This document shows, piece after piece, positions 1 through 33,478 of a stretch of 33,478 bases of DNA. The stretch covers positions 1,387,160 to 1,420,637 of the forward strand of contig CP070686.1 in NCBI GenBank assembly GCA_020353055.1, in the 5' to 3' direction. The position numbers were made by a program, and so were the translations under genes. Each line of letters starts with the position of its first letter. The first letter of the stretch is position 1. This DNA comes from Caldifarciminota bacterium (GTDB lineage: Bacteria > Hydrothermota > Tepidihabitantia > SM23-42). The notes beneath the pieces were generated by a model. It was given only the letters and a program-made list of their open reading frames with translations, was not told the DNA's origin and did not search any database.

Positions 1-2
1 TT

Positions 3-221
3 CCCGAAGGCTACCTCGAGGGTACGCAGAAGCTACAGGCAGAAACGGCCCTCAACCAAAACCACAGAAGCAGCCATCTAAAAGCCATCGCTGATGATGT
101 TTCTCGATTCATGTGCACCAACGGAGTTGCAGTGGTTTTGGATGAATATACACGCCGGGCCATCCTGCGGGCGGAATCCATTACATCGGTTTTGAACGAA
201 CCGGTTTCCCGCCGTGATTAA
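3..221 (+). CDS. C-terminal end of an unidentified protein (partial)
   Basis: A frame open from the window edge runs 72 codons to TAA at 219-221. The translation has a normal amino-acid mix, with a hydrophobic stretch around VAVVLDEYTRRAILRAES, so it looks like the end of a real gene. I do not recognise the family. It lies on the same strand as the redox island and ends about 80 nt before the first island gene. An opposing minus-strand frame covers the same DNA but would have to start inside the next gene, so I prefer the plus-strand reading. Confidence 0.4.
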   Translation, partial: PEGYLEGTQKLQAETALNQNHRSSHLKAIADDVSRFMCTNGVAVVLDEYTRRAILRAESITSVLNEPVSRRD

Positions 222-252
222 GTGCGTTTCGTCGGTATTTCGTAGTAAATAT

Positions 253-280
253 TTGCTCATCTTGATTGTCGAAATAGTAG
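253..280 (+). promoter_or_regulatory. Weak candidate promoter ahead of the redox island
   Basis: The gap 222-304 holds TTGCTC (253-258) and TAGTAG (275-280), separated by 16 nt, the spacing used by clearer promoters in this window. Each box matches consensus at only three of six positions, so this is marginal. A good ribosome site (AAAGGAG) stands about 7 nt before the ATG at 305. Confidence 0.2.
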
Positions 281-304
281 ATAGGAAGGTGAAAGGAGTG
301 GCAA

Positions 305-811
305 ATGGAGAGATCAAAAGCTATTAAAGGGCTGATGAATGCCCTTCAAACTGAATTGAACGGCATTGAGTTTTACAGGATCGCCGCCGAGAAGACGGAA
401 GATGCAAAGGGCAAGAAGGTATTTCAAACGCTCGCCGATGATGAGCTCAAGCACTTCAATACGCTGCAACAGCAATACAAAGCACTGGCTAACGAAGGAA
501 GATGGCAGAAAATCAGTCTCGGAAATATCTCTATTTTTGAAGGCGAGAGTCCGATATTCACTGATGAGTTAAAACACAGGGTGAAGGGTATGCATTTTGA
601 AGTAACTGCGTTGAGTATCGGAGCCCAACTTGAAACTAATTCAATCGATTTCTACAGAAAAATGAAAGAAGAAAGTGACGACCCCACTGCCAAGGAAATG
701 TACGAAAAACTCCAGAAGTGGGAAGAAGTTCACCTCAATGCTATAAGCAAACAACTTGATCTGATAAAAGAAGATTACTGGGCAGAACAGCGCTTCTCAC
801 CGCTTTACTAA
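305..811 (+). CDS. Rubrerythrin-like diiron ferritin-fold protein (no rubredoxin domain)
   Basis: This 168-residue protein has two ferritin-like half-repeats. Likely diiron ligands are E17 and E47-x-x-H50 in the first half and E110 and E140-x-x-H143 in the second, with the usual tyrosine seven residues after the first glutamate of each half (Y24, Y117). The C-terminal rubredoxin domain of classical rubrerythrin is absent, so electrons would come from a separate rubredoxin-type donor. The family typically reduces peroxide or handles iron in anaerobes. The ATG has a strong AAAGGAG site. It leads an island with many other oxidative-stress genes, and a second paralogous-looking protein is encoded at 8571-9056. 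The fold is clear; the exact substrate is not. Confidence 0.85.
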   Translation: MERSKAIKGLMNALQTELNGIEFYRIAAEKTEDAKGKKVFQTLADDELKHFNTLQQQYKALANEGRWQKISLGNISIFEGESPIFTDELKHRVKGMHFEVTALSIGAQLETNSIDFYRKMKEESDDPTAKEMYEKLQKWEEVHLNAISKQLDLIKEDYWAEQRFSPLY

Positions 812-837
812 AGTGCACATCCTGACCGGGCTTGTTT

Positions 838-1080
838 ATGAACGATAAATTCGAAGCAGCAAAAACCCTTGATTGTGTCGGGTTGTATTGTCCGCAACCT
901 CTATTTCAAACCCGAGAGGGTATTGACTCGATAAGCGTTGGTGAATTGCTTGAGGTGCTGGCCGATGATCCTGCGGCTGAGGAGGATATTAAGAGATTTG
1001 CCAAGCGTACGGGTCACGAGATAGTTCTTTTCCAGAAAAAGGGCGGCTCGCTACGTTTTCTTATCAGAAAGACTAAATAG
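838..1080 (+). CDS. TusA-family sulfur carrier protein
   Basis: This small protein (80 residues from the ATG at 838) carries the TusA/SirA signature: Leu-Asp, a Gly, then Cys-Pro-x-Pro, with C18 as the expected persulfide-carrying cysteine and C13 just before it. TusA-like proteins accept sulfane sulfur and pass it to DsrE/TusD-type proteins or to Fe-S, tRNA or molybdenum-cofactor pathways in the cytosol. A TTG at 832 in the same frame would add two residues; I chose the ATG. It lies directly upstream of a DsrE-like gene and a NifS-type gene, a typical sulfur-trafficking neighbourhood. The family is well supported; the sulfur acceptor is inferred from context. Confidence 0.85.
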   Translation: MNDKFEAAKTLDCVGLYCPQPLFQTREGIDSISVGELLEVLADDPAAEEDIKRFAKRTGHEIVLFQKKGGSLRFLIRKTK

Positions 1081-1088
1081 GAGATAAA

Positions 1089-1451
1089 ATGAATAAGAAG
1101 GCATCTATCTTATACGTGCAAACGAGTGACGATCCCGAAAGACAATATTCACCACTCATCCTTGCACAAACAGCGAAGGCAATGGACATCGAAGCCAAAG
1201 TCTATTACCTGGGACAGGCACTGAGGGTACTGAAGCCGGAAACTACATCCACCATCAAGATCGGCGAATTCCCCAGTTTGCTGGAAATGTTAGAAAAAAC
1301 GATGGAACTGGGTATCGAGATCTATGTCTGCGAGGCATCTAAACAGATGCTCGGCTGGGACAAAATCGAGCTGATCAAGGGACTCAAGATCGTCGGCGCC
1401 GGGACTTTGAATGACCTCGCACTCGACGCCTCAGCAACTATGTGGTTTTAG
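1089..1451 (+). CDS. DsrE/DsrF-like sulfur-transfer protein
   Basis: This 120-residue protein has the small alpha/beta layout of DsrE/TusD proteins: an N-terminal strand with a hydroxyl-rich loop, then a Cys after a hydrophobic strand (IYVC, C81), the usual position of the persulfide cysteine. DsrE-like proteins pass sulfur to and from TusA. The start has a good site (GGAGATAAA-ATG). The gene begins 8 nt after the TusA stop and ends 16 nt before the desulfurase start, so the three are probably co-transcribed. It could belong to a peripheral DsrE subgroup, since only one conserved cysteine is visible. Confidence 0.75.
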   Translation: MNKKASILYVQTSDDPERQYSPLILAQTAKAMDIEAKVYYLGQALRVLKPETTSTIKIGEFPSLLEMLEKTMELGIEIYVCEASKQMLGWDKIELIKGLKIVGAGTLNDLALDASATMWF

Positions 1452-1467
1452 AGGAGTTGGGAGCAGA

Positions 1468-2631
1468 ATGAATTTCTACCTTGACTACCAATCATCAAAA
1501 CCTGTTGATCAGCGCGTGATCGATGCTATGCTTCCTTACCAGCATGATACATTCGGCAACCCCTCTTCCCTACACGCCGTGGGCGATGATGCTACTGAAG
1601 TACTCGAAGCATCCCGCGGGGCGATCGGCGCCTTCATAGGTGCCGAGAAGGATGAGATAATCTTTACTTCCGGAGCAACAGAATCCAATAATCTCGCCTT
1701 GATCGGTTACTCGTTCAGGAACAGGGATAAAGGCAACCATGTCGTGATCGCAGAAATCGAGCATATATCAATTCACAATATCGCGAAATACCTAGAGAAG
1801 AATGGCTTTGTCATTTCGAAAGTTCCCGTGGATCAATTCGGTGTGGTAAAAATCGAAAAACTGGCAGAGCGTATCACAGACAAAACGATTCTTGTATCAG
1901 TTGGTTATGCAAACAATGAGATAGGCACGGTCCAAAACATCTCACAAATCGGGGCGCTCTGTCGTGAAAAGAACATAGCCTTTCATACCGATGCGGTCGC
2001 TGCCGAGGGGTTATTATCCATTGATACTAATAAGGACAATATAGATCTCATGACGCTTTCATCAAATGATATATACGGACCAAAGGGGCTTGGTGCGCTC
2101 TATGTGCGAAAAGGCATACGCATCAACCCGCTTATAATAGGCGGCGGCCAGGAACGGGGACTGCGCTCTGGCACTGAGAACATCCCCGCGATCGCCGGGA
2201 TGAAAAAGGCGGCGGAGATTATCCAAAATGAGATGCCGGAGGAAACGAAGCGCTTTCAGCAATATCGAGACAAAATCATAAATGAAGTGCTATCAAAGGT
2301 GCCGAGGTGTTATTTGAACGGACACCCGACCAAAAGACTACCAAACAATGCACACTTCCGCTTCGATGGGGTCGAAGGTGAATCACTACTTCTATCCTTC
2401 AAGGAGAAAAAGATTGCGGTATCCACGGGTTCTGCCTGCAGTTCTAAGACGCTCGAACCATCACATACCCTAATCGCACTCGGCTTACTACACGAAGAGG
2501 CACATGGTTCTCTGGAAATAACTCTAGGCAGATTTAACCAGGAAGCCGATGTGGATGCGCTGCTGGCAGTGCTCCCGGAAATCGTAAAACGTCTAAGACG
2601 ATTGTCACCGCTCTACAAAGAGGAGGTATAG
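1468..2631 (+). CDS. NifS/IscS-type cysteine desulfurase lacking the PLP lysine
   Basis: This 387-residue aminotransferase class V protein aligns throughout with NifS/IscS. Visible landmarks are the GATESNN loop, H99 (PLP-stacking position), the NNEIGT motif, D175 and the persulfide cysteine C324 in GSACSS. At the PLP Schiff-base position, however, where the family reads S-x-H-K-I-Y-G-P-K-G, it reads S-S-N-D-I-Y-G-P-K-G, so D201 replaces the lysine and N200 the histidine. The Gln two residues after the Asp-Ala pair is also replaced, by A178. I recall an Archaeoglobus fulgidus IscS with the same Lys-to-Asp change that pairs with an IscU, so this may be that subtype rather than a dead enzyme. 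The start is the ATG at 1468, preceded by GAGGAGTTGGGAG. The IscU gene follows after 1 nt. Confidence 0.88.
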   Translation: MNFYLDYQSSKPVDQRVIDAMLPYQHDTFGNPSSLHAVGDDATEVLEASRGAIGAFIGAEKDEIIFTSGATESNNLALIGYSFRNRDKGNHVVIAEIEHISIHNIAKYLEKNGFVISKVPVDQFGVVKIEKLAERITDKTILVSVGYANNEIGTVQNISQIGALCREKNIAFHTDAVAAEGLLSIDTNKDNIDLMTLSSNDIYGPKGLGALYVRKGIRINPLIIGGGQERGLRSGTENIPAIAGMKKAAEIIQNEMPEETKRFQQYRDKIINEVLSKVPRCYLNGHPTKRLPNNAHFRFDGVEGESLLLSFKEKKIAVSTGSACSSKTLEPSHTLIALGLLHEEAHGSLEITLGRFNQEADVDALLAVLPEIVKRLRRLSPLYKEEV

Positions 2632-2632
2632 A

Positions 2633-3403
2633 GTGAAATCCACGCAATACAGCGACAAGGTACTGGACCATTTTAAGAACCCACGTAACGTCGGCACGCT
2701 TGAAGGCGACGATGTTACCGTCGGCAGGGTCGGTAATCCGGTTTGTGGTGATTTGATGGAGTTCTATGTCAAAGTCAAGGACGGCCGGATCGAAGATATT
2801 AAATTCAAGACGTTTGGCTGCGGTTCGGCGATCGCGACGGCAAGCATGATAACGGAATTGGCAAAGGGCAAAACCATCGACGAAGCGATCAAGATAACCA
2901 GACAGGATGTCGCAGATGAACTAGACGGTCTACCACCCATAAAAATGCACTGTTCTAACCTTGCCGCAGATGCTCTGAAGAACGCTATCAAGAACTATCA
3001 GGAAAAACAGAAACCGGCTCCGAAAGAAGATGCTGGATCTGCAGAACCCGGAGAAATATTGGGAATGAAGAATTTCGAAGATAGGGGAATCTTTCACGAG
3101 GTGACTGACTTAGCTAAGTTTGCTGACAAGAGGACTATGATTCTGGACAGCGGTGAAAGGTCGATGGAGATCGCTCTGCACTTAACAAAACATACCCCCC
3201 GGGTCATCTTTGTGACAAAGAACAAACAACTTCCGAGTGGCAGCAAGGTAGAGGAATTAAAGGCATCTACGGTGAGAATTCTGTACGAATCTGAAATTCT
3301 GGAGATAAATGGTTTGAATACGGTCGAGAAGGTTACCATCCATGACCTCAATGAAGACGAAGAATATGAGTTATTCGTCGATAGCATCATTATCCTTCGC
3401 TGA
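2633..3403 (+). CDS. IscU/NifU scaffold fused to a thioredoxin-reductase-like domain
   Basis: Residues 1 to about 122 form an IscU-type Fe-S scaffold with the three cluster cysteines C38 (in CGD, with D40), C63 (FGCGS) and C107 (MHCSN). A Lys/Pro/Glu-rich linker follows (about 123-145). Residues about 155-256 resemble the NAD(P)-binding half of thioredoxin reductases: a strand-turn-helix like the GGGDSA-EEA region, here degraded to LDSGERSMEIAL, then VIFVTKNKQL, a VEELK helix, a YESEILEINGLNTVEKV segment and an ELFVDSIII strand. The domain is short and lacks both the CxxC and a proper glycine-rich motif, so it is probably structural or protein-binding. The start is GTG at 2633 with a strong GAGGAGGT site overlapping the end of the desulfurase gene. 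That coupling points to a scaffold-desulfurase pair. Confidence 0.85.
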   Translation: MKSTQYSDKVLDHFKNPRNVGTLEGDDVTVGRVGNPVCGDLMEFYVKVKDGRIEDIKFKTFGCGSAIATASMITELAKGKTIDEAIKITRQDVADELDGLPPIKMHCSNLAADALKNAIKNYQEKQKPAPKEDAGSAEPGEILGMKNFEDRGIFHEVTDLAKFADKRTMILDSGERSMEIALHLTKHTPRVIFVTKNKQLPSGSKVEELKASTVRILYESEILEINGLNTVEKVTIHDLNEDEEYELFVDSIIILR

Positions 3404-3439
3404 GATGCAGCAGATTATTTACGAGGTGAATCAAGGTAA

Positions 3440-5905
3440 ATGAAAAAAGAAGCGCGCTTCAACATATCAGGTATGACCTGTGCAACGTGTGCACAGACGA
3501 TTGAGAAAGCGCTGGCAAAGATTGATGGCGTCACCAAGGTGCAGGTTAACCTTAGTTCAGAGACTGCCGATGTCGAATTCGATGATAAAAAGGTTAACCC
3601 ATCCGAACTCGCGCGTGCGGTCACCGAAGCAGGGTATGGCATCCGTACCGAAAACGCAGTTCTGAAGATCGGTGGAATGACATGCGCAACCTGCGTAGCG
3701 ACTATTGAGAATGCACTTAGAAAGGCAGATGGAACAACGAGTGTCAACGTCAATCTTGGTGCAGAGAAGGCTTACGTAACGTTCAATCCGAGCATGACTG
3801 ATATTCCGAATCTTAGACAGGCGATCGAAGAGGTTGGATATCAGTATCTGGGGCTCGAAGGAGAAGAAACCGCTGAGTTAGAACAAAAAGCGCGGAAAAA
3901 GGACCTGAGGCAGAAACGTAATCGGTTCATCGTGGGATTTGCCGTCGGCATTCCACTGATGGCCATGATGTACCTGCACATTGTCCTCCCGTTTCCTACG
4001 CCGTATCTCATGCTCGTCGTCTCGACGCCAGCATTTATCTATGTGAGCCACCCCATTTTCAAAGCAGCATACCGTGCGTTGCTCAATCGGAACCTTAACA
4101 TGGATGTGATGTATTCCATGGGGATAGGTGTAGCGTATGTCTCCAGTTTACTCGGTACATTCGAGATAGTTCTATCGAGAGAGTTTTTATTTTATGAAGC
4201 AGCCCTTATGCTCGCCTCCTTCTTGACCTTTGGCAGATACCTTGAAGCACGCGCAAAGGGAAAGACTTCGGAGGCCATCAAGAAATTAGTCGGATTACAG
4301 CCAAAGAACGCAACAGTCATAAGGAACGGCGAGGAAATAACACTACCCATCGAAGATGTTGCAATAGACAACGAAGTCATCGTGAAGCCGGGCGAACGGA
4401 TTCCAGTCGACGGTACCGTGACAAAGGGCTCTAGCTACGTCGACGAATCGATGATCACCGGCGAACCAATACCAGCATTGAAGAAAGAGAACAGCAATGT
4501 CGTGGGCGGTACGATAAACAAAAACAGCGTGCTCAGGATCAGGGCATCTCGTATCGGTAAGGACACGGTTCTTGCGCAGATAATTAACCTGGTCGAGACC
4601 GCCCAGGGTGCGAAACCGCCGGTCCAGAGAATCGCAGACCGTGTAGTGAGATACTTCATACCCTCGGTATTGGCGATCGCAATACTTTCCTTCGTTATAT
4701 GGTACTTCATCGCTGGATACACGCTGCTTTTTTCCTTGACGCGATTGATATCGGTACTGGTCATTGCCTGCCCTTGTGCACTGGGGCTGGCCACACCAAC
4801 CGCTGTTACGGTCGGCATAGGCCGCGGCGCTGAACTGGGTATCCTAATCAGAAATGGCGAGGCTCTTGAACTGTCGGAAAAAATCACGACCATGGTATTT
4901 GACAAAACAGGAACCCTGACCAAGGGAAAACCAGAAGTCACCGACTTGAAGGCCTTTGGTGTCACCGAAGAAGAACTCCTCCAGACTGCGGCCAGTATAG
5001 AAAAGAATTCGAGTCATCCAATCGCAGAAGCCGTCGTGCGTTACGCCAAAAACAGAAATATTAAGACGCACAACATAACCGATTTTGATACTGTGGAAGG
5101 TAAGGGAGTCAAGGGAAGCCTGAATGGCAGGCTTACGCTCGCTGGCAACCCAGCCTTCATCCGTGAAAACGGAGTGAATTACGATAGTAAGTTTGCTGAT
5201 AAGATTTCATCGATTGAAAAAAAAGGTAAGAGTATCATCGTTATTGCCAGCGATTCAAAATTAATCGGGCTTATCGGGATCGCAGATACGCTCAAAGCAG
5301 AGGCAGGCGCGGCAATAGACGAGTTGAGGAAACTCAACCTTGAATTGGTGATGGTAACGGGTGATAACGAACGCACTGCCAGAGCGATTGCGGACAATAT
5401 TGGTATCAATACAGTGCTCGCTGGCGTCCTGCCTGCGGAAAAAGCAAGTGAAGTGAAACGAATGCAGTCGGAAGGCAAATTAGTTTCTTTCGTTGGTGAT
5501 GGCATAAACGATGCCCCGGCACTTGCACAGGCCGATGTCGGTATTGCCATCGGCACCGGCACCGATATCGCGATAGAAAGCGGTGACATGATCCTGATGC
5601 AGGGTCAAATAATCGATGCGGCAGCAGCGATACAGTTAGGCAGAAAAGTTATGTCCAGAATAAAGCAAAACCTTTTCTGGGCATTTGCCTATAATACTGC
5701 GCTCATCCCAGTTGCCGCCGGGGTTCTCTACCCCTTCTTCAGAATCGCATTCAGACCCGAACTCGCCGGTTTTGCTATGGCCATGAGTTCGGTGACCGTC
5801 GTCACCCTTTCATTGCTTTTGAAAAAATACATGCCGCCCGCAAAGAGAGCAAAGATGAATGCAAGCGGCGGTAATACAACGAAGGAAAAAAGATTTGGAG
5901 CCTAA
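3440..5905 (+). CDS. copA: Cu+-exporting P1B-type ATPase with two metal-binding domains
   Basis: This 821-residue P-type ATPase pumps Cu(I) (or Ag(I)) out of the cytoplasm. It has two N-terminal HMA domains with GMTCATC motifs (C14/C17 and C82/C85), paired membrane helices from about residue 160, the membrane metal motif C444-P-C446, the phosphorylation site D488-KTGT, a SSHP-type nucleotide-binding motif and the hinge G686-DGINDAP. The length is normal for CopA. The start is ATG at 3440 after CAAGGTAA. It follows the IscU fusion by 36 nt and precedes a YHS mini-protein often found with copper ATPases. Copper damages exposed Fe-S clusters, which may explain its place here. The family call is firm. 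Confidence 0.96.
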   Translation: MKKEARFNISGMTCATCAQTIEKALAKIDGVTKVQVNLSSETADVEFDDKKVNPSELARAVTEAGYGIRTENAVLKIGGMTCATCVATIENALRKADGTTSVNVNLGAEKAYVTFNPSMTDIPNLRQAIEEVGYQYLGLEGEETAELEQKARKKDLRQKRNRFIVGFAVGIPLMAMMYLHIVLPFPTPYLMLVVSTPAFIYVSHPIFKAAYRALLNRNLNMDVMYSMGIGVAYVSSLLGTFEIVLSREFLFYEAALMLASFLTFGRYLEARAKGKTSEAIKKLVGLQPKNATVIRNGEEITLPIEDVAIDNEVIVKPGERIPVDGTVTKGSSYVDESMITGEPIPALKKENSNVVGGTINKNSVLRIRASRIGKDTVLAQIINLVETAQGAKPPVQRIADRVVRYFIPSVLAIAILSFVIWYFIAGYTLLFSLTRLISVLVIACPCALGLATPTAVTVGIGRGAELGILIRNGEALELSEKITTMVFDKTGTLTKGKPEVTDLKAFGVTEEELLQTAASIEKNSSHPIAEAVVRYAKNRNIKTHNITDFDTVEGKGVKGSLNGRLTLAGNPAFIRENGVNYDSKFADKISSIEKKGKSIIVIASDSKLIGLIGIADTLKAEAGAAIDELRKLNLELVMVTGDNERTARAIADNIGINTVLAGVLPAEKASEVKRMQSEGKLVSFVGDGINDAPALAQADVGIAIGTGTDIAIESGDMILMQGQIIDAAAAIQLGRKVMSRIKQNLFWAFAYNTALIPVAAGVLYPFFRIAFRPELAGFAMAMSSVTVVTLSLLLKKYMPPAKRAKMNASGGNTTKEKRFGA

Positions 5906-5940
5906 AGAACTTGGCGTTATGTCCAGCAGAGTGTTAGCAT

Positions 5941-5955
5941 TCAGCCAATGGCTGA
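5941..5955. other. Small inverted repeat before the YHS gene
   Basis: TCAGCC-AAT-GGCTGA forms a perfect 6-bp inverted repeat with a 3-nt centre, lying between the copA stop and the YHS ribosome site. It could be an operator or an mRNA processing hairpin. No T-run follows, so it is not a classical terminator. Confidence 0.3.
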
Positions 5956-5973
5956 CAAAAAAGGAGGTAAGAA

Positions 5974-6138
5974 ATGGCAATAGACCCAATATGTAAGATG
6001 AATGTCGACGAAAAAACGGCACAATACACGAGTGAATATCAGGGTAAGACTTATTACTTCTGCGCTCCAGGATGCAAGAAGAAGTTCGACGAAAATCCAG
6101 CAGAGTATCTCGAAAAAGAGACAGAAGATTCAAACTAA
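5974..6138 (+). CDS. YHS-domain mini-protein
   Basis: This short gene of 54 codons runs from ATG to TAA and has a very strong site (AAGGAGGT) 6 nt before the start. The protein is one YHS domain: DPICKM with C7, a tyrosine-rich core (GKTYYFC, C30), then APGCKKKF with C34. YHS domains are small metal-binding units found in CopA-type ATPases and copper or silver resistance proteins. Standing directly after copA, it may act as a soluble copper-binding partner, but that role is inferred. It ends 22 nt before the glutaredoxin start. Confidence 0.85.
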   Translation: MAIDPICKMNVDEKTAQYTSEYQGKTYYFCAPGCKKKFDENPAEYLEKETEDSN

Positions 6139-6160
6139 GAAGTTGCGTCAAGGAGCGTGA

Positions 6161-6451
6161 ATGGATATCAAACATATCGAGGGCAAGAAGAAGGGGCAGG
6201 TTATGCTCTACGCACTGAGTACGTGCGTCTGGTGTAAGAGAACGAAAAGACTGCTCAATGAACTTGGTATAGACTATCATTTCGTTGATGCAGACCTGGC
6301 AAACTCGGAAGATAAAGAAGAGATCCGGCGAACGGTTCTCAAATGGAATCCCAACGGATCATACCCTACTATCGTAATCGACGATGAACACAGCATTATT
6401 GGCTATGATCCAGAAAGGATAAAAGAGGTGTTTGGTGACGGTGAAAAGTGA
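6161..6451 (+). CDS. Glutaredoxin-family redoxin (CVWC)
   Basis: This 96-residue thioredoxin-fold protein has an active site C22-V-W-C25, a cis-proline in YPTIV and a C-terminal GYDPERI segment typical of small glutaredoxin/NrdH-like proteins. It would reduce protein disulfides in the cytosol. The start is ATG at 6161 after AAGGAGCGTGA. Its 3' end overlaps the FTR-rubredoxin gene by a few codons, so the two are translationally coupled and the fusion protein is the obvious candidate to reduce this redoxin. That partnership is inferred. The CVWC site differs from the CPYC of typical GSH-dependent glutaredoxins. Confidence 0.88.
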
Positions 6452-6956
6452 AGCGCCGGGTCAAGAACAGATTGACAAATTGTATCAGAAACTGAAAAGT
6501 GAAGCCGACGAAGGCGGTTACCACCTCAATCCCGATCTTGATTTTACAAAAGAACTTGTTGAAGGGTTGATAGTCAATGAGGAAAGATACGGCTATCCTT
6601 CTTGCCCGTGCCGGCTGGCTACAGGAGAAAAACAGGAAGATCTCGATATAATCTGCCCTTGCGACTACCGGGATGCTGATGTTTCTGAATATGATACATG
6701 TTATTGTGGTCTTTATGTCTCGAAAACAGTTATTGATGAAAAAAAACAGATAGGCAAAATACCAGAGCGTCGCCCCGTGGAGCGAGAACGTAAGAAATCC
6801 ACCTCGGCGCCAGCGGCTTCTGCTTCGAAACTCACCCTACCCGTTTGGCGATGTCGTGTTTGTGGTTACTTATGCGCAAGAGATAACCCACCTGAAATAT
6901 GTCCGATATGCAAAGCGAAGAAGGACAGATTCGAGAAATTCATCGATAGCGCGTAA
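6435..6956 (+). CDS. Ferredoxin-thioredoxin reductase catalytic domain fused to rubredoxin
   Basis: The N-terminal part matches the FTR catalytic chain: C58-P-C60, C75-P-C77 and C90-Y-C92 (numbered from the TTG at 6432), the six cysteines that hold the [4Fe-4S] cluster and the redox disulfide. After a basic, Ser/Ala-rich linker (about 108-135) comes a rubredoxin-type domain, C141-x2-C144 and C157-x2-C160, of the short rubrerythrin type. FTR uses single-electron donors to reduce redoxin disulfides, and here the rubredoxin could feed electrons within the same chain. I recall rubredoxin-carrying FTR homologues in methanogens. The start is GTG at 6435 or 6441; the AAGAGGTG site fits 6441 slightly better. 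It overlaps the glutaredoxin gene. No FTR variable subunit is nearby. Confidence 0.88.
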
Positions 6957-7016
6957 AGAGAGATGACGCATCAGTGAATCATCCCGCCATCTCGAATACG
7001 AAACAAAGGAGAAAAA

Positions 7017-7139
7017 ATGTCGAATGTGAATAAAGTTGGCGAAGTCTACCGATGTGAAATTTGCGGTAACGTCGTTGAGGTAAAAGAGGTTGGCGGCGGT
7101 GAATTAGTATGCTGCGGCGAACCGATGAAGTTGTTGTAG
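7017..7139 (+). CDS. dsr: Desulforedoxin
   Basis: A complete 40-residue protein with a good ribosome site (AAAGGAG). It has the desulforedoxin pattern C13-x2-C16 plus the adjacent pair C32-C33 in a [12 protein letters not shown] context, which binds one Fe(SCys)4 centre. Desulforedoxin corresponds to domain I of desulfoferrodoxin. The next gene encodes the superoxide reductase domain, so the two halves of a desulfoferrodoxin are separate neighbouring genes here. It probably serves as electron donor to the reductase or to the diiron proteins nearby. The family is clear from the cysteine spacing despite the length. Confidence 0.88.
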
Positions 7140-7142
7140 TAG

Positions 7143-7170
7143 TTGATTAGAACCTGATTACTCATACAAT
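7143..7170 (+). promoter_or_regulatory. Promoter of the superoxide reductase gene
   Basis: TTGATT (7143-7148) and TACAAT (7165-7170, five of six to consensus) are 16 nt apart, starting only 4 nt after the desulforedoxin stop. The predicted transcript would begin near 7177 and include the AAAGGAG site before the ATG at 7191. This suggests the superoxide reductase can be expressed apart from the upstream genes. Confidence 0.55.
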
Positions 7171-7190
7171 ATCAATGAAAGGAGTGTAAA

Positions 7191-7586
7191 ATGCAAGAAA
7201 TATCCAATATATTCCAGTCGGCTGATTGGAAAAAAGAGAAACATGTTCCAGTAATTGAAGCACCCGTAAAGGTCGGCAAGGGAATGGATATCGTCGTTAA
7301 GGTAACCGTCGGCAAGGAAATCGCCCACCCGAATACGACCGAGCATCATATCTCATCGATCGATGTGTACTTTCATCCGGACGGTAGCAAATTCCCTTAC
7401 AGTCTGGGCCGCTTCGAGTTCTGTTCGCACGGCGCATCAACCGATGGACCTAATACAAGCACGGTCTACACTCATCCCACGGCAACCATTACCTTCAAGA
7501 CCGACAAATCAGGAAGTCTTTTTGCCATTTCTAACTGTAACATACACGGACTCTGGATAAATTCACAGGAATTGAAGGTTGAATAA
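7191..7586 (+). CDS. sor: Superoxide reductase (neelaredoxin type)
   Basis: This 131-residue single-domain enzyme reduces superoxide to peroxide without making oxygen. The ferrous centre ligands are visible: H18 (E16-K-H-V-P), H46 (AHP), H52 (TEHH) and the C-terminal C116-N-x-H119 in a HGLW context; E16 is the expected substrate-side glutamate. No desulforedoxin domain is present at its N-terminus, and that part is encoded by the preceding 40-codon gene. The start has AAAGGAG. The peroxide product could be removed by the rubrerythrin-like and peroxiredoxin proteins encoded nearby. Confidence 0.94.
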   Translation: MQEISNIFQSADWKKEKHVPVIEAPVKVGKGMDIVVKVTVGKEIAHPNTTEHHISSIDVYFHPDGSKFPYSLGRFEFCSHGASTDGPNTSTVYTHPTATITFKTDKSGSLFAISNCNIHGLWINSQELKVE

Positions 7587-7622
7587 ACAGGCGATGGCGG
7601 TTAGCATTGTAGAAGGGTGATA

Positions 7623-8030
7623 TTGAAGGTAACCTGCGATCACGTCGGCATTTTCACCATGAATGCGAAGGCCATGAAGGAATTCTACGCAAATGCGCTT
7701 GGATTCGAGACCGGCAGCGAAAGCATACTAGCCAAAGCTCTCGTCAATGATATATTCGGGGTTGCCGCTGATTGCCGGTTCGTAAAAATGCATAAGGATG
7801 GATTCGTTTTAGAGATCTTTGAACCTCAATCGTCGGAATTAAAGGCACGGATGACAAATCAGGTCGGCATCAACCATTGGGGCTATTGTGTTCCGGACCG
7901 GGCCACCCTTGTACAAAAATTGCGCAGGAATGGCGCTCCCTTGATTGAATTAGAAAGAAACGATCATATCGTTTATTTTCTGATCGACCCCGACGGTAAC
8001 AGAATTGAACTCAGGCAATGCCTCACATAG
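7623..8030 (+). CDS. VOC/glyoxalase-superfamily protein
   Basis: This protein of about 135 residues has the paired beta-alpha-beta-beta-beta modules of the vicinal-oxygen-chelate fold. The likely metal ligands sit in the standard places: His in CDHVG, Glu in VLEIFEP, His in INHWG and Glu in NRIELRQ (H9, E66, H87 and E131 if counted from the GTG at 7617). Family members include glyoxalases, epimerases and thiol-dependent resistance enzymes; the substrate cannot be told. The start is unclear: TTG at 7623 after AGAAGGGTG fits best, with GTG at 7617 as alternative. It sits between superoxide reductase and peroxiredoxin genes, so a detoxification role is plausible but inferred. Confidence 0.8.
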   Translation: MKVTCDHVGIFTMNAKAMKEFYANALGFETGSESILAKALVNDIFGVAADCRFVKMHKDGFVLEIFEPQSSELKARMTNQVGINHWGYCVPDRATLVQKLRRNGAPLIELERNDHIVYFLIDPDGNRIELRQCLT

Positions 8031-8048
8031 AGTTATGCCGGTCGCTTC

Positions 8049-8087
8049 TCAGAGAGGACTGCCATCATCGACCAGGATAATCTCTGA
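8049..8087 (+). other. Possible stem-loop ahead of the peroxiredoxin gene
   Basis: TCAGAGA (8049-8055) is exactly complementary to TCTCTGA (8081-8087), with a 25-nt loop, in the leader just before the AAGGAGG site at about 8093. It could affect translation or mRNA stability, but seven base pairs with a long loop is weak evidence. Confidence 0.25.
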
Positions 8088-8105
8088 TAAATAAGGAGGA
8101 TAAAA

Positions 8106-8558
8106 ATGGTAAACGTTGGCGAAAAGGCACCTGATTTTGTACTCAAAGACCATAAGAAAAATGAAGTGAAATTATCATCATTAAAGGGTAAGAGGGTTCT
8201 CCTGTCATTCCATCCTCTTGCCTGGACAAAGGTATGCGCCGACCAAATGAAATCACTCGAAGCCAACTCTCAGGTTTTCGAAGAACTCGGTGTGATCGCC
8301 CTGGGTGTCAGCGTTGATACGGTTCCATCAAAAAATGCATGGGCAAAAGAACTAAACATCGAAAAGACGCAACTCCTGTCAGATTTCTGGCCCCACGGCG
8401 CGGTGGCAGGATCCTATGGTCTTTTCAAGGAGAAGGAAGGATTTTCTGAGCGGGCAAACATCATCATCGATGAAAATCAAACAATTGTGTTTGTAAAGAT
8501 CTATGAAATATCCCAGTTGCCCGACATAAATGAAATAGTAGGTTTCTTCAGAAAATAG
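8106..8558 (+). CDS. 1-Cys peroxiredoxin (AhpC/TSA-BCP type)
   Basis: This 150-residue thioredoxin-fold peroxidase has the active-site pattern Pro37-x3-Thr41-x2-Cys44, followed later by the conserved Arg in SERANIIID. C44 is the only cysteine, so there is no resolving cysteine and the sulfenic acid must be reduced by an external thiol such as the redoxins in this island. The peroxiredoxin-specific FHPLAWTKVC segment replaces the usual FYPxxxTxxC. The start has a strong AAGGAGG site. It is followed after 12 nt by a rubrerythrin-like gene, another peroxide-handling protein. Confidence 0.9.
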   Translation: MVNVGEKAPDFVLKDHKKNEVKLSSLKGKRVLLSFHPLAWTKVCADQMKSLEANSQVFEELGVIALGVSVDTVPSKNAWAKELNIEKTQLLSDFWPHGAVAGSYGLFKEKEGFSERANIIIDENQTIVFVKIYEISQLPDINEIVGFFRK

Positions 8559-8570
8559 AAAGGAGATGAT

Positions 8571-9056
8571 ATGAGTAACGATGCAAAGATGAAATTGGAT
8601 AGCCTGTTGACCGATGCAATGAATGCTGAGGCCGAAGCAATGAAGTTCTATATGAACGCGGCTGAAAAAGCAGCGAGTAATGCCGGAAGGAGTCTATTCA
8701 AGGAGTTGGCAGATTTCGAGCAGGGGCATTATGAGCGCATAAAGAAAATTATTGAATCGCGCAATACGGGAATGGTACTGAAGGAAATCACGCCTTCGGA
8801 GGAAATACTTGTGAAATCTGAAGTGGAAGGTCAGTTCGAGCCAAATAAAGATGAAATCATCAACGTTTTGAGCATCGGCATCGAAGCCGAGAAAAAGGCG
8901 CGGGAAAAATACCTCGAAATTGCCAAGGTCTCCGAAGATGAGGAATCCAAGAACATGTTTAATAACATCGCCGAGGAAGAGCGGAAGCATCAATCAATCC
9001 TCGAGAATCAATTCTATAGTTTGTCCAACACAGGAAAAATAATCTGGGGTGATTGA
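8571..9056 (+). CDS. Second rubrerythrin-like diiron protein
   Basis: This 161-residue ferritin-fold protein also lacks a rubredoxin domain. Predicted diiron ligands are E20, E50-x-x-H53, E107 and E137-x-x-H140, with Y27 and Y114 seven residues after the first glutamates. The architecture is the same as in the protein at 305-811 but the sequence is clearly diverged. The start follows AAAGGAGATGAT. It overlaps the next gene's TTG start. The likely role is peroxide reduction or iron handling with the adjacent peroxiredoxin, using desulforedoxin or the FTR-rubredoxin fusion as donor (inferred). Confidence 0.87.
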   Translation: MSNDAKMKLDSLLTDAMNAEAEAMKFYMNAAEKAASNAGRSLFKELADFEQGHYERIKKIIESRNTGMVLKEITPSEEILVKSEVEGQFEPNKDEIINVLSIGIEAEKKAREKYLEIAKVSEDEESKNMFNNIAEEERKHQSILENQFYSLSNTGKIIWGD

Positions 9057-9631
9057 GTGATACGGTGAATGTCAAAGAAGCAATACAAAAAAGGAGGGCT
9101 TTCCGGTCGCTCGAATCTGTTGAAATAACCGACCAACTAATCGACGACCTCTCCCGGAGTGCACAACTATTCTGCTCATGCTTCAACAATCAACCATGGC
9201 GCTACGTATTTGTGTATGACAAAGATGTGCTCAGAGAAATGCACGAAACCCTTTCCACCGGCAACGAATGGGCGCGTGCAGCGTCAATGATCGTCGCAGT
9301 GTTCACTAAGCCAGAATTCGATTGTGAAATCAGGGATCGTAAATATTATTTATTCGACACCGGCATGGCAACGGCTGCGATAATACTCCGGGCAACCGAA
9401 TTAGGTCTCGTTGCCCACCCGATCGCCGGATTCAGTCCGAAGAAGACGCGGCAAATACTCAATATTCCTGACGATATGGAGGTAATCACGCTCGTTATTG
9501 TCGGTAAACACTCCGATTCAATCAGCCCGGTATTATCTGAAAAACAGGCAGCCGCCGAGAAGGAACGACCCGAAAGAATGCCTGTGGAAAAATTCGTGCA
9601 TTTGAATCGGTACAAGGATCGGAGTGCGTAA
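9053..9631 (+). CDS. Nitroreductase-family FMN protein
   Basis: This protein of about 192 residues has the nitroreductase signature: an N-terminal KRRAFRSLE phosphate-binding segment, the NNQPWRYVF motif, a central helix with [17 protein letters not shown] and a [13 protein letters not shown] strand. Such FMN enzymes use NAD(P)H to reduce nitro compounds, quinones or other electrophiles; the physiological substrate here is unknown. The start could be TTG at 9053, overlapping the previous stop, or GTG at 9065. It overlaps the DUF255 gene by 8 nt, which indicates coupled translation. Confidence 0.88.
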
Positions 9632-11732
9632 GCGGAGAGCACCAAACCGTTTAGCCAGCGAAAAAAGTCCTTACCTGCAACAGCATGCTTTCAACCCGGT
9701 TGATTGGTATCCCTGGGGCGAAGAGGCATTCGAAAAAGCACGGGCACAGGACAAGCCTATATTCTTATCCATTGGTTATTCGACATGTCACTGGTGTCAT
9801 GTCATGAAGCGAGAGTCCTTCGAAGACGATGATGTCGCTCGGTTGATGAACAAGACATTCGTCGCAATAAAGGTAGATCGTGAAGAAAGGCCCGATATCG
9901 ATGACTACTACATGACTGCATGTCAGATGTTGACCGGTACTGGTGGCTGGCCATTGACAATAATCATGAATCCGGAAAAGAAACCCTTTTTTGCTGCCAC
10001 GTATCTGCCAAGAGAAAGCCGGTACGGTCGTGTAGGTTTATTACAGCTCATACCTAGGATCAGCACGATATGGCAGACACAGAAAGCTAGTATAGTCAAA
10101 TCTGCCGAGGAAATCTCCACACATCTGAAACGACTGACACAGCATGCAAAAGCCGGGGAGCTGAGTGAGAACATACTCCGTGACGGATATAATCTACTCA
10201 ATGGCGCCTACGACAGGGAAAATGGTGGTTTTGGAAATGCTCCCAAATTCCCGACGTCGCAGAATCTGCTATTTCTCCTGCGCTATTTCATAGAAACAAA
10301 AGAAGAAAAATCCCTGAAAATGGCAGAGCACACTCTCAAATCAATGAGAATGGGAGGATTATATGACCACATCGGTTACGGCTTTCACCGCTATTCGACA
10401 GATTCAAGCTGGCATCTCCCCCACTTCGAAAAGATGCTGTATGATCAGGCGCTCCTCACTATAGTATACTGTGAAGCATTTCAAATCACAAAAGATTCCT
10501 ACTATCGAGATACAGTTCGGCAAATTATCACTTACGTGTTGCGCGACATGAAGTCTCCTGAAGGAGTATTCTACAGCGCTGAGGATGCGGAAAGCGAAGG
10601 TGAAGAAGGGAAATACTACTTGTGGACTGAAGACGAAATCAGGAAGATCTTAGGTCCATCAGAATATGATCTCATCGTGAGAATATTCAACATCAAGAGC
10701 GAAGGCAACTATGATGATGAAATATCGCGTATACCCACCGGTAGGAATTTGCTTTATATGACGGACAACGAGGAAACCCTTGCCAGAGAATTAGACATCC
10801 CCTTAGATGAATTTACGGACAGGATGAATCGGGCGCGCCGCAAGATGTTTGCCTACCGGGTACAAAGAATACCACCTCACAAGGACAAGAAAGTTCTGTG
10901 CGATTGGAATGGGCTGATGATCGCTGCACTCTCAAGAGCCGCACGCATCTTCGACAATGAAGAATGGCAGCACGCGGCGAAGAAAGCAGCCGACTTCATT
11001 TTAACCAACATGCGCACATCCCAAGCGGATCTATATCACCGTTACATCGATGGACAGCCTGCGATCAAGGGTTTCCTGGACGATTATGCCTCCCTGATCT
11101 GGGGGCTGATCGAATTATACCAGGCGACATTCGAAACAAGCTACATGAAATCGGCGTTGGAACTCAACGAAAGAACACTCGTGCACTTCTGGGACGAAGA
11201 AGGTGGCGCGTTTTTCTTCACATCGGAGAAAGGCGAACTGCCAGTGCGCAGGAAAGAAGCGTATGATAGTGCGATCCCCTCTGGTAATTCAGTTGCGGCA
11301 TCAAACCAGATACGACTCGGACGGCTCACAGGCCTCCATGACCTGCAAACCAAAGCATCGATGATTCTGAATCATTTTGGCGGCGAGATTAGGACGAATC
11401 CACTCGCCCACATGAATATGCTTGTCGCCCTCAATCAAATGCTCTCCTCCGCACCAGCCATTGTAATCTATGGGGATCTGAGCGAGCAAAACACCGTCGA
11501 CATGATACGTACCGTTAACAATGTAAGGATACTTGATGCATCGATCTTCTTACTGCCAGCTAACAGAGACGGCGGAGCAATAGATTTTGCGCCTTCCATG
11601 AAGGCATTCGTTCCATCGAACGGGAAGACGACCGCGTATGTTTGCCGTAACTATAGGTGTGAAACGCCGACCTGCGATATAAAGAAACTGTCACAGATGC
11701 TCACCCCTCCCGCGAGAGGTGACCACGGATAA
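9624..11732 (+). CDS. YyaL/DUF255 thioredoxin-domain protein
   Basis: This 702-residue protein belongs to the YyaL/SPATA20 family. The N-terminal domain (DUF255, about residues 1-165) is thioredoxin-like, with the hallmark W-Y-P-W-G and [10 protein letters not shown] (Cys-His-Trp-Cys) motifs and [10 protein letters not shown]. The rest is an (alpha/alpha) barrel-like region related to N-acylglucosamine epimerase or cellobiose-binding folds, with [10 protein letters not shown] and [10 protein letters not shown] motifs. The biochemical role is unknown; a redox-linked function is suggested by the CHWC site and by neighbours. The start is GTG at 9624, overlapping the nitroreductase stop. The length is normal for the family. 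Confidence 0.9.
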
Positions 11733-11774
11733 ACTATACTACCTCATATATGTCTAAGATTGTTAGGAGGCATA

Positions 11775-12437
11775 ATGTCACTATTAGACGAAAAAATTAA
11801 GAATCAAGTTAGAGAAATGTTCAAAGATTTGAAGAGTAATGTTAAGCTTGTTGTCTTCACTCAAGATTCCTTGATCTACTCTCCGGGACTTGAATGCGAA
11901 ACATGTAAGGATAACCGTATCCTTATGGAGGAAGTGGCTGGTTTGTCCGACAAGATAAGTCTGGAGGTCTTCGATTTTGTAAAAGACAAGAATATGGTCG
12001 AAGAATATGGCATCGATAAGATCCCAGCGACCGTCGTCAAAGGAGAAAGAGATTCCGGTATCAGAATTTACGGCATGCCGGCTGGTTATGAATTTCCGAC
12101 CCTCCTCAGTGCCATCAAAATGGTATCCACGGCCAACGCAGAGATATCTGAAGATACACGTAATAGGCTCAAGGAAATAACCAAACCAATACACATACAA
12201 GTTTTTGTTACTCTGACATGCCCCTATTGCGCATCTGCCGCAAGCCTTGCCCATAGACTGGCATATGAAAGTGATATGGTAAGAGCCGACGTCATAAATG
12301 CGCAGGAATTTCCGCAACTTGCTCAACGGTATAATGTCTTTGCCGTACCAAAAACGGTAGTGAACGAAGCTACTCAGTTCGAAGGTGCGTTACCTGAACA
12401 GAAATTCGTCGAGAAAACCATGGAATCTCAGAAATAG
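11775..12437 (+). CDS. Protein disulfide oxidoreductase (two thioredoxin folds)
   Basis: This 220-residue protein has two tandem thioredoxin-fold units, each with a redox motif: CETC in the N-terminal half and CPYC in the C-terminal half. This matches the PDO family of archaea and thermophilic bacteria, which forms or isomerises intracellular disulfides, usually reduced by thioredoxin reductase. The start is the ATG at 11775 with a strong TTAGGAGG site. An in-frame TTG at 11760 would include the ribosome site and is rejected. A TATACT box at 11735-11740 lacks a matching -35, so I cannot claim a separate promoter. Confidence 0.9.
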   Translation: MSLLDEKIKNQVREMFKDLKSNVKLVVFTQDSLIYSPGLECETCKDNRILMEEVAGLSDKISLEVFDFVKDKNMVEEYGIDKIPATVVKGERDSGIRIYGMPAGYEFPTLLSAIKMVSTANAEISEDTRNRLKEITKPIHIQVFVTLTCPYCASAASLAHRLAYESDMVRADVINAQEFPQLAQRYNVFAVPKTVVNEATQFEGALPEQKFVEKTMESQK

Positions 12438-12471
12438 CCAATGGTGATGCAATTATGGTGGATTGTCCGAA

Positions 12472-13281
12472 ATGAAATCAGATAAGGTGGAAGACGAGAT
12501 TCGCACTGCGGAGAATCTCCAGAAAATCAAGAACCGATTACTGATCTTCTCGGGAAAAGGCGGTGTAGGCAAGAGTACTGTTGCGGCAAACCTAGGGCTG
12601 GCACTGAGCGAGCGAAAACTCAAGGTGGGTCTCATAGATGTTGATATTCATGGACCAAATCTGGCAAAAATGCTTGGTGCTGAAGGAAAGAAACTCCAGC
12701 CTTCAGAGAAACACAGAGTAGTGCCGTTAAGAGTAACCAGTAACTTATCGCTGGTCTCGATATCGTTTTTCTTACACGACTCGGATACTCCTATTATATG
12801 GCGCGGTCCCCTTAAGATGAAATTAATACAACAGTTTCTGGGTGATGTTGTGTGGGGTGAGCTCGATTGGTTGATCATCGATTCCCCGCCAGGGACCGGC
12901 GATGAACCACTCTCAGTAGCGCAGTTCATCCCGGCAACAGGTGCGATTATCGTAACAACGCCTCAAGAAGTATCGCTCATGGATTCAAGGAAAGCAGTAA
13001 ACTTTGCCCGCGTCTTGAAGCTTCGAGTACACGGTATCGTCGAGAACATGAGCGGTCTTGAGTGTCCGCACTGTGGAAAGAGAATCGAAATATTCAAAAG
13101 CGGAGGCGGCGAGAAAACCGCACAAGAACTGGGCGTGCCATTTCTGGGCAGGATACCCATGGACCCCAGTATCGTATCACTCGCCGACGAAGGGAAACCA
13201 TTTATTATCTATGATCCTGATTCCGCGGCGGCCAATGCCCTCAGGGGAATCATTGATAAGATTCTGCCCGCAGTCAAGTAG
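12472..13281 (+). CDS. mrp: Mrp/NBP35-type Fe-S cluster carrier P-loop ATPase
   Basis: This protein of about 269 residues has the deviant Walker A motif SGKGGVGKST, the IIDSPPGTGDE Walker B region and a C-terminal CPHC pair (C198/C201 from this start). Those cysteines bridge a [4Fe-4S] cluster between two subunits in Mrp/ApbC/Nbp35 proteins. It would receive clusters from a scaffold such as the IscU fusion of this island and load apoproteins. The ATG at 12472 has GGTGGA upstream; an in-frame TTG at 12463 is the alternative. It closes the redox and Fe-S island; the next gene starts a new transcription unit. Confidence 0.93.
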   Translation: MKSDKVEDEIRTAENLQKIKNRLLIFSGKGGVGKSTVAANLGLALSERKLKVGLIDVDIHGPNLAKMLGAEGKKLQPSEKHRVVPLRVTSNLSLVSISFFLHDSDTPIIWRGPLKMKLIQQFLGDVVWGELDWLIIDSPPGTGDEPLSVAQFIPATGAIIVTTPQEVSLMDSRKAVNFARVLKLRVHGIVENMSGLECPHCGKRIEIFKSGGGEKTAQELGVPFLGRIPMDPSIVSLADEGKPFIIYDPDSAAANALRGIIDKILPAVK

Positions 13282-13422
13282 CAGGCTAAGTGACGGACAA
13301 TGCGGTATCCAGTATCCGCCAGAATTAGCTGCACGCCGATGTAATTATCTTCTATTCGGATCATCCATATTTCTATTGTGTAATAACAAGATTACGCTCT
13401 AGAAATTGTATCTCACGCTTTC

Positions 13423-13450
13423 TTGACAAAATAAGGATATCTGGTATAAT
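13423..13450 (+). promoter_or_regulatory. Strong promoter of the trehalose operon
   Basis: A perfect TTGACA (13423-13428) and a perfect TATAAT (13445-13450) are separated by 16 nt. Transcription would begin near 13457. The ATG of the trehalose synthase lies about 26 nt further on and has no Shine-Dalgarno sequence; an in-frame GTG at 13462 would be almost leaderless. Confidence 0.8.
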
Positions 13451-13458
13451 AATACCAG
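13441..13458. promoter_or_regulatory. Palindromic operator overlapping the -10 box
   Basis: CTGGTAT-AATA-ATACCAG is a perfect 7-bp inverted repeat that covers the whole TATAAT box and reaches the predicted transcription start. A protein bound here would block RNA polymerase, so it is a good candidate repressor site for the trehalose operon. The regulator is not identified in the window. Confidence 0.5.
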
Positions 13459-13482
13459 CGGGTGTATACACTCAAAAATAAT

Positions 13483-15663
13483 ATGAAAAGAATACTTGTA
13501 ATATCTAATCGGCTCCCGGTCACGGTCACAAAAAGAGAAAACAAGATAAGGTTCAATCCGAGTGTTGGTGGACTGGCGACAGGGCTAAGTTCGCTATCTC
13601 AATCATATGATAACATCTGGATCGGCTGGCCGGGCATAGCGCTGGAGCGCGTTGAACAACAGAAGAAACAGATAATCCGCAAACTGAACAAGGATAATTG
13701 CTATCCGGTTTTTATCAAGCAAAACGATATGGAAAATTATTACTATGGTTTCTGCAATCGCACTATCTGGCCATTGTTTCACTATTTCACTCAATACTCG
13801 ATCTATAACAGAAAGAATTGGACTTCTTACCTGAGAGTAAATGAAATATTCTGCAGAGAGATCATAAGAATCGCAAAGCCGGATGACACTATATGGATCC
13901 ATGACTATCACTTAATGGTCCTACCACAGCTCATAAGAAACAAAATACCTGGTGCCACAATTGGATTCTTCCTTCACATTCCATTTCCATCATCGGAAGT
14001 TTTCCGTGTTCTTCCACCACGTAAGGAAATAGTACGTGGCATACTCGGTGCCGATCTTGTTGGCTTTCACACGTACGACTATGCCCATCATTTCATACAG
14101 ACGGCCAGACGGCTATTAGGGTATGAACACAGCAAGGCTCAAATCAATATCGATAACCGTATAGTAAAAGTCGATGCCTTTCCAATGGGAATAGACTATG
14201 ATGCATATAATCAGGCTGCGGAGGATCAGAATGTCCAGCGGGAAATGAAGAAAATAAGGAAACGCGTCGGCGATAGGAAGATCATCATTTCCATCGATAG
14301 GCTGGATTATACGAAGGGAATAGCACAAAGACTCGAAGCCTTTGACTATTTCCTCGAGACCAATCCTAAATACCGGAACAGAGTCACTCTGATTCTCGTC
14401 GCAGTGCCATCGCGTACGGGCGTTGAACAATATGCACAATTGAAGCGTGAGGTTGACGAGCTGATCAGCCGTATCAATGGAAAGTATGGGACAATCGGCT
14501 GGATGCCGATATGGTATTTATACCGGTTCCTACCATTCAAGAATCTCGTGCCGCTGTATAGTGTGGGCGATGTTGCATTGGTGACACCCATGAGAGACGG
14601 TATGAACCTCATCGCCAAAGAATACCTTGCCACGAAAAAGGACAAAAAGGGTGTACTGATCCTCAGCGAAATGGCAGGTGCATCAAAGGTATTGGGCGAG
14701 GCGATAATCGTGAACCCAAATAATAAGGAAGAAATTGGCGCTGCGATAAAGAATGCACTGCAAATGCCTGAGCAGGAACGTGTAAGAAGAAATGACGTCA
14801 TGCTGAAACGCCTCAAGCGCTACAATGTGGAGCGATGGGCCAATGACTTTGTCGATGTTCTGAAGCGAACAAAGCAGAAACAATCTGAAATGGTTTCAAA
14901 AAACCTCAATCCTGAAATATCCAGGAGGATAATCGGCGACTGCCACAGAAGCCGGAACAGGTTGTTGCTGCTCGATTACGATGGTACTCTTGTATCTTTT
15001 GTCTCGGAGCCGTCCAAGGCAACTCCTGACAGAGAAATTACCAATACCCTTAGAAAACTGTCTGCTGATCCAAAAAACACCGTAGTCATCGTAAGCGGAA
15101 GGGACCGCAAGACGCTTGAAAGCTGGTTCGGTACGTTGGGCCTCGGCATGATTGCTGAGCACGGAGTTTGGTACAGGGAAAAATCAGGAACATGGCAAAT
15201 GGTGAAGTATCTAAAAAATGACTGGAAAGATCACATAAGGCCGATCCTGGAATTGTATGTAGACCGTACACCTGGTGCACGTATTGAAGAGAAAGAGTAC
15301 TCGCTGGTCTGGCATCATCGAAAAACAGATGCGCAATTGGGTGAACGCAGGGCCAGTGACCTTAAAGAAAGATTGATCGACATCGTCACGCCTATCAATC
15401 TGAGTATACTCGAGGGCAGCAAAGTGATTGAAGTAAAAAATAGTGGTGTTAACAAGGGCATTGCCGTACAGAGATGGCTGGATAAGAATAATTATGATTT
15501 TATTTTGGCAATTGGTGATGACTGGACAGATGAAGATACTTTTGAAGTAGTACCAGAAACGGCATACTCCATCAAAGTAGGCATCGGTTATACAAAAGCA
15601 AGATACACTATATCTTCACCAAAGGATGCGCGGAAATTTCTAAAGGAAATCGCCAGGTGTTAG
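13483..15663 (+). CDS. otsAB: Bifunctional trehalose-6-phosphate synthase/phosphatase
   Basis: This 726-residue fusion makes trehalose in two steps from UDP/ADP-glucose and glucose-6-phosphate. The N-terminal GT20 domain (about 1-470) shows ISNRLP, NRTIWPLFHY, HDYHLM, SIDRLDYTKGI and DGMNLIAKEYLA. The HAD phosphatase domain (about 490-720) has the nucleophile D498 in LDYDGTL and the acidic motif GDDWTDED. Two-domain TPSP proteins are known from eukaryotes and some prokaryotes, for example Thermoproteus tenax. I chose ATG 13483 because the family starts at MKRILVISNRLP; GTG 13462 is possible. The 3' end overlaps the next gene by 7 nt. Trehalose would serve as compatible solute or reserve. Confidence 0.95.
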   Translation: MKRILVISNRLPVTVTKRENKIRFNPSVGGLATGLSSLSQSYDNIWIGWPGIALERVEQQKKQIIRKLNKDNCYPVFIKQNDMENYYYGFCNRTIWPLFHYFTQYSIYNRKNWTSYLRVNEIFCREIIRIAKPDDTIWIHDYHLMVLPQLIRNKIPGATIGFFLHIPFPSSEVFRVLPPRKEIVRGILGADLVGFHTYDYAHHFIQTARRLLGYEHSKAQINIDNRIVKVDAFPMGIDYDAYNQAAEDQNVQREMKKIRKRVGDRKIIISIDRLDYTKGIAQRLEAFDYFLETNPKYRNRVTLILVAVPSRTGVEQYAQLKREVDELISRINGKYGTIGWMPIWYLYRFLPFKNLVPLYSVGDVALVTPMRDGMNLIAKEYLATKKDKKGVLILSEMAGASKVLGEAIIVNPNNKEEIGAAIKNALQMPEQERVRRNDVMLKRLKRYNVERWANDFVDVLKRTKQKQSEMVSKNLNPEISRRIIGDCHRSRNRLLLLDYDGTLVSFVSEPSKATPDREITNTLRKLSADPKNTVVIVSGRDRKTLESWFGTLGLGMIAEHGVWYREKSGTWQMVKYLKNDWKDHIRPILELYVDRTPGARIEEKEYSLVWHHRKTDAQLGERRASDLKERLIDIVTPINLSILEGSKVIEVKNSGVNKGIAVQRWLDKNNYDFILAIGDDWTDEDTFEVVPETAYSIKVGIGYTKARYTISSPKDARKFLKEIARC

Positions 15664-16940
15664 CAAACCAAAAAGTCTACATCAGCCTCGTAATTAGCGC
15701 ATTTCTTATTTTCGGCTGTAAGCCCGATACCGCAAGACTGACTTTTGCCGTCGGTGGCGCTTCTAATGAAATCGAATTCTGGGAAAAGATAATCGGGGAA
15801 TTTACCGATTCAACAGGGATCGCGGTGATCGTCTTACGGCAACCCACCGACACCGACCAGAGACGGCAAGGGTTGGTCATTCCGTTGAGATCACGCCAGC
15901 GTGATCCTGATATATTTCTCATGGATGTAGTATGGGTAGGCCAGTTTGTAGTGGCCGATTGGCTCGAGCCACTCGACTCTGTTATCATGGCCAACGACAT
16001 AGACATCGGTAACTTCTTTGAGCCTATTATTGACCAGGTAGACACATATCATGATAAACTATACGCACTGCCCGTATATAACGATTGCGGCCTCCTGTAT
16101 TACAGAAGGGATTTACTGGAGAAGTATGGCTTCCGGTCACCTACAACCTGGCAGGAACTGATCGAGAGCGCAGTAAGCATCCAGGAGAGAGAACGTATCA
16201 AGAATCCTTATTTCTACGGTTTCGTATGGCAAGGAGCACAATACGAAGGTTTGATATGCAATTTTCTCGAATTCGCAGTATCCAACAACGGAGGAATCAT
16301 CGATAGTGGGGGTAGCATGATCGTCCATACACCCCAGAATATCGAAGCGACCAAATTGATGCACGATATAATCTATAAATACAGCATCTCCCCGCCAAAT
16401 ACGTACACAGAAATGAAAGAAGAAGAAACGAGGCTGACCTTTGAAAAAGGCAATGCCCTCTATGAACGCAACTGGCCATACGCATGGGGGCTACATAACG
16501 GAGAAGAATCACCCGTGAGAGGTAAAGTCGCAGTTACAGTTCTACCGCGAGCCAATAATGGACAGCACGCTTCCACCCTAGGCGGTTGGCATATCGGCAT
16601 ATCGAGATTCTCCGATAGAAGAACCGAGGCATCAATGCTGCTGAAGTTTGTACTTTCTTATGAAACACAGAAGAACCTAGCTCTAATGCTGGGATGGAAC
16701 CCCGGACGCAGTGATTTGTATGAAGATGAAGACATCAATGCCAGCGTACCGCACCTTAATATTCTGAAAAAATCTTTTGAAAACGCCGCAGCGAGACCAA
16801 CAACTCCATTCTATACCCAAATATCCGATGTCCTGCAAAAACATCTGAGTGCCGTATTATCAGGCGAATCCTCGCCTGATGAGGCACTGCTAAAAGCACA
16901 ACACGAAATAAAGGAAACACTAAAAAGATACCATGAGTAG
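15657..16940 (+). CDS. ABC sugar transporter substrate-binding lipoprotein
   Basis: This 427-residue protein begins with a lipoprotein signal: a basic start, hydrophobic LVISAFLIFG and lipobox cysteine at about residue 21. The mature part resembles family 1 sugar-binding proteins (MalE/TreS-like), with FWEKIIGEFTDSTGI, DIFLMDVVW and YALPVYNDCGLLYYRRDLL. It probably delivers trehalose, maltose or a related disaccharide to the permeases that follow. The start is GTG at 15657 with AAAGGAAAT upstream, overlapping the trehalose synthase stop. The overlap ties synthesis and uptake genes into one operon. Trehalose as ligand is inferred from context. Confidence 0.92.
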   Translation: MLANQKVYISLVISAFLIFGCKPDTARLTFAVGGASNEIEFWEKIIGEFTDSTGIAVIVLRQPTDTDQRRQGLVIPLRSRQRDPDIFLMDVVWVGQFVVADWLEPLDSVIMANDIDIGNFFEPIIDQVDTYHDKLYALPVYNDCGLLYYRRDLLEKYGFRSPTTWQELIESAVSIQERERIKNPYFYGFVWQGAQYEGLICNFLEFAVSNNGGIIDSGGSMIVHTPQNIEATKLMHDIIYKYSISPPNTYTEMKEEETRLTFEKGNALYERNWPYAWGLHNGEESPVRGKVAVTVLPRANNGQHASTLGGWHIGISRFSDRRTEASMLLKFVLSYETQKNLALMLGWNPGRSDLYEDEDINASVPHLNILKKSFENAAARPTTPFYTQISDVLQKHLSAVLSGESSPDEALLKAQHEIKETLKRYHE

Positions 16941-17787
16941 GAAAATCAAAGAGCCAGTTCTCTTCATACTGCCTTTGATCTTCTTCATCGTAGTGTTCCT
17001 TTTGTTTCCGGTTCTGGGAACTTTCTGGAATAGTCTCTGGCAAGACGTCTCATTCATTGCCCGCAGATTTATTGCATTCAGTAATTACGTCCGCCTGCTA
17101 ACGGACGGGCGATTCTGGCAAGCTACATTATTCACCGTAATGTTCGCACTTGTTTCGGTTTTTTTCGAGATGGTTTTTGGCATGATCACTGCACTCGTGC
17201 TGAACGCGCACTCAAGATTACGCGGAGCACTCAGAGGTATTGCGCTGATACCATGGGCAATCCCGAGCGTAATTGGCGCACGCATATGGCAACTTATCTA
17301 CCGGTACGATTACGGTATCGCCAACATATTGCTTGGAAAGGCAGGTGTCGGACCTGTGAATTGGCTTGGCAGCCCGGTTGGTGCCTTCACATCACTCGTT
17401 GTTGCTGATGTCTGGAGAACAACACCTTTCGTGGCGATCATTCTACTCGCTGGCTTACAAACGGTACCCGATGATATGCTGCAGCAAGCACAAATCGATG
17501 GCGCCAACCTTTTCCAAAGGTTTTTCAAAATAATGATACCGTTAATCAGACCGATATTAATCGTTGCGATACTGTTCAGAACCATCGATGCAATAAGGGT
17601 ATTTGACCTGATATACGTCATTACAGGAGGTGGGCCTGGCGGTGCAACTACTTCCCTTTCAATGTACGGTTACAAATTCTTCCTTACTGGTGATTTTGGA
17701 TATGGATCGGCTATCTCGGTCATTCTGTTTATCATTGCTTTCCTATTCGCACTTCTCTTTGTAAGAATCGGCAGACTCAGAGCGTAA
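16933..17787 (+). CDS. ABC sugar permease, MalF type
   Basis: This 284-residue membrane protein has about six helices and the binding-protein-dependent transport signature (AQIDGANLFQRFFKIMIPL), which contacts the ATPase. The long MalF periplasmic insertion is absent, as in most sugar permeases outside enterobacteria. It overlaps the binding-protein gene by 8 nt and the next permease by 1 nt. It would form the heteromeric channel with the following gene product. Confidence 0.94.
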   Translation: MSRKIKEPVLFILPLIFFIVVFLLFPVLGTFWNSLWQDVSFIARRFIAFSNYVRLLTDGRFWQATLFTVMFALVSVFFEMVFGMITALVLNAHSRLRGALRGIALIPWAIPSVIGARIWQLIYRYDYGIANILLGKAGVGPVNWLGSPVGAFTSLVVADVWRTTPFVAIILLAGLQTVPDDMLQQAQIDGANLFQRFFKIMIPLIRPILIVAILFRTIDAIRVFDLIYVITGGGPGGATTSLSMYGYKFFLTGDFGYGSAISVILFIIAFLFALLFVRIGRLRA

Positions 17788-18614
17788 TGAACGAAAAACG
17801 AATCAAGAACATACTAAAATTATCCGGCATTTGTTTCGTTCTTATTTTCTCTCTTGTTCCGTTTATTTGGATGGTAATCATCTCGCTGAATGAACGGCCG
17901 GATTTCTTGCTGCACGAAGGCTTCAGGCTGACGGTCGCCAACTTCGTTGATATCCTCACCATGGGTAATCTGCACTTTCTTGATTATCTTAAGAACAGTT
18001 TTGTCATTGCATCAACGACCGCACTGATCAGCAGCCTCATCGGTGCCGTAGCCGCTTATGCGATCTCCAGAATAACATTCACCGGAAAAACATTGCTAGT
18101 CCTTACAGTTTTGGCTCTGTCAATGTTTCCCCAGATCTGTATAGTCGGTTATCTATTCAAATTTATGACGAACTTGGGGATGATCAATACATATGGCGCG
18201 TTAATCTTGCCCTACATAGCATGGAGTCTCCCGCTGGCACTATGGATACAAATGAGTTATTTTTCGAGGATACCCCGAGAACTTGACAAAGCGGCACAGG
18301 TCGACGGAGCATCCCGCCTTCAGACGTTATTCAAAATAGTCCTTCCGATTGCAGCGCCGGGATTCTTATCCACTATACTTTTGCTGTTCATGTTCTGCTT
18401 CAATGAGTTTCTATTCGCTCTGATGTTGACGGCTGATCACAAAGCCAGGACCGTGCCGGTCGGAATTTCATTGTTTCAAGGGTTGCACGGCGAGCTACCC
18501 TGGGGTTATATTATGGCTGCTTCAGTTATCTCTTGCGTACCTGTTATTCTTATTGCTCTCATCTTTCAAAGAAGGATCATAAGCGGCCTCACCCATGGAG
18601 CGGTGAAGCAGTAG
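17787..18614 (+). CDS. ABC sugar permease, MalG type
   Basis: This 275-residue inner-membrane permease has the EAA-like loop AAQVDGASRLQTLFKIVLPIAAPG and six predicted helices. The start ATG shares one base with the preceding TAA, a tight translational coupling. It completes the binding protein/two-permease set, but no ATP-binding subunit follows; the ATPase must be encoded elsewhere, perhaps a shared MsmK-like protein. Confidence 0.94.
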   Translation: MNEKRIKNILKLSGICFVLIFSLVPFIWMVIISLNERPDFLLHEGFRLTVANFVDILTMGNLHFLDYLKNSFVIASTTALISSLIGAVAAYAISRITFTGKTLLVLTVLALSMFPQICIVGYLFKFMTNLGMINTYGALILPYIAWSLPLALWIQMSYFSRIPRELDKAAQVDGASRLQTLFKIVLPIAAPGFLSTILLLFMFCFNEFLFALMLTADHKARTVPVGISLFQGLHGELPWGYIMAASVISCVPVILIALIFQRRIISGLTHGAVKQ

Positions 18615-18659
18615 GTGAGTTCGTCCAAGATGTCACAAATCGCTAAAAATAGTACATCC

Positions 18660-18669
18660 AGCAATTGCT
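18660..18669. promoter_or_regulatory. Short palindrome upstream of the treT promoter
   Basis: AGCAATTGCT is a perfect 10-bp palindrome ending 10 nt before the -35 box of the trehalose glycosyltransferase promoter. The position would suit an activator or repressor site, but a 10-bp palindrome could occur by chance. Confidence 0.25.
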
Positions 18670-18679
18670 TATAAAACAC

Positions 18680-18707
18680 TTGAAATGATTGAACAGATAT
18701 GTATAAT
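18680..18707 (+). promoter_or_regulatory. Promoter of the TreT-like gene
   Basis: TTGAAA (18680-18685) and a perfect TATAAT (18702-18707) are 16 nt apart in the 158-nt gap after the MalG-type gene. The predicted leader is about 59 nt and contains TAAAGG just before the ATG at 18773. The glycosyltransferase can therefore be expressed separately from the otsAB-transporter operon. Confidence 0.7.
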
Positions 18708-18772
18708 GCTGGATAAAAATTATGGATGATTTATTGAATAATGTTGCTGAAATCGTCGTCTAAAGGATTGAT

Positions 18773-19984
18773 ATGAAGAGAAGCCTAAATGACTATCGCA
18801 AAATCGTCGGTGACGAAGCAATAGGCAAGATCTACCACAAGGCGAGAAAGGTATATGGCAAAACCGTGGTTCATGTGAATTCCACATACTACGGTGGCGG
18901 TGTTGCCGAAATATTGAGCGGGCTCGTTCCATTGATGAATGATATTGGAATTGCGGCAGGATGGCGCATGCTCCGCGGAACGCCAGATTTCTTCGATATT
19001 ACTAAGAAATTCCATAATGCGTTGCAGGGAAATTCGATCAATCTCAGTGAAATGAAGAAGAAACTATACGTGCAGGCCAACGAGGATTTCTCGACATATT
19101 CACACATCACTCATAATTGTGTAATAATACATGACCCACAGCCATTACCGCTGATACAATACTATCCAAGGAAGCAACCATGGGTTTGGCGAATTCATAT
19201 CGACCTTTCGAATCCTAACGAGGAATTATGGGAATTCCTGAAGAACTTCATTCTAAAGTATGATATCATAGTGATTTCAAGTGATGACTATAGGCTGAAG
19301 GATACACCGGTCGACCAGCGGGTCATACACCCAGCAATAGACCCTCTTTCGGCAAAAAACATGCATATCCCGGAAAAAGTTGTCGCTAAGTACTTGAAAA
19401 AATTCAATATTCCTACCGACAAGCCAATAATCACGCAGATATCCAGATTTGATAAATTCAAAGACCAGGAAGGATTGATAGACATTTTCCGCATGGTTAA
19501 AGAACACGTGGACTGCAGGCTCGTTCTCTGCGGCAGCAGCGCACTCGATGACCCTGAATCACAGCAGTACTACGAACGTACCAAGCGAAAGGCGAATAAT
19601 TTCATCAAGGACCGCGATGTGATCATGATAACAAGCGAGAACAATATACTGGTAAATGCGCTACAGAGAAAATCTGACGTAATAGTACAAAAATCGTTAC
19701 GTGAGGGTTTTGGGCTCACGGTCACGGAAGCATTGCTCAAAGAAAAACCAGTCATCGCCTCGAAGGTTGGTGGCATAACGCTTCAAATCCAGGATCAAGA
19801 GAATGGGTTTCTCCTTGAACCCACTGATAAAGAAGGCTTTGCCAGAAGAATCGTAGAGGTTCTTAAAGACCCGTCCCTGGCAAAATCTCTGGGCGTAAAA
19901 GCAGGTGCCACTGCGAAGGAGAAATTCCTAATCACGAGGTTGCTCGCTGATTACCTCGATCTGCTCGGTGATCTAATAGGTTAA
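18773..19984 (+). CDS. treT: TreT-like trehalose glycosyltransferring synthase (GT4)
   Basis: This 403-residue GT4 glycosyltransferase resembles the TreT/trehalose phosphorylase group: HVNSTYYGGGVAEIL near the N-terminus, IHDPQPLPLI, RIHIDLSNPN, the SRFDKFKDQEG donor-domain motif and SLREGFGLTVTEALL with the catalytic glutamates. TreT makes trehalose reversibly from NDP-glucose and glucose and often serves in trehalose breakdown. In Thermococcus litoralis treT lies in the trehalose/maltose ABC transporter operon, the same association as here. It has its own promoter. A trehalose phosphorylase role cannot be excluded from sequence alone. Confidence 0.86.
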   Translation: MKRSLNDYRKIVGDEAIGKIYHKARKVYGKTVVHVNSTYYGGGVAEILSGLVPLMNDIGIAAGWRMLRGTPDFFDITKKFHNALQGNSINLSEMKKKLYVQANEDFSTYSHITHNCVIIHDPQPLPLIQYYPRKQPWVWRIHIDLSNPNEELWEFLKNFILKYDIIVISSDDYRLKDTPVDQRVIHPAIDPLSAKNMHIPEKVVAKYLKKFNIPTDKPIITQISRFDKFKDQEGLIDIFRMVKEHVDCRLVLCGSSALDDPESQQYYERTKRKANNFIKDRDVIMITSENNILVNALQRKSDVIVQKSLREGFGLTVTEALLKEKPVIASKVGGITLQIQDQENGFLLEPTDKEGFARRIVEVLKDPSLAKSLGVKAGATAKEKFLITRLLADYLDLLGDLIG

Positions 19985-20030
19985 CAGAATAGACAACACC
20001 CGTATGGAATATCCAGGCATATAGACCAGG

Positions 20031-20444
20031 ATGAGTAGCGAAGGCGAATATTCAGCCGTAGTACTTGACCACATGCGCCACCCGCGCAATTGGGGTATCA
20101 TCAATAGAAGTGATGGCTTCTCAAGAATAACCGGGCCATGCGGCGATACAATGGAAATATCCTTGAATGTGAAAGACAACACGATCGTCAAATGTACCTT
20201 CGATACAGACGGCTGCGGGGCAACGGTCGCATGCGGAAGCATAGTCACCGAAATGGCAACCGGTGAGAAGCTTTGTCATGCCAGGCAAATCGATCAGACG
20301 ATGGTCCTTGATTGCTGCCGTGGTCTACCCGCGGGCAATGTACACTGCGCTCAATTAGCAGCCAACACCTTACGCAGTGCGATTGACGACTACTTTCAAA
20401 CACACCAATCACCCTGGAAGAAGATTTACAGGATACAAAAATAG
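20031..20444 (+). CDS. Second IscU/SufU-like Fe-S scaffold
   Basis: This 137-residue single-domain protein has the three IscU-type cysteines C37 (GPCGD, with D39), C62 (DGCGAT) and C106 (NVHCAQL), plus extra cysteines including a C95-C96 pair. It differs from the island scaffold by lacking any C-terminal fusion, and no desulfurase lies beside it. It could be a cluster carrier or a zinc-binding SufU-like protein. The ribosome site is poor (CCAGG directly before the ATG). It sits 46 nt after treT, with no link to sugar metabolism evident. Confidence 0.85.
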   Translation: MSSEGEYSAVVLDHMRHPRNWGIINRSDGFSRITGPCGDTMEISLNVKDNTIVKCTFDTDGCGATVACGSIVTEMATGEKLCHARQIDQTMVLDCCRGLPAGNVHCAQLAANTLRSAIDDYFQTHQSPWKKIYRIQK

Positions 20445-20466
20445 CAGATGTAGATACACGTAACAA

Positions 20467-21108
20467 ATGATAGTATTCGCACTAACTGATATTCACGGCC
20501 GGACCACCTACCCCGAGGAAGTCCGCAGGCAATTGTCGAACGCGGATATTGTCGTAATTGCCGGCGATATCACGAACTTCGGCGGGGCTCGACAAGCCAC
20601 TGAGATCATCGATGCGATTACTACACTGAATGACAGGGTTTTGGCTATATCCGGTAACTGTGACCAAAATGGCGTTGATGAAATACTTTCGGCTGGGAAA
20701 ATGAATATTCACGGAACGACCAGGACAATCGGGGATATCCAGTTCTTAGGAATCGGTGGTAGCAATAAGACTCCTTTTCACACACCACATGAATATAGTG
20801 AAAAACAGATAAAACAAACCCTAGACAGTTTTCCAAAATCTACTGAAGCTCGATTTCGCATCCTGATCAGCCATGCACCTCCGTTTAAGAGCAAGGTTGA
20901 TAAAATGTTCTTTGGCATGCACGTCGGGAGCAAAGCAATCCGGCAATATGCTGAAACTTCGCAGCCTGATATTCTACTCTGTGGTCACATCCACGAGGCA
21001 CGTGGTTTTGATCGTATCGGGAAGACGCTCATCATCAACCCGGGTCCGTTTCCCAAACATTATGCAATAATCAACATAGACGACACGTTAGAATACCAAC
21101 TTTACTAA
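20467..21108 (+). CDS. Calcineurin-like metallophosphoesterase
   Basis: This 213-residue protein has the metallophosphoesterase motifs TDIHG (D-x-H), GDITNFG (GD), GNCDQ (GNxD), LISHAPP and GHIHE (GHxH), which bind a dinuclear metal centre. Related small bacterial enzymes hydrolyse phosphodiesters or phosphoproteins; the substrate is unknown. The start is ATG at 20467, 22 nt after the IscU-like stop, without a clear ribosome site. Confidence 0.9.
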   Translation: MIVFALTDIHGRTTYPEEVRRQLSNADIVVIAGDITNFGGARQATEIIDAITTLNDRVLAISGNCDQNGVDEILSAGKMNIHGTTRTIGDIQFLGIGGSNKTPFHTPHEYSEKQIKQTLDSFPKSTEARFRILISHAPPFKSKVDKMFFGMHVGSKAIRQYAETSQPDILLCGHIHEARGFDRIGKTLIINPGPFPKHYAIINIDDTLEYQLY

Positions 21109-21126
21109 TCTGGTAGACATTTTTTT
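21094..21126 (+). terminator. Weak candidate terminator after the phosphoesterase
   Basis: TACCA (21094-21098) pairs with TGGTA (21111-21115) and seven Ts follow at 21120-21126. The stem is short, overlaps the end of the coding region and is separated from the T-run by 4 nt. It lies between convergent genes, where a terminator is expected. Confidence 0.3.
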
Positions 21127-21164
21127 GCAGAAAGACCTGCGGTATTCTCCAAAAAGACCGGCAA

Positions 21165-22148
21165 TTATGTGTAAATTTCGGGATTAACAACGTTGGGCGG
21201 ATGTTTTTTGTCGATCAGCACGGCAATGAGATTGTGAGCAACCATCAAAGCCATTTTTGTTCTAGTTTCGACTGAAGCCGACCCGAGGTGTGGAACGAGT
21301 ACGGCATTTGGCATCTTTATAAGGTCTGGTGTTACAGCTGGTTCATTCTCATAAACATCGAGGGCACAACCGGCAATATCCCGGTTTTTGAGCGCCGTGA
21401 CCAATGCTTCTTCATCAACAATTGGACCGCGCGCCGCATTGATCAAATATGCGGTCTTTTTCATTATCTTCAATTCTGGTACTGATATAAGGTGTTGCGT
21501 GTATTCGTTGAGAGGCGCGTGGATCGATACATAATCAGATTCTGTAAGAAGCTCTTTTAGCTCTCGATACTCCGCACCAACCTCATTCTCGACATCCAAA
21601 GGAAGTCGTCTCGCATCATAGTACAGAAGGATCATATCGAAACCATGTGCGCGCCTTGCGACGGCTCGGCCTATTCTTCCCATTCCGATTATCCCTAACT
21701 TCTTACCATGAAAATCTGAACCAAGGAGCAGCTCAGGTGCCCAGCCTGTGAACCCTCCTGATCTTACGTACCTGTCCCCTTCTACAATGCGCCTGGCGAT
21801 CGAGAGCATAAGGCCTACGGTCAAGTCAGCAGTAGTCTCTGTCAATACATCGGGTGTATTGGTAACTGGGATTTTTCTTCTCCTTGCCTCAGAGAGGTCG
21901 ATATTATTGAAACCCACGGCATAGTTAGCGATTATCCTCAGATGGGGTGCATTCTTTATGATTCCTGAATCTATATTGTCGGTCAGCAAGCACGCCAACC
22001 CCTCCTTGTCAACCACACTTTCCATAAGCCGGGCGCGAGGCATGACATCGTCGTTTGGATTGATCTCCATTTCGAAATTATCCATAAGCAACATCATCCC
22101 CGGTGCTGGTAGAGCGCGAGTAAGGAGGACTCTGGGTTTATCGTGCAT
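21165..22148 (-). CDS. D-2-hydroxyacid dehydrogenase (glyoxylate/hydroxypyruvate reductase type)
   Basis: This 327-residue NAD(P)-dependent oxidoreductase has the Rossmann motif GIIGMGRIGRAVA followed by DARR, and the catalytic Arg (NAARGP), Glu (YENEP) and His (VPHLGSAS). The overall match is to the glyoxylate reductase group (GyaR/GRHPR-like), which reduces glyoxylate or hydroxypyruvate; other 2-ketoacids are possible. It lies 54 nt downstream of the FmdE-like gene on the same strand and is probably co-transcribed with it, since no good promoter is visible in the gap. Confidence 0.92.
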   Translation of the reverse strand: MHDKPRVLLTRALPAPGMMLLMDNFEMEINPNDDVMPRARLMESVVDKEGLACLLTDNIDSGIIKNAPHLRIIANYAVGFNNIDLSEARRRKIPVTNTPDVLTETTADLTVGLMLSIARRIVEGDRYVRSGGFTGWAPELLLGSDFHGKKLGIIGMGRIGRAVARRAHGFDMILLYYDARRLPLDVENEVGAEYRELKELLTESDYVSIHAPLNEYTQHLISVPELKIMKKTAYLINAARGPIVDEEALVTALKNRDIAGCALDVYENEPAVTPDLIKMPNAVLVPHLGSASVETRTKMALMVAHNLIAVLIDKKHPPNVVNPEIYT

Positions 22149-22202
22149 ATATCAGACAACCTGCAAATATGTGGCAAATATTACACTGATCATCAGGTAC
22201 GA

Positions 22203-22631
22203 TCATCCTTTATCCTTGTCGTGGCATGACCACCATTCCCTGACCGGCATGCGGCGTATCTTACGGGCAGCTTTTGCCAGATCCCCGTAACGAAAACAAA
22301 TATCCCAGGCTTGAGTAGTCATTCTGAAATATCGAATCATCCTACCTTTTTCAACTTTCACTACTATGTTATCACCAACACCGGTCTGATGAAGCAGATT
22401 ACCCTTTCCAAGGGTGGCAAAGGTGGAGCATTGCAGCCCATCGAGCATGCAGGTGAAGGGCTTCTCTGCTTTCGCTTGTACCGTTATTCTCAAATCCATG
22501 ATACCGCGTGGTTTCATGATCTTCACCACATGTCTACCCAGTATGTACCCCAGTGCGAGAAAAGGCCCATCATGACCGTGAAAGCGAACGGTTTCAGGGT
22601 AATTAAGATTTCTGGGCCTCTTGAATTTCAT
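22203..22631 (-). CDS. FmdE-family metal-binding protein
   Basis: This 142-residue protein carries the FmdE signature: FHGHDGPFLALG near the N-terminus, a GIMDLRITV strand and the CMLDGLQCSTFATLGKGN motif, whose cysteines with the early histidine bind metal. The family is named after a formylmethanofuran dehydrogenase subunit but occurs in many anaerobes without that enzyme. No methanofuran gene is visible here, so its job is unknown. AAGGGA lies 5 nt before the ATG. A strong promoter stands just upstream. Confidence 0.85.
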   Translation of the reverse strand: MKFKRPRNLNYPETVRFHGHDGPFLALGYILGRHVVKIMKPRGIMDLRITVQAKAEKPFTCMLDGLQCSTFATLGKGNLLHQTGVGDNIVVKVEKGRMIRYFRMTTQAWDICFRYGDLAKAARKIRRMPVREWWSCHDKDKG

Positions 22632-22651
22632 GTGATCCCTTATGCAGGATG

Positions 22652-22679
22652 ATTATAACCACACGATGGTCAGTGTCAA
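22652..22679 (-). promoter_or_regulatory. Promoter of the FmdE-2-hydroxyacid dehydrogenase operon
   Basis: On the minus strand a perfect TTGACA (22679-22674) and a perfect TATAAT (22657-22652) are 16 nt apart. Transcription would start near 22645, giving a leader of about 14 nt with AAGGGA. It is divergent from the promoter at 22735. Confidence 0.78.
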
Positions 22680-22734
22680 TCAACACAATTTAGCGTAGAA
22701 TATGACCTATCCTGTAGACTATTGACGACTACCA

Positions 22735-22762
22735 TTGATTTTTTTTCTAGGTTGTGTATAAT
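22735..22762 (+). promoter_or_regulatory. Promoter of the DUF1858/Nudix-PanD operon
   Basis: TTGATT (22735-22740) and TATAAT (22757-22762) are 16 nt apart. The ATG of the DUF1858 gene follows only 10 nt after the -10 box and has no ribosome site, so the mRNA would have a leader of about 3-5 nt. Confidence 0.65.
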
Positions 22763-22772
22763 TAGCGCCGTT

Positions 22773-22988
22773 ATGAAGAAGATTACCGCCGATACTCATA
22801 TAGATCAGATCCTCAGCAGATACCCAACTCTCTCGAGGGTATTCATCGAGTATGGCTTACCCTGTCTTGTTTGCGGCGAGCCATTCTGGGGTACGGTTGA
22901 ACAGCTGGGTAAACAGTACGATATGAACGTGTGCAAATTAATTGAGAAATTAAATGAAGAAAAAGGGAAATCAGATGAAAAAACATAA
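22773..22988 (+). CDS. DUF1858 small redox-disulfide protein
   Basis: This 71-residue protein fits DUF1858 (the hybrid-cluster-protein-associated redox disulfide domain): ITADTHIDQILSRYP, VFIEYGLPC and a CLVC pair. Such domains are thought to exchange dithiol and disulfide, but function is not established. I chose the ATG at 22773 because the domain starts there and the promoter lies directly upstream; the longer in-frame extension to 22722 would begin before the promoter. Its end overlaps the Nudix-PanD start by 14 nt, so the two are coupled. Confidence 0.82.
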   Translation: MKKITADTHIDQILSRYPTLSRVFIEYGLPCLVCGEPFWGTVEQLGKQYDMNVCKLIEKLNEEKGKSDEKT

Positions 22989-23838
22989 GTTCTGCCCACT
23001 TTGTAGAAGTGCTTTATCACCAAGGAAAATCGATGATACGGTTCGCTTGGTCTGCACCCAATGTGGATGGGTTTTCTATGCCAATCCGCTACCGAGTGCA
23101 GTGGCGTTTGTCCTTCGTGGAGAAGATGAAGTACTGCTGATAAAGCGAGGTATAAGGCCGGGCAAGGGCAAATGGGCCCTTCCTTCAGGCTTTGTCGAAA
23201 TCGATGAAACTCCCGAAAAGACCGTAATCCGTGAATTGAAGGAGGAAACGAACATCGACGGTACTCTAGAAGATCTTATCGGCGTTTATACGGAACCCAC
23301 GAGCATGTATGGCAACGTGCTGCTCATTGCATACGACGTGAAGTTTCACAAGGGTAAACCTCGGGCCCGCACCGACACAGTGGACGCGAAATTTTTCCCG
23401 CTAAGCAAGCTGCCTAAAATACCCTTTTCCAGCCACCGTGCAATCATCCGCGATGCTGTAAGCAGAAGAAAAGAAGCAAATTCTGTAAATGTCTGCGTAT
23501 TGAAATCAAAAATAACCGAAGCCACAATAACCAATACAAAACTGTTCTACAAAGGTAGCATGGGAATTGACGGCACAGTCTTGAAAAAAGTGGACATCCT
23601 ACCAGGTGAAAAAGTCCAGGTACTCAATTACGATAATGGAGAGCGCTTGGAGACCTACACGATCGAGGAGAGAGCCGGTTCTGGAAGAATTGTTTTATAC
23701 GGACCAGCATCGAGAAAGGGCAAGGTCGGGCAGAGGCTTTGTATATTGTCTTATGCCAACATGAACTACGATGATGCAAAGGCATTCAGAGCAAAAGTGG
23801 TCACGCTCGATTCAAAGAACAGAATAAAACGCCGCTAG
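22975..23838 (+). CDS. Nudix hydrolase fused to aspartate 1-decarboxylase (PanD)
   Basis: This protein of about 287 residues has three parts. An N-terminal zinc ribbon (CPLC...CTQC, about 7-30) and Nudix domain (about 35-160) show a perfect Nudix box, G-x5-E-x7-R-E-x2-E-E, resembling NudC-type pyrophosphatases. Residues about 175-287 align with PanD over its full length: Lys178 (PanD K9 position), Y-K-G194-S195 at the self-cleavage site, and R224, T227 and Y228 in NGERLETY. PanD cleaves itself at Gly-Ser to form a pyruvoyl cofactor and makes beta-alanine for pantothenate and CoA. Here the PanD H11 position is Thr and N72 is Tyr, so activity needs proof. The start is ATG 22975 after AAAAAGGGA; ATG 22954 is possible. 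Confidence 0.88.
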   Translation: MKKHKFCPLCRSALSPRKIDDTVRLVCTQCGWVFYANPLPSAVAFVLRGEDEVLLIKRGIRPGKGKWALPSGFVEIDETPEKTVIRELKEETNIDGTLEDLIGVYTEPTSMYGNVLLIAYDVKFHKGKPRARTDTVDAKFFPLSKLPKIPFSSHRAIIRDAVSRRKEANSVNVCVLKSKITEATITNTKLFYKGSMGIDGTVLKKVDILPGEKVQVLNYDNGERLETYTIEERAGSGRIVLYGPASRKGKVGQRLCILSYANMNYDDAKAFRAKVVTLDSKNRIKRR

Positions 23839-24809
23839 TGCCTCATCAATCCCAAAAACGACAGTCACGGAAATATATTTACGGCCCCGTGCCGTCGCGA
23901 AGACTGGGTTTTTCTCTCGGCATTGATATCATTCCACACAAGAATTGCAGTTTTGACTGTATCTACTGCCAACTGGGCAAGACGATGGATAAAACGACAT
24001 TACGCCAGGTATATACGCCAGCGCATGAGATCTTGCACGAGATCAGAGATGTGTTGGATAAAAATCAGCGGATTGACTTTCTGACCTTTTCAGGGTCAGG
24101 CGAACCGACACTACATAAGGATATTGGCTACCTAATAAATGAAATCAAGAAGCTGACAAAAATTCCGATAGCCGTTCTTACTAACGGTTCACTGCTCCAC
24201 GTGTCTGAGGTAAGGAATGATTTGATGAACGCCGATATTGTGATACCTACATTATGCACAGCCGATAATGCTACCTTTCGAAAAATACACCGCGGTCATG
24301 AGACGGTTGATATCGATACCGTAATCGAGGGATACGTGAAATTCAGAGCAACTTACCGCGGACAAATTTGGCTTGAGCTAATGCTCATCCGCGGCATAAA
24401 TGACAAACCTGAACAGATCAGGGATCTCAAGAAAGTGATCGATAGAATTAACCCTGACAAGATACATCTGAATACCGTTGTTCGACCACCAAATGAGGAA
24501 TACGCACGTCCGGTATCTTTGAAGACGATGCAGATAATCAAAGAAATACTGGGTGATAAATGCCAGATCATCGTTGATTTCAAGCCGGAGACAAAAGTTG
24601 AGCAGCACGATAATCAATTGGAGAAAATTACGGCAATAATAGCACGGAGGCCGGTTACGATCGACGATTTGACAAAAATTACGAGTATGGATAGGACTCA
24701 AGTTTTGAAATACATTCATACACTTATTAAGAAGGGTATTATAGAAGTATCAAAGCATAGTGGAGATGAATATTATCGCAAAGCAGGAGGATCTGATGAT
24801 CGAACCTAA
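23838..24809 (+). CDS. Radical SAM protein with C-terminal winged-helix domain
   Basis: This 323-residue protein has the radical SAM cluster motif C-x3-C-x2-C (CSFDCIYC) after GPVPSRRLGFSLGIDIIP, plus the SAM-binding GSGEPTLH motif. This N-terminal pattern is that of COG0731-like radical SAM proteins of unknown reaction. Residues about 270-315 look like a winged helix (VTIDDLTKI, DRTQVLKYIHTLIKKGIIEV), which suggests nucleic-acid binding or a scaffold role. The start GTG shares one base with the preceding TAG and lacks a ribosome site, so translation depends on the upstream gene. It overlaps the next gene by 14 nt. Confidence 0.88.
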   Translation: MPHQSQKRQSRKYIYGPVPSRRLGFSLGIDIIPHKNCSFDCIYCQLGKTMDKTTLRQVYTPAHEILHEIRDVLDKNQRIDFLTFSGSGEPTLHKDIGYLINEIKKLTKIPIAVLTNGSLLHVSEVRNDLMNADIVIPTLCTADNATFRKIHRGHETVDIDTVIEGYVKFRATYRGQIWLELMLIRGINDKPEQIRDLKKVIDRINPDKIHLNTVVRPPNEEYARPVSLKTMQIIKEILGDKCQIIVDFKPETKVEQHDNQLEKITAIIARRPVTIDDLTKITSMDRTQVLKYIHTLIKKGIIEVSKHSGDEYYRKAGGSDDRT

Positions 24810-25305
24810 GGACATGGATAAGGACGGACTTCTGGATTTATTGGCCGACGCAGCGAAGAACTGGCTTGCCCATGATGGTCTGTGGTTCCAGGAAGCTGAG
24901 CAAAAATACGGCATCGACGTCGCGATCGAACTCGACCGCAATGCATGGAAGAAGTTCACGCAAATCGAAGCACAGCGCATAATGAAGAGGCTGAAAATGC
25001 AGCCAGGCGGCGGCATCCCGGCGCTCATTCAAGCACTGAAATTCAGGTTGTACGCCTACATAAACAGGCAGACTGTGGTTGAATCATCAGAAAAGCACTG
25101 TATCTTCAGAATGGAGAGTTGTCGCGTGCAAGATGCGAGAAAAAGAAAGAATCTGCCTGATTTTCCGTGTAAATCTGTCGGTATTCTTGAGTATACCTAC
25201 TTTGTCATGACGATCGACCCCCGTATCGAAACAAAATGCATTACTTGCCCGCCAGACCCGCATCCTGAAGAATATTATTGCTGTTGGGAATTCAGAATTA
25301 AGTAG
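24796..25305 (+). CDS. DUF6125-like cysteine-rich protein
   Basis: This 169-residue protein begins with a helical region (LADAAKNWLAHDGLWFQEAEQ) and ends in a cysteine-rich half: an ESCRVQDAR segment, FPCKSVG, then KCITCPPDPHPEEYYCCWEF. The CPPD...C-x-WEF ending reminds me of DUF6125, found in many anaerobes with no known reaction; the fold may relate to L-2-amino-thiazoline-4-carboxylate hydrolase-like proteins. I chose ATG 24796 because AGGAGG lies 6 nt upstream. It ends the DUF1858-Nudix/PanD-radical SAM operon. The cysteines could bind a cluster or zinc. Confidence 0.65.
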   Translation: MIEPKDMDKDGLLDLLADAAKNWLAHDGLWFQEAEQKYGIDVAIELDRNAWKKFTQIEAQRIMKRLKMQPGGGIPALIQALKFRLYAYINRQTVVESSEKHCIFRMESCRVQDARKRKNLPDFPCKSVGILEYTYFVMTIDPRIETKCITCPPDPHPEEYYCCWEFRIK

Positions 25306-25320
25306 TATCTAAACAACACT

Positions 25321-25337
25321 CACGGTCAAGCTCCGTG
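25321..25337. terminator. Hairpin between convergent genes
   Basis: CACGG-TCAAGCT-CCGTG forms a 5-bp GC-rich stem in the 33-nt gap between the DUF6125-like gene and the minus-strand methyltransferase gene. No T-run follows on either strand, so termination activity is uncertain. Confidence 0.3.
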
Positions 25338-25338
25338 C

Positions 25339-25893
25339 TCACCAGATCTTCTTGGTGACAACTCGACTACAATTGTCGAACTCAATACCCTCCAACTCAA
25401 GCAACTTCTTCTTCATATCAATACCACCGGCATAACCTCCGAGCGATCCGTCCGTCCTTATTGCCCTGTGGCAAGGGATTATTAAGGGAAAGGGATTTGC
25501 TGCAAGTGCGTTGCCGACGGCACGTGCCGCCCCTGGCTTGTCTATCCTCTCTGCTATCCTGCCGTATGTGCTGACCATTCCACGCGGAATTCTATTCTCC
25601 GTCAGCAGAACACCCTTCTGAAAACCGGAGGTCACTGACCAATCCAGAATGTTCAGATCAAAACCTACCGGTTTACCCCTGAGTAGCGTACTGATTTTCT
25701 GGCATGCGCGCCCGACCGCACCAATGGGAACCTTCACGGTAATTGCTGACTTATATGCAGATGATCCAAACAGATGTAGTTGCCTGGGGAGGAAAATGCG
25801 AACCAACTTGCTGTCGGTGACTCGCCATATGATCTTTATTTGTCCGAAATTTGAGGGTACTACGCAACTATGGAATAGAGCGACCCTGGTCAT
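25339..25893 (-). CDS. ogt: O6-methylguanine-DNA methyltransferase
   Basis: This 184-residue suicide repair protein moves alkyl groups from O6-alkylguanine to its own cysteine. The active site IPCHRAI and the flanking NPFPLI and GSLGGYAGG motifs are intact, and the RGMVSTYGRIAERI helix matches the DNA-binding helix-turn-helix. The N-terminal region is divergent but of normal length. The ATG overlaps the stop of the upstream acetyltransferase gene (TAATG) and GAGGAG lies just before it, so the genes are translationally coupled in the ArsR-led operon. Confidence 0.93.
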   Translation of the reverse strand: MTRVALFHSCVVPSNFGQIKIIWRVTDSKLVRIFLPRQLHLFGSSAYKSAITVKVPIGAVGRACQKISTLLRGKPVGFDLNILDWSVTSGFQKGVLLTENRIPRGMVSTYGRIAERIDKPGAARAVGNALAANPFPLIIPCHRAIRTDGSLGGYAGGIDMKKKLLELEGIEFDNCSRVVTKKIW

Positions 25894-26756
25894 TATTGCT
25901 CCTCAAGTATGAAAAAAAACTGATGCTCAGCGAATTGATAGCCAAGGTGTTCAAGTATCTTAATCATTGGTGTGTTTTTTGCATCGGTCGAGCCCCCGAT
26001 CAATCCAACACCCCTTCTGATCAGCGTCTCGACAGCCCTCCGCTGCAACAGGGTGCCCAAACCTTTTCTCCTTTCTTCCGGTACAAGACCAAGGTAAAAA
26101 TTACTGCCTATTTCAACATCTGCATCGTGAAGTTGTGGCATCGTAAGGCCCACGGGTTTATCGCCAACATATGCAAGTTGCCAATCCTCCGGGTAAAAAT
26201 GTCCCGTATTAGTGGCATTCTTTTTGAGGTCTGCATAGCACTTCTCTGCGTCGCTTTCGAAGATATCAGGCTCATACACCGCTTTAAAAATTTTAACGAA
26301 CATTTCTTCTGTGATCTGGCCAATCGATTTATAGACAACCGAGGAATCCACACCAGCTGGGGAATACTTCGCTGGTTTTAGTTCATATAATTCTTTTTTT
26401 AAACTCAGAATGAAACCATGACGAAGTAAGACCTCCTCTATTGCAGAGAATTGTATATTGGATCCGTGGAGCAAACTGACGATCGTATTCGCGTTAAGGG
26501 ATTTGGCTGCGTCTATTCCCTTACATACGAGAGGATCAAGGATAATGTCGTTTTCCGTCCTGGGATTGAACAGGAACACCATTTCGGGTAGCTCGATGAT
26601 CAATACCATACCACCGGACAATCTACCATCTTCTTCGACCACTATATGACTTTCTGGCATATAATCCATAGCAAGTGTAAAATCTCTGCCCGGCTCTTCA
26701 CCTAGCATTTCGCACCACTTTTTGTGTTCACCCCTTTTAAGAAAACGCACTTTCAA
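25893..26756 (-). CDS. GNAT-family N-acetyltransferase, probably two-domain
   Basis: This 287-residue protein has a clear C-terminal GNAT domain (about 150-287) with the acetyl-CoA loop LGLVPEERRKGLGTLLQRRA (R-x-x-G-x-G). The N-terminal half (about 1-135) has a degenerate GNAT-like strand pattern without the loop, so it is probably a tandem GNAT. I placed the start at TTG 26756, one base after the methyltransferase stop, with CAGGAAAT upstream; the frame stays open further upstream but would run inside the methyltransferase gene. The substrate is unknown. Confidence 0.82.
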   Translation of the reverse strand: MKVRFLKRGEHKKWCEMLGEEPGRDFTLAMDYMPESHIVVEEDGRLSGGMVLIIELPEMVFLFNPRTENDIILDPLVCKGIDAAKSLNANTIVSLLHGSNIQFSAIEEVLLRHGFILSLKKELYELKPAKYSPAGVDSSVVYKSIGQITEEMFVKIFKAVYEPDIFESDAEKCYADLKKNATNTGHFYPEDWQLAYVGDKPVGLTMPQLHDADVEIGSNFYLGLVPEERRKGLGTLLQRRAVETLIRRGVGLIGGSTDAKNTPMIKILEHLGYQFAEHQFFFILEEQ

Positions 26757-26757
26757 T

Positions 26758-27525
26758 TTACGATTTCCTGAGTACAAATATCTGCTCTCCAGAAACGTAA
26801 TTGTACGAAGAACTATCGAAATCACCAAAGAGGTCTTCCACGCGGAAACCGCTTTTCTCGAACAGTAATTCGGCCTCGTATCTGAAGAGATAAGAGATGT
26901 CATATGACCAAACCCTATGGTGACAATTACCATCTTTGTCTTTTGACTCATAGAAACGGTCTTCGTGTAACGTTTGTTTGATCAAATCATAATGGACTTC
27001 AGAGCGACGTGCGATAATAGTATCATTCTCCTCATCGTAAAATGTCCCCAGATCAAGAGCCAACTTATCCTTTGCCAGATAATCATGCCTCGGTGCAAAT
27101 AAGTCAATTATGCAACGACCGTCGTTTATTAGATGGTCATGTATACACAGTAGACACGCGATCTGATCTATTTTGGTCAATAAGCACTGGAATGACCGGA
27201 ACGCAATATATATTAACGCGAATTTCTTCCCGAGACTGAAATCTTTCATGTCGCCTCTTAGCAGAGTAACGTTGTTGCTGATCGATTCATCTGCGCTGAC
27301 TTTTTTGTGTGCGATGTTCAGCATCTCTTCAGATGCATCGAGTCCAGTTACTCTGATACCCTCGCGTGCGATCGGGATCAGAACCCTGCCCGTACCGCAA
27401 CCCAACTCCAGAACCTCTCCCCCGCATTTTTTAGCATACTCTACGTAGAACGGTATGTCCTTGACGAATTCTTTCTGCTCATAATCATACAACCTCGCGA
27501 TCCGGTCAAAGAGCGCTTCACTCAT
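26758..27525 (-). CDS. Class I SAM-dependent methyltransferase
   Basis: This 255-residue protein has the SAM-binding motif I VLELGCGTGRVLIPIA, the acidic residue in VTGLDASEEML and a motif near LLRGDMKDFSL. The substrate is unknown; small-molecule methylation is likely from the fold. The start is the ATG at 27525 with a strong GAGGGGTG site; a longer in-frame start at 27573 would run through the palindromic element and is rejected. It lies between the ArsR-type regulator and the acetyltransferase. Confidence 0.88.
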   Translation of the reverse strand: MSEALFDRIARLYDYEQKEFVKDIPFYVEYAKKCGGEVLELGCGTGRVLIPIAREGIRVTGLDASEEMLNIAHKKVSADESISNNVTLLRGDMKDFSLGKKFALIYIAFRSFQCLLTKIDQIACLLCIHDHLINDGRCIIDLFAPRHDYLAKDKLALDLGTFYDEENDTIIARRSEVHYDLIKQTLHEDRFYESKDKDGNCHHRVWSYDISYLFRYEAELLFEKSGFRVEDLFGDFDSSSYNYVSGEQIFVLRKS

Positions 27526-27540
27526 GCACACCCCCTCAGC

Positions 27541-27569
27541 ATATTGATATATGTACATATACGCAATTG
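27541..27569. promoter_or_regulatory. Copy 1 of a twin palindromic element, before the methyltransferase gene
   Basis: A 29-nt stretch contains the perfect 14-bp palindrome TATATGTACATATA (27548-27561) followed by CAATTG. It is 23/29 identical to a second copy at 27940-27968, and all six differences are transitions. Read on the minus strand it places TTGCGT 17 nt from TATGCT, so the palindrome may lie within the spacer of an internal promoter. It is a probable binding site for the neighbouring ArsR-family protein. Confidence 0.6.
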
Positions 27570-27908
27570 TCAAAATCCCAATGTTTCATCCTCAAATCCT
27601 TCCTGAGTCCGTTTGATGAATTGCCTCAAGGCTTCAACTATCCTACGAACCTCTCGAGGATACTTGATCCAATAGTCTATCCCATCAGCTTTTGTTTCGT
27701 ACCGGACGATCTCTAAACCTCTAAGCACTGAAAGATGATACGACACTGTCGGTTGGGAGCGACTTATCTTCTTCGCAATTTCCGACACGCCTAATGGTCC
27801 ATGTTTCAACAGAAGATTCGCAATAAGGTACCTAGCAGGTTCACCAAGTGCATTTGCAATCCGTGACTCCCGGTACATTGATTCCCTCATGGGTTTACTC
27901 CAAGGCAT
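27570..27908 (-). CDS. ArsR-family transcriptional regulator
   Basis: This 112-residue winged-helix repressor has the helix-turn-helix VSEIAKKISRSQPTVSYHLSVLRGLEIV and a beta-wing (YETKADGIDYWI). It contains no cysteine, so it is not an ELCVC-type metal sensor; the signal may be a small molecule or dimer state. It heads the operon of methyltransferase, acetyltransferase and DNA alkyl-repair protein. Twin palindromic sites flank the gene, one in front of it and one just after it, which suggests autoregulation plus control of the downstream genes. The ATG at 27908 has GGAATAGAGAG upstream; ATG 27890 is a possible alternative. Confidence 0.88.
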   Translation of the reverse strand: MPWSKPMRESMYRESRIANALGEPARYLIANLLLKHGPLGVSEIAKKISRSQPTVSYHLSVLRGLEIVRYETKADGIDYWIKYPREVRRIVEALRQFIKRTQEGFEDETLGF

Positions 27909-27939
27909 TCTCTCTATTCCTATACAATCTCCTTCTTAC

Positions 27940-27968
27940 ATATCGATGTATATGCATATGTGCAATTG
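27940..27968. promoter_or_regulatory. Copy 2 of the twin palindromic element, before the ArsR gene
   Basis: This matches 27541-27569 at 23 of 29 positions and contains the perfect palindrome ATATGCATAT (27950-27959) followed by GCAATTG. It begins 31 nt upstream of the regulator's start. On the minus strand TTGCAC stands 17 nt from TATGTA, the same arrangement as in copy 1. It is a likely autoregulatory operator. Confidence 0.6.
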
Positions 27969-28081
27969 GAAACTTATCACTTATCGTTCTCCACAAATCC
28001 CGAGTATTGTTATAGCTCAATATGTGCAGATGTCAACATGCTCAAGACGTTCTTGTGCACCACATTTTCGCAATTTATATG

Positions 28082-28109
28082 TTGCCGTGGATCTGAAATG
28101 CTGTATAAT
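28082..28109 (+). promoter_or_regulatory. Promoter of the secreted Asp-box protein gene
   Basis: TTGCCG (28082-28087) and a perfect TATAAT (28104-28109) are 16 nt apart. The predicted transcription start coincides with the in-frame GTG at 28116, and there is no ribosome site, so the mRNA is probably leaderless. Confidence 0.6.
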
Positions 28110-28115
28110 ACCATA

Positions 28116-29405
28116 GTGTTGAAGAATCGGAAATGCGCCTATATTCGTAGTCCGTTCATGAATTACATCCCTTTCCTTTTGCTTTTAATGATCGTTTCCG
28201 CTTCTGCTGACCCTGTTGTTGTTTCAGGCGGCACTCCAAACGATTATGAATCGTGGATAATAAGAGCTAATGATAGCCGTCTAATGGTGATATTCTGCCG
28301 TAATCCGAACTGGCAATCAGGTGATTTGTATGTAATATTCTCCACCGATGATGGTATCTCATGGGAATCACCGACCGCAATAATCGAAAGTCCACAAGAC
28401 CAGGCGACCCTCACCTTTCTGCAACTGCCCGGTGACACATTCCGTCTATGGTACGCGTCGAATGAGAACATTACTTATGGCGTCTATACTGCCCATTCAC
28501 TCGATGGTATCTATTGGAATCGCGATGGACCGGTGAATCTTGGTTGGCAAGTCTACGACATGCACTACGATCCCACCGTCATCATCGAGCCTGACAGTTC
28601 CCTGACAATGAGTTATCGAGGACCAGGCGGTGCTTATATCGCGCACAAGCCCCATGGTGGATCCTGGGACACGCTCAGGACTCTCGTGGGCGCCTCTGGT
28701 TACCGACCGAGGGTTATGAAACACTCAGACGGAACCTACCTGTATGCATATCATCGTAATACGATCACAGGATATGAGGTCTTCATACGAACATCCCTCG
28801 ATCGTGTAAATTGGACTGCGGAACTCAGAATGACTTTCGAAGGCAACTCCCACGACCCCTTCACTAATGAAACAACGGACGGCGCTTATATGCTCTACTA
28901 TGCCACACACTTGCCACCTGCATACAATCTATACCGCCGCTTTTCTTACGACGCGATCAACTGGGAACCTGAAGAGCAAATCACTTTCGACCTTACGAAT
29001 AATACACAACCTCATTTTTTCGCTGGATCAGAAGGCATCTATCTTGTCTGGGCACATGCGGTTCTCTTCCCTGATGACCACGACGTATATTTTGAGAGAT
29101 TCAACTATCCCGGCATCGAAGAAACGGTTGAATTTACGTTGAAAACAAAAGCCGAGGCTATCCACATCTCGCCTAATCCTTGTTCAAGAGAAATCAGAGT
29201 TACCATACCTGTGCCGAAGAAGGATATCCTGAATATTGCAATCTACGATGTTCAGGGGAGAACTATAAGCAAACCACAATATCTGTACTACTACTTCGAT
29301 AATGTCTTAACCATCGGAACGGATCATTTACCGACTGGAGTATATCTGATGCGGGTTAATTCTAAAAACGTTGATTACTACAAAAGATTTACCGTTGTTC
29401 GATAA
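28116..29405 (+). CDS. Secreted Asp-box (sialidase-like) protein with type IX sorting domain
   Basis: From GTG 28116 the protein has 429 residues. The signal peptide has a basic start (LKNRK...R) and the core FLLLLMIVSASA before DP. The body has at least four Asp-box-like turns (STDDGISW, SLDGIYW, SLDRVNW, SYDAINW), typical of beta-propellers of the BNR/sialidase type; no catalytic sialidase residues can be named. The last 75 or so residues (SPNPCSREI..., IYDVQGRTI, LPTGVYLMRV, KRFTVV) match the type IX secretion C-terminal sorting domain. It is therefore probably a cell-surface or released binding or hydrolytic protein. The alternative start ATG 28158 would leave the signal without positive charge. 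Confidence 0.83.
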   Translation: MLKNRKCAYIRSPFMNYIPFLLLLMIVSASADPVVVSGGTPNDYESWIIRANDSRLMVIFCRNPNWQSGDLYVIFSTDDGISWESPTAIIESPQDQATLTFLQLPGDTFRLWYASNENITYGVYTAHSLDGIYWNRDGPVNLGWQVYDMHYDPTVIIEPDSSLTMSYRGPGGAYIAHKPHGGSWDTLRTLVGASGYRPRVMKHSDGTYLYAYHRNTITGYEVFIRTSLDRVNWTAELRMTFEGNSHDPFTNETTDGAYMLYYATHLPPAYNLYRRFSYDAINWEPEEQITFDLTNNTQPHFFAGSEGIYLVWAHAVLFPDDHDVYFERFNYPGIEETVEFTLKTKAEAIHISPNPCSREIRVTIPVPKKDILNIAIYDVQGRTISKPQYLYYYFDNVLTIGTDHLPTGVYLMRVNSKNVDYYKRFTVVR

Positions 29406-30431
29406 TTAATATTCATGGATTTTCGTACATTTCAATACATCTTTTTCCATACTGAAAGAAACTCCGAGGAATTTCTGCGTAACCCAGATATTTGTCTGAG
29501 CATGTTTTGTCAATGACGGTATACATACCTCTGAAGATCCGCCCGTCCTGTGCGTAGCAAGGGCCATGAAGGGAATCAACTGGTCGACCATCCATACGTC
29601 AACCGATGCATCTGTCTCAATGGCTTTCTTGAGAGAATCAGCTGCGTTTTGTCCTACCTCCTCGGCAGGCCGACCTCGCTTGCCCAGCGCACTTGCGCCA
29701 ATCATACTGTGATCACAGCATGCACAAGCGGTTATGAAACAACCGGGAGAAGAGGCATCGACGTACGAAAGCGTGAGATCCGGATCGCTGAACACCATGG
29801 AAAACCCATCCAGAATTCTTTCGGCTACCTTCGCCGTCTTCAGATGATTGGAAGCGGTTATCCAAACCCTGATCTTATTCACAGAACCCCGGTATTTTAA
29901 CCTAAAGACCCGCATATCTGACGGGATTATCCTTGCAAACACTTCACCGCCCCCCTTCGGGTAGAACCCATGGTGTCTGACTTCCAACTCCATAGACACA
30001 CCATACATCCCTAGCATCGAACAGAATACATGTCTGAAATAATCGATCGATGGGCTGAACGGCACTGCTGTTCCGCCCCTGATTATTAGTTCAACCGGTG
30101 AATTAGCACAGATGGCAATTGGGACCAATGTCTGTAGAACCAGAGTCACTGACCCCGCAGTTCTGGTATCGATCAAATAGGTGCCGCCACTGATCCTACC
30201 CGGGTTGAACGTAACCTCAGTTGAATTCATTTTCAACCCCTGGCATTCAGCATTACATATTTGTCCGGCAGCCGCAATCCCGTGAAGATGTTGAGGCCTT
30301 AATCCGGGTTTGTCTCTGCCTTTTCTGATATGAGAAATATGTACGGGTTCTGCAGTGACCGCTGACAGTCCAACTGCCGTCCTTAGAATCTGACCGCCGC
30401 CTTCGAGATGTCCACCGTCGATCTCAACCAT
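29406..30431 (-). CDS. rtcA: RNA 3'-terminal phosphate cyclase
   Basis: This 341-residue enzyme converts RNA 3'-phosphates to 2',3'-cyclic phosphates with ATP. It shows the DGGHLEGGGQILRTAVGLS start, RKGRDKPGLRPQHL, GFYPKGGGEV and the nucleophilic His at about residue 310 (TKHAQTN). The length is normal. It abuts the convergent secreted-protein gene with no gap between the two stop codons. Six bases separate it from the DUF2284 gene upstream. No rtcB is visible here. Confidence 0.95.
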   Translation of the reverse strand: MVEIDGGHLEGGGQILRTAVGLSAVTAEPVHISHIRKGRDKPGLRPQHLHGIAAAGQICNAECQGLKMNSTEVTFNPGRISGGTYLIDTRTAGSVTLVLQTLVPIAICANSPVELIIRGGTAVPFSPSIDYFRHVFCSMLGMYGVSMELEVRHHGFYPKGGGEVFARIIPSDMRVFRLKYRGSVNKIRVWITASNHLKTAKVAERILDGFSMVFSDPDLTLSYVDASSPGCFITACACCDHSMIGASALGKRGRPAEEVGQNAADSLKKAIETDASVDVWMVDQLIPFMALATHRTGGSSEVCIPSLTKHAQTNIWVTQKFLGVSFSMEKDVLKCTKIHEY

Positions 30432-30437
30432 ACATGT

Positions 30438-30968
30438 CTATTCAATCAGGATCAATGCATTAAATGTGCAGCAACCATCTTCTTCCTTGACCACATCAAG
30501 CCTCAGGCCGCTATTTCTTACGGTCTGATAAACATCAATACCACATGCTTCCATGGCCGGTCTTGCTTCATAAGGATATTTGCATGGCTTTTTCGTATTA
30601 CATGTGCGACATAGCCGGCAAGGTCCTGATGTCATACCAAACGCCTTGTAGTATCCGTCAAGGAAAATCTCTCGCTCAAGTTTGGCGACAACGCTCTTCA
30701 GTTTTCGACTCAGCCTCATTTCCCTTTCCGGCGGGATGTCTTCTATCTGCATGAGCAGAACCTTCGAGTATTCGTCCACCATTTTCCGCGTGTATTCAGG
30801 TGTTGGTGAATAAGGCGGACAGGTTAGCCGCTTGTCATAACCCCCACACCCGTACTGGCATTTTATTCTTACCCAGTTCTTCACGACTACATTTTCAGAA
30901 CTTATTATCCTGGCTTTTGTCATACCCATAGACAGGGCTCTCTCCACGTACTTCCGTAATCCAGGCAT
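30438..30968 (-). CDS. DUF2284 cysteine-rich, probably Fe-S protein
   Basis: This 176-residue protein has two cysteine groups: C37, C41 and C50 (in LTCPPYSPTP), and C117-x2-C120-x2-C123-x5-C129 with C142 near the C-terminus, a ferredoxin-like arrangement. The CPPYSPTP and PARPAMEACGIDV-like elements mark DUF2284, a family of unknown function in anaerobes. The start has a strong GAGGAGG site. It lies between the ligase and RtcA genes on one strand, so a link to RNA or DNA end repair is possible but only by context. Confidence 0.83.
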   Translation of the reverse strand: MPGLRKYVERALSMGMTKARIISSENVVVKNWVRIKCQYGCGGYDKRLTCPPYSPTPEYTRKMVDEYSKVLLMQIEDIPPEREMRLSRKLKSVVAKLEREIFLDGYYKAFGMTSGPCRLCRTCNTKKPCKYPYEARPAMEACGIDVYQTVRNSGLRLDVVKEEDGCCTFNALILIE

Positions 30969-31017
30969 GCTAAACCTCCTCTGTTGTCGGCGTAACAGAC
31001 ATGTGAGAAATCATTTG

Positions 31018-32550
31018 TCAGCCACGCAGTGAAACCTTTGTCATTTTTTCAAGGTCGACCATTGTATTTATCTCTACAGCGCTTTTATCTTCGCGGATCC
31101 CTTTTACACGCGCAAACCTGAGTGCCACACCTGATTCATATTTCGGGCTCTTCTGTACTTCGTTGAACGCAACCTCAACGACAATCACTGGTTTGACAAA
31201 CACGGTCCATCTATCTTCATGTACCTTATGCCTGGGGAGGTTATCCGTTAGCCACTGCAGCATCTTGTCAGTCAATCCCTTAAAGGTCTTACCGACCATC
31301 AGATATTTAGTCCTTGTTTCATCCAGAACACCCAGGTGCAGATTGGAGAGCAAACCTCTTCTTCGACCGTGTCCCCATTCCGCCGCAAGTATAACACAAT
31401 CGATCGTATGTGTGCCTTTTATTTTGAACCAGGACTTACCGCGCTTGCCCGGGCGATACTCGGACTCGAGCAGTTTTACTACCACGCCTTCGTTACCTCT
31501 TCTTAAGGATTGTTCGTAGAATCCGACGGCATCATTTTTGCCGATGGGTTTCTTCTGGGCAGTAAGATAAGTCTTTTTTCGTACTATATCGTGCAGTATT
31601 CTCACTCGTTCCGCATATGCCTTCCCTGTCAGGTCCTCGTCATCCGCACAAAGTACGTCGAAATACTGTGGTACGACAGGGACCTGATGCCGTATTTTAT
31701 CAATATCCTTTTTCCTCGTCGTACGACGTGCGAGAACCTGGAAAGGCACTGGTCTTCGCCTATCATCAACACCGATTGCCTCACCATCCAGAATAAACCT
31801 GTTGACTGGCAATTTCTTAGCATTCTGAACGAGCTCTGGAAAGTGGCTTGTGATGTCTTTCAAGTGGCGGGAGAATATTTTGACCACATCTCCTTGCCTG
31901 TGGATTTGTATTCTTATACCATCCAGTTTGTGCTCGAGTGCAAACTCGTCATTTTCCAAATATACATCATCGAGGGATTTGGCAATTTGTGCAAGCATCG
32001 GTTTCACCGGACTGAGAATCCTAATCCCCAAACTGCCTATCGCCCGCTTGCCGCGGCGAAGCAACAAACTAAAGAGCTCGGCGACGTCGGGTTTCTGAAG
32101 GTAAGCTCTCTCCATCTCTTCGTTTGATAATCCAAAGAAATCGGTCACTGCCATTTTGACCAGACCCTCGCCGGCACCCTGCTGGACCTCGCCGATAATA
32201 AGTGACACAAAATACTCTCTCTCCTCCTTACTTAGTTGAGCAAAGAGCGGTTTCAAGACCTTGATCTTCTCCTGACCTCTTGCCGCGTCTGCCTGCTCAA
32301 TAAACCTGTCAACCTGAACGAGACTTGGCGAACGCGCCCGCTCAACGACATTACCAGACAGTTCTGCAAGACCCTTCCATGCTATATTTAACTTTCCCTG
32401 CCTTATTCTACCTGAAATGTAATTCACGCCAATAACTGCTTCTTTAGCCGTGAGTTTGCGGAGGAACTCCTTAATTATGCCTATCTTACCGTTTCTCGAT
32501 GACACCCCCCTTAATCTCATGGAATGCTCAACTAAAACTTTAAACAGCAT
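31018..32550 (-). CDS. ligB: Archaeal-type ATP-dependent DNA ligase
   Basis: This protein of about 510 residues has an N-terminal DNA-binding domain (about 1-185), then the nucleotidyltransferase motif E-H-K208-L-D-G-I-R, with the adenylated lysine, later GEAIGVD, EGVVVKLLES and SWFKIKGTHTID, and a C-terminal OB-fold. It seals nicks with ATP, unlike the NAD-dependent LigA of most bacteria. I chose ATG 32550 because the upstream frame runs into the end of the Fpg gene; a GGGAT site precedes it. Fourteen bases separate it from the glycosylase, so both repair steps could be co-expressed. Confidence 0.94.
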   Translation of the reverse strand: MLFKVLVEHSMRLRGVSSRNGKIGIIKEFLRKLTAKEAVIGVNYISGRIRQGKLNIAWKGLAELSGNVVERARSPSLVQVDRFIEQADAARGQEKIKVLKPLFAQLSKEEREYFVSLIIGEVQQGAGEGLVKMAVTDFFGLSNEEMERAYLQKPDVAELFSLLLRRGKRAIGSLGIRILSPVKPMLAQIAKSLDDVYLENDEFALEHKLDGIRIQIHRQGDVVKIFSRHLKDITSHFPELVQNAKKLPVNRFILDGEAIGVDDRRRPVPFQVLARRTTRKKDIDKIRHQVPVVPQYFDVLCADDEDLTGKAYAERVRILHDIVRKKTYLTAQKKPIGKNDAVGFYEQSLRRGNEGVVVKLLESEYRPGKRGKSWFKIKGTHTIDCVILAAEWGHGRRRGLLSNLHLGVLDETRTKYLMVGKTFKGLTDKMLQWLTDNLPRHKVHEDRWTVFVKPVIVVEVAFNEVQKSPKYESGVALRFARVKGIREDKSAVEINTMVDLEKMTKVSLRG

Positions 32551-32564
32551 ATAAATATCCCACT

Positions 32565-33392
32565 TTATCGATAAAATTTTGACATACGTCGATCTCTGAG
32601 TATCTTGCCGCCGGTCTGACAATTAGGGCAATAAAACATGTCACGGTTCGAGAAACTCACGGTTCTGATATTGTCGCCGCATCTGGGGCACGGACTATTC
32701 CTCCTCCCATGAATCATCAGAAAATCCCGCTTACCAAGTCGCTTTGAGCACGACGCCTCTTTGATCCCCCAATATAACACATGAAGTATCGCGCTATGCA
32801 GATTCAGAACTTCCTGCGCAGTTAGATGGAAAGATAATTTAAAAGGCGCCAGGCGCGCTTTCCACAGAATCTCATCGGAATATGCATTCCCGATCCCGGC
32901 TATGGTGCCCTGACGGCAGAGAAATGATTTCAATTGTTTTCGTTCTCTTCTAAGTAACCTGCCGAGTTCTTCGACTGTTAATTCGTCTGACAACGGCTCA
33001 ATGCCCAGCTTTTGAATGAATTCTGGAGATTCTCTTCTATTTCTTACATAAATGGACATCCTTTTGTTAGTGCCTGTCTCACGGAATTCGATTCTCTTTC
33101 CCTCATCCAGCACAAAAACTGCATTCACGGATTTTCCTATCTTTTTAGAAGGCATGACATGATCTACTGAACCACGAAGCTTTAGATGAACATAGACATT
33201 ATGCGAAGTCATCTGAAAAATCAAATACTTGCCCCTTCTGGCGATATCCTCTCCCTCTTCTCCACTCAGATCACCTCTGAAATAATTCTTGAGTACATAT
33301 GGCTTGAGGATTGTGAAATCTCTTATGACCTTATGAACAAAATGTTGGCGCAGCCTTTGTCTTATGACTTCCAGCTCAGGCAATTCAGGCAT
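32565..33392 (-). CDS. mutM: Formamidopyrimidine-DNA glycosylase (Fpg/Nei family)
   Basis: This 275-residue base-excision enzyme removes oxidised purines. The mature N-terminus P-E-L-P-E carries the catalytic Pro and Glu; the conserved Lys is in RRGKYLIF, and the C-terminal zinc finger has CPRC and CPNC. The usual HLGMxG motif reads HLKLRG, a divergence near the base-flipping loop. The start is the ATG at 33392, required by the catalytic proline; the longer in-frame start at 33425 would bury it. The -10 box ends 5 nt before the ATG and no ribosome site is present, so the message appears leaderless. It leads the repair operon. Confidence 0.93.
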   Translation of the reverse strand: MPELPELEVIRQRLRQHFVHKVIRDFTILKPYVLKNYFRGDLSGEEGEDIARRGKYLIFQMTSHNVYVHLKLRGSVDHVMPSKKIGKSVNAVFVLDEGKRIEFRETGTNKRMSIYVRNRRESPEFIQKLGIEPLSDELTVEELGRLLRRERKQLKSFLCRQGTIAGIGNAYSDEILWKARLAPFKLSFHLTAQEVLNLHSAILHVLYWGIKEASCSKRLGKRDFLMIHGRRNSPCPRCGDNIRTVSFSNRDMFYCPNCQTGGKILRDRRMSKFYR

Positions 33393-33397
33393 GAACG

Positions 33398-33425
33398 AGT
33401 ATACAATGTTGATTGGAGAAATCAA
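33398..33425 (-). promoter_or_regulatory. Promoter of the Fpg-LigB operon, leaderless start
   Basis: On the minus strand TTGATT (33425-33420) and TATACT (33403-33398, five of six to consensus) are 16 nt apart. Only CGTTC separates the -10 box from the ATG, so transcription would begin at or next to the start codon. Confidence 0.6.
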
Positions 33426-33444
33426 GCAGTCAGATGAAGGTTTT

Positions 33445-33477
33445 TTAGAACGTTACCTGTACGCCGAATTGCAGCGA
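33445..33477 (-). CDS. C-terminal end of a possible outer-membrane beta-barrel protein (partial)
   Basis: At the window edge a minus-strand frame encodes SLQFGVQVTF followed by TAA. Alternating polar and apolar residues with a terminal Phe is the classical end of outer-membrane barrel proteins. Only ten residues are visible, so this is tentative. It lies about 50 nt upstream of the Fpg start, with the Fpg promoter between them. Confidence 0.35.
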   Translation of the reverse strand, partial: SLQFGVQVTF

Positions 33478-33478
33478 C

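Follow-up and report, generated by a model that had tools for sequence, protein, structure and literature searches.

Sulfur is usually taken to enter Fe-S clusters by way of cysteine desulfurases, and the locus described here raises the question of what an IscS/NifS homologue does when its Schiff-base lysine is replaced and its gene lies in a tight cluster with two small sulfur carriers and an IscU scaffold. The window, which is the whole stretch of 33,478 nucleotides that was analysed, belongs to a WOR-3-group genome that consists of one contig of 2.69 Mb and whose nearest named relatives are WOR-3 MAGs. The features of the cluster are as follows.

305..811, + strand: rubrerythrin/ferritin-like protein with which the tight cluster begins (PF02915).
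832..1080, + strand: TusA sulfur carrier, likely start ATG 838 (PF01206, E 6e-24).
1089..1451, + strand: DsrE-family protein with the invariant cysteine C81 at 1329-1331 (PF02635/PF13686).
1468..2631, + strand: IscS/NifS homologue without the PLP Schiff-base lysine, called IscS-D here (translation, alignment).
2633..3031, + strand: IscU/NifU_N scaffold domain, next gene (PF01592; TIGR03419 above cut-off).
3038..3403, + strand: C-terminal domain of ~115 aa fused to IscU (weak match to TIGR01292; AF2 and Foldseek).

The gaps that separate the rubrerythrin-like gene, tusA, dsrE, iscS(Asp), and iscU are 20, 8, 16, and 1 bases, and the CPxP cysteine C20 of TusA is encoded at 889-891. The TusA and DsrE neighbours named in the first-pass annotation hold by profile matches, with IscU/NifU following at 2633-3403.

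The open reading frame at 1468-2631 encodes a 387-aa protein without interruption, and its match to PF00266 (E 4e-72) places IscS-D in the IscS/NifS fold and sequence family. When aligned with E. coli IscS, D201 (codon 2068-2070) corresponds to the PLP lysine K206, N200 (2065-2067) to H205, and A178 (1999-2001) to Q183, in agreement with the Lys to Asp, His to Asn, and Gln to Ala changes first read from the DNA. The group I PLP-lysine motif [ST]-x-H-K is absent, and S-S-N-D stands at 198-201. The other landmarks claimed to be retained are also found: the persulfide cysteine C324 (codon 2437-2439) is the equivalent of C328 on the long mobile loop, and D175, H99, and T71 are the equivalents of D180, H104, and T76. 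S101 and K327 are further marker residues in this alignment. IscS-D scores below the curated NCBIfam cut-offs of TIGR03402 (473 vs 530.75 bits) and TIGR02006 (408 vs 643.2), and the sole NCBIfam cut-off that it clears is that of the broad subfamily NF002806 (321.9 vs 304).

In the taxonomic family of the host, a search by overall similarity returned Asp forms at 66-82% identity and canonical copies at about 42-48%, and N-D was present in all 19 full-length Asp-form relatives found in this way. In the pooled alignment, for which many loci were fetched by an N-D-containing motif, the lysine position is D/E in 91/91 and N200 is kept in 91/91; the equivalent of C324 is likewise kept in all 91 Asp forms. 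The dN/dS between close relatives of IscS-D is ~0.07-0.16, and the gene is under purifying selection. Sequencing error and pseudogene were ruled out by this low dN/dS together with the D/E count and the unbroken frame. A compensating lysine was also ruled out, since the only near-invariant lysines are K107 and K327. The former aligns with R112 of E. coli IscS, which is among the surface positions changed by mutation in PMC2854127, and the latter lies on the Cys loop and is M or R in two rows of the pooled alignment. Thus the alignment proposed earlier as a check places no other lysine at the Schiff-base position.

Forms with Asp at this position are spread over both domains. A scan of GTDB contigs confirmed at least 286 loci, of which the best 80 were all of the Asp type, one of them with Glu; since SND[ILM]YGPK was among the scan patterns, the invariance of N-D is overstated by this set. 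The best 80 of at least 286 loci include bacteria of WOR-3, Aminicenantes, Deltaproteobacteria, Actinobacteria, Eisenbacteria, and Aerophobetes, and archaea of Asgard, Bathyarchaeota, ANME-2/Methanosarcinales, Archaeoglobi, and Hadesarchaea. Columns 178 and 198-201 were masked for a 143-row IscS tree, in which a branch with an SH-aLRT of 100 has the Asp forms, A. fulgidus IscS included, on one side (68/143 rows). This clade neighbours archaeal lysine forms, and its bacterial members nest among Asgard ones, a topology which suggests transfer of the Asp-form IscS from archaea to bacteria, with the caution that applies to metagenome bins. The gene had been described as a coupled bacterial copy; it is coupled in an operon, but it is not isolated and belongs to a cross-domain clade.

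Other families of the same class hold a second group of lysine-less IscS homologues, type II, in which the lysine is replaced by Gln, Ser, Thr, Ala, or Asn. Type II forms a separate clade (SH-aLRT 100), and in the 143-row tree the two lysine-less clades stand apart among lysine forms. The persulfide cysteine is kept in 22/22 type II members. A178 is common to Asp and most type II forms, whereas lysine forms have Gln in 55/55, and S101 is common to both lysine-less clades, whereas lysine forms mostly have Ala. Moreover, a basic residue at Cys+3 (327) is found in 90/91 Asp forms and 21/22 type II members but in only 8/55 lysine forms. Type II may have arisen separately from the Asp clade. Two independent lysine losses are not claimed, because a single lysine-less clade was not rejected in an AU test of 59 rows (p 0.476) and because A178, S101, and basic 327 are common to both. 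The type II loci of the WOR-3 phylum, with S, T, Q, or A in place of the lysine, are L220-L229, L231-L235, L238-L241, L245, and L246. Some of them have dsrE and tusA after iscS, and some have three rubrerythrin-like genes before it. A glutaredoxin and/or an FTR-beta/rubredoxin fusion lies near both lysine-less kinds, at 6161-6956 in the window and in the type II loci L259 and L265.

The nearest solved relative of IscS-D is A. fulgidus IscS (4eb5, 4eb7, and 4hvk), which is 53% identical over the whole length and has in common with it SSNDIYGPKG, the persulfide loop, an IscU partner, and clade membership; 4r5f is its D199K form. According to PMC7585200, A. fulgidus IscS has no desulfurase activity because the lysine is replaced by aspartate, and it binds IscU though inactive and gives a cysteine ligand to the IscU cluster. 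A lysine-less, inactive IscS is thus already known from this published protein, and the mention in the first-pass annotation of a Lys-to-Asp IscS that pairs with IscU is confirmed by it and by the SSNDIYGPKG match. The window copy differs from A. fulgidus IscS in coming from a bacterium, in the thioredoxin-reductase (TrxR)-like domain on its IscU, and in the presence of tusA and dsrE in its operon. Among the Archaeoglobi loci near A. fulgidus IscS, one has tusA (L113) and another has tusA and dsrE (L118). The catalytic lysine is also missing from M. acetivorans IscS1, for which a role like that of A. fulgidus IscS has been suggested (PMC7585200), although it is an uncharacterised protein obtained in inclusion bodies.

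The changes in IscS-D had been expected to kill PLP chemistry. The lysine is indeed gone, but loss of PLP binding does not follow, because T71, H99, D175, and S198, which make the phosphate, ring, and N1 contacts, are kept in 90-91 of 91 Asp forms. The wider fold family contains Lys-replaced, PMP-dependent relatives such as ColD, and IscS-D might likewise bind PLP or PMP in the absence of a Schiff base and use D201 as acid/base to catalyse desulfuration or some other reaction. The lysine position does not drift but is held at Asp, which would suit such catalysis, although the scan motif accounts for part of this constancy. PLP is also drawn in the published A. fulgidus IscS structure 4EB5 (PMC9769115), and together with the kept contacts this indicates that PLP binding may persist without Schiff-base chemistry; the conserved pocket hints that the site still binds something. 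Nevertheless, we regard catalysis of this kind as quite improbable, given the inactivity reported for A. fulgidus IscS in PMC7585200 and the loss of the Q183 and H205 equivalents along with the lysine. In addition, A178 is found in most type II members too, the lysine position of which drifts among S, T, Q, A, and N.

The gene neighbourhood suggests a different role. Upstream sequence was sufficient in 72 Asp loci; tusA lies immediately upstream in the same orientation in 67 of them (the exceptions are L082, L097, L108, L110, and L112) and dsrE is adjacent in 46, and nifU/iscU lies directly downstream in 70/75 Asp loci with a median gap of 2.5 bases. In contrast, the lysine-bearing paralogues of the same genomes have tusA or dsrE adjacent in 0/38 and iscU in 15/38. 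Fisher's test of tusA adjacency between Asp and lysine loci gives p 2e-24, which is descriptive only because the loci are related; the operon may have become tied to the Asp clade only once, in an ancestor, which makes the locus counts non-independent. In the host's own taxonomic family, tusA accompanies 19/19 Asp loci, dsrE 18/19, and iscU 19/19. In type II loci, iscU is downstream in most, and tusA/dsrE is directly adjacent in only 3/20. The carrier cysteines are invariant in the operon homologues (TusA C20 in 73/73 and DsrE C81 in 52/52), and IscS-D distances are correlated with TusA distances (r 0.62) and with DsrE distances (r 0.79). The weak IscU-IscS correlation (r 0.14) was set aside, as it probably reflects fusions and long ORFs aligned whole. 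Of the TusA contacts in E. coli IscS numbering, W45 and E49 have no conserved equivalents in Asp or Lys forms, and the acid at D52 (most Asp forms) and the R55 equivalent (89/90) are kept equally in lysine forms. Rubrerythrin-like homologues are also found upstream in several related WOR-3 loci. Rubrerythrins, a glutaredoxin, an FTR-like (ferredoxin:thioredoxin-reductase) protein, and a desulfoferrodoxin flank the operon, and such oxygen-defence flanks vary by lineage.

An inventory of the host genome by single-family searches showed that it encodes an ordinary IscS with H-K and its own IscU downstream (L001), and a SufS-like protein with H-K (L002). Thus the lysine-less gene is an extra copy and not the sole IscS. 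The genome has a single TusA match, which is the operon TusA and does not lie beside the ordinary IscS, and three NifU_N proteins; SufB/SufD were not found in the same single-family search. The third NifU_N protein, a stand-alone IscU-like protein, is encoded at 20031-20444 of the window with no IscS adjoining.

Considering the linkage and the conserved residues, IscS-D is probably a conserved pseudo-desulfurase, with C324 as the point at which persulfide passes from TusA/DsrE to IscU. IscS-D would have lost cysteine desulfurase chemistry but retained the dimeric fold, the mobile C324 loop, and the IscU partner. TusA (C20) and/or DsrE (C81) would carry persulfide sulfur and hand it over to C324, which would then give it to the neighbouring IscU to build Fe-S clusters. 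TusA could be loaded by the ordinary lysine-bearing IscS or the SufS-like protein, and by sulfide/polysulfide in genomes without those. That some type II members also adjoin dsrE and tusA supports such a relay. It is weakened by the Asp loci that have no tusA, by the small share of type II loci with tusA/dsrE directly adjacent, and by the poor conservation of the W45 and E49 equivalents. A relay from TusA and DsrE had been proposed at the outset, and its linkage (67/72 vs 0/38) and invariant carrier cysteines stand; we infer that IscS-D is inactive, that C324 carries persulfide, that sulfur moves from TusA/DsrE over IscS to IscU, and that the module serves Fe-S assembly.

Known systems offer partial parallels to this relay. 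E. coli IscS belongs to the same fold family and binds TusA as well as IscU, with Cys328 serving both; in its direct contact with TusA this cysteine is about 4 Å from TusA Cys19 (PMC2854127). However, E. coli IscS has K206 and sulfur flows from IscS to TusA, whereas a lysine-less IscS would need the reversed flow. The same small carriers are used by sulfur oxidisers such as A. vinosum, where DsrE takes persulfide from sulfide without IscS (PMC3397948), although the acceptor there is DsrC, whereas in the lysine-less operon it would be IscS-D/IscU.

Alternatively, the lysine-less IscS might be a structural partner that holds IscU, with C324 as a cluster ligand and free sulfide as the source, while TusA and DsrE serve something else or are only co-regulated stress genes. 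Many of the hosts are anaerobes, in which sulfide is plausible, and some Asp loci have neither tusA nor dsrE. Such a role has been proposed for A. fulgidus IscS (Pagnier 2014 and Marinoni 2012, as cited in PMC7585200), the Cys321 of which ligates the [2Fe-2S] cluster on IscU (PMC9769115). We nevertheless consider a purely structural role unlikely, because it leaves unexplained both the fixation of tusA beside the lysine-less form in several phyla and both domains, against none of the 38 lysine forms, and the basic residue 327 on the Cys loop in both lysine-less clades. It is also conceivable that the module handles sulfur trafficking or reactive sulfur and does not serve Fe-S clusters in particular. 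IscS-D would then be a hub, IscU one of its acceptors, and the purpose tRNA or cofactor thiolation or persulfide buffering under oxygen stress. TusA and DsrE/TusBCD work in tRNA thiolation in E. coli (PMC3397948), and the redox and oxygen-defence genes around the operon would be in keeping with this. However, these flanking genes differ among lineages, whereas the most constant downstream partner (70/75 loci) is an IscU with intact cluster ligands, and we see little probability in a module of this general kind.

If the relay from TusA/DsrE is extended to all these loci, the ISC system would have a widespread branch, unnamed until now, in which IscU receives sulfur without cysteine desulfuration at IscS, the lysine-less IscS taking persulfide from TusA/DsrE through one operon found in both domains, with type II counterparts. 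We advance this tentatively, as slightly less than evenly probable. If it is true, many anaerobic archaea and bacteria receive sulfur as persulfide or sulfide with IscS only as a relay, and the A. fulgidus IscS-IscU structures, a frequent model of cluster assembly, represent another system. The relay also offers a testable role for the "dead" proteins of A. fulgidus and M. acetivorans, and genomes credited with cysteine desulfurases on the basis of lysine-less genes would need revisiting. In the open papers searched, no account was found of Asp-form IscS as a clade that spans both domains and is tied to TusA/DsrE, nor of a further clade of lysine-less IscS or an IscU-reductase fusion such as the one below.

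The IscU of the operon retains all of its ligands, namely C38 (2744-2746), D40, C63 (2819-2821), H106, and C107 (2951-2953), and these five residues are invariant in 34/34 homologues. The ~115-aa domain fused to it has the fold of a thioredoxin-reductase NAD(P)H domain (AF2 pLDDT 87; Foldseek matches to TrxR 3f8d and others) but is missing the dinucleotide-binding Gly motif, and the arrangement of the two domains is uncertain in view of the pTM of 0.50 for the whole model. In ANME-2/Methanosarcinales, the IscU homologues have a full-length flavoprotein reductase fused at the same place (alignment; Pyr_redox_2 in L096/L112), and relatives of this group (L096, L109, and L116) have the order tusA-dsrE-iscS(Asp)-IscU with that fusion. 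Such IscU-TrxR-like flavoprotein fusions, 441-450 aa in length, were observed downstream of iscS in L096, L102, L112, and L116, one of them from another archaeon. By this comparison, the short domain on the window IscU looks like a remnant of a full-length reductase and may be left from a docking or redox partner, and an ancestral IscU-reductase fusion would fit a persulfide reduction step on IscU. In a Lokiarchaeota locus (L107:5980-7584), the lysine-less IscS is joined straight to the TrxR-like remnant with no IscU, as either a natural deletion or an assembly fault, and the IscU gene of a Sifarchaeum MAG (L108:4665-6251) holds an intein with a LAGLIDADG endonuclease domain. Elsewhere in the window, one ORF at 22954-23838 fuses a NUDIX hydrolase domain, with a Zn ribbon, to a PanD aspartate decarboxylase domain.
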